Made by a program: the position numbers and the translations under genes | The notes under the pieces: model-generated | The model's input: only the letters and a program-made list of their open reading frames with translations | What the model was told of the DNA's origin: nothing | Database searches by the model: none | Assembly: GCA_025699075.1 (NCBI GenBank) | Contig: JAILWG010000001.1 | Location: 1 to 64,000 of the forward strand | Direction of reading: 5' to 3' | Source of the DNA: Candidatus Nitrosopumilus sp. | GTDB lineage: Archaea > Thermoproteota > Nitrososphaeria > Nitrososphaerales > Nitrosopumilaceae | DNA length: 64,000 nucleotides | Shown: piece by piece, positions 1 to 64,000 of the stretch | How the letters are laid out: each line of letters begins with the position of its first letter | Numbering within the stretch: position 1 is the stretch's first letter

Positions 1-127
1 CTTCTTCTTTGCTGCAGTCTTTTTAGCTGGTTTTCTCTTTACAACCTTCTTCTTTGCTGCAGTCTTTTTAGCTGGTTTTCTCTTTACAACCTTCTTCTTT
101 GCTGCAGTCTTTTTAGCTGGTTTTCTC
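1..127. repeat. 45-bp tandem repeat encoding Lys/Ala tail
   Basis: A 45-bp unit occurs at 1-45 and 46-90 as identical copies, and a third, partial copy runs from 91 to about 127. The array continues off the window edge. On the minus strand each unit encodes VVKRKPAKKTAAKKK. Base-level identity between copies points to recent expansion or copy-number slippage. Confidence 0.95.
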
Positions 128-582
128 CTTGGGATTTTCTTTTCTAGTTTTTTATTTTCTTTGATCTTTTTTAATTTCTCAATCTCTCCTTGGATAACTT
201 TGATTTCATCACGAATGTATTTTTGAGGGTTTAATTTTGAATGTATAAAATCAACGATTTTCAAATAATCCACTCCTTTATCTGTACGAACTAAAAATAA
301 TTGATTGGAATTTATTGGAACGCTGATGATTATTGCCTTTTCAAATTCGGTAATCCCTGATCTCTCTTTTCCGATCTTATATTCTAAATTAGTATAGATG
401 TCTCTTTTCTGTATGGCATAATGAATTGACATTTTACTTTCATCCCCGACCAATAGCTGTTCAACATTTTCTTTATGTCCTCCAGAAACAATTTCTCCTT
501 TGACATTTACAACTCCTGCAAATTTTACTTGTGGTTGGAGATTGAGAACTTGTTTTGTTAATTCGTTGTAATCTACAGTCAT
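1..582 (-). CDS. Hypothetical protein with Lys/Ala-rich repeat tail (3' end outside window)
   Basis: The frame is open from an ATG at 582 to the window edge, giving 194 residues with no stop, so the C-terminus is missing. Residues 1 to about 120 form a compact domain that begins MTVDYNELTKQVLNLQPQVK and contains a V-x-GEIVSGGHKE stretch. From memory this resembles a small thaumarchaeal family of unknown function (possibly DUF6659). A charged helix follows, and from about residue 152 a tail of 15-residue units (VVKRKPAKKTAAKKK) like histone H1 or bacterial HU tails. An AAGAA/GGTG-rich stretch precedes the ATG. It lies 76 bp downstream of the antiporter on the same strand. DNA or RNA binding by the tail is inferred; the N-terminal function is unknown. 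Confidence 0.75.
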   Translation of the reverse strand, partial: MTVDYNELTKQVLNLQPQVKFAGVVNVKGEIVSGGHKENVEQLLVGDESKMSIHYAIQKRDIYTNLEYKIGKERSGITEFEKAIIISVPINSNQLFLVRTDKGVDYLKIVDFIHSKLNPQKYIRDEIKVIQGEIEKLKKIKENKKLEKKIPRRKPAKKTAAKKKVVKRKPAKKTAAKKKVVKRKPAKKTAAKKK

Positions 583-658
583 TTCTTCACCATTGATTTT
601 TCTGAAAGCATACTTTTTCACAATTATTTTTCTATATAATCTAAAGGCATCTTATTGT

Positions 659-1909
659 TTATTCTGGCTTTTGTTCTATGTTTTTCTCTGTTTCGTCGTT
701 GCCACTTTTTTGCTCTTTTCTATATTCCATTTTCAGCCAAATTGGTGTGATGATGGTGGTCACTGCTACCATGATTACGATGGTAGAATAAACTTCTGAT
801 GTTAAAATTCCTGCTGTTACTCCTACTCCTGCTACGATTAATCCTACTTCTCCTCTTGAAATCATTCCAATCCCTACTCGCATTCCTTGTTTTTTGCTTT
901 TCAAAAACATCATTGCAGGTAGTCCACATCCAAACAATTTTGTTGTAACTGCTACTATGATTACAACTCCGCTGATGAGTAAAATTTCTAAATTCACTGC
1001 TCTGAGGTCTACCTGAGCCCCGATAATTGCAAAGAACAATGGTGCAAAAATCAACCCTATTTTTCCGATATAATTTTCTACTTTTTCAAATACCTTGGTA
1101 GTTGAAAGTGCCATTCCTACTGCAAATGCTCCTACAATTGGCGACAATCCTATGGATCCTGCAAGAGCCGCAGCTCCAAAGAAAGATGCAGTTGCAATAC
1201 CTTCCACACTTCCCTTTGCTTTCCATAATCTTGGTGTGATGATTTTTGGGATTACCACCACTGCTACTACTAGCATTATGGCAAAGAATCCCAATACTTG
1301 TAAAATTGTAATTACTACATCGCTGATGACGATATCATCTACTCCTCCATCTGATCCTGCAATTGATGATACTACTGAAAGTACTGCAATTGCTAAAATA
1401 TCATCTACAACTGCTGCACCTATGATGAGTCTAGCTTCTGGGGCCTTGATCTTGCCAAACTCGCTTAACACTTGAATCGAAATTGCAATACTTGTTGCAG
1501 TAAGAGCTGTTGCAATTAACATTGATTGCAATGCATCAAATCCGAACATTTGGAATACTGCAAGACCTGCAAAGAATGGAACTACGACACCTAAGGTTCC
1601 TACTGTAAAAGATGCTTTTCCTCCCTTGAGAAATTCTTTTGGTGTCATTTCTAATCCTGCCATGAACAATATTACAATCGCACCCATTTCTCCAAGGATT
1701 TTAATTTCATCATTAATGTGGAGTAGCTGCTTACCGTCAACTACAAAAAATGCCCCTAATGCAAATGGTCCAACAATCATACCTGCTAATAATTCTCCTA
1801 AAACAATTGGAAGTTTCAATCTGAGGAAAAGCTCTGCCATTAATTTGGCTGCGAACAAAAGAATTCCTACTCCAATAATTGTCTCAATGAATTGTGCTTC
1901 TGCCGCCAT
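659..1909 (-). CDS. Cation/proton antiporter, CPA2 (Na_H_Exchanger) family
   Basis: A 416-residue protein made almost entirely of hydrophobic segments (about 11-12), ending in a short charged cytoplasmic tail. The family hallmark ILFMAGLEMTP lies at about 80-90 and the ion-binding Asp pair (VVDDILAIAV) at 169-170, as in CPA2 antiporters of the Kef/NapA type. These proteins exchange Na+ or K+ for H+ across the membrane. There is no C-terminal RCK/TrkA-N domain, so it is a bare transporter. The substrate ion cannot be read from sequence. It is on the same strand as, and 76 bp upstream of, the Lys/Ala-tailed protein. Confidence 0.9.
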   Translation of the reverse strand: MAAEAQFIETIIGVGILLFAAKLMAELFLRLKLPIVLGELLAGMIVGPFALGAFFVVDGKQLLHINDEIKILGEMGAIVILFMAGLEMTPKEFLKGGKASFTVGTLGVVVPFFAGLAVFQMFGFDALQSMLIATALTATSIAISIQVLSEFGKIKAPEARLIIGAAVVDDILAIAVLSVVSSIAGSDGGVDDIVISDVVITILQVLGFFAIMLVVAVVVIPKIITPRLWKAKGSVEGIATASFFGAAALAGSIGLSPIVGAFAVGMALSTTKVFEKVENYIGKIGLIFAPLFFAIIGAQVDLRAVNLEILLISGVVIIVAVTTKLFGCGLPAMMFLKSKKQGMRVGIGMISRGEVGLIVAGVGVTAGILTSEVYSTIVIMVAVTTIITPIWLKMEYRKEQKSGNDETEKNIEQKPE

Positions 1910-1982
1910 CTTTTCCTGATAATTGCTAAAAATTCTGTCATATAAGGGATATCGGTTTTAAAATAATTTTACTGTCGTTAAA

Positions 1983-3005
1983 TTAAGCAATTTTCATTGA
2001 ATTCACAAAAACTCCTTTCTTGGAAACAATCTGTCCTATTTCTTGACTTGCGATCTTGTGTTTTTTGAATACTGTTTTGATTTTTGCTGCTTGATCTTTT
2101 GGTGCAATCACACAGAACCCTACTCCCATGTTGAACGTCTTGTACATTTCTTCTGGTTTCACTCCTTGTTCTTCCACTAATCCCATGATTGGTGGAATTT
2201 TTGGCAGTGCATCTATCTCATAGCCGATATTTTTGAGGCGTAATAGTTTGGTAAATGCTCCACCGGTAATATGTGCAAATCCATTAACTTTGCATTTTTG
2301 ATTTATTTCTAAAATTGGTTTTGTGTATATTTCTGTAGGTTTGAGTAATGCATCTCCAATAACTCCTACACCTTTGACTTTGTCTTTGATTGAATATTTT
2401 GTTAATAATGCCTTTCTTGCAAGTGAATATCCGTTTGAATGTATGCCTGAACTGTTTGCTCCAATGATTATGTCTCCTGCTTTAATTTTATTTCCAAGAA
2501 CCATTTCTTTTTTCTCCAGCAATCCTACTACCATCCCTGCCAAATCAAATGCAAATCCTTTACCTTCAATCACATCTGGCATGATTGCTGTTTCTCCACC
2601 AACAATTGGCATTGCAGATTTTTTTGCACCTGTCACCAATCCCTCTACAATTTTTTTGAATATTGTAACATCGTTTTTGTTTGCAGCAATATAATCTACA
2701 AATGAAATTGGGGTTGCACCAATACAGATTATATCGTTAACATTCATTGCAACACAATCAATTCCAATTGTATTGTATTTTTTCATCATATTTGCAATTA
2801 CTACTTTGGTTCCAACACCGTCAGTATGTGTTGCCAAAAGTTTTCCGCCTGGAATTTCTACAATTCCTGCATAATGTCCAAATCCGTGTGCCATTTTTGC
2901 TTTTTTCTGAAGTTTATGAGTTGATGTGATTAATTTTCCAATTGCTTTTTGGCTTTGTTTGATTTTAGAAATGTCTACCCCTGCTTTTTTGTAGGTTAAA
3001 GCCAT
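1983..3005 (-). CDS. purM: Phosphoribosylformylglycinamidine cyclo-ligase (AIR synthetase)
   Basis: A 340-residue protein with the full PurM fold. It starts MALTYKKAGVDISKIKQSQK, has the GHYAGIVEIPGGKLLATHTDG segment typical of the AIRS N-terminal half, and GGETAIMPDVIEGKGFAFDL in the middle. It converts formylglycinamidine ribonucleotide to aminoimidazole ribonucleotide using ATP, the fifth step of purine synthesis, in the cytosol. Length and motif order match the family. No other pur gene is in the window, so it appears isolated from the rest of the pathway. Confidence 0.96.
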   Translation of the reverse strand: MALTYKKAGVDISKIKQSQKAIGKLITSTHKLQKKAKMAHGFGHYAGIVEIPGGKLLATHTDGVGTKVVIANMMKKYNTIGIDCVAMNVNDIICIGATPISFVDYIAANKNDVTIFKKIVEGLVTGAKKSAMPIVGGETAIMPDVIEGKGFAFDLAGMVVGLLEKKEMVLGNKIKAGDIIIGANSSGIHSNGYSLARKALLTKYSIKDKVKGVGVIGDALLKPTEIYTKPILEINQKCKVNGFAHITGGAFTKLLRLKNIGYEIDALPKIPPIMGLVEEQGVKPEEMYKTFNMGVGFCVIAPKDQAAKIKTVFKKHKIASQEIGQIVSKKGVFVNSMKIA

Positions 3006-3054
3006 AGTTTGTTGCGTAAATGCTGTGAATAAAAGAATTTGCCCCGTGTTTCGA

Positions 3055-3780
3055 TCACATGTACATTCCAGCTATCTCTTCCCTATGCTCTACATATTTC
3101 TGAGATAATTCACTGAACTCTGTGTTGATTCTGTCTTTTTGTTTTTGCAGTTCTGTTGTGTCAATTTTCATATCATAGAATCTATTTAATGCCTCAATCA
3201 GAGTTGCAGCAGCTGCTGAATCTGGTGATGTTTTGTTTGCCTTTGCCAGTAGGGTTAATCCTTGAATTTCTCTTACTAGGCACTCATTTAGTATTCCTCC
3301 TGGAATTCCTGTGATAAATCCCTGAGGAATCATGCTGATGTCTTTGTCTGCCATTGTTCTAACTAGGTCTTCTTCTGCTGCACAGTATGCTTTATCGTCA
3401 TGCTCTATACTTGCAACTCCGTCTAAAATTACAATTTCTTTGGAACCTTTCTGTGCTGCCCAATCTAAAATTGAGGATACTAATGTGTACAATCCCTCCA
3501 TTCTTAGTGTTATTTCACAAATTATTGCACAAACTGTTCCTTCTTTATTTGCATAAAATCGAAATGGATGTCGTAACCTACCTCTCATAAAAACAGTTGA
3601 TGGTGGAAGGTATTTTGATCTCATGACTGCAATTTCCTCCATTTTTAACTCTGTGATGATGTGATTAATTGCGACTGGTCCTACTAGACCTGCTCCTACA
3701 AATCCTGCAAAAATTATGGGGCTGTTTAATTCTGTCTTTTTGATTTCAAAAACTTCTGCTTCTGGAAATTCTTTTTGCAC
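3055..3780 (-). CDS. PAC2-family protein (proteasome assembly chaperone-like)
   Basis: A 241-residue soluble protein of the archaeal PAC2 family. Typical features are the N-terminal PIIFAGFVGAGLVGPVAINH stretch, a central ILDGVAS segment, and a TGIPGGILNECLV motif at about 158-170. A charged helical C-terminus follows (residues about 205-241). Relatives in archaea (PbaA/PbaB) and eukaryotes (PAC2) help assemble 20S proteasomes, but many archaeal members are uncharacterised. A second PAC2 gene lies at 47884-48597. The gene follows the USP gene on the same strand with a 61-bp gap. Family assignment is firm; the chaperone role is inferred. Confidence 0.85.
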   Translation of the reverse strand: MQKEFPEAEVFEIKKTELNSPIIFAGFVGAGLVGPVAINHIITELKMEEIAVMRSKYLPPSTVFMRGRLRHPFRFYANKEGTVCAIICEITLRMEGLYTLVSSILDWAAQKGSKEIVILDGVASIEHDDKAYCAAEEDLVRTMADKDISMIPQGFITGIPGGILNECLVREIQGLTLLAKANKTSPDSAAAATLIEALNRFYDMKIDTTELQKQKDRINTEFSELSQKYVEHREEIAGMYM

Positions 3781-3841
3781 TGTTTCTGTCGATTTACTCT
3801 ATCTAATTATCTTTTAGTTGATCTGATTTTGTCTTCTAGAT

Positions 3842-4339
3842 TTATTTTATTATCATCACTGGCTTTTTGGATTTATGAACCACCTTGTATGATACACTGC
3901 CTAATAATATTTCTCCTGCATGGCCGTGTCCATGTGATCCCATTATAATTAATTCTACTCCCGCCTTTTTATCTTCAGCATATTTGACAATTTGATTTCC
4001 CGGGTTTCCGAACAATATTTTTTTTAAGAATGATACTTTGTTTTGTTTGCATCTCTTTTCTGCATTGTCTAAAATTTTCTCTCCCTGCTTTGACATTTTT
4101 GTTTCGTATCCTTGTGGTGATATTGATGAGAGTGGATTTAGAAGATCATCTATTGGAGCTGGTGTGTCGTCTGAAGGTATTACAAAAACTCCGATTATTC
4201 TTGAGTTTGTAAATTTTGCTATGTTTATTGCATAGTTGAGTGCATGAATTGAGAATTTTGAACCATCTAATGGAACTAGTATTTTCTGTAGTCTTTTTTT
4301 GGAAAGTTTGTAATCTGCTTCTTTTTTTACTTTCTGCAT
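3842..4339 (-). CDS. Universal stress protein, UspA family
   Basis: A 165-residue single-domain USP. The N-terminal ILVPLDGSKFS strand-loop and the C-terminal nucleotide-binding signature GSHGHGHAGEILLGS (G-x2-G-x9-G-S) indicate an ATP-binding type. Such proteins are cytosolic dimers involved in stress tolerance or in sensing adenine nucleotides. A basic 20-residue N-terminal extension precedes the domain. It is on the same strand as the PAC2 and purM genes, which may form a loose operon. Confidence 0.92.
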   Translation of the reverse strand: MQKVKKEADYKLSKKRLQKILVPLDGSKFSIHALNYAINIAKFTNSRIIGVFVIPSDDTPAPIDDLLNPLSSISPQGYETKMSKQGEKILDNAEKRCKQNKVSFLKKILFGNPGNQIVKYAEDKKAGVELIIMGSHGHGHAGEILLGSVSYKVVHKSKKPVMIIK

Positions 4340-4439
4340 ACCTCTACTGTTTTCATACTTGTTTTTAAATTAAAACGACTTGATGAAATTCAATCTTGAA
4401 ATCATCTATATGCCGCTAAAGGCTGTTTTGGCGATTAGA

Positions 4440-4796
4440 TTAACATACATAATCATTTTTTTGCATAAATAGATTCAGCATGACTCTCCCCTTGTCTGTA
4501 ATTGTGTAAATTACATTTGCCCCTACTGCTTCTTTTTTGATAAAGTTGTAGTCTACACACAAGTGCAAATAGTTCAGAAATGATTTTTTCATTCTTATTT
4601 TTGATTTTGAATACAGATCAGAAAATGTCATGGGGTTGCCTCTTAATTGATACAATAATTTCAATAAAGATAACGTGCTGTAATCTTTGGTTCTTGCTTT
4701 TACTGCATCTAGGATTTGTTCATCTCTATGTATGATAAAATCCTCGAATTGTTCTGCCACTTCTAGTGGTACATATGTTAGTCTTGCTCTCATCAT
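4440..4796 (-). CDS. Small winged-helix-like transcriptional regulator
   Basis: A 118-residue protein beginning MMRARLTYVP. Residues about 40-110 have the layout of a winged helix: YSTLSLLKLLYQLRG, then a probable recognition helix (MTFSDLYSKSKIRMKKSFLN), then a wing strand (VIYTITDKGRVMLNLF). The terminal ITDKG-x-x-L-x-x-F pattern is common in archaeal one-component regulators. Start choice: a TATA-like TAATAAG on the minus strand (around 4820-4826) lies about 26 bp upstream of the ATG at 4796, suggesting a leaderless mRNA. A 7-bp-arm palindrome overlaps the start, which suggests autorepression. The ligand is unknown. Confidence 0.72.
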   Translation of the reverse strand: MMRARLTYVPLEVAEQFEDFIIHRDEQILDAVKARTKDYSTLSLLKLLYQLRGNPMTFSDLYSKSKIRMKKSFLNYLHLCVDYNFIKKEAVGANVIYTITDKGRVMLNLFMQKNDYVC

Positions 4797-4812
4797 ACCG
4801 TATAGTACGGTA
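4796..4812. promoter_or_regulatory. Palindromic operator candidate at the regulator start
   Basis: TACCGTA-TAG-TACGGTA is a perfect inverted repeat with 7-bp arms and a 3-bp centre. It abuts the ATG of the winged-helix gene and lies just downstream of its TATA-like box, covering the expected transcription start. A bound dimeric repressor there would block initiation, so autoregulation is the simplest reading. Confidence 0.6.
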
Positions 4813-4976
4813 CGTTACCTTATTAGTCTTTAACTTGAGCTTTATTGATCTTCTCAGCTGGTTTTTTTACACCTGTTTATGCCTAGATCGGTATACGTGG
4901 AATTAACTTGAATTGTTTGAATTGTGAAATTATAGTATATCACCTGATTTAAACAACCACAACTAAAAACCAATTT

Positions 4977-5912
4977 GTGGAAATTGCAATAAGTGCCATA
5001 CTGACTATAGTTGGATTAGTCCTACTTTGCTTTGGTGGTAATTGGTTGGTTAATGGCGGTGTTGCAATCGCAAGAAAATTTCGTATTAGTAATTTAGTAA
5101 TTGGAATGACTATTGTGGCCTATGGTACTTCTACTCCTGAGCTTGCAGCAAGTGTTGCGGCAGCTGGAGAGCACAGTGCAATAATTCTTGGAAATATAGT
5201 TGGAAGTAATATTGCAAATGTCGGAATGGTTATTGGTGTTGCAGCAATCCTTATTCCACTTGCCGTAAGTAAATCTATCTTAAAAAAAGAAATTCCAATA
5301 ATGCTTGGTGTTTCTATACTTTTAGTTTTACTTTCAATTGATGGGGAACTTTCTACATATGATGGTATTTTGTTGCTTGCTGGTTTGGGTATCTTTGGAT
5401 ATTATACATACAAAGATGCGATGAAACAAAGAGCAGAAAACCAAGAAGAAATTATTCCTAGTGCAAACAACGTATATCTAAAATCTGCAGGTCTGATTGG
5501 AATTGGTGTTGTTCTTTTGTATGTGGGTGCTATACTTACAGTTGACAATGCTGTAATTTTGGCAAAAGAATTTGGATTGTCTGAAACGATAATTGGTTTG
5601 ACAGTCATTGCAATTGGAACGTCTCTTCCTGAATTAATCACATCAGTAATTGCAATACGAAAAGGTCATTCTGATATTGGTGTTGGGAATATAATTGGTA
5701 GTAATATCTATAATATTTTGATGATTATGGGTGTTGGTGCGGCACTTGGTGGTGTGGTTGTTGGTGCTGAAGTCTACGTTGATTATACAATCATGATTGT
5801 CTTTAGTTTGTCATTACTACTTGCACTAAAAACTGGAATTATTGGAAGAATGATGGGTATCTGTCTAACAATTGGGTATGTGGTATACTTGGCAGCCACC
5901 TTTTTCAAGTAA
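4977..5912 (+). CDS. Calcium/sodium antiporter, CaCA superfamily (YrbG-like)
   Basis: A 311-residue membrane protein with about ten hydrophobic helices and two internally related alpha repeats. The first has YGTSTPELAASV and GNIVGSNIANVG (about 55-85); the second has IGTSLPELITSV and GNIIGSNIYNIL (about 215-253). The Glu in each G-T-S-x-P-E-L motif is the usual Ca2+/Na+ ligand. It exports Ca2+ in exchange for Na+ across the cytoplasmic membrane. It starts with GTG. It is divergent from the winged-helix gene, with a 180-bp intergenic region containing the palindrome. Confidence 0.93.
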   Translation: MEIAISAILTIVGLVLLCFGGNWLVNGGVAIARKFRISNLVIGMTIVAYGTSTPELAASVAAAGEHSAIILGNIVGSNIANVGMVIGVAAILIPLAVSKSILKKEIPIMLGVSILLVLLSIDGELSTYDGILLLAGLGIFGYYTYKDAMKQRAENQEEIIPSANNVYLKSAGLIGIGVVLLYVGAILTVDNAVILAKEFGLSETIIGLTVIAIGTSLPELITSVIAIRKGHSDIGVGNIIGSNIYNILMIMGVGAALGGVVVGAEVYVDYTIMIVFSLSLLLALKTGIIGRMMGICLTIGYVVYLAATFFK

Positions 5913-5931
5913 TTTATGCCTGAATTTTAGG

Positions 5932-7290
5932 TTAAATTGAATTTACTGAGATGTTCTCTGCTTTTATTGATGGGGTAATGGATGGGAGGGATGCCCACTG
6001 GATGACATTTTTTTGATTGTTTCCTATTGCGGAAATATTTTTCATCATTACTGGCAAATTGTGAATAATTCTGACTGATTTTCCTGAACTAATGATTTCT
6101 CCGTTTTCAATAATTCTGATACCGCTTCTTGCAGTACATGAAAAATCTCCTCTGATTGGATTTACTGCGTATGTATACCACAATCTTCCAACTAATATCC
6201 CATGCTTTGTTTCTTTGATCATTTCTTCTTGGGATTGATCACCTGGAATAACTTTGAGATTATGAGGGGCTGAAATTGGAATTGGCTCTGCACTTCTTCC
6301 CATTGGTGCTCCTGGACGTGATGCATTACCTGTTGACTGTTCTTCCTCTTTGTAACTATCAAAAAGATTAGAGTATGTATTTTTGAAAATACCGTTTTCA
6401 ATCAAATTTCTTTTTTTTGTTTCAACTCCTTCATCATCTACTGACTTTGTTCCAATACCTTCTGAAACATGCGGGTCATCAACTAAATTGAGTTGCTTTA
6501 CTGCCACTTCTTTTTCGTGTTTATTTGAAAAACAACTTTTCTTTTCTGAAAATATCTTGAAATTAAAATTTGGAGCTACTACAAATGCTAATAATTCTCC
6601 AACTGAGTATGGCTCAAAAATTATGGAGTAAGAACCTGAATCAATTTTTTGTGGATTTATTGATTCAATGCACATAGTTTTGGCATCTTTTCCTATTTGT
6701 TCTGCAGAAAATTTTTCTAATGTTCTGCCGCTTGCATGTCCTATTCCTGATACTGGAGTTTCTCCTTGTTCAGATTCTGCATTGATAATTCCTGAAATGT
6801 ATGTTGCATTATCTTTGAAATTCAATCCGTTTGAATTCATCAATTCAAAATTCTCTGATATGATGTTAAGTGATCCTGTAATCGTGTTTATTTTATTATT
6901 AATTGATGTATTAATCATGGTTTGTGCGATATCCATACTTTGAGCGCCCGAAATCTGATCTAGTTTTCTATCAAATGTGCCCTCTAATCTTATATCGTTA
7001 ACTTTGTATGGTAGCCCTCTCCAAAATTTTCTTGATTTTAAATTTGGCAATGTCTTAAATGCATTATCTATTGTATTTTCTATCTCTTCTTCATTTGTTG
7101 TTTCAACGGATGTAATTTTTTTGTCATGAATAAGCCTAATTCCAAAACCCTCATCAAAATTTTGCTTAATCTCTGCAATTTCTGAATCTGTAATTCTAAC
7201 TGTTGTGATTTTCTTCTTCACGTTGATAATGTCGCATTCATCAATTCCAATTTTCTTTGAATAACTCAGTGCCTTTTCTAAGGCTGACAA
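5932..7290 (-). CDS. TldD/PmbA family protein, TldE (PmbA)-like
   Basis: A 452-residue protein with the N-terminal domain of the TldD/PmbA fold and the conserved C-terminal block around YTYAVNPIRGDFSC and ARSGIRIIENGEI. I see no HExxxH zinc motif, which TldD carries and TldE/PmbA lacks, so this is the PmbA-like subunit. In bacteria TldD-TldE is a heterodimeric metalloprotease that degrades unfolded peptides. The partner is not in the window. It lies 1 bp downstream of cofH on the same strand, so cotranscription with cofG-cofH is likely, although a functional link to F420 is not established. Confidence 0.88.
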   Translation of the reverse strand: MSALEKALSYSKKIGIDECDIINVKKKITTVRITDSEIAEIKQNFDEGFGIRLIHDKKITSVETTNEEEIENTIDNAFKTLPNLKSRKFWRGLPYKVNDIRLEGTFDRKLDQISGAQSMDIAQTMINTSINNKINTITGSLNIISENFELMNSNGLNFKDNATYISGIINAESEQGETPVSGIGHASGRTLEKFSAEQIGKDAKTMCIESINPQKIDSGSYSIIFEPYSVGELLAFVVAPNFNFKIFSEKKSCFSNKHEKEVAVKQLNLVDDPHVSEGIGTKSVDDEGVETKKRNLIENGIFKNTYSNLFDSYKEEEQSTGNASRPGAPMGRSAEPIPISAPHNLKVIPGDQSQEEMIKETKHGILVGRLWYTYAVNPIRGDFSCTARSGIRIIENGEIISSGKSVRIIHNLPVMMKNISAIGNNQKNVIQWASLPSITPSIKAENISVNSI

Positions 7291-7291
7291 A

Positions 7292-8554
7292 TTATTGCTT
7301 CCTTGGATTTTTGTATTTGAATTTGTTTATTTTTATCAGTTCTACATATGATCCAAATTGTGTATCTGTAACGTTATCCAGCTTATCTTCTACTTTTTCT
7401 TCTCCCTCAAATCTTTTCAAAATTTCATAATGCGTGTTTCTTTCAGCTGGAACCCTTCCAATTTCTTTTACCATTCTTCTAATTTCTTTTGGTTTCAGTA
7501 GTTGACCATATTCAGAACCTGCAGAAGTTGAAATGCTTTCGTTGATTAGGGTCCCTCCAAAATCATTTGCTCCCCACATTAGTAGTAGTTGAGACATTTT
7601 TTGCCCTTCTTTAACCCATGACATCTGTAAATTATCAATTGAATTGTTCAGCATTATTCTTGAAACAGCATGAGTAAGTAAAACGTCGTTTCCACTACCT
7701 CCTTGTCTAATTCCCTCATGTAATCCGTGTATGTACATTGGTGCTTCAGTATGGATGAAGTTCAAAGGAACAAATTCTGTAAATCCACCAGTTTCTTTTT
7801 GAATGTCTCTTAATTTCACAATATGTTTTACTCTGTCCTCTAGTGTTTCCAAGTGACCAAACATCATTGTAGATGTTGTGTTGATTCCTATCTTGTGGGC
7901 GTTTTTTATGACCGTTTCCCAGTCTTTTACACTGATTCTTCCTGGGGATATCTTGTCTCTTAGTTTTTGATCTAAAATCTCCGCAGAAGTTCCTGGAAGC
8001 GTGTTCACACCTGCATCTTTCATTCTTTTCAAGAATTCTTGAATTGAAACGTTTGATCTTGTGGCTCCGTATAGGATTTCTTCAGGTGAAAATCCATGAA
8101 TGTGAATATCTGGAATCTCTTTTTTAATTTCTCGACAAATGTTTTCATACAAATCTCCTTCCATGTCTGGCGGAAGTCCTGCTTGAATACAAACTTCTGT
8201 TGCCCCCAATTGGTATGCTTCCTTTGCTCTACGAACAATCTCTTCTGTGGGGAGAAAGTATCCTTCCTCTTCTCTGAAATCTCTACTAAATGCACAAAAG
8301 CCACACTGTTTAATGCAGACATTTGTAAAATTGATATTTCTATTTACCACATATGATACCGTATCACCTACTCTTCTCCTCCTTAATTCATCTGCAACCA
8401 GTCCTACAAGGTGAAAATCTATTCCTTTAACATTGAATAATTCCAATCCTTCATCTGCAGATATTTCCTTCTCTGACAGTGCATTGTTTAGAATGTCAGA
8501 AACTATGGGATCTGCATTTTTGAAAAGTGAGTCTATGTTAATTGTCATCTCCAA
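7292..8554 (-). CDS. cofH: FO synthase subunit 2 (ribityl-uracil:tyrosine 4-hydroxyphenyl transferase)
   Basis: A 420-residue radical-SAM enzyme. The [4Fe-4S] motif C-x3-C-x2-C is C80-IKQ-C84-GF-C87. CofH joins 5-amino-6-(D-ribitylamino)uracil to the 4-hydroxybenzyl part of tyrosine, the first half of FO (deazaflavin) synthesis. CofH rather than CofG or MqnC is supported by the partner gene and by blocks such as FSPEEILYGA and QMSWVKEGQK. It overlaps cofG by 10 bp (8545-8554), so the two are translationally coupled. F420 serves as a hydride carrier in thaumarchaea. Confidence 0.95.
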   Translation of the reverse strand: MEMTINIDSLFKNADPIVSDILNNALSEKEISADEGLELFNVKGIDFHLVGLVADELRRRRVGDTVSYVVNRNINFTNVCIKQCGFCAFSRDFREEEGYFLPTEEIVRRAKEAYQLGATEVCIQAGLPPDMEGDLYENICREIKKEIPDIHIHGFSPEEILYGATRSNVSIQEFLKRMKDAGVNTLPGTSAEILDQKLRDKISPGRISVKDWETVIKNAHKIGINTTSTMMFGHLETLEDRVKHIVKLRDIQKETGGFTEFVPLNFIHTEAPMYIHGLHEGIRQGGSGNDVLLTHAVSRIMLNNSIDNLQMSWVKEGQKMSQLLLMWGANDFGGTLINESISTSAGSEYGQLLKPKEIRRMVKEIGRVPAERNTHYEILKRFEGEEKVEDKLDNVTDTQFGSYVELIKINKFKYKNPRKQ

Positions 8555-9714
8555 TATTCCTCCTTTACGAATCCTTCCTCATTTTCAATTACTGCTATCT
8601 TATCTCTTAACTCTTTGCTAATAAAAGAAAAGTATTCTGGGTATATTGGAAACCTGCATTTCAAATCAAAACCTGCTTGTTTTGAATATTCGTCTACTTT
8701 GTAAATTTCAGGCCATGAAAATTCTGGATTGACAAAATCTGGTGTCAGAGGGGATATGCCTCCCCAATCATTTATTCCTACTGTCAAAAAACTCTGATAT
8801 GATTTTGGAGACAAATTTGGTGGAATTTGTATGTTCATTTGTGGCATGATGATTCTGGATAGTGCAACAACTATTTTGAAATATTTCTCATCTGCAGATG
8901 GCTCGTCTTTCATTTTTGTATCTGGCTTTGGTTGAAAGTTTTGCAAAATTACTTCTTGAATATTTCCATGTCTGTCATTAAGTTGTTTAATTGCAAACAA
9001 TGAATCGATGATCTCCTCCATGGTTTCTCCAATTCCTACGAGAATCCCTGTTGTCATTGGAATGCCTAGTTTTCCGGAGTTTTCCAAGATTTCTAATCTT
9101 GCTTTTGGTCTTTTACTTGCTGCCAAATGATGTGGCATTCCCTTCTCTGTTAATCGCTCACTGATGTTTTCAAGCATTACGCCCATTGAGACGTTTGTTT
9201 TTTTGAGCTCTCTCATTTCTTCATAATTTAGATTTCCAGCGTTTGTATGTGGGAACAATCCCATATCCAATGCCATCTCTGATGTATGAATTAGATATTC
9301 AACAGTTGTTTTGAATCCGTTTTCTTTTAACCAATCACGTGCCTCTTTGTATCTTTGTTCTGGTTGTTCTCCTGTGACAAAGAGTGCTTCAACACATTTG
9401 TATTTTTTTGCAAGTGCTAGTAGTTCTGAAATTTGCTGTTTTGACATTAATGAAAGTTTTGCTTCTCCTGGTTCTGATTTGTATGTGCAGTAAGAGCATG
9501 TGTCCTTACAGAGATTCACGATGTTAAAAAACGCTTTTTTGGAAAACGTAACAGAATCTCCTTTGTATTTTTTTCTTAAATTTTGTGATACTGAAAATAG
9601 TTCGTCTGGTTTTTGTTTTGCTTTCTGATAAATTTCAATTATTTCTTGACGTGATACTGTCTTGTTCTCTAAAATTTTATTTAAACTCTCAGAATCAAAG
9701 ACAAGATTGTTCAA
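8545..9714 (-). CDS. cofG: FO synthase subunit 1 (7,8-didemethyl-8-hydroxy-5-deazariboflavin synthase)
   Basis: A 389-residue radical-SAM protein with C-x3-C-x2-C at C69-KDT-C73-SY-C76. Downstream are GILVGIGETMEEIIDSL and NFQPKPDTKM, both typical of CofG. It carries out the second radical step, closing the deazaflavin ring to give FO. Together with the overlapping cofH it gives the two-subunit FO synthase of archaea, not the fused FbiC of actinobacteria. It is the first gene of the cofG-cofH-pmbA-like run. Confidence 0.95.
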   Translation of the reverse strand: MNNLVFDSESLNKILENKTVSRQEIIEIYQKAKQKPDELFSVSQNLRKKYKGDSVTFSKKAFFNIVNLCKDTCSYCTYKSEPGEAKLSLMSKQQISELLALAKKYKCVEALFVTGEQPEQRYKEARDWLKENGFKTTVEYLIHTSEMALDMGLFPHTNAGNLNYEEMRELKKTNVSMGVMLENISERLTEKGMPHHLAASKRPKARLEILENSGKLGIPMTTGILVGIGETMEEIIDSLFAIKQLNDRHGNIQEVILQNFQPKPDTKMKDEPSADEKYFKIVVALSRIIMPQMNIQIPPNLSPKSYQSFLTVGINDWGGISPLTPDFVNPEFSWPEIYKVDEYSKQAGFDLKCRFPIYPEYFSFISKELRDKIAVIENEEGFVKEEYWR

Positions 9715-9756
9715 CAGAAGAAGTTCTTGCTAGGGAGTATTTATGCTTGTATTGAA

Positions 9757-10899
9757 TTAATTTCCGTTTGGTCTTTCTTGAAGTATGATTGATGCATTTG
9801 TAGTTCTTCCATCTCTGAGAATCTCTAAAATTATTTCATCTCCAACTGATTTTGCTCTTTGCAGGTGAATTAAAATATCGTCAATTTTTCTAACTTCTTT
9901 TCCATCTACTGCTAATATTATGTCACCACCCATTGGATAATTCACACCATCAACTTCAATGGTTTTCTCTGAACCGATTAATCCTGCATTAGATGCTGGA
10001 CTGTCTTCTACAACAGTAATTATTAGAAATCCTACGGCATCTTTAAGATTCAGAACTTTTGCCAAATCTGGATCAATATCTCTTCCTGCAATTCCTATCC
10101 ATGGATGTTTGTATTCCCCTTTCTCAATAAGCGTTGGAACAATTTTGGCGACTGTCTGTGATGGAATTGCAAATCCTACCCCTGTAAATTCACCTGTAGC
10201 TGACTGTATTGCGGTATTGATTCCCACTATCTCTCCTCGCATGTTTAGTAACGGGCCTCCAGAATTTCCTGGATTGATTGCAGCATCTGTTTGTATTACA
10301 TCTGGAATTTGATATCCTGAACCCGATGGAAGTAATCTTCCTAATTGACTTACAATTCCCGAAGTCATAGAGCCAGATAATCCAAATGGGTTTCCAATTG
10401 CAGCTATTCCTTCTCCTACTTTGAGATTGGAAGAATCTCCAATCGATAACGGGTTCAATAAAATCAGATCTGCGTTAACCTTGACTACTGCAATATCTGT
10501 ATATTCATCAACACCAATAATTTCTGCATTGTATGATCTGCCGTCAAGAAATGTGACTACTACCTTGTTGGCATTTTTTACAACATGAGCATTTGTTATG
10601 ATGTGTCCTTTTTTGTCAAATACAAAACCAGAACCCACCCCACCTGTAACATCTTCTGATTCTCCTCTTTGCACATTTACTCTGACCACTCCGGGTTCTG
10701 ATTTCTCAAAAATTTCAATTAGTGAAAGGGTCTTTGAAAAGACTGGAGTTATTTCTCCAACAGTGTTTGCTGAATGACCATTAGTTACACTGATTTCTGG
10801 TTTTAATGATTCTGGTGGAGAAATAAACAATACTGCAACAATAACTATTACTATTGCTGCCCCTATTGCCCCACCTACAAATACTCCTGATTTGTCCAT
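9757..10899 (-). CDS. Membrane-anchored HtrA/DegP-like serine protease with PDZ domain
   Basis: A 380-residue protein with an N-terminal transmembrane anchor (residues 8-27), a trypsin-like domain and one PDZ domain (about 270-375). The catalytic triad is intact: His105 in ITNAHVV, Asp135 in YTDIAVV and Ser213 in INPGNSGGPL. It probably acts outside the membrane, degrading or refolding damaged envelope proteins. One PDZ domain makes it like DegS/HtrA2 rather than DegP, which has two. It lies 42 bp upstream of cofG on the same strand. Confidence 0.94.
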   Translation of the reverse strand: MDKSGVFVGGAIGAAIVIVIVAVLFISPPESLKPEISVTNGHSANTVGEITPVFSKTLSLIEIFEKSEPGVVRVNVQRGESEDVTGGVGSGFVFDKKGHIITNAHVVKNANKVVVTFLDGRSYNAEIIGVDEYTDIAVVKVNADLILLNPLSIGDSSNLKVGEGIAAIGNPFGLSGSMTSGIVSQLGRLLPSGSGYQIPDVIQTDAAINPGNSGGPLLNMRGEIVGINTAIQSATGEFTGVGFAIPSQTVAKIVPTLIEKGEYKHPWIGIAGRDIDPDLAKVLNLKDAVGFLIITVVEDSPASNAGLIGSEKTIEVDGVNYPMGGDIILAVDGKEVRKIDDILIHLQRAKSVGDEIILEILRDGRTTNASIILQERPNGN

Positions 10900-10937
10900 G
10901 AGATTTTATATTTCATATTTTGCATCTAAAAGGCTTG

Positions 10938-12146
10938 CTATATTCTGATTGAACTTTGGGAATGATCTTTCATTGAATAACTTCTGCCTCTCCATGTGAC
11001 TGATGAAGTTCGTTTGGCTTGTAATAATCCACTCAAAAATCCTAATGTTACAACCAAGCTTCCTAGTGGAGCAAATAATGCATACCTTAATTTCAACTTT
11101 AACCCGACCTTGACTTCGATTATTCCTCCAATGTAAATCAAAACTGATGCAATTGCTGATGTAATACAAAGTACTTTTGCAGATGTTGTTTCTGCTGGTA
11201 ATGATGTTGATACTGCAAATATTGGAAATGGCACAAACAGCAAAAACACAATTGCCAAAAATAGTCCTATTGCAATTTTTCCGCTTTGAAGGTACAATGG
11301 AATCATTAGTCTTTTAAGAGCATTCCATAATGTGCCTCTATCTCGTGCCCATATTGCTTCAATAAGATGCTCTCCTCGCACCATCTTCATTTTGTATCCT
11401 GCATCCTTTACTTTTTTCCCTAGTGCCCCATCTTCAATTATTTCGTGTTTTACCCCTTCATGCATTCCAATTTCGCGGTATGTTTGTTTTTTCAGAATGA
11501 AAAAACTCCCAAAAAAATAACCTGTTTTCTTTTTTGGGTTGTTTACATTTAATGCTGAAAATCTGGTGTGCAAAAATGTGGAAATCATTGGAAGTGTGAT
11601 GTTGGTCCAAAAATCAAATGTGAGCATTTTTGGAATTACTGATAATGCATCTAGTCCAAATGAATTCAAATGTGATACTGCAAGTGTAATTACATTTTCA
11701 GCATGTTTTGTGTCTGCATCTGTAAATAGTAAAAGTTCTCCTGATGCTTTTTTGTAACCTTCCATACATGCCCAATTTTTTCCCATCCATCCTTCTGGCT
11801 TTGGTCTTGCAGAAACTGGAACTATTTTTGAATATTTTTTTGCATATTCTGAAATGATTTTCCAAGTTGAATCTTCTGATGAATCATCAATAACAATAAT
11901 TTCATAATTGTCATAATCTTGTTTGATTAGTGAGTCTAAACATTTTGAAATAAATTCTTCTTCATTTCTTGCTGGTAGGATTATGGATACTTTGGGATTT
12001 GCGTTTGATGTGTTTTCAAATTTATCCAAATACGGTGTTAATCTAAAAGAATTTGTCATTGATTTAATTAGAAATATCCAAGCTCCACAAATTCCAATTA
12101 GAATAGAAGATAATGTATAATTGAAAACCTCTGTGATTAAATCCAT
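10938..12146 (-). CDS. Membrane glycosyltransferase family 2
   Basis: A 402-residue protein with an N-terminal transmembrane helix (about 10-28), a GT-A domain (about 52-280) and three or four C-terminal transmembrane helices (about 290-385). GT2 hallmarks are the strand VSIILPARNEEEFI, the VIDDSSEDST loop, and the metal-binding FTDADTK (DxD-like, 143-145). It would transfer a sugar from a nucleotide or lipid donor at the cytoplasmic face. The overall layout also fits carotenoid glycosyltransferases such as CrtQ, so the acceptor is open. It is followed at 6-bp spacing by the SRPBCC gene upstream on the same strand. Confidence 0.88.
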   Translation of the reverse strand: MDLITEVFNYTLSSILIGICGAWIFLIKSMTNSFRLTPYLDKFENTSNANPKVSIILPARNEEEFISKCLDSLIKQDYDNYEIIVIDDSSEDSTWKIISEYAKKYSKIVPVSARPKPEGWMGKNWACMEGYKKASGELLLFTDADTKHAENVITLAVSHLNSFGLDALSVIPKMLTFDFWTNITLPMISTFLHTRFSALNVNNPKKKTGYFFGSFFILKKQTYREIGMHEGVKHEIIEDGALGKKVKDAGYKMKMVRGEHLIEAIWARDRGTLWNALKRLMIPLYLQSGKIAIGLFLAIVFLLFVPFPIFAVSTSLPAETTSAKVLCITSAIASVLIYIGGIIEVKVGLKLKLRYALFAPLGSLVVTLGFLSGLLQAKRTSSVTWRGRSYSMKDHSQSSIRI

Positions 12147-12151
12147 GAAAT

Positions 12152-12568
12152 CTATCTCTCGATTTCTTCTTTGATGCTTTGCATTGCTTGCTCTGTTCCG
12201 CTTTTGATGTGTTTTTTGATCATGCCTGTAAACATTCCCATCATGCCAGTCAGTTTAATGTCCCAATATGTTGAAAGGATGGTTTTTTCATCTTTTGGGG
12301 TTAATGATACAATTTTTTTGCCATCTATGATGCCCTTGGTGAATTTTGCTTCAATTTTCTCTTTGGGGTAGATTTTTACTTCTTGTAGACATTTTTGATC
12401 TCTGAATGCTATTGTGATCTCTCTTTGAACTGTATTTTCTTCCTTGGAGATGTTTCTGACTTCTTTTGTTCCCTTCCAAAATTTTGGCTCATTGTCTATG
12501 TCTGAAACAACATCCCAAACCTTGCCTATCGGTGCATTAATTTCAATTTGAACTTCAATTAGGGCCAT
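12152..12568 (-). CDS. SRPBCC (START-like/polyketide cyclase-type) domain protein
   Basis: A single-domain protein of 138 residues if the ATG at 12568 is used (an in-frame TTG lies 9 bp upstream). It has the SRPBCC pattern: a first strand IEVQIEINAPIGKVWDVVSDI, central antiparallel strands, and a long C-terminal helix from about 100 to the end. These proteins bind hydrophobic ligands in a deep cavity, and the ligand here is unknown. The downstream start is preferred because a TATA-like stretch at 12590-12600 lies about 26 bp upstream. It sits directly ahead of the GT2 gene and is probably cotranscribed with it. Confidence 0.8.
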   Translation of the reverse strand: MALIEVQIEINAPIGKVWDVVSDIDNEPKFWKGTKEVRNISKEENTVQREITIAFRDQKCLQEVKIYPKEKIEAKFTKGIIDGKKIVSLTPKDEKTILSTYWDIKLTGMMGMFTGMIKKHIKSGTEQAMQSIKEEIER

Positions 12569-12625
12569 ATTCTGCAATCTTTAACTCCGCATTAAATATA
12601 TTAGATTCCAACAACATTTGAAATA

Positions 12626-12704
12626 GACTGTGATGGGTAACATGCCTAAAATCCGGAACATTAACTCCAGTTCCAATGGCGTTTGCCATTCTTCCGTCAC
12701 AGTC
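12626..12704 (+). ncRNA. Structured RNA candidate (leader element or small RNA)
   Basis: An 8-bp perfect closing stem, GACTGTGA (12626-12633) with TCACAGTC (12697-12704), encloses two further perfect hairpins: GGAAC...GTTCC (12655-12674) and AATGGC-GTTT-GCCATT (12675-12690). The stretch is clearly richer in G+C than the flanking DNA, as RNA genes are in AT-rich archaea. A TATA-like attaaatata ends at 12600. The next gene starts 20 bp downstream, so a riboswitch-like leader is possible. I could not match it to tRNA, C/D, H/ACA or a known riboswitch. The strand is uncertain because the pairing is symmetric. A 25-codon ORF (12632 onward) also crosses it. Confidence 0.5.
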
Positions 12705-12723
12705 ACTTAACCTTTGAAAGAAA

Positions 12724-12939
12724 ATGAAACCCACAAAATACATGCCAAAAATTGAAACGTTAGACGGTGCTGGTTTTTGGAAAAATGCATATGCGCACCA
12801 ACGTGGAAAATTGTTGAAAAAAGTCAATGTCCCTGAGGATCAAATTGTTGAATTGGTTAACAAAAAGTATATGGAAATTCCTGCTGCATTACGATATGAG
12901 ATTGAAACCAGTGGGATTAACAAAAAAGATTTACAATGA
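12724..12939 (+). CDS. Conserved-looking small hypothetical protein
   Basis: A 71-residue soluble protein, starting MKPTKYMPKIETLDGAGFWK, with no domain I recognise. It has a basic middle section and an amphipathic C-terminal half (PEDQIVELVNKKYMEIPAAL). An in-frame ATG at 12742 (MPKIETLDG) is an alternative start. The composition is typical of coding sequence here. It lies downstream of the structured-RNA candidate and 40 bp upstream of the tRNA-binding-domain gene on the same strand, so the two may share a transcript. Confidence 0.7.
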   Translation: MKPTKYMPKIETLDGAGFWKNAYAHQRGKLLKKVNVPEDQIVELVNKKYMEIPAALRYEIETSGINKKDLQ

Positions 12940-12979
12940 AATTCGAAATTCATTTTAACGGGAAAAATTAGGGTTTATC

Positions 12980-13309
12980 ATGTCCACTGTTTCTTATGAT
13001 GATTTTGCAAAGTTAGACATTAGGGTTGCAAAAATCATTGCAACAGAACCTATTGAAGGAAAGTCTAGGATTATCAAAGGTACTATCGATTTAGGACATG
13101 ATGATAAACGTGATGTAATAATTGGAGGCGCACAGTATTTTCAACCTGAAGATATTGTCGGAAAAACTGTGATTGTACTTGCAAATCTTGAACCAAAAAA
13201 GATGGCAGGAGTTGAATCTAACGCAATGCTGTTGGCAGCTGATGTTGATGATAAGCCGTTCTGGTTAACCGTGACCGAAGATGTTCCTTTGGGTAGTCCA
13301 ATAAAATAA
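12980..13309 (+). CDS. tRNA-binding domain protein (EMAP-II/CsaA/MetRS-C-like)
   Basis: A 109-residue protein consisting only of the tRNA-binding OB fold. It has the family signature YDDFAKLDIRVAKIIATEPI at the start and the VIVLANLEPKKMAGVESNAM segment, ending in a P-x-G-S-x-I motif (PLGSPIK). In archaea such stand-alone domains are homologous to the C-terminal dimerisation/tRNA-binding appendix of methionyl-tRNA synthetase, or to CsaA. It probably binds tRNA or assists MetRS in the cytosol. MetRS itself is not in the window. Confidence 0.9.
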   Translation: MSTVSYDDFAKLDIRVAKIIATEPIEGKSRIIKGTIDLGHDDKRDVIIGGAQYFQPEDIVGKTVIVLANLEPKKMAGVESNAMLLAADVDDKPFWLTVTEDVPLGSPIK

Positions 13310-13330
13310 TTTAATTTTTTTAAAATTAAA
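13310..13330. terminator. T-rich/A-rich termination region between convergent genes
   Basis: After the stop codon at 13307-13309 the + strand reads taatttttttaaaattaaaa. A run of seven T serves the plus-strand gene, and adjacent A runs could serve the convergent tbp gene on the other strand. Archaeal RNA polymerase terminates at such oligo-T tracts. Confidence 0.45.
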
Positions 13331-13362
13331 AATTAATGAAAATGGATTTTTGATTTATGATT

Positions 13363-13923
13363 TTAGTCATAAATCATTAATTCTTTCTCTTCTAGTAATG
13401 CGTGTAAGTTATTCACAGAACGATATACGTCTGGTTCTTGCTTGGCCCCTGTACAGACTAGTTTCCCTGATGAGAATAACAAAATTACTGTCTTTGGGTC
13501 TAACATCCTATGAATGAGACCTGGAAATTGCTCTGGTTCATACATGCTTCGTGGCAATGTTCTTGCAGCTTGTTCTAAATGGATTTTTCCACCCAAATTG
13601 ATGGATGCAACAATATTTTGAATTGTTACAACTGCATCTTTTTTGACTTTAATTCCGCCTTTTCGAAGTTTTTGTACCACCGTTTTCACTGCTTTTCTGG
13701 CCATCTCTTCGGATTTTGAACCAGTACATACCATTTTTCCTGATGTGAAAATCAAAGTTGCAGTCTTTGGAGTTTTTAACCTGAAAACTAGACCTGGAAA
13801 TTGATCCGGATGATATTCTACATCTGGAAATGTTCTAGTGATCTCGTTCAAATCCATCTTCTGCATTACGTCTGCTGAAGCTACAACATTTTCTACACTC
13901 ACGATAGGTTTTGTTTGTGGCAT
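13363..13923 (-). CDS. tbp: TATA-box-binding protein
   Basis: TBP made of two direct repeats of about 90 residues. Each repeat has the ...F P G L V/I ... R and L-I-F-x-S-G-K-x-V-C-T-G core (FTSGKMVCTGSKSEE and FSSGKLVCTGAKQEP). It bends promoter DNA at the TATA box and recruits TFB. The open frame extends to an ATG at 13968, but the ATG at 13923 (MPQTKPIVSVENVV, 186 residues) fits the normal archaeal length and has a TATA box about 27 bp upstream. The partner tfb gene is at 27734-28642. Confidence 0.96.
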   Translation of the reverse strand: MPQTKPIVSVENVVASADVMQKMDLNEITRTFPDVEYHPDQFPGLVFRLKTPKTATLIFTSGKMVCTGSKSEEMARKAVKTVVQKLRKGGIKVKKDAVVTIQNIVASINLGGKIHLEQAARTLPRSMYEPEQFPGLIHRMLDPKTVILLFSSGKLVCTGAKQEPDVYRSVNNLHALLEEKELMIYD

Positions 13924-13940
13924 ATTCGGCTTTTTTTGTA

Positions 13941-13956
13941 TTTTAACTATAATAAA
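13941..13956 (-). promoter_or_regulatory. TATA box of tbp
   Basis: Read on the minus strand this is TTTATTATAGTTAAAA, centred about 27 bp upstream of the ATG at 13923. The distance supports that start and a leaderless transcript. Confidence 0.55.
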
Positions 13957-14059
13957 AGCACTCGCCATTATTTAGTCGCAAATACAGATTTTTTCATTTT
14001 TTAGATGCTTTTGATCTGTCTCATTAGGGACGAATGCTTTAATTTGGTTCTGAGGGATC

Positions 14060-15190
14060 TTGATTCTAGTGAATTTTACAAATTTTGATTTTGATCAACT
14101 GTTTTCGATGGGTGATGATTCAAATCCTCTTATGATGCTTGTTTGGATTCTTCCGATAATTCTATTCGTATTTTACGGACAGCAAATCCAGCTATTTGTT
14201 ACTTCAAGAGAAATCAAAAAAGGAATTCAAAAACTGGATTCTTTTAGAATAGAATCTAGAACTGAACTGATTAATTATGTTAAAAACAATCTAAAAGCAA
14301 AAAATGATCCCGTAAAAAAAATTGATAAATTTTTAGAGTATTTTACAATAATGCCTGTAGACATGGATCCTAATGGAATTGTTGACAAAGTAAGACACAC
14401 TGTACGGTCTAGGGAAGATTTTACTCGAATACATGTTAAGACATTATCTCCTGAAATGAGTCATTTGGAATTAACTAGAGTTCAGACATTACTTGAAATT
14501 GCTTCATCATTGCAGATGATTTACAAAATTATTAATCATATGTTTTTGACTGCAAAAAAACAAAACAACTATCCTTTGATTTTGCCTTTACAAATGATTC
14601 TTCCCTTTATCATGGAGCAAGCAGAGGCAATGAAAGATGCTATTCCTGCATTTCAAAAAGGTCAACCTGTTGGAGATGGAATTGGTCCTATGGTAGTAGG
14701 AAAAATGATGTTGGATTGCAAAAAAGAAATAGTTGCATTAGAAACTTCTCTTTCAAAAATTGATTATGAAGATAGACATTTGTTTCTTTTAAAGGCTGAA
14801 GGTCCAGGCTCTACTGTGGGAAGACCTGCAGACGGATTGGAAAAAATTGTTGAAGAAAATCAAATTGATGCTATAATTATGATTGACGCTGCATTAAAGA
14901 TGGAGGGGGAAGATTCTGCATCTGTTGCACAAGGATTTGGCGCTGCAATAGGTGGTATTGGTACAGAAAGATTCCAAATAGAAGCCATTGCGACCAGTAG
15001 AAACATTCCTGTTTTTTCTATAGTTATCAAACAATCAGTTAAAGAAGCAATTACGCTGATGACTAAAGAAATTGCTGATACTGCTGATGATGTACGTTTA
15101 CAAGTGTATGAAATGATTCGTGAAAATTCTGATAAGGGACAATCTATAGTCATTATCGGGGTAGGTAATACTTCAGGTGTACCGCAATGA
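14060..15190 (+). CDS. DUF1512 family archaeal membrane-anchored protein
   Basis: A 376-residue protein starting at TTG, with one transmembrane segment (about 26-43: LMMLVWILPIILFVFYGQQI) followed by a cytosolic domain. I recognise the archaeal DUF1512 family from the block around FTIMPVDMDPNGIV and the C-terminal AQGFGAAIGGIGTERFQIEA region. The function is unknown. The second half (about 260-376) looks like an alpha/beta domain with IIMIDAALKMEGEDSASVAQ. It overlaps the next small gene by 4 bp (ATGA), which indicates translational coupling. Confidence 0.85.
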   Translation: MILVNFTNFDFDQLFSMGDDSNPLMMLVWILPIILFVFYGQQIQLFVTSREIKKGIQKLDSFRIESRTELINYVKNNLKAKNDPVKKIDKFLEYFTIMPVDMDPNGIVDKVRHTVRSREDFTRIHVKTLSPEMSHLELTRVQTLLEIASSLQMIYKIINHMFLTAKKQNNYPLILPLQMILPFIMEQAEAMKDAIPAFQKGQPVGDGIGPMVVGKMMLDCKKEIVALETSLSKIDYEDRHLFLLKAEGPGSTVGRPADGLEKIVEENQIDAIIMIDAALKMEGEDSASVAQGFGAAIGGIGTERFQIEAIATSRNIPVFSIVIKQSVKEAITLMTKEIADTADDVRLQVYEMIRENSDKGQSIVIIGVGNTSGVPQ

Positions 15191-15369
15191 TTTTCTCAAA
15201 GAAAAAAATCACCACCGAGTACACTATGGAACAATGTGTGAAATGTGGGGCAAAAACCAAACGAAAATTCAATGACGGTGATGTATTGTTTGCAGAAATA
15301 TCAAAGTGCAATTTGTGTGATGGTTTGACAAAGATTGAAAAAATCTTTGGTGAAACTATTGAGGAATAA
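15187..15369 (+). CDS. Small two-CxxC zinc-binding protein coupled to DUF1512
   Basis: A 60-residue protein with two CxxC pairs (CVKCGAKTKR and CNLCDGLTKI) spaced as in a small zinc ribbon. The ATG overlaps the stop of the DUF1512 gene (ATGA), so expression is linked to it. The residues between the pairs are charged and soluble. The role is unknown; it may be an accessory subunit of the DUF1512 protein or a nucleic-acid-binding ribbon. Confidence 0.75.
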   Translation: MIFSKKKITTEYTMEQCVKCGAKTKRKFNDGDVLFAEISKCNLCDGLTKIEKIFGETIEE

Positions 15370-15371
15370 TT

Positions 15372-15485
15372 TTATTCTGTTTTGTATTTTACATTGCAGG
15401 TTGGACAAAACCATGATTCTGTTTCTCCCTGTTCTTTGAACATCAGTCCACCACATTTAGGACAAGGGCTTATCTCTTCACTCAT
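15372..15485 (-). CDS. 37-residue zinc-ribbon micro-protein
   Basis: A complete ORF too short for routine calling, starting MSEEISPCPKCGGLMFKEQG. Two knuckles, C-PK-C-GG and C-PT-C, are separated by 18 residues, a classic zinc ribbon like the N-terminal ribbon of TFB or TFS. It starts 18 bp downstream of the map stop on the same strand and ends 2 bp from the stop of the convergent gene, so it fills the space exactly. Cotranscription with map is likely. The function is unknown. Confidence 0.8.
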   Translation of the reverse strand: MSEEISPCPKCGGLMFKEQGETESWFCPTCNVKYKTE

Positions 15486-15503
15486 TCCTGTATTTTGTAT
15501 TTT

Positions 15504-16400
15504 TCATTGGGCCTTTGTTGTTACAGTTACGCCGTTTTCATTTGGAATAAACGTGTGCTCTGCTTGTGCAACTCGTTGCTCGTTTACTTCTATTAGGACC
15601 GGATATGCCTGAACCGCTTTTTTCTTTACAAGAAAATTTAACAATTCTCTAGCTTCTTTTTCTTCCCACTCTTTGGTAAGCCATCTTAATGCAAATGGAA
15701 GCATGTTACAGTTATCCCATATGAAATCTAATAGTTTATCTGCTTCAACATTTTTTGTTTTCTTTCGTGAATTTAATGCAAAAATATTTTTTATATTTCC
15801 ATTTCTTACAAAACCTCCCCCTTGCTCCGTTGTAACAAATGGTTCACAAGCATATGCTGAATTATCTGAAAGTGAAAATCCTCCAATTGACCAAATGTTT
15901 GGAATCGATTTTCCTGCATGAATAGTATATTGATCTAATGAGTGGCCACTAAGATTTGCAATTGGTTTGAATCCCATTTTTTTAATTGTTGTTTCGATAG
16001 TTCGCCCGATATCACTTGCCTTGACTCCTGTTTTTATCATTGACATTGCATTTCCCAATGCCTCTTCTGCTGCTTGTACCAGTCCATCAAATTGTGCATC
16101 ATAACAAACTGTAACTGCAGTATCTGCAATATATCCGTCAATTTGTGCACCAAGATCAATTTTTACCAGATCTGTATCCTTGATTGTTATTGGATCATTT
16201 GGCTCTGCAGTATAGTGAGCTGCAATTTCGTTAATACTGGCATTTACTGGGAATGCGCATTTTGCACCTCTTTTTTTAATTTCTCCTTCTACTTCTTCAC
16301 AAATTTCATAAACTGTTTTTCCTATCCAGTCTTTTACTCTGACCATCTCTCTGACTTCTGCTGCTATTTTTCCTGCCTTGAGATATTGTTCTGTCTGCAC
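15504..16400 (-). CDS. map: Methionine aminopeptidase, type II
   Basis: An archaeal/eukaryotic type II enzyme that removes the initiator Met. Metal ligands are visible: the two Asp in IDLGAQIDGYIADTAVTV, His in NLSGHSLDQY, Glu in the EPFVTTEQGGG region and the C-terminal Glu in VAQAEHTFI. The long insertion after the His is the type II hallmark. The frame is open to a TTG at 16457, but the GTG at 16400 (MQTEQYLKAGKIAAEV, 298 residues) aligns with known archaeal N-termini and has a TATA-like TTTTAAAGG 26 bp upstream, so I prefer it. It is divergent from tRNA-Pro. Confidence 0.94.
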   Translation of the reverse strand: MQTEQYLKAGKIAAEVREMVRVKDWIGKTVYEICEEVEGEIKKRGAKCAFPVNASINEIAAHYTAEPNDPITIKDTDLVKIDLGAQIDGYIADTAVTVCYDAQFDGLVQAAEEALGNAMSMIKTGVKASDIGRTIETTIKKMGFKPIANLSGHSLDQYTIHAGKSIPNIWSIGGFSLSDNSAYACEPFVTTEQGGGFVRNGNIKNIFALNSRKKTKNVEADKLLDFIWDNCNMLPFALRWLTKEWEEKEARELLNFLVKKKAVQAYPVLIEVNEQRVAQAEHTFIPNENGVTVTTKAQ

Positions 16401-16417
16401 GACTTCGATCCTAATTT

Positions 16418-16452
16418 TGCCTTTAAAATGATTATCTGTGAAGCTTAAATTG
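16418..16452. promoter_or_regulatory. Divergent TATA elements of map and tRNA-Pro
   Basis: Two TATA-like boxes face away from each other in 72 bp. TTTTAAAG on the minus strand (about 16421-16429) is about 26 bp from the map GTG. CTTAAATT on the plus strand (about 16444-16451) is about 26 bp from the tRNA 5' end. The spacing supports both gene boundaries. Confidence 0.55.
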
Positions 16453-16472
16453 GGCAATTATTTGGATTTGTT

Positions 16473-16549
16473 GGGATTGTGGTCTAGCTTGGTATGATTC
16501 TGCGTTTGGGACGCAGAGGTCGGGAATTCAAATTTCCCCAATCCCACCA
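16473..16549 (+). tRNA. tRNA-Pro (anticodon UGG), CCA encoded
   Basis: A full cloverleaf: acceptor GGGATTG/CAATCCC, anticodon stem CTGCG/CGCAG around loop TTTGGGA (anticodon TGG with G37), and T arm GGGAA-TTCAAAT-TTCCC. The discriminator A is at 16546 and CCA at 16547-16549 is encoded. It decodes proline CCN codons. No intron is present. Its cognate synthetase gene proS is at 58654-60096. Confidence 0.95.
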
Positions 16550-16585
16550 TCATTATCTTATTATCAAATTGTCGTCTAGTCTAAC

Positions 16586-16657
16586 TGCCGAGCAATGAGG
16601 AAGAGTTAGAGTAATGACTTTGAAATGAAGTAAACTAATTGAGTCTGAGCTCCGGCA
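16586..16657 (+). ncRNA. C/D-box-like small RNA candidate downstream of tRNA-Pro
   Basis: About 72 nt closed by a terminal stem, TGCCG (16586-16590) with CGGCA (16653-16657), extended by AGC/GCT. Just inside the stem lie a C-box-like ATGAGGA (16595-16601, one mismatch to RUGAUGA) and a perfect D box CTGA (16645-16648). The middle has a TTGA (D'-like) followed by ATGAAGT (C'-like), leaving guide-sized spacers. A T5 run follows the stem. This is the layout of an archaeal 2'-O-methylation guide, but the C and C' boxes are imperfect and I have not identified a target. Confidence 0.5.
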
Positions 16658-16681
16658 TGTTTTTATCAATTCTTTTCTTTC

Positions 16682-16936
16682 TTGGATTTATTGAAATTTG
16701 AGAGACGCGACATAATTTTAGCTGTGGGTATTTTTCTCATGGTTCTTGGAATTACTCAATATGTGCCATTTCATTATTCTGCCTTGATTGGAGTATTGCT
16801 TTATTTTGGAATCAAAATGTATGTGGAAAAGAGACGCCAATCTATTACTAATGCTGTTGGTGGTGGAATATGCATGGAATGCGGTTCTAGGATTATTGAT
16901 AAAAAATGCCCAAAATGTGCCTATACTCAAGGATAA
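16682..16936 (+). CDS. Small membrane protein with C-terminal zinc ribbon
   Basis: An 84-residue protein starting at TTG. Two hydrophobic helices (about 11-27 and 30-46) are followed by a basic stretch and a four-Cys knuckle (CMECGSRIIDKKCPKCAYTQ). The two-helix plus zinc-ribbon layout is common among small archaeal membrane proteins of unknown role. The ribbon would face the cytoplasm next to the basic loop (EKRRQS). There is no operon partner, and it precedes the surface-protein gene by 138 bp on the same strand. Confidence 0.75.
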   Translation: MDLLKFERRDIILAVGIFLMVLGITQYVPFHYSALIGVLLYFGIKMYVEKRRQSITNAVGGGICMECGSRIIDKKCPKCAYTQG

Positions 16937-17074
16937 CTCCTTAGTATGCCTTAATACTGAAAAATCAGATTATTTTTTGATGGTATTAAGATATCTGACT
17001 TTAACAACAAGCTCAACTTTTCCTCAATCCCATTCTAAAATTAGTCTATTCGGCAATCAAATTAGGAATTCACA

Positions 17075-20000
17075 ATGAATCGTAATATACCGTTACTATT
17101 TTCTATAATCCTTTTTGCGGGAATTTTGGTACCTGCATATGCGCAAACTGCTGATCATGTGGTAATTAATGAAGTCGACATAAATCCTCCTGGTGATGAC
17201 TCTGCATCAATTTCTGAATGGGTTGAATTGTACAATCCCACCTCATCTGATGTTGATATGGGGGGATGGAGTATTGCATCTACCACCGTTCTTAAAAAGA
17301 CAATGACTATTCCTTCTGGAACTATAATTAAACCAGGACAATTCATGACTTATTCTTACCAAAATGTTTGGTTTACTGATGCAAATGAATCAGTTGAGCT
17401 TCGAGACAAAAACAATATTGTTGTAGATAAAACCCCTTCTCTCACTGACATCAAAAATGATTTTACTTCTTGGCAAAGACTCTATGATGGATATGATTTT
17501 GACAATTACGCTGATTGGAAATTTGTAACTTCTACTGCTGGCTCTTCTAATGGAAAACTAATACAAACACAGGAATCTGAAGGTGTCACTATCACTGTAT
17601 CCTCAGAAAAACAATCTTACCTGTTTGGTGAGGTCGCTGTAATTTCTGGAAGTGTTTCTGAAGAGGTGTTTGTTGTAAAACCTTTCTTTAGTCCTGAACA
17701 AATTGTGATCACCATTACTGGACCAAATTTTGATAAGACTGTTAAATTATATCCTGATCTTAAATTGAATTACAAAACAACCCTAAGCTTACACCAAGTC
17801 CTTGGAATCAATGAAGGAACTTATGATGTGTCTGTAAGTTATGGTGGAGCAACAACAAGCACTACTTTTTCAGTCGGATATGAAATCCCTGAACAAGTAA
17901 TCAAACAAGATGCTGAGTTTGATATTATTACTGACAAATCACAATATCTTCCAGGGAATTTGGTTTCTATAACTGGATTTGCCTCTGACATAATTCCTTT
18001 TGAGGGTATGAAGTTTACTGTAACTGATTCTAATGGCAAATTAATTTCAAATGGAAATCTGTTTCCAACAAATGGAAAATTCACAACTAGTGTTTTTATC
18101 ACGACTGTAAATCCCGGATATGGAGTTTATGAAATAAGGGCTGAATATTTTGATAAATCAGCCACTACATCTTTTGAAGTTGTCAAAGATCTAAAAGAGG
18201 ATGTTCCAATTTCATTGTGGACTGACAAAAAAGCATATGGTTTGGGCGATGTTGTTAAAATCACCGGCAGGTTAAACCAAGTCTGGATTAGTACCCTGGA
18301 TTTGGAAATAATTCAAACGAAACAAGCATCTATTGTTGCCTCTTCTTCTGGAAGTTCCACTGGGTTTAAAATTTTAGATAGTGCTAGGATTAATGGAGAT
18401 GGATCTTTTGCCTATTCCTTTACTATTCCTGATAATCCTAATAGATTAGGCGCTTACAAAATCAGTGTTTCAAAAGCAATAGGCTCTGCAACAATTACTG
18501 TCCCTGTTGTTGCTGATCCTGAAAATTTTGTTGTTTCTGATAGTCCTATCACCGTAAACACTGACAAAGATGTTTATGGATTTGGCGACACTATGAAGAT
18601 TAGTGGATTTGTAAAGGATCCTCGTGCAAATTCAAGCTATTCTACTGCTGCTGGAGTCAAGGTCTCAATTTCTCATGAGGATGGACGTCCTTTGGAAATT
18701 GTTGCACAAGGAAAAAATAAAAATTTGTCAGTTGGTGGTGTGACTGTAGGATATACTTTTACTGCTATTCCTGAAACATCTGGATTGTATTCTGTCAATG
18801 TGGATGTATCCAAAAATATTTTCACACCTGGAAATTATATTGTAAAGTCTCAATATGATGGTCTTGCTGTAACTGAAATTTTTACTGTTGTTGATTCTCT
18901 TGCTTTAGATGATGGTCCAAAAGTTACCCTCGATAAAGAAGTTTACGGGCTGGGCGAAACAGTCCATTTGACTGGAATTCTCCCACCAACAGGAGACAGC
19001 TCTGTGTCTATCACTGTTACTAGACCTAGTGGTACAAAAGCTGATTCGGGTGCCACTGTAGAAAATCAGCGTTTTTCATGGGATTGGAAAGTGCCCATCT
19101 ATGAAAAAACCCAAAAATTAAAAGAAGATGAGGGCAGGGATGTTAGGCTCTCTAACTATGGGGTCTACAAAATCCAAGTATCAACTGCATCTGAAAGTGT
19201 TGATCTTTTCTTCAAGGTTTCAGCAGATCCTGAAAATGATACATTATCCCAAAATCCTTTGTTTGTCAGTACTGAAAAATCTCTGTACAAAGCTGGTGAT
19301 AAATTGAAAGTTATTGGAAATGTGATTAAACGTACTCAGGGGGATGAAGGATTAGTCATTCCAGACAGAGTTAGCATTAAAGTTCTTGATGGTACTTGGC
19401 CATACAAGCAAATTCACCAATCTCAGGTTTATCCAAATCAGGGTGGTGGTTTTTCTAGTCTATTTGAATTACCTGCAACGGTTTTCAAAGAAGGTGAATA
19501 TATCATTCGTGCAAACTATCTCAACACCCAAACTGAATCTAGATTTAGCGTTGCCAATGACTTTTCATTTGGTGGTGATGTCGATTTGGCTTTACTGTTG
19601 TCCACTGACAAATCCGAATATTATCCTGGCGATGTAGTGGTCATATCGGGAAAACCTACAAAACTTGTGTATATTGAAAAATTTGATGTGAGTATAATTA
19701 AAAAAACAGAAACTGAAATTACATGTGGCTCATTTTATTGTGGGACTAACACTGGACCTGTAACCACTATAAGACCAAGCCCTTCTGGTTCATTTTCACA
19801 TCAATATGTCATTCCTGATGTTCCTTCTGCAATTGGATCATATGAGGTGACAGTTGATGCCGATTTTGAAACAAGTTCTGTAAAATTCCTAGTTGTTGAA
19901 AAACCCTATACTCCAAAATTAGATACTGTAATTGAAAAAGAGAATAGAATTGCAGAAACAATCATTCCAATATTTACTGAAGAAAAAACTACTGCTGATG

Positions 20001-20356
20001 GAAATCTTGCACCCAGGGTAATTTCTGGTTCTTTAATCACTCCTGTCCGCGGAGATGAATATGATGTAAATCTTAAAGTTTCAACTGTAACCGGAACTTG
20101 CATCATTGGTCCTGATGCTGATTGTTTAGTGAGAGAATCTACTAGAAAACAAGGTCAAATTTATGATGTTGTTGAAGTTGACGGACTTAGTCTTAATGTA
20201 AGATATAGTGGTCCAGATGTACGTCTTGAGAAATTTAGTATTTTACCAGAATCTCCTATAGAATTCTTGCCTGATGCCAATTGGAATGTTGAGGTGATCA
20301 AAGACGAACAGATTTCGAGATTTTATTATAAGGTAACCTACAAAACATTAGAGTAA
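17075..20356 (+). CDS. Large secreted surface protein: lamin-tail domain plus seven beta-sandwich repeats
   Basis: A 1093-residue protein with a signal peptide (LLFSIILFAGILVPAYAQ). Residues about 28-150 are a lamin-tail domain (INEVDINPPGDD, EWVELYNPTSSDVDMGGWSI). Seven Ig-like repeats follow, each opening with a D-K-x-x-Y-x-x-G-D-x-V-x-I-x-G motif, for example TDKSQYLPGNLVSITGFA, TDKKAYGLGDVVKITGRL and STDKSEYYPGDVVVISGKP. Two Cys pairs lie near the C-terminus. No C-terminal membrane segment or sorting signal is visible, so it is probably released or bound to other wall proteins. A structural or adhesive role is inferred. Confidence 0.85.
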   Translation: MNRNIPLLFSIILFAGILVPAYAQTADHVVINEVDINPPGDDSASISEWVELYNPTSSDVDMGGWSIASTTVLKKTMTIPSGTIIKPGQFMTYSYQNVWFTDANESVELRDKNNIVVDKTPSLTDIKNDFTSWQRLYDGYDFDNYADWKFVTSTAGSSNGKLIQTQESEGVTITVSSEKQSYLFGEVAVISGSVSEEVFVVKPFFSPEQIVITITGPNFDKTVKLYPDLKLNYKTTLSLHQVLGINEGTYDVSVSYGGATTSTTFSVGYEIPEQVIKQDAEFDIITDKSQYLPGNLVSITGFASDIIPFEGMKFTVTDSNGKLISNGNLFPTNGKFTTSVFITTVNPGYGVYEIRAEYFDKSATTSFEVVKDLKEDVPISLWTDKKAYGLGDVVKITGRLNQVWISTLDLEIIQTKQASIVASSSGSSTGFKILDSARINGDGSFAYSFTIPDNPNRLGAYKISVSKAIGSATITVPVVADPENFVVSDSPITVNTDKDVYGFGDTMKISGFVKDPRANSSYSTAAGVKVSISHEDGRPLEIVAQGKNKNLSVGGVTVGYTFTAIPETSGLYSVNVDVSKNIFTPGNYIVKSQYDGLAVTEIFTVVDSLALDDGPKVTLDKEVYGLGETVHLTGILPPTGDSSVSITVTRPSGTKADSGATVENQRFSWDWKVPIYEKTQKLKEDEGRDVRLSNYGVYKIQVSTASESVDLFFKVSADPENDTLSQNPLFVSTEKSLYKAGDKLKVIGNVIKRTQGDEGLVIPDRVSIKVLDGTWPYKQIHQSQVYPNQGGGFSSLFELPATVFKEGEYIIRANYLNTQTESRFSVANDFSFGGDVDLALLLSTDKSEYYPGDVVVISGKPTKLVYIEKFDVSIIKKTETEITCGSFYCGTNTGPVTTIRPSPSGSFSHQYVIPDVPSAIGSYEVTVDADFETSSVKFLVVEKPYTPKLDTVIEKENRIAETIIPIFTEEKTTADGNLAPRVISGSLITPVRGDEYDVNLKVSTVTGTCIIGPDADCLVRESTRKQGQIYDVVEVDGLSLNVRYSGPDVRLEKFSILPESPIEFLPDANWNVEVIKDEQISRFYYKVTYKTLE

Positions 20357-20390
20357 ATTCCAAATACTCTGTATCTTATTCTCAGTTGAA

Positions 20391-20882
20391 GTGAAATTAC
20401 AAGTTTTGATGTTTTATCAAGATGATCCTAAAAAATGCACAGCTGCAAAAATGGTAAAATTTGGATTGGCTCAGAATATTAAAAAAATTGGCTCAAAGGG
20501 TTTGGTTTTGGATCCTTTTTCTGAAAAAACTCTGCTTCCTAAAGATAAATCTGTAATTCATTCAATTATTGGTATTGATTGCTCTTGGAATCTTGCAGAT
20601 CAGGCTTTTTCAAAAAAATTTTCTGGAATTAAAAGAAAACTTCCTCCGCTTTTTGCAGGTAACCCTGTAAATTATTCTAAACTAAACAAATTGACTACTG
20701 CTGAAGCATTAGCAGCATCTCTGTTCATTTTGGATTCTAAAGAACAGGCTTTAGAATTACTTGACAAATTCAAATGGGGCCATACTTTCTATGAACTAAA
20801 TCAAAATCTTCTAGAAGAATATTCCAAGATAGAAAATGAATCTCAAATTGACTTGATTTTAAAAGATTATGGTTTACTCTAA
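20391..20882 (+). CDS. tsr3: Tsr3 (DUF367) rRNA aminocarboxypropyltransferase
   Basis: A 163-residue protein matching the archaeal DUF367/Tsr3 family. It has an N-terminal strand MKLQVLMFYQDDPKKCTAAK, the block IGIDCSWNLADQAF, and the LPPLFAGNPVNYSKLNKLTT segment that includes the SAM-binding region. Tsr3 transfers the 3-amino-3-carboxypropyl group from SAM to a small-subunit rRNA uridine that carries hypermodified pseudouridine in many archaea and eukaryotes. It starts with GTG. Its stop codon shares bases with the stop of the convergent binding-protein gene. Confidence 0.93.
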   Translation: MKLQVLMFYQDDPKKCTAAKMVKFGLAQNIKKIGSKGLVLDPFSEKTLLPKDKSVIHSIIGIDCSWNLADQAFSKKFSGIKRKLPPLFAGNPVNYSKLNKLTTAEALAASLFILDSKEQALELLDKFKWGHTFYELNQNLLEEYSKIENESQIDLILKDYGLL

Positions 20883-23347
20883 TTTCTCTTCTTTAGATAT
20901 AGGACTATTCCCACAAATATGATTATTGGTATTATCCAAAATCCATATTCTGGTTGATTTTTAGAAAACTCTATGTTTTCATTATTTGAAACAGGCAACT
21001 CTGTCTTGTCTTCTGTAACAATGAAATTTGATTCATAAAAATCTGGCTTTAACACTGAGTTTGAAATTGCAAATATTTTGATATTGTTTGCACCTATTCC
21101 TAGTTGATTTGAATCCTTTGAGTGTATTTTGATTGTGGTATTATCATTTACCACTTTGAGACTTTCTGAAATGATTTTCTTACCTTGACTATCTGTCAAA
21201 AAATATAATATTTTATCTGCATTTTCAGTCTCAACGATAAAAATGATTTCTTCTCCTCTTTGTATTGATTTTTCAATATTGATTTTTTTGATCAATGGAA
21301 ACTCTATGTTTTCAAATTGGGACCATTCTCCTTTTTTGAATGGATATGTATCGTCATCAAATGATGTCACTTTAATTGTTCTTGATTCGGGAGAATACGA
21401 CTCTAGATAAAATGGACCATTACTAATTACTGCATGTTGTTTAGTTTGAATCCATTCTATTGATGACTGATATCTATTTTGATAATATTCTCTGTCTTGA
21501 TTTTCTTCATTTAGTGGTTCTGGGATGTATTTTGTATCTTTGAACTCTTGCAAATAATTTCTGATAATTTTGGCATCCTTTGGAATGATCAGCGATAACC
21601 AGTTTACATTTTTACTTGTGGCCCCAGATCTAGAAAACGATGCTTTTCCATCTATTACTGCTTTTTCCATTGCTGCAGTAATTTCCCATGGGACTGTACT
21701 CCATAATACTGCCCATTCTGCTATTTCTCCCTCGTCAAAATGCCAATAATCCACATACACCTCAATAGTATCGTTGTCAATTAGATTAATTCCTCTGATT
21801 GATTGTATACTTTGTGCAGCCCTTGGAGTAAATTCAGTGTCAAAAGTTTTATCGTTTTCATCTGTTTGTGTTCCCCATTCTATTGTAAAATACAGTGAAT
21901 GCAAAATATCTTGCATGTCCATTTTTTCTCCATTGTGCCAATTACTGAATTTAAAATCAAATGTAACTTTACTTATTGCCTGAGAATTTTTTTCAACATT
22001 TTCCCATTTCTGTGAATCTGGTTTCCAAATCTTGGCTTGTTGTGGGATGTTTATTTTTTTATTTAGACCTTCTGTTTCAACATCCCATGTTGCTCTCACT
22101 GGAAATGTTTCTCCTGTGAATGGGTGCTTGAATGTTGCAGGATCTGAAACTATTCCCCAAATATGTCTACTATAACTATCTGTTAAACCCATAATTGGAT
22201 TCCATGCTCCTTGATAGATTTGTTTAACACCTATTGCCAATTCTTGATGTTCACTCTTTGCATTGATTGGTGTAAATCTACTTGGAACTCCTGCCCCGAA
22301 ATCATTCACCACTCCTTGAATTTTTTCATTTACAACATATTGATCTATTTTACTTGCCAAAAAAATCCTAACTGATTCACTGATTCCTTCAACAACTGCT
22401 TCTTGAATTAATTGCGTTCTTTGCTCAGCTGTTTGAAAATCTCCTGTGTATATCTTTTGAGTTAATGAATCTAGTTTTTCATTTTCATAATTCCAGTATG
22501 AAGGATCATTAAATCCTGGCATGTTTGAAAACCATGGAGAATACATTTGTCCTAAACCTACAGAATCATATCTTACAAATGCTGAACGACCCCACCCCTC
22601 TGTATATAGATTCCATTTGAGATCAGAAGGATTTGAACCATAAACTACTACAAATGCCTTGTTTAGATCTCCGAAATCTTTCTTTACTGTGAATCCAATT
22701 CTTTCTAATTCTACAGATAGTATCTCGCCAATTGATTTTCTCACTGGATCATCACTTCTGATAAAAATAGTAATTTCAATTGGTTTGTTGTTTATTTCCC
22801 ATTTTTCATTATTTTTGACAGCTCCCTTCAGAGTTAACGCCTTAGAAATGATTTCATCTGCATATGCAGGATTATATTTGAAATTGTATGACTCAAGCTG
22901 TTCTACTACCGATAGATATTCTGGGTCTGAAGGGCCATAGTATGAAATAATTGGGGAACCGTACCCTCCCATCAATTCATTTACAATTAATTTTCTATCC
23001 ACTAAATAATTCAAAGCAAATCTAATGTCTTTATCTGAAAAAGGGTTGAAATTTTCTGATTCTGCAGGATTTACCAAAATACTGTATGATCCTCCAGTTG
23101 AATCAAACACTTGCAATCCTTCTCTTTTTTGATTATTCTCTAATCTGTCTGGAGATATTGTATAATAATACACATCAAGATTCCCATTACGAACTTCTTC
23201 TAATGCTGTATTTTCATCTAAATACTGAATAAATTTTACTGAATCAAAAAATGTATTTTTCTCTGCAAATGATTCTTGATGTGTTACTAATGTTATTGAA
23301 ACAGCTAGTATTATCACTAGCATTATGTTCATGTTCATTCTTTTCAA
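20879..23347 (-). CDS. Family 5 (oligopeptide/nickel-type) ABC substrate-binding protein with PEYG C-terminal signal
   Basis: An 822-residue protein starting at TTG, with a signal peptide ending near SFAEKN. Residues about 45-680 are an SBP_bac_5 domain (DKDIRFALNYLVDRKLIVNE; FSNWHNGEKMDMQDILHSLY). A beta-rich extension follows. The C-terminus is PEYG-hydrophobic helix-LKKRN (residues 799-822), matching the thaumarchaeal PEFG-CTERM sorting layout with Tyr for Phe. It would bind peptides or another small solute at the cell surface. No permease is adjacent; an OppF-like ATPase lies at 55219-56184. A TATA-like box at about 23365-23378 suits the TTG start. Confidence 0.88.
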   Translation of the reverse strand: MKRMNMNIMLVIILAVSITLVTHQESFAEKNTFFDSVKFIQYLDENTALEEVRNGNLDVYYYTISPDRLENNQKREGLQVFDSTGGSYSILVNPAESENFNPFSDKDIRFALNYLVDRKLIVNELMGGYGSPIISYYGPSDPEYLSVVEQLESYNFKYNPAYADEIISKALTLKGAVKNNEKWEINNKPIEITIFIRSDDPVRKSIGEILSVELERIGFTVKKDFGDLNKAFVVVYGSNPSDLKWNLYTEGWGRSAFVRYDSVGLGQMYSPWFSNMPGFNDPSYWNYENEKLDSLTQKIYTGDFQTAEQRTQLIQEAVVEGISESVRIFLASKIDQYVVNEKIQGVVNDFGAGVPSRFTPINAKSEHQELAIGVKQIYQGAWNPIMGLTDSYSRHIWGIVSDPATFKHPFTGETFPVRATWDVETEGLNKKINIPQQAKIWKPDSQKWENVEKNSQAISKVTFDFKFSNWHNGEKMDMQDILHSLYFTIEWGTQTDENDKTFDTEFTPRAAQSIQSIRGINLIDNDTIEVYVDYWHFDEGEIAEWAVLWSTVPWEITAAMEKAVIDGKASFSRSGATSKNVNWLSLIIPKDAKIIRNYLQEFKDTKYIPEPLNEENQDREYYQNRYQSSIEWIQTKQHAVISNGPFYLESYSPESRTIKVTSFDDDTYPFKKGEWSQFENIEFPLIKKINIEKSIQRGEEIIFIVETENADKILYFLTDSQGKKIISESLKVVNDNTTIKIHSKDSNQLGIGANNIKIFAISNSVLKPDFYESNFIVTEDKTELPVSNNENIEFSKNQPEYGFWIIPIIIFVGIVLYLKKRN

Positions 23348-23355
23348 ACCATGTA

Positions 23356-23407
23356 CTAAAACCTATATTATAATACCCTGATGTTATTAGCTCCTAAAAC
23401 CTATATT
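23356..23407. repeat. 14-bp direct repeat in divergent promoter region
   Basis: CTAAAACCTATATT occurs at 23356-23369 and again at 23394-23407, 38 bp apart, between the binding-protein gene and the nuclease-fold gene. Each copy contains a TATA-like core. The second lies about 28 bp upstream of the ATG at 23432, the first overlaps the region driving the opposite gene. They may be duplicated promoter or operator elements. Confidence 0.6.
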
Positions 23408-23431
23408 TCAATAATGTATCAAAATTTTCAA

Positions 23432-24067
23432 ATGAAAATTAATCCCAAAATGATTGTCGGATTACAAGGGATTATTCAGGGAGGGGTCTCAGTAAAAGAC
23501 TTTTCTGCTGTAACAAAGATGACTGATGATGATTCTAAAACAATGCTAGATGAGTTTATCAAAAATGATATTGGAACCAAACAAGATGAATTCTATTATT
23601 TTGAAGATGGTGATAAATTAAAAATTGCTATATCTTTACTTGAGAGAGGTCTTCCTATTGACGAAATCTCAATTGCGTTAGATTGGAGAGATTTTGAAGG
23701 ATTAACTGCTGAGATTTTAACTGAAAAAAATTTTGCAGTAATTAAAAATATGATGCTGACAAAACCTCGAATGGAAATTGATGTTGTAGGTATTAGGCTT
23801 GGAATAGCAATCCTGATTGATTGCAAGCACTGGAAACGTTACAATACTTCTTCTCTATCTAATGCTGTGAAAAAACAGATTGAAAGAACAAAACACTATG
23901 TTTCAAAAACCCCTGGGGCAATTGCTGTTCCTGTAATTGTAACTTTATACCAAGACAAAATTGATTTTATTGAAAACGTGCCTATCGTTCCTATTTTCCA
24001 GTTTGCTTCATTTATTGATGAATTCTATGGCAATATTGACAGTATGAAGACTATAGGAACAGACTAG
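23432..24067 (+). CDS. PD-(D/E)xK nuclease-fold protein (restriction endonuclease-like)
   Basis: A protein of 211 residues from ATG 23432 (228 if the upstream ATG at 23381 is used). The N-terminal third looks helical and may bind DNA. From about 105 the Mrr/RecB-like core appears: FEGLTAEILTEKNFAVIKNM, then MEIDVVG and the catalytic-like LIDCKHWKR (D-x-K). No methyltransferase is adjacent, so it is more likely a repair or processing nuclease than a restriction system. The downstream start is preferred because of the TATA-like repeat copy. It overlaps the convergent DUF2070 gene by 17 bp. Confidence 0.75.
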   Translation: MKINPKMIVGLQGIIQGGVSVKDFSAVTKMTDDDSKTMLDEFIKNDIGTKQDEFYYFEDGDKLKIAISLLERGLPIDEISIALDWRDFEGLTAEILTEKNFAVIKNMMLTKPRMEIDVVGIRLGIAILIDCKHWKRYNTSSLSNAVKKQIERTKHYVSKTPGAIAVPVIVTLYQDKIDFIENVPIVPIFQFASFIDEFYGNIDSMKTIGTD

Positions 24068-25799
24068 TTACAAAAAACACTACCCCTCCAATCACAAATG
24101 CTTTTGTAATTTTCAGTGAATTATCTAATGCTTTGGAATAATCTTCGTAAATTCCCTGCCCCATCACTTTTACATTTGTCTCATTTTCTAAAATTTCAAA
24201 TTTTGCTGATGCGATATTTGACTCTGCTTTTTTTGCAATCTCAAAGAACCATTTTGAAAGTTTGTCTGCACTTGTAATTAGACCCAGTTGATAGTATCCA
24301 TTTCTATTTCTGGCTTTGACTGGAGCATAATGTGTGTCTGATGTACAAATCTCCAATAGTTGATAATCTTTTTTTGCAAAAATATCTGTAATTTTTTCCC
24401 TTACCCCATTTTCCATGTTGTTTGCATCTGCCCATCCTAGAAAGTATTTTTTATTATTTAGCTTTAAGCATACAATTCCTAATCCTGCCATTCCTAAATC
24501 TTCTGTCCATACATCCATTTCGTCTGTATTTGCATAACCTAATTCAATTGGAAAACTTTCTTTTGTGATCAATGTATCTAAACATGATTTTGCAGCTTTT
24601 AGCATGTCTTCTCCATCTTCTTTAGAAATTTCTTCTCCCATTGCATTATGGCAATCCACGATCATTGTTCGTGCATAATTTCTGTTGTTGGCATATTGAA
24701 CAATTTCTGTTTTCATGTAGCTTGGTATATCTTCCATTCCATGTGGGGATAATGACAAAAGTAGTAGTGGATTATTTCCAAAAAGCAATCCTGTAACTCT
24801 GGCTTTGTTAATTTGAACTGTTACAGGCTCTGTGCATTTTACTCCTTCTTCTTTGACTTTGCTGTTTTCCAAATTTTTCAAATATTTTTCAACTTCATTT
24901 CTTGATGGGAGATTTAATGCATGGTCTGATATGCTATGCATCACCATTGCCGATGATGATAAATTCTTGTAAATTAGATATGGGATATTGCTTCCTCCTA
25001 CGGGATGGTATGGGCCCGGATGTATTTCTGGTAACACCATTCTGAATTCTTTCTGTCCATTCTGCACTGAAAATTTAATTTGTGCAGTTGAGACTTTGGT
25101 TTCGCTTGAACGCTGCTCCATAAGTTTTTCTGCATCATCAAAATCATTTCCTTGAGATGCTAGGTATGCTTGAATTGTTTTATGTGTGCTCTCCATTGCA
25201 GGTCTTCCTGCTCTGTCTGTCAGAACAGACCAAACGCTGGCAATTATCATAAATGATATTCCATATCCGAGTCCAACAGGTTCGCTCAATATTGAAATCC
25301 ACATGTCATATGGAATCAATACCAGATACATTGCTAGTGGTTGAATTAAACAAATACTCCATGCTTTTTTCAGACTAACTCCTAACGTGGTGGTATAAAT
25401 TCCGATTCTGAAACTTGAAAATAAAAGTAATCCAAACACAATGAAAAACAATTCTATTTCTTTTGACAAAACTATGCTTGATAGAATTCCCATCAACAGT
25501 GTTACTGTCCATAACATATTTCCAAATAACGATGAATGTAGAGACTTTGAGTATTCTTTTTTCTTTGTGAATCTTGTATCAAGCAGTTGTGTTAAAACTA
25601 GTACTCCTAAAACCACTGGCAGTCTATACCAGTTTTCTTCAAATCCTAAACTGTTCAAATAACCAAAATATGTTGCAAGAACCGTTACTGATGCAACCAC
25701 TAATGAAACTACTAGTGAAAAATAATGCGATGATGGATTAACTAGAGTAAGGGAGAACCTGTTATGTATATTTGAAACATCATCTGAAGCTTTTTCCAT
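24051..25799 (-). CDS. DUF2070 family archaeal membrane protein
   Basis: A 582-residue protein with about seven transmembrane helices in residues 28-215 and a large soluble domain (about 220-560), then a final transmembrane helix (about 563-580). I recognise the DUF2070 family by the LPEIHPGPYHPVGGSNIPYL block and the conserved MIVDCHNAMGEE segment. It has metal-binding-like His/Asp clusters (HPGPYHP, DCHN), so a hydrolase activity has been imagined, but the function is unknown. It lies 7 bp downstream of the Sec61-beta gene on the same strand. Confidence 0.9.
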   Translation of the reverse strand: MEKASDDVSNIHNRFSLTLVNPSSHYFSLVVSLVVASVTVLATYFGYLNSLGFEENWYRLPVVLGVLVLTQLLDTRFTKKKEYSKSLHSSLFGNMLWTVTLLMGILSSIVLSKEIELFFIVFGLLLFSSFRIGIYTTTLGVSLKKAWSICLIQPLAMYLVLIPYDMWISILSEPVGLGYGISFMIIASVWSVLTDRAGRPAMESTHKTIQAYLASQGNDFDDAEKLMEQRSSETKVSTAQIKFSVQNGQKEFRMVLPEIHPGPYHPVGGSNIPYLIYKNLSSSAMVMHSISDHALNLPSRNEVEKYLKNLENSKVKEEGVKCTEPVTVQINKARVTGLLFGNNPLLLLSLSPHGMEDIPSYMKTEIVQYANNRNYARTMIVDCHNAMGEEISKEDGEDMLKAAKSCLDTLITKESFPIELGYANTDEMDVWTEDLGMAGLGIVCLKLNNKKYFLGWADANNMENGVREKITDIFAKKDYQLLEICTSDTHYAPVKARNRNGYYQLGLITSADKLSKWFFEIAKKAESNIASAKFEILENETNVKVMGQGIYEDYSKALDNSLKITKAFVIGGVVFFVTSLFL

Positions 25800-25806
25800 C
25801 GTTTAT

Positions 25807-25971
25807 TCACGGAGCTAGAAATAAATCGATTATCCATGAAATTGCAATTAAACTAATTGGAATTGATACAACGATTTTTGGATCTATTCTAAATCCCTTT
25901 GTCTCATCTTCAAAGAATCTCATGAGACCCCCACTTGATGCTGGAAGTGGTGCTGATTTCTTATCTGCCAT
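25807..25971 (-). CDS. Preprotein translocase subunit Sec61-beta (SecG)
   Basis: A 54-residue protein, missed by length filters, starting MADKKSAPLPASSGGLMRFF. It has the archaeal Sec61-beta pattern: a short polar N-terminus, the conserved G-L-x-R-F-F-E-[DE]-E-T-x-G-[IF] motif (GLMRFFEDETKGFRIDP), and one tail-anchor transmembrane helix (IVVSIPISLIAISWIIDLF). It is the small non-essential subunit of the SecYE-beta protein channel. It sits 7 bp upstream of DUF2070 and 35 bp downstream of the zinc-ribbon gene. Confidence 0.93.
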   Translation of the reverse strand: MADKKSAPLPASSGGLMRFFEDETKGFRIDPKIVVSIPISLIAISWIIDLFLAP

Positions 25972-26006
25972 TACAATTCCGAATCAAGGATTTTAACATA
26001 AATACT

Positions 26007-26336
26007 TTATTGTTTGCCTTTCATTTTTTCAATGGTTTCTAACAGTGAATTGATCGTTTTGAGAATATTTTGCTGCTTTTGATGATCTTTTTCCTCTTCT
26101 AATTCTCTTGAGAGTAATTCTAACTTTTTTTCTAGTGTTTTTCCTAGAGGTGTGGATTCATTATTTATTTCATTAATTGGAATGTCTTTTTTTTCTGGTT
26201 GGCGACCACAACTGATACACAGTGCTTGCCCTTCTTTCATTACTCTGACTCCTTTGCAATATGGGCAAGGCTCACTGAGTAATGTTGCCCCTTTGAGGAG
26301 CATTTCTGCTGCCTTTTTTGTTAGATCTTCTGTCAC
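26007..26336 (-). CDS. Sjogren's syndrome/scleroderma autoantigen 1 (p27) family zinc-ribbon protein
   Basis: A 109-residue protein. An N-terminal KKAAEMLLKGATLLSEPCPY helix leads to a zinc ribbon, C-PY-C-KGV...C-IS-C-G. A charged coiled-coil C-terminus follows (about 60-109). The A-x-x-L-L-x-G-x-x-x-L-x-x-x-C-P-x-C pattern is that of the autoantigen p27 family (UPF0148) common in archaea. The function is unknown. It may be cotranscribed with Sec61-beta and DUF2070. Confidence 0.88.
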   Translation of the reverse strand: MTEDLTKKAAEMLLKGATLLSEPCPYCKGVRVMKEGQALCISCGRQPEKKDIPINEINNESTPLGKTLEKKLELLSRELEEEKDHQKQQNILKTINSLLETIEKMKGKQ

Positions 26337-26439
26337 GGTATTTCTTATTTTTTCTATCTAAAAAATCAGTTTATTTCAAATTTTTTATTATATTCAAACA
26401 AGGCTTAATAGTGCGAATAATTGAATTTATTTCGAACGA

Positions 26440-26748
26440 ATGGCAGTAATTTGTAATACTTGTGGTCTCCCAGAAGATTTGTGTGCTTGTGGTGAACTTG
26501 CCAAAGATAGTACTAAGATAATAATTCGATTAGAAACTAGAAGATTTAAGAAAAAAGGTACTATGATTGAAGGATTAGATCCTAAATTAAATAATCTGGA
26601 AACTGTTGCAAAAGAACTCAAAAATAAATATGCATGCGGAGGAACTGCAAAAGAAGGTTATATCTTCTTACAGGGTGATCATAGGGATACTATCAAAGAT
26701 ACTTTGATCAATCTTGGATTTGCAGAGGATACTATAGAATTACATTAG
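26440..26748 (+). CDS. Translation initiation factor aIF1/SUI1
   Basis: A 102-residue protein. An N-terminal four-Cys knuckle (CNTCGLPEDLCAC) is followed by the SUI1 core: TKIIIRLETRRFKKKGTMIE, LKNKYACGGTAKEGYIFLQG and a C-terminal helix (RDTIKDTLINLGF). The conserved CGGT loop is present. The factor binds the small ribosomal subunit and controls start-codon fidelity. It lies 1 bp upstream of the CPBP protease gene on the same strand. Confidence 0.96.
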   Translation: MAVICNTCGLPEDLCACGELAKDSTKIIIRLETRRFKKKGTMIEGLDPKLNNLETVAKELKNKYACGGTAKEGYIFLQGDHRDTIKDTLINLGFAEDTIELH

Positions 26749-26749
26749 A

Positions 26750-27745
26750 GTGCAATTGCAAAACTCAAACAAACTTCTCCAATCAATAGGGATTCCTTTT
26801 ACTGCACTGCTTTCAGTAATTTTTGGATTGCTGCTTGTTTCATTTCCAATTGGGGTCTACGTTGTTTTTGAAACTGATATTGGTGGTGATATCAACTATG
26901 AATATCCTTTGACTCATTTAGATATATTTGAGAATACTGAATTATTTCAAGCTCCTGTGGATGTTAGTATTGGTGATGCTTTTGTTGCGCTGTGGATTTT
27001 TTATCTTGTAGTTTTTGTGATTGCAATTTTAGGTCCAAAACATGCTTTCTTGAAAACTCTTTCTCCAATCATCTCGTATGGAAAATATGATACTCGCCCA
27101 AATTACATGATGGGTATTACAAAATGGTTTTCAATTCTGATTTTAGTGTCTGTATTGATTAACTATGTTCAGGAGGGCCTTGGTCTTGAGATTATTCCTC
27201 CTTTGGTGGAAAATAATCTAATTCAATTTTTTTATGTTACTCTAGCTCCGTTAATTGAAGAATTTGGATTTCGTTTGATCTTAATTGGGATTCCTGTGTT
27301 TGCCTTGTATTCAAATAAATCTTCTATGAAATATTTCATCAGGTGTCTGTGGAATCCTTCTACCTTGGATCTTCATGATCCAAAAAAGGCACTTCTTTTG
27401 ATAGTTTTTGTAGGTGTTCTTTTTGGATTTGCTCATATTGCATTTGGAGATGCATGGAGTGTTGGAAAATTTGCACAGGCCGCCGCTAGTGGAATTATCT
27501 TAGGTTGGGTTTATCTCAGATATGGTTTTGTAGCTTCGCTCCTGATTCATTGGGCTATGAATTATTTTGTATTTGCGTATGTCAATTTCATCTCTCAGAT
27601 TAATATGATTTCAATTGAGGATGCGTTTTCACATTCATTAATGGGATCCTTGGAAATTCTCATTTTAGTTTCTGGTGTGTTTTCAATTTGTATTTTATTT
27701 GTAAACAGATTTTTCTCAAAAAAAGAATCGTCTCTAGAGGTTTAG
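26750..27745 (+). CDS. CPBP-family intramembrane metalloprotease (CAAX protease/Abi)
   Basis: A 331-residue membrane protein with about eight helices and a GTG start. The catalytic signatures are intact: E170-E171-F-G-F-R175 (EExxxR), then FGFAHIAFG (FxxxH-like) and LLIHWAMNY (HxxxN-like). In eukaryotes related enzymes process prenylated proteins; in prokaryotes they serve various protein-processing and peptide-immunity roles. It directly follows the aIF1 gene and overlaps the convergent tfb gene by 12 bp. The substrate is unknown. Confidence 0.9.
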   Translation: MQLQNSNKLLQSIGIPFTALLSVIFGLLLVSFPIGVYVVFETDIGGDINYEYPLTHLDIFENTELFQAPVDVSIGDAFVALWIFYLVVFVIAILGPKHAFLKTLSPIISYGKYDTRPNYMMGITKWFSILILVSVLINYVQEGLGLEIIPPLVENNLIQFFYVTLAPLIEEFGFRLILIGIPVFALYSNKSSMKYFIRCLWNPSTLDLHDPKKALLLIVFVGVLFGFAHIAFGDAWSVGKFAQAAASGIILGWVYLRYGFVASLLIHWAMNYFVFAYVNFISQINMISIEDAFSHSLMGSLEILILVSGVFSICILFVNRFFSKKESSLEV

Positions 27746-28642
27746 TGCAACTTTCAAACCTTTGTATCTATTTCTAATTGTGACTTCTGTTACTCCTGCG
27801 GCTTCTGCAACATCTCTTTGAGTTTTGTTTTCTCCATTTGTAACACATGCAACATATAATGCAGCAGCTGCTAATCCCATTGGATCTTTGCCTGCTGAAA
27901 TTTTTTGCTCTTCTGCAGTTTGCAAAATTTTTGTTGCTTTTCTTTTTGTTTTTTCTGATAATCCTGCCTTACTTGCAATTCTTGAAATACATTTGACAGG
28001 ATCAACAACTGGCATTTTTAGATTTAATTCTCTTAACAATAATCTGTAACATCTTGCAATATCTTTTCGTTTAATGTTGCTTGCCTGTCCAATGTCCTTG
28101 AGTGTTCTTGGTGTTTCCGTATCTCTGCATGCTGCATATAGAGCAGATGCAATAAGGGCAGAAATGGAACGACCTCTTACAAGCCCTTTCTCAAGTGCTT
28201 TTCTGTAGATGTAAGCCGCTTTTTCAATAACTGAATCTCCAACAGCTAGTTTGTCTTTTAGTCTGTCCAATTCACTAAATGCTTGTCTGAAATTTCTATC
28301 AACTGGTTCATGAACTTGACTTCTACTGTCCCAAGTTCTTAATCTTTCAATGGTGCTTTTCATAGCTGCCGTTAATGGCTTGCCTGTAGCATCTCTGTTT
28401 TGGGGATTGATTACTGTAGCTAAACCCATATCGTGCATAGCAAGTGATGTTGGAACTCCTGCTCTGCTTTTGTTTTCTCCTTCATTTGAAAAGGATCTCC
28501 ACTCTGGTCCTGATTCTTCTACTTTGTCAGTGATAACGAATCCACATTTGCCACAGAAATTTTCTCCTGTATTGGCATCTGTAACAAGAGTCCCTTTTCC
28601 ACACCTGGGGCATTTGTCTTTTGGATTAGTTGTTTTAACCAT
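27734..28642 (-). CDS. tfb: Transcription initiation factor IIB
   Basis: A 302-residue TFB. The N-terminal zinc ribbon is C11-x2-C14...C30-x2-C33. A B-reader-like segment (GPEWRSFSNEGENKSRAGVP) follows. Two cyclin-like repeats occupy about 110-200 and 205-302, and the second ends with a helix-turn-helix (RDVAEAAGVTEVTIRNRYKG) that reads the BRE element. It bridges TBP and RNA polymerase. Thaumarchaea often carry several TFBs; this is the only one in the window. Confidence 0.96.
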   Translation of the reverse strand: MVKTTNPKDKCPRCGKGTLVTDANTGENFCGKCGFVITDKVEESGPEWRSFSNEGENKSRAGVPTSLAMHDMGLATVINPQNRDATGKPLTAAMKSTIERLRTWDSRSQVHEPVDRNFRQAFSELDRLKDKLAVGDSVIEKAAYIYRKALEKGLVRGRSISALIASALYAACRDTETPRTLKDIGQASNIKRKDIARCYRLLLRELNLKMPVVDPVKCISRIASKAGLSEKTKRKATKILQTAEEQKISAGKDPMGLAAAALYVACVTNGENKTQRDVAEAAGVTEVTIRNRYKGLKVALNL

Positions 28643-28752
28643 TTTCTCTCAAAACCTTTTATGATAATATTTAACATTTTCTAATTCATTACTTATAAGT
28701 TTGTTGTTGATTTCATGCCTAAAATAATAATTTTTTTATGTCTTGAATGTTG

Positions 28753-29391
28753 TTACTCTGTTTCTATAATCTCTCTAATTCTTTTAGAAATTTCTGGCTT
28801 TTCATTTTGTTCAAGAAGAAATTTTAGATCTTCCAAGTTGTCTACATCCCACATTATTCTTTTCACAAAAACCATGGCTACATTGAGAGTGTGCTCTTTT
28901 GCTGTATTCATGTGGATTTTGTAACTATCTTCATCATAATGAGTCTTCATTAAATCCACTGGCATTCTTGCCAATGCATTTGTTCCGTCAAATCTTCTAG
29001 ATGGTACAATGATTGCAAAATTTGGATGCATCTTGTAGTTTAATATGAAATCGATATCTTGAGTTTTGATAAATGGTATGTCTTGAGGAAAAACAATGGA
29101 TGCATCAAAATTGTTTTCTAAAAGATATTTGTCAGCTAATGCAACTGCACTATTTACACTCTCTTCTCTTTCATCTATGATTGTTACCGTGTTGAATTTT
29201 TTTCCAATTTCGATTGCTTTCTCTTCCTTGGTAACCATTATTGTTTTTTCAATTTGAGGTGATATTGATAATGTGTGTAAAATTTCTTCTAGCATTACCT
29301 TGCATAATTCTTCCACTTGATGCGTAGATAATTCTAAACGTGATTTTGCATTTAAGAAAGTCTTTACAGGAATAATTGCAGCTATTTTCAA
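28753..29391 (-). CDS. cofC: 2-phospho-L-lactate guanylyltransferase
   Basis: A 212-residue nucleotidyltransferase. The N-terminal MKIAAIIPVKTFLNAKSRL is the CofC signature (PVK-x-x-x-x-x-K-x-R-L). VFPQDIPFI holds the metal-binding Asp, and IVPSRRFDGTNAL is the product loop. It activates 2-phospho-L-lactate (or a related phospho-acid) with GTP, giving the donor used by CofD. It lies 1 bp downstream of cofD on the same strand. Confidence 0.94.
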   Translation of the reverse strand: MKIAAIIPVKTFLNAKSRLELSTHQVEELCKVMLEEILHTLSISPQIEKTIMVTKEEKAIEIGKKFNTVTIIDEREESVNSAVALADKYLLENNFDASIVFPQDIPFIKTQDIDFILNYKMHPNFAIIVPSRRFDGTNALARMPVDLMKTHYDEDSYKIHMNTAKEHTLNVAMVFVKRIMWDVDNLEDLKFLLEQNEKPEISKRIREIIETE

Positions 29392-29392
29392 A

Positions 29393-30313
29393 TTATACGT
29401 GTACTTGTTTTAAAATGAAATTTGCTAATGCGTCTTCAGCAAGTTTATTTTTCATAGTAATTTTTGTTTCAAAAACTTTCATATCTAAACTTTGAATCTT
29501 CTTTACTAACATCCTATCTTTTGTATCTACAATTATGTTTGAACATACATCTGAATACATTTTTGCTAATCCATATGCGTTTGATTCTATTCCTGCTGCT
29601 TGCATGTATTTTGCAGCAGGGCCGCTGATTGCATCATCCCCTATTAATGGGCTAATTGCAACAACTTTTTTCTTAATTTTTGATAATTCTTTTCTGATTC
29701 CTTTAATTTGTAACATTGGTCCAATTGATGTGAGTGGATTTCCAGGTGCTAAAATCACCATATCTGCATCATGAATTGCATTAACTGCTTCTGGATTTGG
29801 ACGTGCTTTGTCTGCTCCGATATACTGAATTCCTTCTACCGGATCTTTTCCTCTATGTTTGACCCAATATTCTTGTAAATGTAACTCTCCTTTATCTGTA
29901 GTAATTCTTGTTTCTACACTGTTATCGGTAACTGGAATAATGTTTGCGCTAACTGCAAATTTCTCACACATCCATTTTGTAATATCACTGAGATTCTTAC
30001 CATTTTTCAACATGTTTGTTCTGATCAAATGGGTTGCTGCATCTCTATCACCTACTCTGAACCATGTTTCCTCTCCAAATACTTCCATCTGACGCAAAAA
30101 GTTGAACGTGTCTTTTTTAATTCCCCATCCTCTTTCTTGATCAAGTAAATCTGCTAAGCCGTAAACTATGGTGTCTATGTCTGGACATACGTAAAGTCCG
30201 TACAACCAATAATTATCTCCTACATTGCTGATTACATTGACTTTGGATTCTTGAGCAACTAGTCCTCTTACTAGTTTGACCGAACCTGTTCCTCCTGCTA
30301 ATACTGTAATCAT
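29393..30313 (-). CDS. cofD: 2-phospho-L-lactate transferase (F420-0 synthesis)
   Basis: The CofD family. The N-terminus MITVLAGGTGSVKLVRGL is the nucleotide-binding G-G-T-G signature, and WFRVGDRDAATHLIRTNML and ILAPGNPLTSIGPML are conserved blocks. It transfers the phospholactyl group to FO to give F420-0. The frame opens 39 bp earlier at 30352, but a GAGGA stretch lies 7 nt upstream of the ATG at 30313, which gives the usual length (306 residues), so I use it. cofD-cofC form a two-gene unit. Confidence 0.95.
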   Translation of the reverse strand: MITVLAGGTGSVKLVRGLVAQESKVNVISNVGDNYWLYGLYVCPDIDTIVYGLADLLDQERGWGIKKDTFNFLRQMEVFGEETWFRVGDRDAATHLIRTNMLKNGKNLSDITKWMCEKFAVSANIIPVTDNSVETRITTDKGELHLQEYWVKHRGKDPVEGIQYIGADKARPNPEAVNAIHDADMVILAPGNPLTSIGPMLQIKGIRKELSKIKKKVVAISPLIGDDAISGPAAKYMQAAGIESNAYGLAKMYSDVCSNIIVDTKDRMLVKKIQSLDMKVFETKITMKNKLAEDALANFILKQVHV

Positions 30314-30428
30314 ATCATATTCCTCTAAAACTGAATACCTAACTATTGTCACTCAATATTACTTTTTCAGAAACTGCCGATCTGGCTAATTGGGATAAGT
30401 TTATTACCTTAATTTCGTGATTTTATTC

Positions 30429-31796
30429 GTGTCTCGGGCTGCAATTATGTCTGTTTTGCTAGCAACTCTTATTGTTGTTGGAACCAGCACTCCTGCTTGG
30501 GCAGCACAATTAGATGCTAGAATAAATCCTAATACTGAAACATCTCCATTTAAGATGAATTATCAAAAAACTGTTTTTATTGAATATCCAAATGGTGGAA
30601 ATCTTTTCGATGAATTAAAAGGAAAAGAATGGACTGTTTCTGGAACTGCTGATTCTTCAAATCCTGGAGTTGAGGCTTTAATGCATGAACTTAATCGTGG
30701 CATTGCTAATGATGGAAGTCAAGCACAAATTAGTGACTTGAATGTGTCTTATGATTTTCACCTTAAAGCAAGAAACATCAATACATCAATTGACTATCGT
30801 GTAATTTTAGAGGGAACTTTAACTGATTATGTTATTACAAAAGATTCTCAAAGATCTCTAGTAGATTTAGGATGGAGAGGACTAAGTACCGATAAAGAAA
30901 TCGTCATTGACGGTGTCGAAATTAACATTCCAATTAACATTTTAAGAGATAATGAACCTGGAGTTTACACTTACTTTGCAGGTACTGAAGCAGAAGAGGT
31001 TTTAGGAAAACATCTCATTAATGCTGATTTTATTTTAGAACAACCATTAACTAATTGGCACTTTTTGTTTGATCCAACTGGTATCAATGTAGATGCTGGA
31101 ACTTTTGGTCTAAGTGAAGAGATTGCAGGATTTGTTGTATCTTCATGGACGATGGGTGAAAGTAGTATTAGAGAAGGAAGACAGGTCGAACGAATATTTG
31201 AAGCTGAAGTAATGGCTGATCAATTGTATGTTATCAGAAGTGTTCAATCTTCTGATCAAGGCAATTTGGCTGTTATTGGATTTGGTGCTTTAGATGAATT
31301 AGATGGCATTGAAATTGCCGGTGTCACTCCAACTCCTCCTGAGGATTACATGACTACATCAACTGGTGATTTCCCAGTAATGATAGTTTACGGTATGGCT
31401 GGTATAGCAGCTATTGCAGGTATTGCATTTTTCTTTGTTAGTAGCAGATCACTCAAAAATGAAAAACAAGGTCAACAAGGAATTGATCCAAACCGATTGG
31501 TTGGTTATCAAACAAGTGCATCTGCTGGTGGCTATCAAACCAATAGAGGTGAAGCTCAATTAAGAGATGAATCTGATTATCAGCAAACAAGAAGCGTATA
31601 TGAAAACACCGCCCCTCAAGAAACAACAACTCCTCCTCCAACTATGGCTAATCGTGAAGAGGCTGCATGTGGCTGCGCTGCATCTGAAGAAATGGGTTCA
31701 GAATGTGATTGTGCAATGCAAGGCTCTTGTTTATGTGATGCCTCATGTGGCTGTGCATCTGATGTTTGTAAAGAACATGTTCAATCTATGAGTTAG
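30429..31796 (+). CDS. Membrane-anchored extracellular protein with CxC-rich cytoplasmic tail
   Basis: A protein of 455 residues from the GTG at 30429 (an in-frame GTG lies at 30417). A signal peptide ends near TSTPAWA. A large extracellular domain (about 25-300) has no match I know. One transmembrane helix follows (about 317-340, VMIVYGMAGIAAIAGIAFFF), then a Q/S-rich linker. The last 40 residues hold nine Cys, eight of them as four CxC pairs (CGC, CDC, CLC, CGC). With this topology the Cys tail faces the cytoplasm. Copper or another soft metal is a natural candidate, but that is inference. Confidence 0.78.
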   Translation: MSRAAIMSVLLATLIVVGTSTPAWAAQLDARINPNTETSPFKMNYQKTVFIEYPNGGNLFDELKGKEWTVSGTADSSNPGVEALMHELNRGIANDGSQAQISDLNVSYDFHLKARNINTSIDYRVILEGTLTDYVITKDSQRSLVDLGWRGLSTDKEIVIDGVEINIPINILRDNEPGVYTYFAGTEAEEVLGKHLINADFILEQPLTNWHFLFDPTGINVDAGTFGLSEEIAGFVVSSWTMGESSIREGRQVERIFEAEVMADQLYVIRSVQSSDQGNLAVIGFGALDELDGIEIAGVTPTPPEDYMTTSTGDFPVMIVYGMAGIAAIAGIAFFFVSSRSLKNEKQGQQGIDPNRLVGYQTSASAGGYQTNRGEAQLRDESDYQQTRSVYENTAPQETTTPPPTMANREEAACGCAASEEMGSECDCAMQGSCLCDASCGCASDVCKEHVQSMS

Positions 31797-31918
31797 TATT
31801 TTATCTAATTCTCAAATAATTTGTATTTCCACAAATGGTAATATTCTATTTTCTTTAAGTTTGTTGTAAAAAATAGATTTTTTATTGTTCCAAATACTGG
31901 TCATGTTTTTAATTTGTA

Positions 31919-32062
31919 ATGGCTGAAAGACTGACCATAATGCTGAATAGTGACATTGCAAAAAAACTTAGAGCACTTCAAGCAAAGAAGATTAAGGAAT
32001 CTGCGTCTACTGTAAGTTTTTCAAGAATTATCAATGAAGTTTTAGAAAAAGGCCTACGATGA
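31919..32062 (+). CDS. Small ribbon-helix-helix protein
   Basis: A 47-residue ORF, starting MAERLTIMLNSDIAKKLRAL. The layout is a short strand (RLTIML), helix 1 (SDIAKKLRALQAKKIK), a turn (ESAS) and helix 2 (VSFSRIINEVLEKGL), as in the MetJ/Arc/CopG fold. The S-F-S-x-I-I-N-E-V-L pattern is typical of archaeal CopG-like DNA-binding proteins. It would act as a dimer on DNA. No toxin gene is adjacent; the nearest gene is convergent. Confidence 0.8.
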   Translation: MAERLTIMLNSDIAKKLRALQAKKIKESASTVSFSRIINEVLEKGLR

Positions 32063-32072
32063 TATTGTATTG

Positions 32073-32213
32073 TCATTGATCATTAGATGTTTTTAATTTG
32101 TGAATTGTTCTAACGTGTCGTTTTAGATGCCCTTCTCCAGCTAGATGTTTTTTACAATGTGGACATTGTATTCTTTTCATACCGCTTACTTTCATACTTT
32201 TTATGAAATTCAT
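32073..32213 (-). CDS. Micro C2H2 zinc-finger protein
   Basis: A 46-residue ORF with a single classical finger, C-PH-C-x12-H-x4-H (CPHCKKHLAGEGHLKRHVRT, then IH). The basic flanks suit nucleic-acid binding. A TATA-like TTTAAATT on the minus strand (around 32233-32240) lies about 26 bp upstream of the ATG, supporting a leaderless start; a second in-frame Met (MKVSGMKRI) is possible. It is one of several C2H2 proteins in this window and is convergent with the RHH gene. Confidence 0.78.
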   Translation of the reverse strand: MNFIKSMKVSGMKRIQCPHCKKHLAGEGHLKRHVRTIHKLKTSNDQ

Positions 32214-32242
32214 ATATTAACCAATGTTTAATTTAAAAAATA

Positions 32243-32523
32243 TGTGTGCTGGGAGTAACCCTCCTTCTGTTTTCACGATATTTCGCTTTGCAGCCTACCT
32301 GAACTTAGTACAGGAACTATGAGTTCTGTTTGGCTTTGCTCCATGTGGGTCGTCTTTTTCATTCCTTTTATGGAAACCTCAGGTTTTGCCATCATTGTGC
32401 GCCATATTGGATTCATTTCTGCTCCGTTGCCAATCATCTCTGATTATCTATCTCCAGATCACATTTCCTGTTAGGAGGGAGGAGTTTCCTCTGCCGTAGC
32501 AGCGTGTCGTGCTCCAGCTCACA
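32243..32523 (-). ncRNA. rnpB: RNase P RNA (archaeal)
   Basis: About 281 nt. The closing stem P1 pairs TGTG(A)GCTGG at the 5' end (32514-32523) with CCAGC(A)CACA at the 3' end (32243-32252). Conserved regions are in order: CR-I GCAGAGGAAACTCC (32481-32494), a CR-II-like AACAGGAA, GGAGCAAAGCCAAACAG (within 32321-32342), and CR-V ACAGAAGGAGGGTTACTCCC (32251-32270). It is the catalytic RNA that trims tRNA 5' leaders, with archaeal protein subunits. The exact 5' and 3' ends are uncertain by a few bases. Confidence 0.88.
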
Positions 32524-32555
32524 TGATAAACTTACGCTGTTATTGGATTTGAGTA

Positions 32556-33185
32556 TTACTTTTCATGTTTTGTGCCTATGATGAATAATGTACCATGTTC
32601 TCTCTTCCATTTTTTCTTATTTTTCAAATCTTTGATCTGCTTTGTTTTCACTTCAAACCCCGCATTTTTGAAAAAATCTCTCCATTCTTTTTTTGAGTGA
32701 AGATGCATCTGTATTTTCATTATTCCTGCCCATCTTGCAGTTGCCTTGTTATCTGTGTAAAAATCAGTTCCACAAAAAAACTGTCCTCCTGGTTTTAACA
32801 ATTGGTATATTTTTTCTAGTGCTGTTTCGATGGATTCTGCATAATAGAGTGACTCCATAGAAAAAATGAAATCAAATTTTCCTTTGTATTTCATTGATTC
32901 AATATCTGTATGAAAAAACTCTTCTTTCTTGCTTTCCGTCTTTGTTTCAGCTTGAATAATCATTTTTTTACTTTTGTCTATCCCAACTGATTTTTTACAA
33001 TTTTTTTCCTTTGCAATTTTCCTTACTACCCATCCATTTCCACATCCCACATCTAGAAATGTAAATGGCTTTTCAAATGAAATTGTGTTTAAGAATTTTA
33101 AAACATTTTTTCCATGTTCTACCTCCATTAATTCTGCCCTTCCATTTTCAGCCCACTCATCAAAAGTTTTTCTAACTCTGTCCAT
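32556..33185 (-). CDS. Class I SAM-dependent methyltransferase
   Basis: A 209-residue methyltransferase with motif I FLDVGCGNGWVVRKIA (about 44-59), motif II around VGIDKSKKMI and FHTDIESMKYKGKFD, and a Methyltransf_11/25-type core ending in strands near residue 200. The substrate cannot be read from sequence. It lies directly upstream of the RNase P RNA on the same strand, 33 bp apart, so a readthrough arrangement is possible. Confidence 0.87.
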   Translation of the reverse strand: MDRVRKTFDEWAENGRAELMEVEHGKNVLKFLNTISFEKPFTFLDVGCGNGWVVRKIAKEKNCKKSVGIDKSKKMIIQAETKTESKKEEFFHTDIESMKYKGKFDFIFSMESLYYAESIETALEKIYQLLKPGGQFFCGTDFYTDNKATARWAGIMKIQMHLHSKKEWRDFFKNAGFEVKTKQIKDLKNKKKWKREHGTLFIIGTKHEK

Positions 33186-33293
33186 GCCTGCAATTCTTTT
33201 TTGTTTTAATTATAGTCTTCTTACTGATCTTTGATATGAACAACTTCTTCGTGTTTCTTATATCTAATTTTTAATTATTCTGTTTGAAGAGAA

Positions 33294-33509
33294 TTGCCTG
33301 ATGAATCATGCCGAAATTGTGGTGGAAAATTATCTGAAAATACAAAATGCTCTCAGTGTTTCAAGCCAAACAGCATGATTTGTAATAGTTGTGCAACATG
33401 CACTCTCGAGCAATTCCATTCATTTTGTATGTCTTACCAAGCCAACCAATTCAATGCTGTGCCAAAAATTGAGTCTGGTAACTACTCGGTGGTAGTTACC
33501 ATGGCTTAA
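33294..33509 (+). CDS. Small Cys-rich zinc-binding protein
   Basis: A 71-residue ORF starting at TTG. It has CRNCGGKLSENTKCSQCFKP, then ICNSCATCTL and a further Cys (FCMSYQ): at least nine Cys as CxxC-type knuckles, suggesting one or two zinc sites. The C-terminal codons contain a strong inverted repeat (33477-33500). The function is unknown. It precedes the large surface-protein gene by about 70 bp. Confidence 0.65.
   Translation: MPDESCRNCGGKLSENTKCSQCFKPNSMICNSCATCTLEQFHSFCMSYQANQFNAVPKIESGNYSVVVTMA
33477..33500. repeat. 9-bp-arm inverted repeat near a gene 3' end
   Basis: GGTAACTAC (33477-33485) and GTAGTTACC (33492-33500) are perfect complements around a 6-nt loop. The element lies in the last codons of the small Cys-rich ORF and about 80 bp upstream of the surface-protein gene. 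It could be an RNA hairpin or an operator. Confidence 0.6.
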
Positions 33510-33581
33510 TTTATACAATAAATTGACTCGATAATATAGCTGCTTAAGTTTTAAGTACTATGAGTCTTGATTTGGATCCTT

Positions 33582-36539
33582 GTGAGCCGAATTCCTGTAG
33601 TCATGAGCCTATTTGTTGTACTTTTGATGCCTGTATATGCATCTGCTCAGATTCCAGACCGAATTACCCTTTTAGATAATTTTGGGAATTATGACCGAGG
33701 TGAGCCCTTGTTTGTCTACGGGCAAATTGCCAATATTTTGGATGAGTCTTTTCTTATAATGCAGATTTTTAATCCTCAAGGAGATCTTTGTCAGATACAA
33801 CAGTTAATGCCTTTGGCAAATGGTGCTTTTATCACCGATGTGATTCCTCTTCAGGGTAGAATTTGTGGAATTGCTGGTGAATATGAAATAAAATTATTTT
33901 ATGGAGATTACTCTACATCTGCAACATTTACTGTTACATCTGATTCTTTTTCCAAAGTCACAAATGATCAAATGGTCTTATCTGCTAAAAATTTGCTATC
34001 TGCACAAGGGAATGTGATTGAAAAACTATTTGACCTTTCATCCCCTATTTCCGAACCTGCTTCTAATAATTTATCTGAACTGGAATCTGACTATGTATCA
34101 TTACTAAGTGAATTCTTTGTAGATGATTTGATTGTTGAAATTAATCCTTTGATTAGACCTGCGGTTTCGTCTTCTTTGGAATCTGTACAACAATTATTGG
34201 AACAAGATGAAATTTCATTTGAGATTGCAAAATCTATTGATAAAGTTATTTTTGCCTCTATATTTTATTATGAGATTGGAGACAAAACAAAAGCCATTGA
34301 TTTACTGACTGATGCATTTGTGGATGTTCGAAACGTAAATCCTGAAAAGACATCTATACAGAGAACTCCTACGTTTGATGAATTAGAAGAAACCTTGTTG
34401 AATCTAATGAAAAAATCTGACACTGTTATGAGCAAATCTGTGAAGAATGAAGTGGGATTTATTTTTGCAAGGGGCACTGCTCCTATCTACTCTGACGAAA
34501 TTAACCAATTAATTGACATTCTTTCAAAATCACGATATCTTGATGTAGTTTCTAGAAAGCAAAGTGATCTTTATCGCCTAGTCCAAAATGATTGGGAGTC
34601 TCTCAAACCCTCTTTGATGGGGAAAGACTCTATTGATGCTCTGATTGACTCTTCAATTCGAGTCACAGAATTACATCAGGCAGCCATATTGTTACGAGAA
34701 TTGGATAGTGTTGAAAGATTCATTTCTTCTGATTCTGAAGAAAACAGTGATCTTGCAAATCTGATCTATCCTGATTGGAGTGCATTGGAAAGAAATCTGG
34801 CATTGGCCTCATCTGTTGAGGATATTTTGGAATCTGAATCTGAAATTTATCAGATGGCGCAAGTAATTGATATTTCTTCTAGAATAAACAAAATCGTAGA
34901 TATCTCTCAGGCAAGTGGGATTGATTCTGTACTTGTGTCTGACTGGAAATTACTCTTAGAACGAGTTGAAAGTGCAGATTCTGTTGAAAGTATTTTAGAA
35001 ATTGTCTCTGAATTTGATAACACTATTTCTGAACTACGAGAGAAGCGAAACCCCTTGGTTGTATTGGAATTCCAATACAAAACAATGAAAGAAAAAGCTG
35101 AGCTTCAAGCTGATTATGAGAATTTATTTTTAATTGATAATGCTCTAAGAATTCTAGACACTGCAAAACAAATGGAATCTGGCAACCCCTCGATCACCCG
35201 AATTGACAGAATTGAGGTCTTGTTAAGTTGGGTGAGTGATATATCTCCTAAAATAAAAGATGATTTAGATTCTTACAATAAAGACGCATACAAAATTCGT
35301 GCCAGTGATATTTTGCAACGTGCAAAATCCCTTGAAAATTTAGTAGACTTGAGTTTAACAAAAAATCGCTTCTTGCCAAACTACATTGAATTCACTGAAA
35401 CATTTAATGAAAAAATTGATAATGTGCGTGATCTTGTAATCAAAAACGATCTTGATCAAGCTGATCAACTAGTTCGTGACTTGTTTGTTGAATGGAGTTC
35501 TGTTTCAAAAGCATACACTGATGATCCTCTTGGTTCTGATGTTGGTTACTCTGTAGATGAAATCAAACGTATTGAATTCCGCAAAAAACTTGATACTTTT
35601 TCTGATATGGTGTCTTCTTTCTATAATGCTGGATTCTCTGAACATTTAGATGAATATCATCAAATGATGGCTGATGCTGATGAGATGATTCAACTTGCCA
35701 ATTTCGTAGATGCTGAAGCCAAAATTTCTGAAATTGGTGATTATCTTAGCGAACATTTGGTTCTTGATAATTCGAGTATAATCTATGACATTTCTTTTGA
35801 TCTTGAAAAAGGTATCTGGATAATCAAAGGTGCTACTGAAAAATCAACTTTTGATAGGAGGGAAAATTTGTATGTGACTGTTTACAATATGGATGGCACT
35901 AAACACAGTAGTCTAAAATTCACTGATACTAAACAAGGTGATTTTTTTACACAATGGATTGCCCCTACTGATCCTGGACTTTATGTTGTAATGCTGCAAT
36001 ACAAGGATTCTAAGGCTTCACAAATTGTGCATATTGAAGAAGAATTTGGTTATGAATACAATACTGCTGATTTGAATATGGTTGAACTTGCTCGTGAATT
36101 TGAGGAACTAGAATCGTTTGCTGAACGATTTGGCGGTGAAGGTTTTGTTGAAAATCCTAGATTTGCATCGGTAATCAATGAAATTGAATTTGCGTTCAAA
36201 GATAGGGATTCTGAAGATGTCAATAATAATCTAAATGAATTGAAAACCATCATTGAAAGATATCTTCCAATTAGATCTCGCGTTGCAGTAGTTGAAGCAA
36301 TATATGATGACGACAAATTGATTGTTTCTGGCGCTGTTCAAAAAACTCTTGCTTTTAGGGAAGATTTGTTTGTGGATGTCTATGACCAGAGAGGCACGTT
36401 GATTGAAGAGATTGCGTTGAAAGATAATTCTTCTGGGTTGTTTACTGAAGTTGTCTCTCGTTCATTTGAACCTGGTGTGTATGTTACACAATTACAATAT
36501 CATGATGTAGTGGTAAATGATTTCTTTAATGTAAAATAA
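33582..36539 (+). CDS. Large secreted helical surface protein with C-terminal beta-sandwich pair
   Basis: A protein of 985 residues from GTG 33582 (990 if the TTG at 33567 is used). A signal peptide ends near VYASAQ. An N-terminal beta domain (about 22-120) has a Cys pair (GDLCQIQQ, GRICGIAG). Residues about 125-745 are long, acidic and helical with repeated coiled-coil-like segments (SDWKLLLERVESADSVESIL; YPDWSALERNLALASSVEDI). Two related beta domains close the protein (about 748-835 and 905-985), each ending in a G-x-Y-V-x-x-L-Q-Y motif. The GTG is favoured by a TATA-like TTTAAGTA 26-27 bp upstream. The role is unknown. Confidence 0.8.
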   Translation: MSRIPVVMSLFVVLLMPVYASAQIPDRITLLDNFGNYDRGEPLFVYGQIANILDESFLIMQIFNPQGDLCQIQQLMPLANGAFITDVIPLQGRICGIAGEYEIKLFYGDYSTSATFTVTSDSFSKVTNDQMVLSAKNLLSAQGNVIEKLFDLSSPISEPASNNLSELESDYVSLLSEFFVDDLIVEINPLIRPAVSSSLESVQQLLEQDEISFEIAKSIDKVIFASIFYYEIGDKTKAIDLLTDAFVDVRNVNPEKTSIQRTPTFDELEETLLNLMKKSDTVMSKSVKNEVGFIFARGTAPIYSDEINQLIDILSKSRYLDVVSRKQSDLYRLVQNDWESLKPSLMGKDSIDALIDSSIRVTELHQAAILLRELDSVERFISSDSEENSDLANLIYPDWSALERNLALASSVEDILESESEIYQMAQVIDISSRINKIVDISQASGIDSVLVSDWKLLLERVESADSVESILEIVSEFDNTISELREKRNPLVVLEFQYKTMKEKAELQADYENLFLIDNALRILDTAKQMESGNPSITRIDRIEVLLSWVSDISPKIKDDLDSYNKDAYKIRASDILQRAKSLENLVDLSLTKNRFLPNYIEFTETFNEKIDNVRDLVIKNDLDQADQLVRDLFVEWSSVSKAYTDDPLGSDVGYSVDEIKRIEFRKKLDTFSDMVSSFYNAGFSEHLDEYHQMMADADEMIQLANFVDAEAKISEIGDYLSEHLVLDNSSIIYDISFDLEKGIWIIKGATEKSTFDRRENLYVTVYNMDGTKHSSLKFTDTKQGDFFTQWIAPTDPGLYVVMLQYKDSKASQIVHIEEEFGYEYNTADLNMVELAREFEELESFAERFGGEGFVENPRFASVINEIEFAFKDRDSEDVNNNLNELKTIIERYLPIRSRVAVVEAIYDDDKLIVSGAVQKTLAFREDLFVDVYDQRGTLIEEIALKDNSSGLFTEVVSRSFEPGVYVTQLQYHDVVVNDFFNVK

Positions 36540-37754
36540 CTATTTCTTCCCTTTTACTAAATTGAAAAGCTGTCTTACTGCAAGTTTTGGGTGATGAGTT
36601 GCCAATTTAATCATGTTGGATAATCCAAAATCAGCTTTGATAAAATCAATAAATTCTTCTGGTTTTAGTTCTTTGATTATGTCTAATTCTCTATCCCACT
36701 CTTCATCGCTGAGTCCAATCCACCTGTCTTGAACTTTTCCTGCCGAATTAATTTTTGACTCTATTTCTTTTCTCCAATTTTCTTCGTAAGGATATAGTGA
36801 TTTTTCATCCGTATTGCCTGATTTTATTGCCTCGGCGGATACTTTTCCTGCAACTCTTCCAAATTTTATTGCATATCTAATTCCTTCCAAAACTAATGGA
36901 TTTGCTTGCCCTGCTGAATCTCCAACAAGTATCATATTGTTGAAAACCGTTTTCCTTGATAATCCATCATTTGGGATTAACCCGTAATGGAATTCTATTT
37001 CTTTTAATTCTCCTAGTTTTTTTATTGGACCTAATTTCTTCTCGATGATTTCTTTTAGTCTTTGTGTGGGGTCTACATTGGATTCGGGCTTTCCAACTCC
37101 TACGCCTATTCTAACAATATTGTCCCCTAAAGGAAAAATCCATGCATATCCTGCCGGTGAATACTGCTGCCCTACCATTAACCACCATGTCTCCGAATCA
37201 ATATTTTCTCCTTTCATCTCATATTCTGCACCTGCTCCGAATCTCTCCCATTGAGGTGCAAATCCCATAGCTTTACAAATTGTTGAAGGAAAACCTGTTG
37301 CATCGATAACTACTTTGGAATGAAATATTATTTCCCCATTTGCTCCGATACCTTTTACTCCGACAATGTCTCCGTTTTCGTTTTTGATGATATTTTTGAT
37401 ATTCGTCTTTACAAAAATATTTGCTCCTGCTTTTTCTGCTTCATTGGCCAACCATCTGTATGTTTTTCTTACATCTAGTACCGCTGCTCTTGGAATCACG
37501 TCACTGATCGTAACTTCGTTGTTTGGTGAACAAAACGAAAAGTTTTTGATTGGATTAAAACAATCGTCTGGAATTCCAAATTCTTTGATATTTTGAATCC
37601 AAGTAACTCCGCTAGTTCTAACTGTTTCTGCAATTGAATTCTCTTTTTCAATCAGAGCTACTTTGATCCCTTTTTTTGCTGCTGCAAATGCTGCTGAGGA
37701 ACCAGCAGGTCCTCCTCCTACAACTACTAAATCATAAGTATATTCTTCAGACAA
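36540..37754 (-). CDS. Geranylgeranyl reductase family FAD enzyme
   Basis: A 404-residue flavoprotein. The N-terminal dinucleotide motif VVVGGGPAGSSAAFAAAKKG (G13-x-G-x-x-G18) ends in ALIEKE, and the second FAD motif is ILVGDSAGQANPLVLEGIRY. It matches digeranylgeranylglycerophospholipid reductases, which saturate the isoprenoid chains of archaeal membrane lipids. Paralogues act on other isoprenoids, so the exact substrate is inferred. Its stop codon abuts that of the convergent surface-protein gene with no gap. Confidence 0.9.
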   Translation of the reverse strand: MSEEYTYDLVVVGGGPAGSSAAFAAAKKGIKVALIEKENSIAETVRTSGVTWIQNIKEFGIPDDCFNPIKNFSFCSPNNEVTISDVIPRAAVLDVRKTYRWLANEAEKAGANIFVKTNIKNIIKNENGDIVGVKGIGANGEIIFHSKVVIDATGFPSTICKAMGFAPQWERFGAGAEYEMKGENIDSETWWLMVGQQYSPAGYAWIFPLGDNIVRIGVGVGKPESNVDPTQRLKEIIEKKLGPIKKLGELKEIEFHYGLIPNDGLSRKTVFNNMILVGDSAGQANPLVLEGIRYAIKFGRVAGKVSAEAIKSGNTDEKSLYPYEENWRKEIESKINSAGKVQDRWIGLSDEEWDRELDIIKELKPEEFIDFIKADFGLSNMIKLATHHPKLAVRQLFNLVKGKK

Positions 37755-37802
37755 TTAATTTGAACTATGGTTACCTAGGATATAATTTTGAGGTAATTTT
37801 GA

Positions 37803-38030
37803 TTATTTTTTTAGGACTGGCGTACCTGTTGAATCGTTTTCTCTTTCAGAATCAAAGGTTTCCATATGTCTTGGGTCTCTATGCATATAACTATGGGTTT
37901 GACCTTCTGTCTTTCTACAGAATTTTGAATGAATTGTTTCTTCCACCTTTAATGTTGTTTCATTTTCATGAAATAGGCGTTTCCCGCAATCCGGACATAT
38001 GAATTCAGGCATAAATTCCGTCAGTATCAA
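37803..38030 (-). CDS. Small zinc-finger-like hypothetical protein
   Basis: A 75-residue ORF. C-PD-C-G (FICPDCGKRLFHEN) is followed by HSKFCRKTEGQTH, which gives a C2-H-C or C2H2-like metal site. The C-terminus is polar and probably disordered. The second Met (MPEFICPDCG) is a plausible start. It lies 48 bp upstream of the reductase gene on the same strand. The function is unknown. Confidence 0.65.
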   Translation of the reverse strand: MILTEFMPEFICPDCGKRLFHENETTLKVEETIHSKFCRKTEGQTHSYMHRDPRHMETFDSERENDSTGTPVLKK

Positions 38031-38111
38031 ATCTATTTAGATGTTTCATACTTTTTGATGATGATTCCTTCTCAACCCAAACTTTAGATGTTTAACCCTT
38101 CTTGGAAAATT

Positions 38112-38231
38112 ATGGATGAATCTGAAATTGGATCTTTTTTGATGTGGTCTGCACTTACTGGGATTGTCATGCTTGTTACAGGATTAAGCTATCGTGCATA
38201 CTCTAAAAAGAATAGAGTATCTTCCAACTGA
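38112..38231 (+). CDS. 39-residue single-helix membrane micro-protein
   Basis: A short ORF, starting MDESEIGSFLMWSALTGIVM. An acidic N-terminus, one hydrophobic helix (about 8-27) and a basic tail (YRAYSKKNRV) give an N-out/C-in single-pass layout by the positive-inside rule. Such micro-proteins are common in these genomes. It is convergent with the SDR gene, 5 bp away. The function is unknown. Confidence 0.55.
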   Translation: MDESEIGSFLMWSALTGIVMLVTGLSYRAYSKKNRVSSN

Positions 38232-38236
38232 TTTGT

Positions 38237-38998
38237 TCATCCTTCAGAAGCTGTTTTGCCACCATCTACATTCAGAATGGCTCCCGTAACCCAATTTGCT
38301 TCATCTGAGGCCAAATACAGTGCAGCGTTTGCAACATCCTCTGGCTCTCCAACTCTGGCAAGAGGTAATCTTTCTTCGAGTACTTTTCTTGCTTGTGGAT
38401 CATCAAGATATGGCTTTATCATGCCTGAATTGATGATTCCTGGATTTACACAATTACATCTGATATTTCTTCTTGCATATTCTACAGCAATTGATTTTGT
38501 AAACATCGAAATCGCTGCCTTTGTAGATGAATATACTGCCAAGTGGACTCTTGGAATTGCCCTTTCACTAGAAATTGAACCTATGTTCACTATTGCTCCG
38601 CTTTTTACATCTGACATTTTTGATAGAGCAGCTTTTGTCATGTGAAATACTCCTAACATGTTTACGTCAATTAATTTTTTAATTTCTGAATCTTTCATTT
38701 CATGAAAATGTACTGGGTCATTAATTGCCCCTGCATTATTTACCAAAATATCGATTTTACCGTATGTATCCATTATTTGGTTAACTGCTTGTAATACTTG
38801 AGATTCATCTGTCAGGTCGCATGATACTGACGCTGTTGATTCTTCATTACCTATTTCCTTTCTTGTGGCTTCTAATTGATCTAAATTTCTTGCGACTAGG
38901 ATGACTTTGGCCCCTTCTTCTGCAAATCGCTTTGCAATCCCCTTTCCTATGTCACTTGATGCTCCAGTAACAATTGCTACTTTTTCATTCAATCTCAT
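38237..38998 (-). CDS. SDR-family NAD(P)-dependent oxidoreductase
   Basis: A 253-residue short-chain dehydrogenase. The cofactor motif is [16 protein letters not shown], and NNAGAI, the catalytic Ser in VNIGSISSE and Y-x-x-x-K (YSSTKAA) are all present. The C-terminal GAILNVDGG loop is as in FabG and glucose-dehydrogenase-like SDRs. The substrate is not determined. It precedes the beta-hydroxyacid dehydrogenase gene region on the same strand. Confidence 0.93.
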
Positions 38999-39063
38999 GA
39001 TTTTCTATTATTTTCGTAACTTATAGAATTTTTGTTTAATCTTATTCGTGATTATTGTTGATT

Positions 39064-39936
39064 TCATTCATTTATTTTTTTGAGATATTCTATAATTCCT
39101 GTATAATCTATATCTCCAAGGCCTTCATTGATTGCATTCTCGTATATCTCCTCAGCTTTTGATATCATTGGTAGTTTGATTCCTAATGATCTTGCAGTAT
39201 CTGTCATTGTGCTAATGTCTTTTTTTAGATTAGATAACGTAAATGTTGGATCATATTTTCCATCTATCATCTTATACGCCTTTTTCTCACTCATGCCTGT
39301 TTTGAAATATGTTGAGTTTAAGATCTCAAGAAATATCTTCGGATCGACATTTGATTTTTTTACCAATGTTATTCCTTCAGACAAAGCCAATGCTAGCATT
39401 GTAATTTGTAGATTCATGGCTAATTTTACAGAATGAGCTACTCCGCTTTCTCCAAGAAAAAATACTTTGTTTGCAATTGTATTGAAAACTTGTTTACATA
39501 GTTTGAAACTTTCTTCATCTCCTGATGCCATCATGACTAAATCCCCTGTAATTGCAACATTGGGGCCTCCCATTACTGGAATATCTAATTTATTCACTCC
39601 ATAATCCTGAAATTTTTTTGCAATATTTTTTGACTCTTCTGGACTTATAGTGCTCATATCTGCTACGATTAATTTTTTATGCTTGCCTTCGATAATTCCA
39701 TTTTTTTCAAATGAGATTTGTTTTACTGCATTAGCATCTTTTACAACTATGATTACCAATTCTGAATTATCTGCAACTTCTTTAGGCGATTCTACAATGA
39801 GTGCTCCTTTTTCTTTTAACTGAATTGTTTTCTCTTTTGTTCTATTGTACGCTGTAACTTTGAAATTTGAATCTAGTAAATGCAATGCCACTGCATTGCC
39901 TAACATGCCTAAACCAATCACACCTATTTTTTTCAA
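39064..39936 (-). CDS. Beta-hydroxyacid dehydrogenase (3-hydroxyisobutyrate dehydrogenase-like)
   Basis: A 290-residue protein. The N-terminal Rossmann motif is IGVIGLGMLGNAVALHLL. The substrate motif DIPVMGGPNVAITGDLVMM matches the family D-x-P-V-x-G-G pattern, and the catalytic Lys lies in GVAHSVKLAMN. The C-terminal domain is helical. Relatives reduce small semialdehydes, including succinic and malonic semialdehyde and glyoxylate. A role in the 3-hydroxypropionate/4-hydroxybutyrate cycle is conceivable but unproven. Confidence 0.9.
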   Translation of the reverse strand: MKKIGVIGLGMLGNAVALHLLDSNFKVTAYNRTKEKTIQLKEKGALIVESPKEVADNSELVIIVVKDANAVKQISFEKNGIIEGKHKKLIVADMSTISPEESKNIAKKFQDYGVNKLDIPVMGGPNVAITGDLVMMASGDEESFKLCKQVFNTIANKVFFLGESGVAHSVKLAMNLQITMLALALSEGITLVKKSNVDPKIFLEILNSTYFKTGMSEKKAYKMIDGKYDPTFTLSNLKKDISTMTDTARSLGIKLPMISKAEEIYENAINEGLGDIDYTGIIEYLKKINE

Positions 39937-39957
39937 ATAGTTCTCTCCACAATCCGT

Positions 39958-40344
39958 TTAACGTCGTTCTTCATTTTGAATTTCCCAATGTTTGTTACCA
40001 AATCTCGATGCTACAAATTCTATCTGCCCTATTGTTTTGTCTCCTTTTTTGACTTTGGCAAAATCAAATTTCTTCATTTTGATAATTTTTTCCTTTGGCT
40101 TGTATCCTCCTTCTATAACTTTGACTTTGAATCTTTTACTTGCTTTGATGATCATCTTTCTTGCACTTTGAACGTTACCTATCCAGGAAAACATTTCAAA
40201 ATCTCCAAAATTTTCTGTTGTTATACTATATCCGTATAACCTTGCTTCAAGTTTAATTGATTGAGATTTTGCTTGTTCATTTAGCCATGAAACAACTTCT
40301 TCTCCATGTCCTTTTTCAACTCCAAATGTTTCTGAGTCCCTCAT
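39958..40344 (-). CDS. Hypothetical archaeal protein
   Basis: A 128-residue soluble basic protein, starting MRDSETFGVEKGHGEEVVSW. An alpha/beta start (EEVVSWLNEQA ... IKLEARLYGYSI) leads to a Lys-rich middle (YKPKEKIIKMKKFDFAKVKK). I recognise no domain. It lies 21 bp upstream of the dehydrogenase gene on the same strand, so cotranscription is likely. The strong basic charge could mean nucleic-acid contact, but that is speculation. Confidence 0.65.
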   Translation of the reverse strand: MRDSETFGVEKGHGEEVVSWLNEQAKSQSIKLEARLYGYSITTENFGDFEMFSWIGNVQSARKMIIKASKRFKVKVIEGGYKPKEKIIKMKKFDFAKVKKGDKTIGQIEFVASRFGNKHWEIQNEERR

Positions 40345-40426
40345 GTGATATGACTCATAATCTTAATCAATAATAATCATTTTCTATTACTGTTAAACTA
40401 AAATATTGATTTGTTCGTAACATTTC

Positions 40427-40798
40427 ATGTTAACCATAGATTGTAAAGACGTTATATCCATAAAGAATGATTTGCTTGTTTATGTAGCAGATCAAGTTGC
40501 TGCAATTCCTACATTGAAGAATCATCAGTTTACTCTTTCCTCTTTTGATGATGATGAAATACTTGACACAGTAAAAGTAATTTCTGCAATAAAGGAATAT
40601 CTTGATTCAATAAATGAGGGAAAAAATTTTGCTGTTATTTCAAACAATGATGTAATTAACATTACATCCATTTCTGGTCGAATAATCGAGAATGACTCTG
40701 AAGAATCAGAACATCAAATGTTTTCATGCACTCATTGTGGATTTGTAACTCAATATCAAGTTGAATTAAATGTTCATATGCGAATTCATTACCTCTGA
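40427..40798 (+). CDS. Hypothetical protein with C-terminal C2H2 zinc finger
   Basis: A 123-residue protein. An acidic alpha/beta N-terminal part (about 1-95) is joined to one C-terminal finger, C-TH-C-x12-H-x3-H (CTHCGFVTQYQVELNVHMRI then H). Putting the finger at the very end on an otherwise unrelated domain is seen in other thaumarchaeal proteins. It overlaps the convergent membrane-protein gene by 10 bp. The role is unknown; the finger may bind DNA, RNA or protein. Confidence 0.72.
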   Translation: MLTIDCKDVISIKNDLLVYVADQVAAIPTLKNHQFTLSSFDDDEILDTVKVISAIKEYLDSINEGKNFAVISNNDVINITSISGRIIENDSEESEHQMFSCTHCGFVTQYQVELNVHMRIHYL

Positions 40799-41088
40799 AT
40801 TTTTTGTAACATTTCACAAAACCAATTTCTTTCGATAACTGGCATTTCTGATGCAATTGAAAAACTGTATTGTGAAAATCGATTTTGATATTCCAAAATA
40901 AAATTACTTGCAACTTTAGGTGTATTGAAATTTGTTCTGATCCCGTCTATACTAACTTGATTTCCAAATACATCATAAACCAAAATAGTATATTGATTTG
41001 GTGTTACAAAGCATTTTGTACAATACCACAACGTTCCCAAAATTACCACAAAAAATCCTGTCACCATTCTATCTAGGATTTTTATCAT
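40789..41088 (-). CDS. Small single-pass membrane protein
   Basis: The frame extends to 41169, but the ATG at 41088 (MIKILDRMVTGFFVVILGTL) gives a sensible 99-residue protein: a short basic start, one transmembrane helix (about 8-25), then a soluble domain (TILVYDVFGNQVSIDG ... SFSIASEMPVIERNWFCEML). The C-terminal domain is presumably extracytoplasmic. No family is recognised. It lies between and opposite to two C2H2 genes. Confidence 0.6.
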   Translation of the reverse strand: MIKILDRMVTGFFVVILGTLWYCTKCFVTPNQYTILVYDVFGNQVSIDGIRTNFNTPKVASNFILEYQNRFSQYSFSIASEMPVIERNWFCEMLQKIQR

Positions 41089-41138
41089 ATCTTGATTTTC
41101 AACAGGATCTTTATAAGCAATAATTACACAAGGCGTGT

Positions 41139-41336
41139 GTGAAAAAATCGTCAAAAAATAACATTGCAAAGGTGTATTGCGAAAAATGTGATCTGATTCT
41201 TGAATCTCGTGAAAAATTTGAAAAACATCTTGCTAGTCATTCTTCAAGTATTACATGTGAGGTATGTCCTATTGACACTGCAATTGCAAAATTTGTGAAT
41301 TTGTTCAAACGAAAGTCTTCACGTAATTTGGAATAA
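41139..41336 (+). CDS. Small C2H2 zinc-finger protein
   Basis: A 65-residue protein starting at GTG. One classical finger, C-EK-C-x12-H-x3-H (CEKCDLILESREKFEKHLAS then H), is followed by a second Cys pair (CEVC) and a basic C-terminal helix (FVNLFKRKSSRN). It is probably a nucleic-acid-binding protein. It lies 32 bp upstream of the DsbA gene on the same strand and may share its transcript. Confidence 0.78.
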   Translation: MKKSSKNNIAKVYCEKCDLILESREKFEKHLASHSSSITCEVCPIDTAIAKFVNLFKRKSSRNLE

Positions 41337-41368
41337 GTTTTTTTAGTCAATTATTTCTTTTTTGTATT

Positions 41369-42031
41369 ATGAAGAAAAAAGGAGTAATTATAGGCGTAAT
41401 TGCAATTGCAATTATTGCTGGAATTGCTGCCTCTGTTTCATCTTCTCCTTCTGAAACTATGAACCTGGACATGAGTAGAACTCATGGTACTATTTCTACT
41501 GCGATGGGCTCTCCAATTTTGGGTGATCCTTCTGCTCCAATTACCATAGTTGAATTTGGAGATTATCAATGTCATCAATGTTACAATTGGTTCCATAATA
41601 CAAAACCTGCAATAATGGAAGATTATATAAAAACTGGAAAAGCAAATTTAGTTTTTGTTGATTTGGCCTTTTTAGGGCGTGATTCTCCAAAAGCTGCTCA
41701 AGCATCATACTGTGCAGAAGACCAAGAGATGTATTGGGAATATCACGACATGCTTTACAATTTGCAAGAAGACAAAATTGATAGTGGATGGGCAAACTCT
41801 GAAAGACTGAAAGCAATTGCTCTTGATTTAGGTCTGAATAATGAATTGTTTGAGAGTTGTCTTGATTCTGGAAAATATTCTAAACGCGTTCAGTACAATA
41901 GTCAACAAGCAAGAGATCATGGTGTGAGGGGAACTCCTGGATTTTTCATTGTAGGTCCTGATGGACAACAACAACTTGGAGGTGCACAACCATTTTCTGT
42001 GTTCAAACAAGTATTGGATGCTATGATCTAG
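41369..42031 (+). CDS. Membrane-anchored DsbA-family thiol oxidoreductase
   Basis: A 220-residue protein with an N-terminal transmembrane anchor (about 6-24) and an extracytoplasmic thioredoxin-like domain. The active site is C68-HQ-C71, and the cis-Pro loop is GVRGTPGFFIV. The two additional Cys (SYCAEDQ and ESCLDSG) are typical of archaeal DsbA-like proteins. It would form or shuffle disulfides in exported proteins. The next gene begins at the base after its stop codon, so the two are almost certainly an operon. Confidence 0.92.
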   Translation: MKKKGVIIGVIAIAIIAGIAASVSSSPSETMNLDMSRTHGTISTAMGSPILGDPSAPITIVEFGDYQCHQCYNWFHNTKPAIMEDYIKTGKANLVFVDLAFLGRDSPKAAQASYCAEDQEMYWEYHDMLYNLQEDKIDSGWANSERLKAIALDLGLNNELFESCLDSGKYSKRVQYNSQQARDHGVRGTPGFFIVGPDGQQQLGGAQPFSVFKQVLDAMI

Positions 42032-42517
42032 ATGACATCTGCAATCAATTCAGTATTTTCAAATTTAAAATATCTTGTCTTGTCTCTATCTATTTTTTCA
42101 TCCATGTTGATTGGTTTGTTGATTTTATCTGAATATGTCTTCTTGGAGCCTTATGTTGTTAGCCATATCCCATCTGGAACTGAATTTGGATTTGTGTTAA
42201 TTGTAACATTATCTGCATTATCTGCACTAGTCCTCCCAATGAACATTTTCAGAATAAACACTCTCAAAAAATCAAAACAAAAAATGGGTGGTGGTGTTTT
42301 TGGATCCTTTATTGGAGCTGTAGCTGGTGCATGTAGTTGTGGGCCAATTGGATTTGCAGTCATATCCACATTTGGATCTGTTGGAGCATCGGCCACTGCC
42401 TTTTTGACCAATTATGAAATTCCAATTCGATTAATTGCAATCATGATCTTGGCAATTACTTATTTTACCACTGTAAAATCTCTGAAAATCGAATGTAAAT
42501 TTGATCCAAAATTGTAA
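42032..42517 (+). CDS. Four-helix membrane protein coupled to DsbA, with CSCGP motif
   Basis: A 161-residue integral membrane protein. Hydrophobic helices are at about 12-32, 47-68, 88-116 and 122-148. The third starts with GAVAGACSCGPIGF, where a C-x-C pair sits at the membrane edge. The gene starts at the base following the DsbA stop codon. Coupling to DsbA plus the Cys pair suggests an electron-transfer partner analogous to DsbB, CcdA or VKOR, but it belongs to none of those families that I can recognise. Confidence 0.7.
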   Translation: MTSAINSVFSNLKYLVLSLSIFSSMLIGLLILSEYVFLEPYVVSHIPSGTEFGFVLIVTLSALSALVLPMNIFRINTLKKSKQKMGGGVFGSFIGAVAGACSCGPIGFAVISTFGSVGASATAFLTNYEIPIRLIAIMILAITYFTTVKSLKIECKFDPKL

Positions 42518-42560
42518 TGTATTAGAAATTACCAATTAGGCAAACTTTTGTAACCTTGGA

Positions 42561-42668
42561 ATGTATCTTAGAGTAATTTCGATTATTAGTGTGACATTCA
42601 TCTATGTTCCAATTAGGCCTAGTAGGCGGGATCCTGAGGCCGATGAAATCGAAGATGCCGAAGATTAG
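42561..42668 (+). CDS. 35-residue micro-ORF with acidic tail (tentative)
   Basis: A hydrophobic N-terminus (MYLRVISIISVTFIYVPIRP) is followed by a charged tail, SRRDPEADEIEDAED. The tail region is richer in G+C than its surroundings, which is unusual for non-coding DNA here. It lies 85 bp upstream of the sortase-like gene on the same strand. It is too short for certainty. Confidence 0.35.
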   Translation: MYLRVISIISVTFIYVPIRPSRRDPEADEIEDAED

Positions 42669-42752
42669 CATCAATCCTAAATTTCTAATATTGTCTGATG
42701 AATTCTCCATGTTGTAGGGTCGAGATATTTATTTACCTATTTTCGGATTAAC

Positions 42753-43673
42753 ATGATGCAGAATTGGAATTTGATTTTTGGAATTCTGATTATTTCTAGT
42801 CCTATCGTATTTTCCATGATCGCATTTCCTGATTCTATAGCTTGGAGTTGGAATGAAGGGAGAGGCGGGTATTTTTTTGCTCTTGTTTTCATTATAGCTG
42901 AATTAATTGGCTTGAAAATTATAATTTCAAAGAAACGACTTCTTACTGTAATTCCACTGGCATTAGTAACCATAACATATCTAATATCATTAGAGTTTGG
43001 TTTAAGAGAATACATTATTGAATCTGCAGAATTTTTTGATGTGCAATTAATCTATTCTTGGACATGGATGTGGGACTTTGTTGTAATGGCTATCTTCGTA
43101 GTTGCTGCATTGACTATTTTCTTTGGGAAACGTTGGATTAGGATTGCACCTGCAGGTCCGATATTTCTTACTGGTACTGCAATTATTCTTTCACTTGATG
43201 CCTTTTTCCCATATGATACACTTGGTCCATTACAATATGTTGTTCCATATTTTGTACAGGCAAACGTATGGATAATTACTGTCCTTGACCTTGGGACTGC
43301 AGTAGCCCGTGACAATGTGATGTTTTTACGTGGTGATCATGGTTCGATGGCTCTTCAAGTATTTTGGCCCTCTGCTGGTGTTCATAGTATTATCATTTTT
43401 TCATTAGTCATTGGAGCATTCATGTTAAAACTAAACATCCCTCGTAAAAGAAAGGCTGTTTATTTTGTTTTAGGAATTATTGGGACGATTACTGTCAATC
43501 TAATTCGTATTTTTTCTTTGTCTTGGTATGCTCTTAAAGTAACAACTGACCCTGTTGCATGGGAAGAATATCACAAAATTGCAGGTGAGATAATGTTCTT
43601 GCCTTGGCTGTTTGCCTTCATTTTTGTAGTGATCCTAATTGAATCAAGAAGGCTCAAAAAATCTGAAAAATAG
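42753..43673 (+). CDS. Thaumarchaeosortase-like (exosortase/archaeosortase family) transpeptidase
   Basis: A 306-residue protein with about eight transmembrane helices. The exosortase landmarks are in order: FWPSAGVHSI at 204-213, where the usual catalytic Cys is Ser207; N-L-I-R252; and YH274KIAGE. The family cleaves C-terminal sorting signals of surface proteins and attaches them to the membrane or another acceptor. The layout fits the thaumarchaeal branch (thaumarchaeosortase) from memory. Ser for Cys is visible in the sequence; whether it is the general state of the branch I cannot verify here. A candidate substrate is the PEYG-tailed protein at 20879-23347. Confidence 0.8.
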   Translation: MMQNWNLIFGILIISSPIVFSMIAFPDSIAWSWNEGRGGYFFALVFIIAELIGLKIIISKKRLLTVIPLALVTITYLISLEFGLREYIIESAEFFDVQLIYSWTWMWDFVVMAIFVVAALTIFFGKRWIRIAPAGPIFLTGTAIILSLDAFFPYDTLGPLQYVVPYFVQANVWIITVLDLGTAVARDNVMFLRGDHGSMALQVFWPSAGVHSIIIFSLVIGAFMLKLNIPRKRKAVYFVLGIIGTITVNLIRIFSLSWYALKVTTDPVAWEEYHKIAGEIMFLPWLFAFIFVVILIESRRLKKSEK

Positions 43674-43676
43674 GTT

Positions 43677-44771
43677 CTAAAAGTAAGATGTTATGTCACT
43701 TTGTCCTTGAATTTCCGAAAGTTCTGAAACTTTAACACCTAGTCTTCTGACTGTGATTGTTTGATTTTCTAAAGCTTCTTTTAGTAATTGGTCTGCCGTT
43801 TTTTCCAATTCTTCAATATTTGACGTTGGGCTTCTTAACATTCTTGATTTTGATTTACTTGTCAAGTCTGATTGAACAAAATGAATGCCGACTGATTTGA
43901 ACATCTGGTTATTTTTTCTAACAACTTCATGCACTTCTTTACATAATTCCAAAATGTTTTCTAAGAGAAATTCATAATCTTTTGAATCTTTTTTGAGTGT
44001 TGTGATTTTACTATATTGAATACGTGCATCCCGTTTTTTAACTGGTTCATTATCAATCCCTCTTGCAGAATTGTATATGTATGATCCTGTTTTTCTGCCA
44101 AAATATTTGTTCAAAGTGAAAATATCTATCTTCTTCAAATCTTGAATTGTTTCTAATTTCATTTCTAAAAATTTCTCTTCTGTTTTTTTACCTATGCCTG
44201 GTATCGTTCTTATTTTTAATGGGTCTAAGAATGCCTCTACCTTTTCTGGTGATACTACTGTTAATCCATCTGGTTTTTGATAATCTGATGCAATTTTTGA
44301 AATTAGCTTGTTTGGAGAAATACCTATTGAGCAACTTAGTTTAATTTTCTCTCTTATTGTGTTCTTAATTTGTTGTGCTAGATGACTTGCTTTTTCAAAA
44401 TTACCACCAACTCTTTCTGTAACATCTAGGTATGCTTCATCTCTTCCAACGTATTCAAAAATATCTGCGTTATTCTTCATAATTTCCATTGCTTTTTCTG
44501 AGATTTCTGAATAGAAATCAAAGTCTACTGGTAAAAACACTGCGTCACTTCTTTCCTCTAATCTTTTTTTTGCAAATGTAATGGGTATACCTGACTTTAC
44601 TCCATATTTTCTTGCAGTATAATTTGCCGTTGCAATTGCACCGCTATCTCCTCCTCTGTCTGAAAAAACACAAACACAGACTGGTTTTGATTTTAATTCA
44701 GGGGATCTTGTCTCTTCACACTGTGCATAAAAATAATCGAAATCTATGTGGAAAACTACTCTTGTTTCCAA
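43677..44771 (-). CDS. dinB: DNA polymerase IV (Y-family translesion polymerase)
   Basis: A 364-residue Dpo4/DinB-like polymerase. The palm begins FHIDFDYFYAQCEE with catalytic Asp10 and continues with the D-E pair in YVGRDEAYLDVT. The thumb has helix-hairpin-helix elements (IRTIPGIGKKTEEKFLEM). A little-finger domain spans about 245-350, and the C-terminal DITSYF resembles a PCNA-interacting peptide. It copies past DNA lesions. Its stop lies 3 bp from that of the convergent sortase-like gene. Confidence 0.95.
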   Translation of the reverse strand: METRVVFHIDFDYFYAQCEETRSPELKSKPVCVCVFSDRGGDSGAIATANYTARKYGVKSGIPITFAKKRLEERSDAVFLPVDFDFYSEISEKAMEIMKNNADIFEYVGRDEAYLDVTERVGGNFEKASHLAQQIKNTIREKIKLSCSIGISPNKLISKIASDYQKPDGLTVVSPEKVEAFLDPLKIRTIPGIGKKTEEKFLEMKLETIQDLKKIDIFTLNKYFGRKTGSYIYNSARGIDNEPVKKRDARIQYSKITTLKKDSKDYEFLLENILELCKEVHEVVRKNNQMFKSVGIHFVQSDLTSKSKSRMLRSPTSNIEELEKTADQLLKEALENQTITVRRLGVKVSELSEIQGQSDITSYF

Positions 44772-44870
44772 TGTTGTTCTAGATTTTTTTGATTATTACT
44801 GTATTGTGCCAACGGTATGTTTTAGATTTAACACAAGCAAGTTTTTAGGTGTGCGTGATGAAATTTTCTT

Positions 44871-46115
44871 ATGGGTTCTGTACTAAATGTGGCTGAATTT
44901 GACAGAATTCGTGCATTACATAATTTGAAAATTCTAGACACACCTCCTGAAGAACGATTTGATAGGATTACAAAAATTGCACAAATAATGTTTGACGTTC
45001 CAATAGCGTTGGTAAGTTTAGTTGATGAAAATAGACAATGGTTCAAATCATGTGCTGGTCTTTCTGTCAAAGAAACTCCTAGAAGTATGTCTTTTTGTAG
45101 TCATGCAATACTAAATGAAGATGTAATGTTCATCTCTGATGCTACTAATGACAAAAGATTTTCAAACAATCCTCTTGTTACAGGAGAGCCACACATTCGA
45201 TTTTATGCAGGAAAACCAATAAGAGATCCTGATGGAAAAAAATTAGGAACTCTTTGTATAATTGATACAAAACCTCGTCTCTTTAGCAGGGCGGATAAAA
45301 GTGTCTTAATTGATCTTGCTAATTGGGTTGAAAGTGAATTTAAAAATACTGTTTTGACTAATTCGCTAAAAAACACTGCCCAAGATTTAGAGTTAGCTCA
45401 ACAAGATCTTTTAAAACAAAATGAACATTTGGCAGAAAAAGTAAAAGAAAAAACTGAACAACTATTAAAAAATGACCGCTTATCTACAATAGGATCAATG
45501 GCTTCTCGTATCGCTCATGATATAAGAAACCCTTTGTCTGTTATTCAAATGTCTTCAGATTTTTTAAAAATAACCCTAGAAAAAAATATGGATGATAAAA
45601 TGAAGAATCAATGGACTTCTTTACAAAATTCAATTCTTGAAATTAATCATATCATTGAAGATGTATTAAATTATGCAAAAACAACTGAGATTAATCTTGA
45701 ATTTTTTTATGTTTCTGAATTACTAAAAAACTCTATTCAAAATATGAATATTCCTAAAACTGTAAATCTAATATTGCCTGAAGTTGATTCTAAAATAAAA
45801 TGTGATTCTAGAAAAATTCAAGCTGTCTTTTCAAATCTCATTACCAATTCTATTCAAGTGATGAATGCCTCAGGACAAATTATAATAAAATTAGTTGATA
45901 CTCCTGAAAAGATCTCTATCTCTTTTGAAGACTCTGGTCCAGGAATTCCAGATGATGTTTTGCCTAGAATTTTTGACCATCTATTTACTACCAAACCTGA
46001 AGGGACAGGATTAGGATTGGGAATCTGTAAATCTATTATTGAACAACATGACGGCATAATTTCTGTAAAAAATAACCCAACAACATTTACAATTGAATTG
46101 CCAAAACTACAATGA
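44871..46115 (+). CDS. GAF-domain sensor histidine kinase
   Basis: A 414-residue soluble kinase with no transmembrane segment. A GAF domain (about 20-160: ILDTPPEERFDRITKIAQ, FCSHAILNEDVMFI) is followed by a coiled coil (about 163-200). The HisKA box holds His216 (RIAHDIRNPLSVIQ), and an HATPase domain has FEDSGPGIPDDVLPRIFDHL and GTGLGLGICKSI. It senses an intracellular signal, perhaps redox state or a small ligand. No response regulator is adjacent, so it is an orphan kinase. Confidence 0.93.
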   Translation: MGSVLNVAEFDRIRALHNLKILDTPPEERFDRITKIAQIMFDVPIALVSLVDENRQWFKSCAGLSVKETPRSMSFCSHAILNEDVMFISDATNDKRFSNNPLVTGEPHIRFYAGKPIRDPDGKKLGTLCIIDTKPRLFSRADKSVLIDLANWVESEFKNTVLTNSLKNTAQDLELAQQDLLKQNEHLAEKVKEKTEQLLKNDRLSTIGSMASRIAHDIRNPLSVIQMSSDFLKITLEKNMDDKMKNQWTSLQNSILEINHIIEDVLNYAKTTEINLEFFYVSELLKNSIQNMNIPKTVNLILPEVDSKIKCDSRKIQAVFSNLITNSIQVMNASGQIIIKLVDTPEKISISFEDSGPGIPDDVLPRIFDHLFTTKPEGTGLGLGICKSIIEQHDGIISVKNNPTTFTIELPKLQ

Positions 46116-46168
46116 TTTTTCTTCATTTCATCCAATTCATCTAAATATTCATTCTAGAATGTATTTTC

Positions 46169-46408
46169 ATGGAATATCCTGTATCTGTTGATGAAAATGG
46201 AGTTAATTTGAAACCTGAAAAAATGGAAAAAGAAAAACTCTATCACTGTATTTTCAAAAACAAGGCAATGTTAATTTTCAAAGATTCTCAAGATGTTCTA
46301 AATTGTTATGAAATTGAAGAAATGGATCTAGTCGAGCAGATAAAGAAAATTGACAGTCATGACGATCTTGAAAAATTATTTGAAGACTATTTGAAAGGAA
46401 ATACCTGA
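46169..46408 (+). CDS. Small acidic hypothetical protein
   Basis: A 79-residue soluble protein rich in Glu, Asp and Lys, starting MEYPVSVDENGVNLKPEKME. It has the strands LYHCIFKNKAMLIFKDSQDV and a C-terminal helix (SHDDLEKLFEDYLKG). No family is recognised. It lies between the histidine kinase and the Alba gene on the same strand, with gaps of about 50 bp on either side. Confidence 0.65.
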   Translation: MEYPVSVDENGVNLKPEKMEKEKLYHCIFKNKAMLIFKDSQDVLNCYEIEEMDLVEQIKKIDSHDDLEKLFEDYLKGNT

Positions 46409-46451
46409 AAAATTAAATAAAAGCCAGAGAGAAATTTGGTATAATAGGAAT

Positions 46452-47006
46452 TTGAAATTGAGCAGCAACAAAAAAACTAAAGACGCAGAAGACATCTTAT
46501 CTGAATTTGATTCAAGAATTAAACCAGAACCGGAACCAGAACCACAACTTGAAGCACCAGAACCAACACCAGAACCAGAACCACAACTTGAAGCACCAGA
46601 ACCAACACCAGAACCAGAACCACAACTTGAAGCACCAGAACCAGAACCACAACTTGAAGCACCAGAACCAGAACCACAACTTGAAGCCCCAAAATCTTCA
46701 TCAGACGATTCTTCTGATACAAGAAAAGTTCCGGAGGAGCGCGATGTCATTTTTGTTGGTACTAAACCGATTATGACTTATGTTTCTGCAACTTTAACTC
46801 AGCTTTCTACAAGACCTACGGTGACAATTAAAGCAAGAGGTAAACGAATTACCCAAGCAGTTGATGTTTCTCAAATGATTGTCAAACGAATGGATTCTGT
46901 TGGTTACGTGATTAAAGATGTTAGAATTTCATCTGATTCTCTAATTTCTCAAGATGGAAAACAAAGAAATGTCTCTACAATGGAAATTGATATTTCAAAA
47001 AACTAA
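46452..47006 (+). CDS. Alba chromatin protein with Glu-Pro repeat N-terminal extension
   Basis: A 184-residue protein starting at TTG. Residues about 96-184 are a full Alba domain (RDVIFVGTKPIMTYVSATLT ... VTIKARGKRITQAVDVSQMI ... VSTMEIDIS). Residues about 23-82 are a repeat of PEPEPQLEA units, two of them extended to PEPEPQLEAPEPT. Alba dimers bind DNA and RNA and coat archaeal chromatin. The acidic, proline-rich arm is not part of standard Alba, which is usually about 90 residues. It is a fixed part of the frame and not a separate gene. Confidence 0.92.
   Translation: MKLSSNKKTKDAEDILSEFDSRIKPEPEPEPQLEAPEPTPEPEPQLEAPEPTPEPEPQLEAPEPEPQLEAPEPEPQLEAPKSSSDDSSDTRKVPEERDVIFVGTKPIMTYVSATLTQLSTRPTVTIKARGKRITQAVDVSQMIVKRMDSVGYVIKDVRISSDSLISQDGKQRNVSTMEIDISKN
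46523..46692. repeat. 27/39-bp tandem repeats inside the Alba gene
   Basis: About five units of near-identical sequence (ccagaaccacaacttgaagc core). The first two units are 39 bp and the later ones 27 bp; each encodes PEPEPQLEA, some with an APEPT extension. Near identity at the base level suggests recent slippage and predicts length differences between strains. Confidence 0.93.
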
Positions 47007-47226
47007 TCTAAAATATTTATTATCGTTTCTATCTTTTGGGTTGTTTCTGGTAGTTTTGTTGGGATTTACAAATAATTCTTGTAGCGTTGAGCATGTTTTG
47101 ATATCTGGGGAAATTTATTCCTATGAAAAATCACTTGATCCTGAATCATGTGAAAATATTCTTGAAAAAATTGACCTATACAATGATCAATGTAGGCCAG
47201 AAATAGAAATTTTGGATTGTGGTTAA
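46969..47226 (+). CDS. Small exported or membrane-tethered Cys-containing protein
   Basis: A protein of 85 residues from ATG 46969 (MSLQWKLIFQKTNLKYLLSF); the frame also opens at 46954. One hydrophobic helix (about 17-35) is followed by an outer domain with five Cys (NNSCSVEHVL, ESCENILE, DQCRPEIEILDC). It overlaps the end of Alba by 38 bp in a different frame; a later non-ATG start would remove the overlap. Its stop shares TTAA with the convergent LysE gene. The Cys spacing suggests disulfides outside the cell. Confidence 0.6.
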   Translation: MSLQWKLIFQKTNLKYLLSFLSFGLFLVVLLGFTNNSCSVEHVLISGEIYSYEKSLDPESCENILEKIDLYNDQCRPEIEILDCG

Positions 47227-47840
47227 GAAATAATTTCTGACAAAAATGTTGTTCCAAAATAGATCATCATAAAACTTAATCCGATCATTAGTATTTTGTA
47301 ATTTTTGTTTGAAATAATTTGCGAACTTTTTGATGTAATGTATGAAACTCCTCCTAACCATACAAAATCCATCCATATATGGAGAAAAAATACCACAAGT
47401 AAACCTGAAAATGCCCAAATTAACATGGCATCTGAGATTAGTTTGAAACCAATAGTTAACCACCAGATAATGAAAAATGGATTCAATGCACTGAGTGCAA
47501 TTCCAGTAATTATTGGACCGTGCTTGGGTTTTATTGTCTCTTTTTCTTTCTGTAATACTTTCTTCATTTGCAAAATGGCAAAGACAAAAAGTGTAATTGC
47601 CCCTGAAATTGAAATCAAAGTTCTAAATTCTGGAAATATTTCTAGTGAAAACACTCCAAAACCTAACAAAATGACTAATGGAAATTCTACCATTGAATGA
47701 CCTATTGCGATTTTTATTCCTGATCTAACCCCTCCTTGAAATCCATATGAGACATTAGCTGCAAAAAGTGGTCCTGGGGCCATAACTCCTGATGCAGATA
47801 TGGTGATTACCAAAATTATGAACTCTAGAATCTGAGTCAT
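47223..47840 (-). CDS. LysE/RhtB-family exporter
   Basis: A 205-residue membrane protein with six hydrophobic helices. The N-terminal family signature is ASGVMAPGPLFAANVSYGFQ (G-x-x-x-P-G-P), and SALNPFFIIWWLTIGF follows at about 112-127. LysE-type proteins export amino acids or related small cationic or neutral solutes. The substrate is unknown. It is convergent with the small Cys protein and upstream of no obvious partner. Confidence 0.88.
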   Translation of the reverse strand: MTQILEFIILVITISASGVMAPGPLFAANVSYGFQGGVRSGIKIAIGHSMVEFPLVILLGFGVFSLEIFPEFRTLISISGAITLFVFAILQMKKVLQKEKETIKPKHGPIITGIALSALNPFFIIWWLTIGFKLISDAMLIWAFSGLLVVFFLHIWMDFVWLGGVSYITSKSSQIISNKNYKILMIGLSFMMIYFGTTFLSEIIS

Positions 47841-47883
47841 TTCTTTTTTGTATTTCTAAGAATGAAATAAATCTGATTGAATC

Positions 47884-48597
47884 TTATCTGTACATTGAAT
47901 CTTTGAGATGGCTTGATCTTTCTTGCATTTCTTTAATGGCTATTTCTGCTTTTTCAGCTTCTTTCTGTAATGAAGGAATGTTACACGATGTTCCTGGAAT
48001 TAATTTTGACATTGCCATACACAATTCTGCACTTGATTTAAAATCTGGACCTTGTCCATCAGTATGAAAAATTATTACAATGACATCTTGACCTGATATG
48101 CTTCCTTCGTTTAATAATATTCCTGGAATTCCTGGAACTGTTCCATGCTCTAGTACTTTCAAACCTGCTTCCTCCACTTTTCTTCTTGCGCTTTCTGTAC
48201 TTCCAATCCCTATCATCACTTCATCAGTATTGGATGATTTTATTGCAACACTGCTTATAATTAATTTAATTTTGTGTTTTTTTGCCCATGATAACATTGT
48301 TTTTGCAGCGACTCTGTTTAATGATTGGTCTAGAGTTAGGTATGATAAAAAAACACCAACCTTCAAATCTTCATTAACAAAGATTCTTGTTGGGAAATTG
48401 GGCTTTCCTTCTTTTACAACACTAATGGGTGGAAAATTTTCTGAATCTAAAACTCCTGCTAATTCAAACTGTGATGTGTGAACCATTGATTCACTAGCAA
48501 TTGCACTACTAAACCCAACTGACGGGAATCCGTCAATTAAATAACCTTCTTCTAAATTGATTTTTTTTAATTCTCTAATTCTGATTTTATGAGACAA
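47884..48597 (-). CDS. PAC2-family protein, second copy
   Basis: A 237-residue PAC2 protein: YLIDGFPSVGFSSAIASESM, KIKLIISSVAIKSSNTDEVM, and the conserved TVPGIPGILLNEGS (about 153-166). It ends with a helical tail (EAEKAEIAIKEMQERSSHLK). It is clearly divergent from the first PAC2 copy (3055-3780). PbaB-like chaperones pair with PbaA in archaeal proteasome assembly, so the two copies could form such a pair. It lies 37 bp downstream of the deoxyhypusine synthase gene on the same strand. Confidence 0.85.
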   Translation of the reverse strand: MSHKIRIRELKKINLEEGYLIDGFPSVGFSSAIASESMVHTSQFELAGVLDSENFPPISVVKEGKPNFPTRIFVNEDLKVGVFLSYLTLDQSLNRVAAKTMLSWAKKHKIKLIISSVAIKSSNTDEVMIGIGSTESARRKVEEAGLKVLEHGTVPGIPGILLNEGSISGQDVIVIIFHTDGQGPDFKSSAELCMAMSKLIPGTSCNIPSLQKEAEKAEIAIKEMQERSSHLKDSMYR

Positions 48598-48634
48598 TGA
48601 ATATTTTAATCATTGATCAAATAATAGCTTTTAT

Positions 48635-49603
48635 CTAATTTTGTTTTTGTAATTTTGAAATTAGTGCTGCATAAATAAATGGTAATATCGTTGTTACTTC
48701 TGCATGCAATGTTGATTGTTTTGCTTTTTGTGTTACTTTTCCCCAAGAAATTGCTTCTCTTACTAGTGCACCACTTAGACTTCCATCAAATTCTTGAGCT
48801 GTAGTAATGTAAAATGCATAGTCTAATCCCTCCCTATACTGGTTCCACCATAATGTGTGGTGCTTGGAAATTCCTCCGCCAATCATAAATGCACCTGATT
48901 TTTCAGCTTTGAAAATTAATCCTGAAAGCAAATTTGCATCTCCTGCCATGTTTAATTTAAAATCACCATGTTTTTGTGTAAATAACCAAATTTGGCTTCC
49001 TACTGCTCCATCCATTATTCCAGGTACGACTACATCGATATCCATTTTGTATGCCCAATAAAGAAATGAGTCTTCTCCTAGATGTTTCCCAATCATTTTG
49101 CATATTTCTGCGGTACTCATTTCTTTTTTTCCATTTTGATATTCTTCTTCTAGAAATGCTTGCATTTTTTCTTCGATAAGTGGACCGTAACTATCCATGG
49201 GGACTAAAACATTACCTAGTCTGTGTATGTTTTGATTTGCTAGTTCCATGTCATCCATTGTGAATGAGCCCTCTTTGTAATGTGAAAAATGTCTAGCAAT
49301 ATCATGATCTAATGCTCCACACGTAGTGATTGCAACATCAAACCATTTGTTTTTGATCATATCTTTGATAATTCCTCTTAGCCCTGTAGATACCACTGCT
49401 CCTACAAATGAAACAAATCTTAAACATTGTTTATCTGAAATCATCTCTGACAAAATTTCCAATCCGTCTGATAGATTTACTGATTCAAATCCTCCGGATT
49501 GAGACAATTCCTCAAAAATTTTCTCTAACGATGTGTTTGAATCAATTGATATGTCTTTCACTGGACGTCCTGGCTCTAACATGATCTTAATCTTCGTTGT
49601 CAA
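48635..49603 (-). CDS. dys: Deoxyhypusine synthase
   Basis: A 322-residue member of the DHS family: LRFVSFVGAVVSTGLRGIIK, ITTCGALDHDIARHF, MIGGGISKHHTLWWNQYREG and the C-terminal EFDGSLSGALVREAISWGKV. The GALVREAISWGK stretch corresponds to the catalytic Lys region of the family. It transfers the butylamine group of spermidine to a Lys in aIF5A, forming deoxyhypusine. The aIF5A gene is not in the window. Confidence 0.93.
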   Translation of the reverse strand: MTTKIKIMLEPGRPVKDISIDSNTSLEKIFEELSQSGGFESVNLSDGLEILSEMISDKQCLRFVSFVGAVVSTGLRGIIKDMIKNKWFDVAITTCGALDHDIARHFSHYKEGSFTMDDMELANQNIHRLGNVLVPMDSYGPLIEEKMQAFLEEEYQNGKKEMSTAEICKMIGKHLGEDSFLYWAYKMDIDVVVPGIMDGAVGSQIWLFTQKHGDFKLNMAGDANLLSGLIFKAEKSGAFMIGGGISKHHTLWWNQYREGLDYAFYITTAQEFDGSLSGALVREAISWGKVTQKAKQSTLHAEVTTILPFIYAALISKLQKQN

Positions 49604-49685
49604 GTATAAAATTCTGCCTTAATTTTGTTGATTTTTTTATTTCATTAAGAAAACTTTAAACCAAGCCAATAACACCCATTTTCGA

Positions 49686-50780
49686 ATGGCAGGTAGAATC
49701 AAGGTAGGGTTAGTAGGAATTGGTAATTGTTTTTCAGGTTTAATTCAAGGTATTGAGTATTATCGACAAAACCCTACTCAAGAAGTTACTGGAATTATCC
49801 ATGATAAATTAGCTGGTTATGGCATTCATGATATTGATTTTGTTTGCGGTTTTGATGTTGGTGAGAACAAAGTTGGAAAATCTCTTCATGAGGCAATCTA
49901 TGCATTCCCAAACATGGTTGATTGGATTCCTAAAGATGAATTGCCAAAAACTGATGCTAAAATTTATGAGAGTCCAATTTTAGATGGGGTTGGATTATGG
50001 GTAGAAAATAGAATTAAGCCTATTGAAAACCCAAAATCTTTAGAGCAAATTACTGAAGAAGTTAAGCAAGTAATCAAAGATACAGGCGTTGAGATAATTG
50101 TCTCTTATTTGCCGGTGGGGTCTGACAAAGTAACTGAATTCTGGGCCCAGATTTGTCTTGACACTAACACTGCATTTGTAAATTGTATTCCTTCCTTTAT
50201 TGCATCTGATGAAAAATGGGCAAAAAAATTCGCAGAGAAAAACATCCCTTGCATTGGTGATGATATTAAAGGACAAGTAGGTGCAACAATTGTCCATAGA
50301 ACTTTAGCTAAACTTTGTAGTGATAGGGGAACAAAAATTGAAAAAACATACCAAATCAATGTTGGTGGAAATACTGATTTCTTAAACATGAAAGAACAAG
50401 ATAGACTTGTTTCGAAGAAAATTTCAAAAACCGAAAGTGTTCAAAGTCAACTTAAAGAGAGATTAGATGATGATCAAATTTATGTTGGACCTTCAGACTT
50501 TATTCCTTTCTTAGGAAATACAAAACTCATGTTTATGAGAATAGAAGGTAGACAATGGGCAAATATTCCATATAATATGGAAGTTCGTTTAGAAGTTGAT
50601 GACAAAGCAAATTCTGCAGGTATTGTGATTGATGCAATTAGATTGGCAAAAATTGCCCTTGATAGAGGTGTTGGAGGACCAATAAAACCTGCAAGTGCTT
50701 ATTTGATGAAACATCCTATTGAACAAACATCTGATGTTAAAGCAAAAGCTGAATGTGAAAAGTTTGTTGCTGGCGACTAG
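49686..50780 (+). CDS. ino1: Inositol-3-phosphate synthase
   Basis: A 364-residue enzyme of the archaeal/actinobacterial MIPS type. The NAD site is VGLVGIGNCFSGLIQGIEYY; the middle has FINCIP-like FVNCIPSFIASDE and GDDIKGQVGATIVHRTLAKL with the catalytic Lys residues; and KLMFMRIEGRQWANIPYNME follows. It converts glucose-6-phosphate to inositol-3-phosphate, used for inositol-type polar lipid headgroups and compatible solutes. A TATA-like CTTTAAA lies about 29 bp upstream of the ATG. Confidence 0.94.
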   Translation: MAGRIKVGLVGIGNCFSGLIQGIEYYRQNPTQEVTGIIHDKLAGYGIHDIDFVCGFDVGENKVGKSLHEAIYAFPNMVDWIPKDELPKTDAKIYESPILDGVGLWVENRIKPIENPKSLEQITEEVKQVIKDTGVEIIVSYLPVGSDKVTEFWAQICLDTNTAFVNCIPSFIASDEKWAKKFAEKNIPCIGDDIKGQVGATIVHRTLAKLCSDRGTKIEKTYQINVGGNTDFLNMKEQDRLVSKKISKTESVQSQLKERLDDDQIYVGPSDFIPFLGNTKLMFMRIEGRQWANIPYNMEVRLEVDDKANSAGIVIDAIRLAKIALDRGVGGPIKPASAYLMKHPIEQTSDVKAKAECEKFVAGD

Positions 50781-51518
50781 TCATTGAAATTTATTTGAAT
50801 CTGAAAATCTTATTTTTCTATTTTTCTCATACTTTTTTAAATCAAATTTCTTACTTGTCCCACACTCACCATTTAGTTTCATAACTTTTGTTGTCACTAC
50901 TTTGTTGTTTTCAGCCAAGTCTATTATGAGGCTATTTCCTCCAAATCTGCGATTTTCAACATTTGCAGCCAATATGGGGATTCTGTTTTCTAATGCCCTG
51001 ACCTGAACATACATCTGCCAAGGTTCAATTCCTCTTTTGACAATTCTGCTTGGTGATAATAATACCTGGGCACCCTTTTTTACTAAAGTATTGGCCACAT
51101 TAGGAAAGACCATATCGTAACAAATGATCACCCCGAACTTGCATGCTGTATTGAATATTTTGGCCTCTTTTCCTGGATTTACATTGCCTTTTTCGTAGCC
51201 AAAAGGGTGAATTTTCTCCTGCCTGCCTATGAATTCTCCTTTTGGACCAATCACTGGAGCAATTATCGATGTCCTATTTTTAGTGACCTCATAAAAAGCC
51301 CCTGGGATAATTGTCATGGCAAATTCTTTTGCGATTTTCTTAAACTCTAAAAATTCTATATCTGGATTCCTGATCTCATTATTTTTAAGCCATTGTTCTG
51401 GCAGGCACACAATGTCTGTATCGCTTCTTCCTAGTTTTTTTAAAATTTTTGATATTTCGCTAATCCCTTTTTGATTTGTACTGTGTGATCTTGTTTGAAT
51501 TAATCCTATCTTTACCAT
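50781..51518 (-). CDS. Carbon-nitrogen hydrolase (nitrilase superfamily)
   Basis: A 245-residue amidohydrolase. The Glu-Lys-Cys triad is visible: Glu in VCLPEQWLKN, Lys in GRQEKIHPFGYEKG and Cys in GVIICYDMVFPNV. Family members hydrolyse amides such as omega-amides, N-carbamyl compounds or deaminated glutathione. The substrate here is not known. Its stop directly abuts that of the convergent ino1 gene. It is divergent from smc across 179 bp. Confidence 0.9.
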   Translation of the reverse strand: MVKIGLIQTRSHSTNQKGISEISKILKKLGRSDTDIVCLPEQWLKNNEIRNPDIEFLEFKKIAKEFAMTIIPGAFYEVTKNRTSIIAPVIGPKGEFIGRQEKIHPFGYEKGNVNPGKEAKIFNTACKFGVIICYDMVFPNVANTLVKKGAQVLLSPSRIVKRGIEPWQMYVQVRALENRIPILAANVENRRFGGNSLIIDLAENNKVVTTKVMKLNGECGTSKKFDLKKYEKNRKIRFSDSNKFQ

Positions 51519-51697
51519 GATTCTTTTATTTTTTCTTGGTAATTATAGTAGGCGTAAGACTACGATCAATTCAAAAAAACTCCTGATCTTGCTTTACCGC
51601 TACGAAAAATATCATAATACAACAAGAAAAATTAATCAATTATGTCAACTAAACTTGTTAACTATCGATTATCCTCCGTGCTGGGAAATAATTATCA

Positions 51698-54600
51698 TTG
51701 GTTCACGTCAAAAAAGTTGAGATCTTTGGTTTCAAATCATTTGGATTTAAAAATACGACTGTACAGTTTGAACCTGGATTAGTTTCTATTTCTGGGCCAA
51801 ACGGTTCTGGAAAAAGTAACATCCTAGATGCCATCATTTTTGCAATGGGTGAAAACAAACCCAAAGTTATGCGAGTTGATAAATTACGATCATTAATTCA
51901 TGACATTGAAGGAAATAGACGCGGACCTAAACTAGCTCGTACCAGTGTTCACTTTGATAACACTGATAGAAAAATTCCTGTAGATTCTGATGTTGTAGAA
52001 ATCACAAGAGAGATGGATGGTAATGGTGAAAATACATACTATCTTAACAAAAAGAAAACTAACAGAAGTCATATTCTAGATTTACTTGATATGGCAAATG
52101 CTGGTTTGGGGCAGTTAAATGCAGTTCAACAGGGAACTGTAACTAGAATCTCTGAATTTACATCTGAAGAGAAAAGAAAAACTATTGAGGATTTAATTGG
52201 CCTATCATACTTTGATGATAAAAAAATTGAATCTGTAAAACAACTGGATGAGGCAGACCGAAGGTTAGAAATCGCACTGGCAAAAATGGGTGAAATCAAA
52301 AAAAGAATTGATGAACTTGAAGAAGAAAGGAACCAAAAATTACGCCATGATATCTTAGAAAGAGAACTGAATCGATACAAGGCAATTGATGCTGCCAATA
52401 AAATGAAAGACATTTCTGGTAAAAAAGCCTCCAAAGAGACTATTTTGCACACTTTGACTGCGGAAGTCACAAAATTTGAAGAAGAAAGGACTCTTTTAAG
52501 AACAGAAATTGAAGCCCTTGAAACTGAAAAATCAAAATTAATGGGTGAGGCCAATGCATACACTCAAACAAAATCTGCACTGGATACTGAAATTGCCACT
52601 GCTATGGAGCAATATGAGATTGATAACAGTGCTATATCAGCATCCCGAAAAAGAATTGAAAGAATTACTGCAAGAATCCCTGAACTCAAAATGGAATTGG
52701 AATCTATTGATAATGCTAGAAATGATATAGACATTCAAATTCAAAAAATAAAAGAATCTATTCAAGAAACAAATGAAAAGAAAAACAATATCGGTAAAGA
52801 ACTAGAAATCGTAGATTCACAAAGACAAAAAGTTTTGTCAGAACAATCTAAAGCTGCTGCAAAAAAATCTGAAATTGATGAGAAAATTAAAACACTTAAT
52901 GCACAACTAAATGATGCAAAATTAAAATTATCTAAAGCACAGCATGAAAAAGAACAATCTCAAAAAATAATTGAAACAAATTCTTTCAAACTTTCTGATA
53001 TGAACTCAGGACTTGAAGATCTAAGCAAAGCAAAGTCTCAACTAGAATCTTTGATGGGAAACAATAATGCTACTATTTCTGAATTAAAATCTAGAATTAA
53101 AAAATATCAAACAAAAAAATCTCGCATTCTTGAAGACATGGATGAGTGGGCCCAAATTATTGAAAAATCAGATCAACAAGCAACACGTTATGAATCAAAA
53201 ATAAAAACTGTGAAAGGATTCATGCATGAAGATTACACTGTTGCAAAATTAAAAGAAGATGCAGAAAGTCTTGGCATTGAAGGTTTGGTTTATGAAATGA
53301 TTTCTTGGGATAAAAAATATGAGCGTTCTGTTTTAGCAGTAAGCTCGGATTGGATTAAAGCAATTGTTGTTAAAGACTTTGCAACCTTGCTTGGAATTGC
53401 CGAAGTTGCAAGAAATAGAAAACTTCCTAAACTAAAAATCATTCCACTTGATGCTATTCCAAAATTCCAACTAACTCTTCCAAAAGAGCCTGGTGTTTTG
53501 GGTGTGTTATCTGATCATGTAAAGTGTAATCCTGAATATTCTGCGCTCAAAACTTTCTTGTTTGGCAATGTTGTGCTTACTGAGACTCGTGAATCTGCCT
53601 ATAATCTCTCTCAATCCGGCTACAAGGCTGTAACTATTGATGGTGAGTTCTTTGAAGCTAAAGGAGGCACTGTTGTGATTGATAATGATTCTAAAATCTC
53701 TAAGCTAACAAAATTGATTTCTCTTAGTAGTGATATTGATGGTCTATTCCAATCTATTAGTTTGGTCAAAAAGGTGATGTTGAATCGAAAACAAGAAATC
53801 AAAAAATTGGATAATGCAATTCAGTTAAACACTGATAGGCTTTCATTATCTGAAAAATCTTTGTTATCTGCAACTGAAAATTACTCTAATTTGAAATCTA
53901 GAATGACATCTACCCTTAACATGAAAGAACAACTCGTTAAAAGAATTTCTGATTTGACTGCACGAAATAATATTCTTGAATCTGAAGTGAGTACAAATGA
54001 ATCCCATATTGAATCTCTAAATGATAGAATTTCAATTGTTGAACAAAACTATGCAAGCGGAGAGCAATCTAGAATTGCAAGTGAATTAAACAGAATTAAT
54101 CTCAGAAAAACTGAGATTGAAAAATTACATACTTCTATCATGAATGAGTTTCGTGATAAATCTGACCAACTTACAACTATGGAAACTCAAGATAACCGCG
54201 AAAAATCTCAATCTAATCGTCTTCATGATGAAGAACACTCCTTAAATGCAGAACGAGAAGAATTAGAAACAAAGATTCGGGAACTTGAAACTCAAAAAGA
54301 ATCAAAAAACGAAGTTCTTGTCAAACTAAGGGAAAAAGAACAAGATCTAATTTCTACTTCTGGTTCTTCTATTGGTAAACTAAAAGAATATGATGATAAA
54401 TTAAAAATCTTATCTGAAAAAGATAAAGAGCTGACAAAACAAATCAACACTATTGAAAGACAATCTGATTCATTGAATCGTGATTTGCATGATTTGATTG
54501 AAAAAGAGACAAAACTGCAACAACTACTGTCTGCATATGGATTTGACAAGAATATGGAAACCTTTGATGTGGACTCTATAGTCCAGGGATTAACTACCGA

Positions 54601-55222
54601 ATTGGCTTCCCTTAACGCACTAAATGCAAAAGCGCCTGAGACATACCTTGAAGTTTCTTATGGATACCGTTCAATGTCTACTAGAAAGAATTCTCTTGAA
54701 GCAGAAAGAAACTCTATTGTAAAATTCATTGAAGATATTGAGAAAGATAAAAGACAAACTTTCTTAGATGCATTTGATAAAGTCGATAAAGAAATTCGTC
54801 TAATTTTTAATAAAATGACTGAAGGAAATGCTTGGCTAGAATTACAAAATGAAGATGACATATTTAATTCTGGAATCTCTTATCTGATACAATTTCCAAA
54901 CAAACCAAAAAGAGAATCCACTTCCATTAGTGGTGGTGAAAAAACATTAGCTGCAATTGTATTTGTTCTTGCTTTACAAAAACTAAAACCATCTCCATTT
55001 TACTTGTTTGATGAAGTTGATGCACATCTTGATGCCCCTAACTCTGAAAGACTGGCAAAAATTTTAGAAGAAAGATCCAAAGAAAGTCAATTTATCATGG
55101 TTTCTTTAAAAGACTCTGTTATACAAAAGGCAAAACTGATTTACGGTGTATTTCCAAAAAATGGTGTATCCAATGTTGTTACATACAAAGACAAACGTAT
55201 TCCTTCTATGAAGACAACCTAG
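51698..55222 (+). CDS. smc: Chromosome segregation protein SMC
   Basis: An 1174-residue condensin ATPase starting at TTG. Walker A is ISGPNGSGKSNILDAIIFAM (about 31-50). A first coiled coil runs to about 500, followed by a hinge (about 510-650: VKGFMHEDYTVAKLKEDAES ... LTETRESAYNLSQSG) and a second coiled coil to about 1010. The C-terminal head has the signature STSISGGEKTLAAIVFV and Walker B FYLFDEVDAHLD. It organises and segregates the chromosome. ScpA/ScpB are not adjacent. Its stop overlaps that of the convergent ABC gene by CTAG. Confidence 0.97.
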   Translation: MVHVKKVEIFGFKSFGFKNTTVQFEPGLVSISGPNGSGKSNILDAIIFAMGENKPKVMRVDKLRSLIHDIEGNRRGPKLARTSVHFDNTDRKIPVDSDVVEITREMDGNGENTYYLNKKKTNRSHILDLLDMANAGLGQLNAVQQGTVTRISEFTSEEKRKTIEDLIGLSYFDDKKIESVKQLDEADRRLEIALAKMGEIKKRIDELEEERNQKLRHDILERELNRYKAIDAANKMKDISGKKASKETILHTLTAEVTKFEEERTLLRTEIEALETEKSKLMGEANAYTQTKSALDTEIATAMEQYEIDNSAISASRKRIERITARIPELKMELESIDNARNDIDIQIQKIKESIQETNEKKNNIGKELEIVDSQRQKVLSEQSKAAAKKSEIDEKIKTLNAQLNDAKLKLSKAQHEKEQSQKIIETNSFKLSDMNSGLEDLSKAKSQLESLMGNNNATISELKSRIKKYQTKKSRILEDMDEWAQIIEKSDQQATRYESKIKTVKGFMHEDYTVAKLKEDAESLGIEGLVYEMISWDKKYERSVLAVSSDWIKAIVVKDFATLLGIAEVARNRKLPKLKIIPLDAIPKFQLTLPKEPGVLGVLSDHVKCNPEYSALKTFLFGNVVLTETRESAYNLSQSGYKAVTIDGEFFEAKGGTVVIDNDSKISKLTKLISLSSDIDGLFQSISLVKKVMLNRKQEIKKLDNAIQLNTDRLSLSEKSLLSATENYSNLKSRMTSTLNMKEQLVKRISDLTARNNILESEVSTNESHIESLNDRISIVEQNYASGEQSRIASELNRINLRKTEIEKLHTSIMNEFRDKSDQLTTMETQDNREKSQSNRLHDEEHSLNAEREELETKIRELETQKESKNEVLVKLREKEQDLISTSGSSIGKLKEYDDKLKILSEKDKELTKQINTIERQSDSLNRDLHDLIEKETKLQQLLSAYGFDKNMETFDVDSIVQGLTTELASLNALNAKAPETYLEVSYGYRSMSTRKNSLEAERNSIVKFIEDIEKDKRQTFLDAFDKVDKEIRLIFNKMTEGNAWLELQNEDDIFNSGISYLIQFPNKPKRESTSISGGEKTLAAIVFVLALQKLKPSPFYLFDEVDAHLDAPNSERLAKILEERSKESQFIMVSLKDSVIQKAKLIYGVFPKNGVSNVVTYKDKRIPSMKTT

Positions 55223-56184
55223 TCTAGTTTAACAAAACACGCCGAATAATGTCCTTCACTTGTCATTTTTAGTTCTGGTTCTTTGATGCATTTGTCAATG
55301 ACGTAAGGGCATCTTGCTCTGAATTTACATCCTTGATTCATGTCTACTTCTTTTGGTTCATTTATTCTGATTTTCCTTTCTTTGTGGAGATTATTTGGAT
55401 CTGGCTCTGAAATCGCATCAATTAATGCCTGTGTGTATGGATGTCTGGGTTTGACTAGCACTTGATCAATTGGTCCAATCTCTACAATTTTGCCCATATA
55501 CAAAATACCTATTCTTTGACCAAAATACCTGGCAGTCGCTAAATCATGTGTGATATAGATAAATGAAATATTGTATTTCTTCTGTAATTCTTGCATTAAT
55601 TCAAGCATCTCTGCTCTTATGGAAACATCTAGCATGGACACTGGTTCATCTGCAAGAATGATCTTTGGTTTTAGGGCAAGTGCCCGTGCCAATACTACTC
55701 TTTGTCTTTGTCCTCCTGATAGCATGTGTGGGTATCTTTTGACTATGTCTTCTGCTGGTTCAAGTTTTACTTCTTGTAATACTTCTATGACTCTTTTACT
55801 TCTGTCTTCTTTGTCACCTATTTTGTGTATTTCAAGTGGCTCTGAAACAATGTCTCCGATTTTCATTCTAGGGTTAATGGAATCATATGGATCTTGGTGA
55901 ATCATTTGACAATTCATTCTAATTTTTGTCAGATTTTCTTTTTTATTGTCAATTTCTTGTTCTTCAAAAAATATTTTTCCAGAATCTGATTCGATTGATT
56001 TTAGAATCAACTTTGCAATTGTAGATTTTCCAGACCCTGATTCTCCTGCTAAAACAAAAACTTCTCCTTTTTTTACTGAAAATGATACATCATCAGCTGC
56101 TTTTACTGTGGTTGTTTTTCCTCCGAACATACCTTTTTTTGTAAAATATTTTTTCAAATGTTCTACTTTTAGTATGTCGCTCAT
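55219..56184 (-). CDS. Oligopeptide/dipeptide ABC transporter ATP-binding protein (OppF/DppF-like)
   Basis: A 321-residue ATPase. Walker A is LAGESGSGKSTIAKLILKSI, the Q-loop region is MIHQDPYDSINPRM, the signature MLSGGQRQRVVLARAL and Walker B IILADEPVSMLD. The C-terminal oligopeptide-transport extension carries the C-x-F-R-x-R-C-P motif (GCKFRARCPYVIDKC). This marks the OppF/DppF class, which couples ATP hydrolysis to uptake of peptides or nickel. No permease or OppD neighbour is present; the binding protein at 20879-23347 may belong to the same system. Confidence 0.93.
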   Translation of the reverse strand: MSDILKVEHLKKYFTKKGMFGGKTTTVKAADDVSFSVKKGEVFVLAGESGSGKSTIAKLILKSIESDSGKIFFEEQEIDNKKENLTKIRMNCQMIHQDPYDSINPRMKIGDIVSEPLEIHKIGDKEDRSKRVIEVLQEVKLEPAEDIVKRYPHMLSGGQRQRVVLARALALKPKIILADEPVSMLDVSIRAEMLELMQELQKKYNISFIYITHDLATARYFGQRIGILYMGKIVEIGPIDQVLVKPRHPYTQALIDAISEPDPNNLHKERKIRINEPKEVDMNQGCKFRARCPYVIDKCIKEPELKMTSEGHYSACFVKLD

Positions 56185-56250
56185 TAGTTATTGTTGAATT
56201 AAGAAGTATATCAAGAAATGTATCTCATGCACAAAATTCAGGATAAAACA

Positions 56251-56260
56251 TTTATGTTAA
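56251..56260 (+). promoter_or_regulatory. TATA-like box of egtD
   Basis: TTTATGTTAA is centred about 25 bp upstream of the TTG start at 56280. This spacing fits a leaderless egtD transcript and supports the TTG start over later codons. Confidence 0.5.
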
Positions 56261-56279
56261 ATAAAGACCATTTTAATAC

Positions 56280-57302
56280 TTGAACGAAACAATTCAAAAA
56301 AATCTAAATTATAAAAAGTATGTTGTTGATTCAAAACTTCAATACTTTAAACCTCATGCTAGTAAAATTGAAAAAACATTTGCCGAAGAAATCTCTTCTA
56401 GTCTGAATAACGATTCTAAATTTATTACGCCCAAATTTTTTTACGATAAAAAAGGCTCTGATCTATTTGAAAAAATATGTACTCTTCCTGAATATTATCC
56501 AACAAGAACTGAAATTGAAATTTTAAAGAATTTACAGGCTGATTTGCCTTCTTTCATTGATGAATCTTTTAGATTAGTTGAGCTTGGAAGTGGGGCTTCC
56601 GTGAAAACGAGGCTGATTCTCGATGTTTTTACAAAAATACAGCAATCTACCGAATACTTTCCAATAGATATATCTGAAATTTTGACCGAAAGTTCTGAAC
56701 AACTACTTCGTGATTATGATAGCCTTCACATTACTGGAATTATCGATACCTATGAGGGTGGATTAGAATTTCTTAAAAATTATGATGAGAAAAAAAATCT
56801 GATACTGTTTTTAGGTTCTAGTTTTGGTAATTTTTCCCCTGTTGATGGAAAAAACTTTTTGCAAAAAATAAATTCTACTATGAAGTCTGATGATCTGTTT
56901 TTAATTGGATTGGATTTGGTAAAGGATTCAAAAGTTTTAGAATCTGCATATGATGATTCACAAGGAATTACTGCCCAATTCAATCTGAATGTTCTTTCTA
57001 GAATTAATGATGAACTTGATGCTGACTTTGATTTAAACAATTTTTCACATCACTCAATTTACAATGAAGAAGATCAGAGAATTGAAATGTATTTGAAATC
57101 TCTTGTAAATCAATCTGTCATAATTTCAAAATCTAATTTGTCTTTGAATTTGGAGAAGAATGAATTGATTCATACTGAACATTCCCACAAATATACATTG
57201 GATCAAATTCGTACCCTTCTAACAAGCACTGGATTTAAAATTAATCATATTTGGTTAGATGATAATTCCTTCTTTTCACTAACTTTGGCCTCGAAAAACT
57301 AA
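56280..57302 (+). CDS. egtD: L-histidine N-alpha-methyltransferase (EgtD)
   Basis: A 340-residue member of the EgtD family (formerly DUF2260): TPKFFYDKKGSDLFEKICTL and PEYYPTRTEIEILKN at the start, the SAM site LVELGSGASVKTRLILDVF, and LILFLGSSFGNFSPVDGKNF. It trimethylates histidine to hercynine, the first step of ergothioneine synthesis. It starts at TTG. Its stop overlaps that of the convergent egtB gene by four bases, giving a tail-to-tail pair. Length matches known EgtD proteins (about 320-350). Confidence 0.94.
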   Translation: MNETIQKNLNYKKYVVDSKLQYFKPHASKIEKTFAEEISSSLNNDSKFITPKFFYDKKGSDLFEKICTLPEYYPTRTEIEILKNLQADLPSFIDESFRLVELGSGASVKTRLILDVFTKIQQSTEYFPIDISEILTESSEQLLRDYDSLHITGIIDTYEGGLEFLKNYDEKKNLILFLGSSFGNFSPVDGKNFLQKINSTMKSDDLFLIGLDLVKDSKVLESAYDDSQGITAQFNLNVLSRINDELDADFDLNNFSHHSIYNEEDQRIEMYLKSLVNQSVIISKSNLSLNLEKNELIHTEHSHKYTLDQIRTLLTSTGFKINHIWLDDNSFFSLTLASKN

Positions 57303-58609
57303 ATGTCTTCAGCACATCTGAACCCTGAAAACAACCAACGTTCATCCAATCTGAAAAAATTTCTATAACTACCTCTAATTGACATTTTTGGAGTCCCAAA
57401 AGAACCCCCTCTCAAAACTTTTTGATTTGTAAACCACTTGTCGTTGTATTCGTCAAAACCTGTTTTGAATCCAGGATATCCTGTGAATTCAGATGATGTC
57501 CATTCCCATACGTCTCCTATCATTTGTTGACATCCTGAATGACTAACTCCTTCTGGGTATGAACCTATTTCTGAACAACTCCAGTGATAAGATTCAAGTA
57601 AATTGCATTTATCTGGTGTTGGATTTTCATTGCCCCATGGGAAAGTTGTCTTTTCTTGTTTTTCTTCATTCCAACACGCTGCTTTTTCCCACTCTGCTTC
57701 TGTTGGAAGTCTTTTGCCTGCCCACTTACAATATGCATCTGCTTCATAATAGCTTACATGGCAAACCGGCTCTTTTGGATTAATTTTTCTAATCCCTAAA
57801 AAGTCTCTAACATGCCACACATCGTTGATTTTTTCCCAATACATTGGAGCAGTCCATTTGTTTGCTTTGACTTTCTCCCATCCGTCTGATAACCAATACT
57901 TGTACGTCTCATATCCTCCATCTTCTATGAACTGTAAATATTGTTGATTTGTAATTGGAAATGTGTCTATTTTGTAATCGTTGAGGTAAACTTTGTGTTC
58001 TGGCAATTCTATATCGTAACAAAATCCTTCTCCGTTATTGCCCATTGTGTATATTCCCCCTTTCATTTGAACCTGTTTTGATTCAATGTTTTTTGCTTTT
58101 GGTATTTCGTTTTTCTTTACTGGCCTATATTGCTCTGCAAGTAAATGTTGTAAATCATACACTAGTAGCTCTTGATGTTGACATTCGTGATGGAATCCCA
58201 TAATCATCAATTTGGCTGTGTCTTCATTCAATGTTTGAGATTCAATAAATTTCTCTACTCTTTGATTAATTGTGTTAAAGTACTGAAATATTTGATCTGT
58301 AGTTGGTCTTGACACCACTCCTCGTAATCCTTTATCATGAGGTACTCCAAATTGCTGATAATAGGAATTTAGATATTCTGAAAATTCTTTAGAGTAAAAT
58401 TCATAATTTTTATCTATTTTACTCATAATTGCCTCGTAGATCCAACTTACATGGCCCACATGCCATTTTGGAGGACTCATAAAAAATGCTGTCTGAACAA
58501 CAAAATCGTCTTTTTCTAAAGTCTTTACAAGTTCTAATGTCCTACTTCTTGTTTCTCTGAATTGGTTAAGTAATGAATTTCCTGAATCTAGCTCTGGATT
58601 TGATGTCAT
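57299..58609 (-). CDS. egtB: Hercynine oxygenase (EgtB)
   Basis: A 436-residue protein with an N-terminal DinB-like helical domain holding the iron ligands H141-x3-H145-x-E147 (in MGFHHECQHQELL), preceded by WHVGHVSW at 49-56. A C-terminal formylglycine-generating-enzyme-type domain runs from about 180 to the end (VSYYEADAYCKWAGKRLPTE, GDVWEWTSSEF, LRGGSFGTPKMSIRGSYRNF). It joins hercynine to a thiol donor and oxygen, forming the C-S bond of ergothioneine. The final C-S lyase (EgtE) is not in the window. Confidence 0.93.
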   Translation of the reverse strand: MTSNPELDSGNSLLNQFRETRSRTLELVKTLEKDDFVVQTAFFMSPPKWHVGHVSWIYEAIMSKIDKNYEFYSKEFSEYLNSYYQQFGVPHDKGLRGVVSRPTTDQIFQYFNTINQRVEKFIESQTLNEDTAKLMIMGFHHECQHQELLVYDLQHLLAEQYRPVKKNEIPKAKNIESKQVQMKGGIYTMGNNGEGFCYDIELPEHKVYLNDYKIDTFPITNQQYLQFIEDGGYETYKYWLSDGWEKVKANKWTAPMYWEKINDVWHVRDFLGIRKINPKEPVCHVSYYEADAYCKWAGKRLPTEAEWEKAACWNEEKQEKTTFPWGNENPTPDKCNLLESYHWSCSEIGSYPEGVSHSGCQQMIGDVWEWTSSEFTGYPGFKTGFDEYNDKWFTNQKVLRGGSFGTPKMSIRGSYRNFFRLDERWLFSGFRCAEDI

Positions 58610-58653
58610 TATTAAAAAATAATTTTTTCTATTATTATATTTGTGGGTTTTTT

Positions 58654-60096
58654 CTAATACCCTCTTGCAAAAATTGGTACTGATACACTTTGTTCATGAC
58701 AATAGATGCATTTTTGGTTTGTATTTTCACTGTTAAATGGAATGACTCTAATTTCTGCACCTGTTTCCTCTTTGATTTTATCTTCACATTCTTTTTTCCC
58801 ACACCATGGAGAATTAAAAAAACCACCTTTTTCAATTTTTGATTTGAAATCTGCATACTCTGAAATGTCCATTGTGTTGTTTGCGGCTTCTTCTTTTGCT
58901 TTTTTTAACATCTCCACCTGGATTTCTTCTAAAATTACTGATACTTTTCCGATTTCTGTAAAATTCAAATTTATTTTTTCTAGATTGTATCTTTTTGCTA
59001 CAACTATACTTTGTTTTTCTATATCTTTTGGCCCTATCTCAATTCTTAATGGTACTCCCTTCATTTCCCAATCATTGAATTTGTATCCTGGGGATAGTCC
59101 TTCTCTATCATCTACATGTACTCTGATTTCTTTAGATTCTAATTCATTTTTAATTTCTTCTACTTTTGGTAATACCGTTTCTTTTCCTTCATCATTTCTG
59201 TAAATTGGTACAATTACTACTTGCATTGGGGCTACTTTTGGTGGCAAAACCAAACCTTTGTCATCTCCATGTGCCATGATCATTGCACCAATTAGTCTCC
59301 AAGAAACTCCCCATGATGTTTGCCATGCAAAGTGTTCTACATTATCCCTGTCTGCAAATTTTACTTCGAATGGTTTTGAAAAATTCTGTCCCAAAAAATG
59401 AGATGTTCCCATCTGAAGTGCCTTTCCATCAGGCATTATTGATTCCATAGTTGTTGTATATACTGCTCCGACAAACTTTTCTTTTTCACTTTTTTTACCC
59501 GTTGTTACAGGAATTGCTAATTCTTCTTCTACTGTATTTTTGTAAATATCAAGTATTTTCATTACTTCCTTTTCTGCTTCTTCTTTTGTAGCGTGCACAG
59601 TGTGTCCTTCTTGCCACAAAAATTCTGAAGTTCTAAGAAAGGGCTTTGTTGCCTTGATCTCTGCTCTTAGGGCCGTATTCCAAAAATTAATTTTTAATGG
59701 CAAATCCCTCCAACTTTGAATCCATTTTGAATATAGTGTATATGCTAATGTTTCAGATGTTGGTCTTAGTGCAAGTCTGTCTCCAACTTCATTTGTTCCC
59801 GAATGTGTTACCCAGAATACTTCGGGGTTGAATCCGGCAAAGTGTTTTTGTTCTTTCCCTAACAGTGATTCTGGAATCAATATTGGCAAAAATCCATTTC
59901 TGATGCCGTTTCTTGAAAATTTCTTATCAAATGTACTTCTCAAAGATTCCCAAATAGAATATCCATCAGGTCTAAGAACAATCAATCCCTTGACTGGTGC
60001 ATAGTCTGCAAGTTTGGCTTTTAGTACTACTTGAGTATACCACTCACTAAAATCATCTTTTTTAGAAACTGTAATTCCTACGTCTTCTTTACCCAA
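58654..60096 (-). CDS. proS: Prolyl-tRNA synthetase, archaeal/eukaryotic type
   Basis: A 480-residue class II synthetase without the bacterial insertion. Motif 2 falls around KPFLRTSEFLWQEGHTVHAT, and motif 3 around SWRLIGAMIMAHGDDKGLVL. An anticodon-binding domain spans about 285-385. The C-terminal zinc domain has WCGKKECEDKIKE and KCIYCHEQSV with four Cys, and the chain ends in Tyr, as in archaeal ProRS. It charges tRNA-Pro; a tRNA-Pro(UGG) gene lies at 16473-16549. A zinc-protein gene lies upstream at 53 bp. Confidence 0.97.
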   Translation of the reverse strand: MGKEDVGITVSKKDDFSEWYTQVVLKAKLADYAPVKGLIVLRPDGYSIWESLRSTFDKKFSRNGIRNGFLPILIPESLLGKEQKHFAGFNPEVFWVTHSGTNEVGDRLALRPTSETLAYTLYSKWIQSWRDLPLKINFWNTALRAEIKATKPFLRTSEFLWQEGHTVHATKEEAEKEVMKILDIYKNTVEEELAIPVTTGKKSEKEKFVGAVYTTTMESIMPDGKALQMGTSHFLGQNFSKPFEVKFADRDNVEHFAWQTSWGVSWRLIGAMIMAHGDDKGLVLPPKVAPMQVVIVPIYRNDEGKETVLPKVEEIKNELESKEIRVHVDDREGLSPGYKFNDWEMKGVPLRIEIGPKDIEKQSIVVAKRYNLEKINLNFTEIGKVSVILEEIQVEMLKKAKEEAANNTMDISEYADFKSKIEKGGFFNSPWCGKKECEDKIKEETGAEIRVIPFNSENTNQKCIYCHEQSVSVPIFARGY

Positions 60097-60149
60097 ACTA
60101 AAATCATTGAATTAATTTAACTAATGAGCCTTTCGTGAAACCTTAATTT

Positions 60150-60437
60150 TTACAGCTTGTCCCCTTTACAGAGTACTTTTCCCATTACTCTGCTTTGGAA
60201 ATTTGAACATACAAAACACTGTATGAAATGAATGTCTTCTTTTAAAACTGGACATTCTACAAATTCTTGTTTCATTTTTTTGAGCATTTTTGGACTAACG
60301 CCTTTTAGTTTTAATTTCCCTTTTTCATCCATCATTCCTGACGCTTTCAACTCTTCTTTGACTGGGTCTGGGAGTTTTTGTCTGCCTTCTCTTTCTTTAA
60401 TTTCTACTTCAAATTTGTGTTCTAATTCCTCAGCCAT
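60150..60437 (-). CDS. Small conserved-looking zinc-site protein upstream of proS
   Basis: A 95-residue soluble charged protein, starting MAEELEHKFEVEIKEREGRQ. The helical first two thirds end in KGVSPKMLKKMKQEF. Four Cys follow: C-x13-C-x2-C-x11-C (ECPVLKED, QCFVCSNF, VLCKGD), a likely zinc site. It lies 53 bp upstream of proS on the same strand. The function is unknown. The remaining region up to 60649 has no gene but holds a 15-bp palindrome. Confidence 0.72.
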   Translation of the reverse strand: MAEELEHKFEVEIKEREGRQKLPDPVKEELKASGMMDEKGKLKLKGVSPKMLKKMKQEFVECPVLKEDIHFIQCFVCSNFQSRVMGKVLCKGDKL

Positions 60438-60521
60438 ACTTGTTTCAAAACATTCGGTGATTTATTACTAGCGTTTTTTAGATCCAAAAACAGTTTAAAC
60501 TTTAATACAATGAATCAATTT

Positions 60522-60536
60522 TGATATTAAATATCA
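60522..60536. repeat. 15-bp AT palindrome in a gene-free stretch
   Basis: TGATATT-A-AATATCA is a perfect palindrome with 7-bp arms, located between two divergent genes (60438-60649). It is AT-rich and could be a regulator site. No other feature is seen in this 212-bp gap except TATA-like tracts. Confidence 0.4.
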
Positions 60537-60649
60537 TATATTATTTAAAAGCAATATGAAAAAGTCAACATTGTTGTTAGAATATCTACTTTGATCTGTC
60601 CAAAATCTATTTTTGAAAGTATTTATTCAATAATTCATAACATGTGAAT

Positions 60650-60946
60650 ATGTGTATTTTTGGTTTAGATACCATATGGTGTGTTGGTGCTGCAATTGTT
60701 GTAGGAGTAGGAATTGTTGCAGGGGCAATAATTTACAAAGCAAAAAAAATTGCAGAGCCACATCCTGCAACCACTGAATCATTCAGAGCTGCTGGCGTGG
60801 CTATTTGCACTCGATTGTATACTTCTGGTGCACAATGGGAAACCTGTGTAGGTCAAGTTAATGCTGAGGCTGCTCGAGCATTGGCCAATCAAGAACAATT
60901 TGATACTTCTAATGTGTCAAGTATTCCAACTTCCGAATGGCCTTAG
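60650..60946 (+). CDS. Small single-pass membrane protein
   Basis: A protein of 98 residues from the ATG at 60650 (in-frame GTG at 60644). The N-terminus MCIFGLDTIWCVGAAIVVGV leads into a transmembrane helix (about 11-30). The soluble part (about 35-98) has Cys in VAICTRLYT and WETCVGQVN and is Ala-rich. The ATG is preferred because a TATA-like atttattc (around 60621-60628) lies about 26 bp upstream. It precedes the micro-ORF array. No family is recognised. Confidence 0.65.
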   Translation: MCIFGLDTIWCVGAAIVVGVGIVAGAIIYKAKKIAEPHPATTESFRAAGVAICTRLYTSGAQWETCVGQVNAEAARALANQEQFDTSNVSSIPTSEWP

Positions 60947-61028
60947 TCTTTTAATTTCTCTTTTTTATTTTCTAAACTCATTTGAGAACAGACAATACGC
61001 TTAAGTTTAGAATTCTTTAAGAAAGTTC

Positions 61029-61136
61029 ATGAGTTTTAGAACAAACGTATTTTCAAAAAAAGAACTTGTGATAATAGTAGGAATTTCAGTCATTGCTTCA
61101 TCAATTTTGTATATTTCTTATGTTACTGGAAGGTAG
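61029..61136 (+). CDS. 35-residue membrane micro-protein (array member 1)
   Basis: An ATG ORF starting MSFRTNVFSKKELVIIVGIS. A basic N-terminus is followed by one hydrophobic helix (about 13-32). A TATA-like CTTAAGTT centred at about 61003 lies 26 bp upstream. It looks related to the ORF at 62356-62448 (both K-x-E-x-x-x-I-I ... LY-x-[SY]). The function is unknown. Confidence 0.55.
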   Translation: MSFRTNVFSKKELVIIVGISVIASSILYISYVTGR

Positions 61137-61177
61137 GGTTTCAATACGCTTAATTTGCTAATTATTCTAGAAAATTC

Positions 61178-61315
61178 ATGAATTCTGATGATGAAGCACA
61201 AATGCATATGGTTAAAGAATATGTCCATAATGCCAAGAAATTCTATGATCATTTAGAAAATTGTGAGTCATGTAGAAAAAAGATGGCTGAAATTATGAAA
61301 CACGTTTACAGTTAG
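61178..61315 (+). CDS. 45-residue CxxC micro-protein (array member 2)
   Basis: A soluble, helical, charged ORF starting MNSDDEAQMHMVKEYVHNAK. It has one C-x2-C (ENCESCRKKM) and several His (MHMV, EYVHNA, YDHLE, KHVYS), a plausible metal site. A TATA-like CGCTTAAT lies 26 bp upstream. Its TAG stop is the first part of the next repeat module. Confidence 0.6.
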   Translation: MNSDDEAQMHMVKEYVHNAKKFYDHLENCESCRKKMAEIMKHVYS

Positions 61316-61376
61316 ATTCTAAACTCTTTAGAGAATAAGCAATACGCTTAAGTTCATTATTCTTTTGAAATAATAT

Positions 61377-61493
61377 ATGAATGGAACAAGTTGCGATAAA
61401 TGTTTCACAGGTTACAGACCTAGTGATGTTGATGTGTGTGAAAAATGCAGTAACGAGTTTTGTGGTAGTTGTATGAAAAGTCATGGGTGTTAA
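61377..61493 (+). CDS. 38-residue Cys-rich micro-protein (array member 3)
   Basis: It starts MNGTSCDKCFTGYRPSDVDV and has seven Cys, arranged C-x2-C-x12-C-x2-C followed by FCGSC and HGC, resembling half of a treble-clef or RING-like zinc site. A TATA-like block lies about 27 bp upstream. It is a likely zinc-binding micro-protein of unknown role. Confidence 0.65.
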   Translation: MNGTSCDKCFTGYRPSDVDVCEKCSNEFCGSCMKSHGC

Positions 61494-61611
61494 AGTGACA
61501 ATCAATGCAAGAAGCAATTCAATCCTTAAATTCTAAACTCTTTAGAGAATAGAGAATGTGTCTAAGTTCACATATTTCAGATAGAATTATGAAACGAAAA
61601 GATTTTCAAAC

Positions 61612-61728
61612 TTAGTTTTTCTTAGATTCTTGTTTATGCTCTTTGCGTCTTTTCTGTTTAGCGCCACCGCCAATATTGTGGCCGCTTGGTAATTTTTTAG
61701 TCATATCTGTTATTCCCCTATCGTTCAT
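61612..61728 (-). CDS. 38-residue basic micro-protein (opposite strand within array)
   Basis: It starts MNDRGITDMTKKLPSGHNIG. A glycine-rich turn (GHNIGGGAKQKRRK) is followed by a strongly basic tail, which suggests nucleic-acid or ribosome binding. MTKKLPSGHN is an alternative start. It is antisense to the tiny ORF that follows the module at 61528. Codon content supports translation on this strand. Confidence 0.5.
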   Translation of the reverse strand: MNDRGITDMTKKLPSGHNIGGGAKQKRRKEHKQESKKN

Positions 61729-61796
61729 GTATACCTTTGTAGTTTCTTTTTCTTGATACTTGGATAGCCCAGGTTAGATTCTAAACCCTTTGAATA

Positions 61797-61904
61797 TCAA
61801 CTAGGAGAGACAGATGACACCAGTTTAACTGCATAACATTCAACATCTATTAATACAGATTCGAGATGTGCCCATATTTCTTCGCCTCTCTTAGCATTTG
61901 TCAT
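61797..61904 (-). CDS. 35-residue micro-ORF (opposite strand within array, tentative)
   Basis: It starts MTNAKRGEEIWAHLESVLID and looks like a short amphipathic helix-strand protein with one Cys (DVECYAVKLV). An imperfect palindrome at 61909-61936 lies just upstream of its ATG. Its stop codon falls within the half module at 61776-61800. It is too short for certainty. Confidence 0.45.
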   Translation of the reverse strand: MTNAKRGEEIWAHLESVLIDVECYAVKLVSSVSPS

Positions 61905-61908
61905 TTTA

Positions 61909-61936
61909 TGTCAAATTAAGAGATCTCTAATTGACA
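61909..61936. promoter_or_regulatory. Imperfect palindrome upstream of the minus-strand micro-ORF
   Basis: TGTCAAATTAAGAGA and TCTCTAATTGACA are near-complementary arms, with two extra A in the left arm, meeting at a central GAGATCTC. The element ends 4 bp upstream of the ATG at 61904 (minus strand). It is an operator candidate. Confidence 0.45.
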
Positions 61937-62039
61937 TATATTCTTAATTGCATAATTTAATCATACTATCCAGTCTAGATTCTGAAATCTTTTGATAACA
62001 GGCAATATTGTTAAAAACACTCTAGGTTAGATTGTAATC

Positions 62040-62198
62040 ATGGCTACATTAACCAACAAACAACACGAAAAACAACAAGATTCTAGAATCAAGAAACTAG
62101 AGAACTATCTAAATCAAGACAAAAAAGAAATGACTAAACTCAAGAACAAAATAAAAACTCTAGAGGCAAAGGTCAAGAAACTGGAGAAAAAGAAATGA
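62040..62198 (+). CDS. 52-residue coiled-coil micro-protein (array member)
   Basis: It starts MATLTNKQHEKQQDSRIKKL and is almost entirely a Lys/Glu heptad-type helix (IKKLENYL, TKLKNKIKTLEAKVKKLEKK), predicted to form a coiled coil. A TATA-like TTAAAAA (62011-62017) lies 26 bp upstream of the ATG. Its TGA stop overlaps the ATG of the next micro-ORF (ATGA), so the two are translationally coupled. Confidence 0.65.
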   Translation: MATLTNKQHEKQQDSRIKKLENYLNQDKKEMTKLKNKIKTLEAKVKKLEKKK

Positions 62199-62296
62199 AT
62201 CTAAAATTACTTCGCAACTTGGGTATTGCTTCGGCAGTTGTAATTACAGTAATATTTGCAATTGGATTTCTTGATGATATTAGTGGTGTTCCTTAG
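62195..62296 (+). CDS. 33-residue membrane micro-protein coupled to the coiled-coil ORF
   Basis: It starts MNLKLLRNLGIASAVVITVI: a basic N-terminus, one hydrophobic helix (about 9-26), and an acidic end (FLDDISGVP), giving a C-out layout by the positive-inside rule. The start overlaps the previous stop (ATGA). Its TAG stop opens the next repeat module. It may anchor its coiled-coil neighbour to the membrane (inference). Confidence 0.6.
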   Translation: MNLKLLRNLGIASAVVITVIFAIGFLDDISGVP

Positions 62297-62355
62297 ATTC
62301 TAAATTCTTTTAAGAATAAGTAATATTATTATGTTCACTGTAATTCTGAACTGTA

Positions 62356-62448
62356 TTGAAACTACCTAAAAATGAGATAAATGCTATAATTTTTAGTATG
62401 TCGTTATTGGCAGGGATTACCCTATACACATATTCGACTCTTTTGTAA
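62356..62448 (+). CDS. 30-residue membrane micro-protein (last array member, TTG start)
   Basis: It starts MKLPKNEINAIIFSMSLLAG and has one hydrophobic helix with little else. The TTG lies 26 bp downstream of the TATA-like TAATATTATT of the module at 62294-62338. It resembles array member 1 in helix pattern and length. Downstream, 62449-62558 holds only the TATA-like region of the phosphatase gene (tttaatataatt around 62519). Confidence 0.45.
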   Translation: MKLPKNEINAIIFSMSLLAGITLYTYSTLL

Positions 62449-62558
62449 CATCAAAAATCATTCCGTTCCGGATTGGTTAATCTGATCGGTATTTAATCAC
62501 GAAAAGTTTACTCCCAACTTTAATATAATTAGCGATTTTTTTCCAAATCAGAAATCTA

Positions 62559-63209
62559 TTGCTAGTAATTTTTGATGTTGAGGGAGTTTTGTATGATGAA
62601 GAATATCTGCCAATTCTTGCAGAAAAATTACACAAAGAAGATGAGATTTGGGAAATTACTAAACAAGGAATTCAAGGAAAAATTAACTGGGAAGAAGGAT
62701 TGCGAACTAGGGTTGCCGCATTAAAAGGGCTAGATGAAAAAACCTGTCAGGAAGTCTCTGATGCATTACCTATAATGACTGGTGCAAAAGAAGCTTGTAG
62801 AGCATTAAAGGATGCTGGGTGGAAACTCATGGCTGTATCTGGTGGCTTTACCTTGATGATGCATAGGTTACAAAAAGAATTAGATCTCGATTTTGTTTAT
62901 TCAAACGAGTTAGTTTTCAAAGATGGAAAACTAGATGATGTGATTATTAATGTTGATTCTGATAAATCAAAAGCCGCCCGAATAAAAATTGAAGAATGGG
63001 GTGAGAAGAAAGAAAATATTGTTTGTGTTGTTGACGGTGCAAATGATGTAAAATTATTTGATATTTGTGGATTAGGCATTGCATACCGTGCACAAGATAT
63101 TGTCAAAGATTTGGCTACTACCACTTTGGAGGAAAAAGACCTTTCTAAAATTATAGACATTATCAATAAACACTATAAACTTGAATTACAATCTGCAACC
63201 CCTGCATAA
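62559..63209 (+). CDS. HAD-family phosphatase, phosphoserine phosphatase (SerB)-like
   Basis: A 216-residue protein starting at TTG. Motif I is FDVEGVLYDE with nucleophile Asp6, but the usual second Asp is Glu8 and the usual Thr/Ser is Val10. Motif II is MAVSGGFTLM, motif III Lys lies in SDKSKAARI, and motif IV is VVDGANDVKLF, as in SerB. A helical cap (about 15-75) fits a SerB-type small-substrate phosphatase. Serine synthesis is the usual role; the altered motif I leaves the activity open. Confidence 0.82.
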   Translation: MLVIFDVEGVLYDEEYLPILAEKLHKEDEIWEITKQGIQGKINWEEGLRTRVAALKGLDEKTCQEVSDALPIMTGAKEACRALKDAGWKLMAVSGGFTLMMHRLQKELDLDFVYSNELVFKDGKLDDVIINVDSDKSKAARIKIEEWGEKKENIVCVVDGANDVKLFDICGLGIAYRAQDIVKDLATTTLEEKDLSKIIDIINKHYKLELQSATPA

Positions 63210-63243
63210 ACAATTTTTTAGTTGATTGTTTCAGATATCATAA

Positions 63244-63969
63244 TTGCAAATTATTCCAATTCACATTGAAAAAGAGATAGAACCTAATGATGATCTTTCT
63301 GAGATTATTCTAAATTCTGGAAAATTAAATGATGGTGATATCTTAGTTATTGCCCAGAAAGTTATCTCTAAACAGGAAGGACGTTTGATAGATTTGTCCA
63401 CCGTCGTTCCTTCATTGTTGGCTGAAGGCATTAGTTCAGAATATCAAAAGGATCCAAAAATCACTGAATTAATTTTATCTGAATCCAAACGTATTGTTCG
63501 AATGACAAATGGTATTATGATAGTTGAAACACATCATGGTTTTATCTGTGCAAATGCTGGAGTAGACGAAAGCAATGTTAAAGAAGGATATGCAACACTA
63601 TTGCCTGTTAATTCTGACGTTTCTGCACAAAAGATTAGAGAAAAAATTTTTGAACAATCTAAAAAAAATGTTGCAATTATAATTTCAGATACATTCGGCC
63701 GTCCTTTTAGGATGGGACAAACTAATCATGCAATTGGAGTGTCTGGATTAAATCCTATTTTGGATTATGAGGGAACTTTCGACTCTTTTAACAAAATTTT
63801 ACGTGTTACTGCAATTGCAATCGCTGATGAACTTGCCTCTGCATCAGAACTTGTTATGGGAAAATCTTTGAAATGCCCCGTTGCAATTATTCGTAACTAT
63901 TCTTTCAAATCTGAAAATCACTCCGTTAATGAATTAATTCGTTCTGAAAATGAAGATCTTTTTAGATGA
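63244..63969 (+). CDS. cofE: Coenzyme F420:L-glutamate ligase
   Basis: A 241-residue CofE: MQIIPIHIEKEIEPNDDLSE, then DGDILVIAQKVISKQEGRLI, the metal/GTP region THHGFICANAGVDESNV, IISDTFGRPFRMGQTNHAIG, and a C-terminal DELASASELVMGKSLKCPVA. It adds glutamates to F420-0 using GTP. It is the single-domain archaeal form without the FbiB reductase domain. It starts at TTG, 35 bp downstream of the phosphatase gene on the same strand. It completes the cofGHCDE set in this window. Confidence 0.95.
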   Translation: MQIIPIHIEKEIEPNDDLSEIILNSGKLNDGDILVIAQKVISKQEGRLIDLSTVVPSLLAEGISSEYQKDPKITELILSESKRIVRMTNGIMIVETHHGFICANAGVDESNVKEGYATLLPVNSDVSAQKIREKIFEQSKKNVAIIISDTFGRPFRMGQTNHAIGVSGLNPILDYEGTFDSFNKILRVTAIAIADELASASELVMGKSLKCPVAIIRNYSFKSENHSVNELIRSENEDLFR

Positions 63970-64000
63970 TTTTTAAAATCTTGTTTTAACTCAAGTAGGA

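Follow-up and report, generated by a model that had tools for sequence, protein, structure and literature searches.

The thaumarchaeosortase gene in the window, by which we mean the whole stretch of 64,000 nucleotides analysed, encodes an enzyme that belongs to the exosortase/archaeosortase superfamily by descent but is not of the cysteine type. A serine, Ser207, occupies the position of the superfamily's catalytic cysteine, and we favour, with a probability of roughly 0.7, a reading of the sequence in which the protein would be a functional C-terminal sorting enzyme using Ser207 instead of cysteine as its nucleophile. The exchange of cysteine for serine has occurred twice independently, the arginine and histidine of the active site being kept on both occasions. 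If the favoured reading is correct, a protein-anchoring enzyme changed its nucleophile in nature, long ago and more than once, which would show the passage from a cysteine transpeptidase to a serine one; the little-studied anchoring of surface proteins in ammonia-oxidizing archaea would become testable.

Gene, family and genomic context

The gene (positions 42753-43673, forward strand) specifies a multi-pass membrane protein of 306 amino acids without cysteine. It is a thaumarchaeosortase and a typical member of TIGR04297, with a score of 612.5 bits against this NCBIfam model (curated cut-off 250) and with eight PEFG-CTERM proteins over the cut-off encoded in its own genome. The superfamily signature TIGR04178 is also matched (45.9 bits, cut-off 23), the helices of a multi-pass membrane protein are present in the AlphaFold2 model, and of the conserved arginine and histidine (or arginine) of the superfamily both are found, the catalytic cysteine being replaced by serine. 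The archaeosortase C model scored below its cut-off on this open reading frame and a Pfam search of it gave no meaningful match. Its coordinates and translation are those of the preliminary description, while the family named there, TIGR04485, is wrong, as the profile score places the protein in TIGR04297.

The source genome (1.44 Mb, 85% complete) carries a single TIGR04297 gene. It also contains a match to AmoA and therefore belongs to an ammonia-oxidizing archaeon, a group which is very abundant in the ocean.

Upstream of the sortase gene lies a gene for a DsbA-like protein with a thioredoxin fold (41369-42031), followed by one for a small membrane protein without a Pfam match (42032-42517). 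The DsbA-like gene was considered as a conserved partner of the sortase and set aside, as no CxxC pattern was found beside the sortase in 30 deep-branching loci, a weak result given the crude pattern and flanks of about 1.5 kb. A further open reading frame (46452-47006) has repeated PEPEPQLEA units before its C-terminal part, which resembles an Alba-type nucleic-acid-binding domain.

Active-site residues

The three residues of the active site are Ser207 (in WPSAGVHS; codon TCT, 43371-43373), Arg252 (in NLIRI; codon CGT, 43506-43508) and His274 (in YHKIAGE; codon CAC, 43572-43574), all encoded on the forward strand. The preliminary description had equated Ser207 with the catalytic cysteine and regarded Arg252 and His274 as kept, and the alignments bear out all three positions. 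Arginine and histidine are each present in 139 of 139 family members in which the site is covered and in all 183 rows of a superfamily alignment that holds some genes twice. When the protein was aligned with a further 80 members of the exosortase family from the phylum (80 of the 90 over-cut-off matches listed), the column of Ser207 held cysteine in 78 and serine in two, and the columns of Arg252 and His274 were uniform (80/80 each).

Within TIGR04297 serine is found without exception. It is present in 81 of 81 near sequences (80 loci from named genome contigs and the query), with Arg252 and His274 in all 80 that cover the site, and in 160 of 160 family members read. The latter comprise a set of 140, with identities to the query down to 28%, and 20 further sequences from the window organism's family of genomes, mostly from other genera. 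All three residues are likewise retained in deep-branching relatives, which come from the order's other families and, in one case (G004), from another order; serine extends to proteins under the curated cut-off, the six lowest full ones scoring 118-162 bits. Residue 207 is therefore not variable among relatives, nor does a cysteine elsewhere take the catalytic position: the query contains none, 66 of the 81 near sequences are free of cysteine, and no alignment column has cysteine in even 20% of its rows. As the query and most near relatives lack any cysteine, no other cysteine can substitute.

Around Ser207, the residues W205, P206 and G209 are invariant or nearly so. One thaumarchaeosortase (L395, in G103) reads FWPSAAVHS, with the near-invariant Gly209 changed to alanine. 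The codon of Ser207 is TCN in 140 of 140 sequences and every third base is represented, so the codon often undergoes synonymous change whereas the amino acid stays constant. Confinement to one codon block was considered as proof of a catalytic role and is weak in this respect, since it also applies to Ser212 (all AGY) and Ser257 (all TCN); Ser32, Ser102 and Ser217 mix both blocks.

The AlphaFold2 model (mean pLDDT 84.9, pTM 0.79) places Ser207 after a short strand (197-202) and before a helix (210-226); Arg252 is part of helix 231-262 and His274 of helix 267-280. Basic loops occur at 59-62 (SKKR), 125-130 (GKRWIR) and 230-234 (PRKRK), and the C-terminus carries RRLKK. Application of the positive-inside rule suggests that the sides bearing these loops are cytoplasmic and that Ser207, Arg252 and His274 would face outward. 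A fold comparison with solved structures gave no relative (best E 0.53), and a sequence comparison with them gave no matches.

Co-occurrence with PEFG-CTERM proteins

An example of the eight PEFG-CTERM tails of the source genome is VVPEFG with a hydrophobic stretch and then basic residues behind it; four of the eight stand in a row on contig 2. Among 400 genomes of the class, 252 have a TIGR04297 match (235 over the cut-off) and 257 a PEFG-CTERM match. In the window organism's own family, the sortase is found in 206 and the tail in 220 of 221 genomes, both counts being obtained by subtracting the listed misses. The remaining 179 genomes comprise 30 with both, 16 with the sortase only, seven with the tail only and 126 with neither, a significant co-occurrence (Fisher p 4e-16) when genomes are counted as independent despite their relatedness. 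One of the 16 sortase-only genomes (G006) owes its place there to a cysteine-type protein with a weak TIGR04297 match. Outside the window organism's family, 15 carriers of the serine enzyme, mostly from deep lineages, have no recognised PEFG-CTERM substrate, and no PEFG-like tail adjoins the sortase in 30 deep-branch loci.

In a sample of the phylum, all 44 genomes of the window organism's family have a TIGR04178 match, which is the single one over the cut-off in 42; the other two, G015 and G069, encode an additional cysteine-type enzyme. Extra cysteine-type archaeosortases are seen in a few genomes of this family (L206 in G015, L258 in G069 and L363 in G272). Six near-complete genomes of the order, all from genus g24 (G070, G093, G100, G114, G127 and G155), contain neither a superfamily match nor PEFG-CTERM, which represents joint loss or joint absence of sortase and tail.

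PEFG-CTERM proteins have been reported in Nitrosopumilus under peroxide (PMC6593220), and one such protein is a multicopper oxidase co-transcribed with amoABC (PMC9122916).

Two independent origins of serine

The two proteins with serine among the 80 other superfamily members led to a second, EpsH-like family from the same order. Its open frames are long, those that are complete having 600-774 aa, and their N-terminal half corresponds to an EpsH-type exosortase; one of them (L281) matches Pfam PF09721 with 85.8 bits and, of the NCBIfam exosortase models, only the general TIGR04178, no specific model exceeding its own cut-off. A search of the 400 class genomes recovered this family with a readable site in nine (loci L353-L361, in G137, G067, G217, G291, G164, G099, G077, G351 and G398), with serine in 9 of 9, and in a tenth (G362) only the other half of the protein is present. 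After the EpsH-like half, a CxxC...CxxC stretch is seen in L281, L282 and L283, and the domain that follows presumably resembles EpsI. The active site reads EPSSG, except in the two deepest members, which have ASSG, near the ACSG of cysteine-type relatives. The serine codon is AGT or AGC in five members and TCA in four, as against TCN only in TIGR04297, which fits different single-base routes from a cysteine codon.

A tree of 125 rows (19 from TIGR04297 and four from the second family) was calculated with the active-site column removed and has some long branches elsewhere. Each serine family forms one clade in it (99/82 for TIGR04297, 100/100 for the second). The two clades are far apart and each is nested within cysteine lineages, giving two changes in all, and a single joint serine clade is rejected (AU test, p 1e-5). 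From these positions and the differing codons it follows that the exchange occurred twice. A third candidate group (L336, L341) was discarded, as its alignment reads ECSG.

Proposed function and alternatives

We infer a course of events in which secreted proteins would be recognised at the outer face of the membrane by their PEFG-CTERM tail, with its motif, its hydrophobic helix and its basic end. The enzyme would cut the protein at the motif and hold the substrate as an O-acyl ester on Ser207 rather than as a thioester. His274 may act as the general base and Arg252 may stabilise the intermediate, and the protein would then be handed to a membrane acceptor, for example an amino-lipid.

Of the other explanations, the one that survives best, although we consider it unlikely, is a serine hydrolase that cuts the tail via Ser207 and resolves the ester by water, so that the protein is freed or held by other contacts. 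That only the nucleophile is altered and that the sequence indicates no acceptor would suit such an enzyme, whereas its homology to enzymes thought to lipidate their substrates (PMC7157517) speaks against it. Less probable still is a pseudoenzyme which, having lost the cysteine, merely binds or escorts PEFG-CTERM tails. The usual nucleophile of the superfamily is indeed missing, but serine, arginine and histidine are all invariant at identities of 28-100%, the genomes usually have no second superfamily enzyme beside several PEFG-CTERM substrates, and the same exchange arose twice. For these reasons a dead enzyme, already doubted in the preliminary description, is disfavoured; a dead serine enzyme would leave the majority of these organisms with substrates but without an enzyme for them. 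An active enzyme with a purely structural Ser207, in which another group such as water activated by His274 attacks, is compatible with the sequence and with the conservation of the neighbouring W205, P206 and G209, but is just as improbable, as Ser207 stands exactly where the relatives have their catalytic cysteine and is never replaced.

As to why a sorting enzyme with Ser207 as nucleophile should have arisen, we can offer a tentative explanation, which we hold to be possible rather than probable: serine-nucleophile exosortases may have arisen from cysteine enzymes on two or more occasions in one mostly aerobic archaeal order because a catalytic thiol exposed on the outer face of the membrane is a liability under oxygen or oxidants, at the price that an ester intermediate may limit the acceptors that can be used. 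A haem-copper oxidase subunit was found in 25 of 26 genomes with the serine enzyme versus 6 of 54 with cysteine enzymes only (Fisher p 5e-14), a comparison that is phylogenetically confounded, as nearly all serine carriers are of one lineage and the effective sample is two origins. A connection of the exchange with ammonia oxidation was rejected, since 13 of the 31 serine carriers searched have no AmoA match. Five of these genomes are at least 90% complete, and one, G004, belongs to another order. AmoA is likewise missing from the second family's two most deeply branching carriers. Aerobic respiration fits better, as a lead and not as a result: the cause is unproven because there are only two origins in one lineage, because aerobic haloarchaea retain cysteine, and because six cysteine-only genomes have the oxidase.

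Comparison with known systems

TIGR04297 and PEFG-CTERM are already known as database models, and the curators of the former may have noted the serine. A literature search that did not take in the two papers closest to the question found neither a paper on serine in thaumarchaeosortase nor experimental work, biochemical or genetic, on an enzyme of this family. What appears to be new is the double origin of serine, together with the link to aerobic lineages, which is phylogenetically confounded.

In score and co-occurrence, the protein does not differ from TIGR04297 as the presumed partner of PEFG-CTERM (TIGR04296). The cysteine-type archaeosortases L225, L229, L231, L236 and L237, from other lineages of the phylum, form the sister clade of TIGR04297 (joint clade 100/94); they read WPCAG (one WQCAG, one WPCVG) where TIGR04297 has WPSAG. 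The two sisters scanned give a full-length TIGR04297 match of 150-159 bits, similar to the deep serine relatives.

With ArtA of Haloferax volcanii, thaumarchaeosortase shares the superfamily, the multi-pass membrane topology, the conserved arginine and substrates with a tripartite C-terminus. The residues described as critical in ArtA are Cys173, Arg214 and Arg253 (PMC9263693), as opposed to serine, arginine and histidine, and the Haloferax model for the cysteine enzyme is outlined in PMC7157517. Rhombosortase, the enzyme of GlyGly-CTERM proteins, is likewise a serine enzyme acting on C-terminal tails of tripartite build (PMC3237569, PMC11980579), but it belongs to the rhomboid family, described as unrelated in PMC11980579, and owes its serine to ancestry and not to replacement of a cysteine.

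Follow-up and report, generated by a model that had tools for sequence, protein, structure and literature searches.

The region between positions 60961 and 62448 of the window, by which we mean the whole 64,000-nucleotide stretch of DNA that was analysed, is very likely an array of small-protein cassettes, each typically composed of one promoter and one small gene, and the cassettes may be co-regulated. Seven copies of a module, some complete and some partial, lie in it between small ORFs (Table 1). All seven copies reported in the first-pass annotation could be located (m1–m7), m2 and m5 being halves only, and their repetition exceeds chance, since a 26-base pattern of the left half matched three times in the window with up to three mismatches and in none of 100 shuffled sequences. 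The same annotation had placed start codons of five ORFs 26–27 nt past the midpoint of the TATA-like block (CTTAAG), a spacing that holds for m1, m2, m3, m6 and m7. As m4–m7 are decayed or partial, about five modules look active, and the 8-codon ORF that follows m4 looks like a degraded cassette. The array does not consist of promoter units only, because K38m, the 35-aa minus-strand ORF, TM33 and the 100-aa ORF have no core. K38m and the 35-aa ORF are two conserved minus-strand micro-ORFs that were absent from the initial list; for the 100-aa ORF, no homologue was found in the loci examined.

Table 1. Features of the array and its flanks in window coordinates; distances run from the first base of the core to the start codon.
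Feature	Position	Strand	Remark
AAACTTTAATA element, left copy	60497..60507	.	flanks whole insert; empty-site comparison, 30 genomes
100-aa ORF	60644..60946	+	first gene inside insert; no core motif
m1, whole	60968–61007		
m1 left half, TTCTAAACTC box	60968..60992	+	long variant
m1 promoter core, CAATACGCTTAAGTT	60993..61007	+	start codon 36 nt on
TM35, 35-aa single-helix membrane protein	61029..61136	+	same-length homologues in many genomes
m2 promoter core	61142..61156	+	1 mismatch; no left half; start codon 36 nt on
HCx45, 45-aa protein with H-x3-C-x2-C	61178..61315	+	
m3, whole	61313–61354		
m3 left half	61313..61339	+	includes TAG stop of HCx45
m3 promoter core	61340..61354	+	start codon 37 nt on
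CxxC38, 38-aa Cys-rich protein	61377..61493	+	
m4, left half and decayed core, GAATGTGTCTAAGTT	61527..61568	+	
8-codon ORF 3' of m4	61589..61615	+	sequence
K38m, conserved 38-aa basic protein (MTKKLPxGHNIGGG)	61612..61728	-	no core motif; homologues in at least 8 genomes
m5, left half alone	61774..61803	+	no promoter core
35-aa ORF	61797..61904	-	homologue in G019, 80% identical
m6, whole	61975–62017		
m6 left half	61975..62002	+	diverged
m6 core, CAATATTGTTAAAAA	62003..62017	+	diverged; start codon 37 nt on
cc52, 52-aa coiled-coil protein	62040..62198	+	
TM33, 33-aa membrane protein	62195..62296	+	overlaps cc52 stop; no module or promoter of its own
m7, whole	62293–62335		
m7 left half	62293..62320	+	includes TAG stop of TM33
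m7 core	62321..62335	+	diverged; TTG start 35 nt on
TM30, 30-aa membrane protein	62356..62448	+	TTG start
AACTTTAATA element, right copy	62515..62525	.	promoter of HAD gene

The right half of the module had been described as TATA-like. Its promoter-like character at leaderless spacing is borne out, but the half is more specific than a generic TATA box, namely a 15-bp core, CAATAnGCTTAAGTT, located 35–37 nt 5' of the start codon, of which the best copies in the array read CAATACGCTTAAGTT. With up to one mismatch the 15-mer occurs at 15 sites in this genome, and at 13 of them a start codon 35–37 nt downstream opens an ORF with 20 or more codons. We then applied a position weight matrix, trained exclusively on other genomes, to 320 kb of this genome at a threshold of 17.5 bits, and it returned 12 sites, compared with none above 18 bits and one above 16 bits in the reversed sequence. 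Eleven of the 12 precede an ORF, mostly a very small one, by 35–37 nt and the twelfth does so by 40 nt. These strong sites fall into four islands on contig C1, at 61 kb, 208 kb, 279–281 kb and 291–292 kb; when weaker sites are included, 11 neighbour pairs lie less than 2 kb apart, whereas simulation gave 1.4 such pairs on average and 6 at most, a comparison based on a site list put together after the clusters had been seen. CTTAAG was found at −38 to −18 in none of the 222 ORFs with 150 or more codons, upstream of which TTTAAA, TTTAAT and TTTATA are enriched in the same interval. The spacer between core and start codon is conserved as well, with A at −20, −18 and −4 and C or T at −1, and this pattern survives sampling of one sequence per family. 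Cumulatively, the core behaves as a putative leaderless-type archaeal promoter element serving many genes, with its TATA-like centre about 26–27 nt from the start. It resembles known archaeal BRE/TATA leaderless promoters in the distance of the TATA-like hexamer from the start, in the BRE position just upstream and in the pyrimidine at −1, and differs from them in having a long fixed core that is not of the TTTAAA type and is confined to mostly small genes. In some core-bearing families the spacer also contains a palindrome, TTCTnnnAGAA, 5–15 nt 5' of the start (e.g. in the window at 61008–61028), which may be an operator.

As judged from pattern searches, the module system extends far past the window and represents a genus-wide promoter class with at least 52 families. 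Of the 95 genomes of the genus, 77 carry the core followed by ATG at exactly 36 nt, with up to one mismatch, and the reversed pattern gave one match in total. Displacing the ATG by 5 nt lowered the genus-wide number of matches, summed by hand, from about 310 to about 60, nearly all of which spend one mismatch, mostly in the ATG itself. Three further genera of the family (g19, g20 and g28) also carry the core; it is absent from three others (g18, g24 and g25), and in other families of the order matches were at chance level. The named relatives comprise Nitrosopumilus, Nitrosarchaeum and unclassified Nitrosopumilaceae. With up to two mismatches, 126 core sites, which were selected by the 35–37 nt rule, precede 52 protein families without detectable mutual similarity, with a median length of 67 aa and a CxxC motif in 21. 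Because that rule preselected the sites, the evidence for the spacing rests on the 15-mer, matrix and displaced-ATG scans. One of the larger core-bearing families (L074; MINPEILRLLE, ~140 aa) has a weak PADLOC match to Csx21, which is type III-D associated (E 0.0006). We considered whether the module might be nothing but a chance similarity of AT-rich intergenic DNA, given the high AT content of the genome and the frequency of TATA-like strings; keeping in mind that shuffle and reversed-pattern controls were at or near zero and that 52 families share the same core, we regard the probability of this as negligible.

Comparison with homologues indicates that the micro-ORFs are real genes, evidently under purifying selection across the genus. 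TM35 homologues from many genomes keep to 35 aa, with pN/pS of 0.20–0.64, and the corresponding values are 0.11–0.52 for K38m, 0.24 for TM33, 0.46 for TM30 and 0.42 for the 35-aa minus-strand ORF. The TM33 homologue in G019 is 72% identical and lies beside different genes, and the TM30 homologue in G017, located in a different island, likewise starts with TTG and has the core 36 nt upstream. Comparative support for HCx45, CxxC38 and cc52 as proteins is little or absent. Pfam and PADLOC searches with the micro-ORF products gave no confident family, only weak resemblances to zinc fingers, among them that of HCx45 to zf-HC2 with a score below the cut-off.

Archaeal viruses often encode tiny proteins of the zinc-ribbon, membrane and coiled-coil types. 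Since the array encodes proteins of this virus-typical kind and the islands vary by strain, the region might be the remnant of a provirus or plasmid with early genes under a common viral promoter. We find this improbable, however, because purifying selection acts on the genes across the genus, the promoter consensus had no relevant phage match and TM35 none, and the 40 pattern matches in viral contigs were nearly all single sites, several of them within one unrelated sequence that recurs, and formed no clusters before ORFs. A viral origin was thus rejected on the ground that the viral matches resembled chance or one unrelated recurrent sequence. The latter, found in the viral contigs L162, L163, L164, L169, L176, L196 and L199, has the 15-mer without mismatch, followed by an ATG at 37 nt, and looks like an unrelated conserved viral sequence.

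The left half of the module, TTAGATTCTAAACTCTTTnnAGAATA, is palindrome-like in letters, and it had been taken for a terminator hairpin. This reading found no support, as the stability of the RNA fold did not exceed that of dinucleotide shuffles (z −0.63 to +0.33) and no T-run follows the palindrome; an Rfam search gave no match above the cut-off. An exact TTCTAAA box was present in 24 of the 126 upstream regions against 1.2 expected, and in relatives its position peaks at 10 and 23 nt 5' of the core. The fixed distance to the core favours an upstream promoter element over a terminator, and a putative element of this kind, existing in a short and a long variant, fits the left half better.

The array occupies the intergenic site between proS–zf95 and HAD (window 60438–62558), which we compared among genomes (loci L210–L223 and L257–L276). 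Among 30 genomes with both flanks, the zf95–HAD distance is 103–174 bp, typically about 105 bp, in 21, outgroup genera among them, and 0.5–2.9 kb, with largely different contents, in the remaining 9. By parsimony this makes the short state ancestral, outgroup states having been used since a tree of proS and HAD from 10 genomes had support too weak to count insertions. The comparison shows recurrent insertion at one site, the zf95–HAD hotspot. Every insertion splits one shared divergent promoter region between the two genes; all nine filled sites retain ACTTTAATA on the HAD side, and on the zf95 side six have a clear copy, one has a partial copy and two have none. A target duplication could account for the flanking AACTTTAATA copies, as could the need of both neighbours to retain their promoters through any insertion. 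In three genomes (G012, G008 and G005) the hotspot also contains genes without the core. A 55-aa ORF in the G012 hotspot was considered as a recombinase N-terminus and dropped, as it had no Pfam match.

Gain and loss of units, which the first-pass annotation had inferred, could be followed directly by comparing genomes, and contents differed between strains, for which identical ORFs had been named as the refuting observation. In a comparison of 143 sites with up to three mismatches, 53 promoter pairs had homologous upstream DNA, and in 21 of these the downstream gene was non-homologous. Whole units were also present or absent: the 164-bp TM35 unit occurs in G009 and is absent from G010, with CAATACGCT direct repeats at its bounds; a 34-aa unit of about 129 bp is present in L112 and absent from G017; and a 77-aa unit of about 520 bp, found in L097 and L088, is absent from this genome. 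TM35 is followed here by HCx45 and in G008 by a 39-aa coiled-coil gene, and at L144 and L149 the upstream DNA is shared through the promoter up to the start codon, with complete divergence beyond. Moreover, the G024 hotspot contains TM35 together with two genes that in this genome are located 218 kb away, in the 279 kb island, and TM30 and TM33 sit in another type of island in G017 and G019. These comparisons show single promoter-plus-gene units that have been gained, lost and exchanged between genomes and islands.

Such units recall integron cassettes, which likewise are small, unrelated and single-gene, have a repeated element between them and come and go unit by unit; together with the possible target duplication at the hotspot, this would agree with cassettes driven by a recombinase, with the palindrome of the left half as recombination site. 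We judge this very improbable. Integron cassettes usually lack promoters, whereas each unit here has its own. The left half is often missing (as in m2) or variable in length and gives no attC-like folding signal, its folding being at shuffle level, and no integrase is nearby: tyrosine recombinase (PF00589) is absent from the window, from the surroundings of the islands and from contig C1. The whole assembly holds one confident and one weak match to this family, on contigs C5 and C2.

The repeated promoter itself may be where recombination takes place. The direct repeats of the TM35 indel and the break of homology between L144 and L149 at the start codon suggest that promoter repeats can act as junctions, although they do not prove promoter-driven exchange, as the intergenic DNA is almost entirely promoter. 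We tentatively propose, as a possibility that we would not call probable, that the promoter serves as a joint, 15–50 bp of near-identity allowing single units to recombine in and out without a dedicated recombinase, so that arrivals would be instantly co-regulated. We lean slightly towards a plainer explanation, a regulon in which one factor reads a shared promoter and generic recombination or horizontal transfer moves the genes, the repeats being uninvolved. Within a gene family the spacers resemble one another, which would follow from joint inheritance of promoter and gene, and core-less micro-genes share the same islands, the hotspots of three genomes included; the repeats bounding the TM35 indel and the L144/L149 junction, on the other hand, are less readily explained by a plain regulon.

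For the cassette array itself we envisage the following. A typical unit has three parts: an optional TTCTAAA box, the 15-bp core, which we interpret as a BRE joined to a TATA element, and a spacer of 21 nt that leads up to the start codon. Judging from this spacing, RNA polymerase would begin transcription on the start codon or right beside it, yielding a leaderless mRNA for one tiny protein. Junctions of gain, loss and exchange land in the repeated promoter, as the intergenic space is hardly more than that, and units travel among a few islands. That the core is distinct and missing from large genes suggests a co-regulated set, which a particular TFB/TBP combination or a dedicated regulator might read. 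Regulons defined by TFB/TBP paralogues occur in halophilic archaea and have been proposed for ammonia-oxidizing archaea, for which TFB expansions are also published (PMC7554672). Our case is alike in that this genome has nine TFB genes and that one promoter type is common to many genes, and unlike in that no paralogue could be assigned to the promoter: in a tree of 69 TFBs from nine genomes and this one, with long branches, none cleanly tracked it. The group of this genome's TFB at C4:63.6k comprises promoter-positive genomes only, but is missing among the sampled TFBs of one such genome. Another TFB gene (L253; G000 C1:64472-64987) lies about 2 kb from the array, just past the end of the window; its branch is long and its nearest neighbour in the tree is a TFB of G047. 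In G092 a TFB-like match with an internal TAG (C66:81317-81574) is possibly a decaying paralogue.

We found no description of the core promoter or of such arrays in the open full-text literature on Nitrosopumilus promoters, leaderless transcripts, small proteins and islands. The islands share with archaeal 'dark matter' islands (PMC4158269) the strain-variable clustering of small, often membrane, proteins of unknown function, and differ from them in their common promoter and in the movement of single promoter-plus-gene units. The integrated mobile elements of Thaumarchaeota, in the portion of PMC6563490 considered here, are likewise inserted at fixed chromosomal sites in the same lineage and fall into five classes, among them proviruses, casposons and insertion-sequence types; promoter-bounded arrays of small genes are not among the elements described in that portion.

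Nitrosopumilus and its relatives rank with the most abundant marine cells, and small genes of unknown function account for much of their variable genome. One readable promoter allows such genes to be found by sequence and their starts, TTG included, to be predicted. It would unite more than 50 families in one testable regulon, show how genes are acquired and exchanged, and offer a concrete handle on the role of the many TFB paralogues in this lineage. If the promoter did act as a joint, it would represent a recombinase-free counterpart of integron cassettes, and the pool it serves in Nitrosopumilus would exceed 50 families of small proteins.
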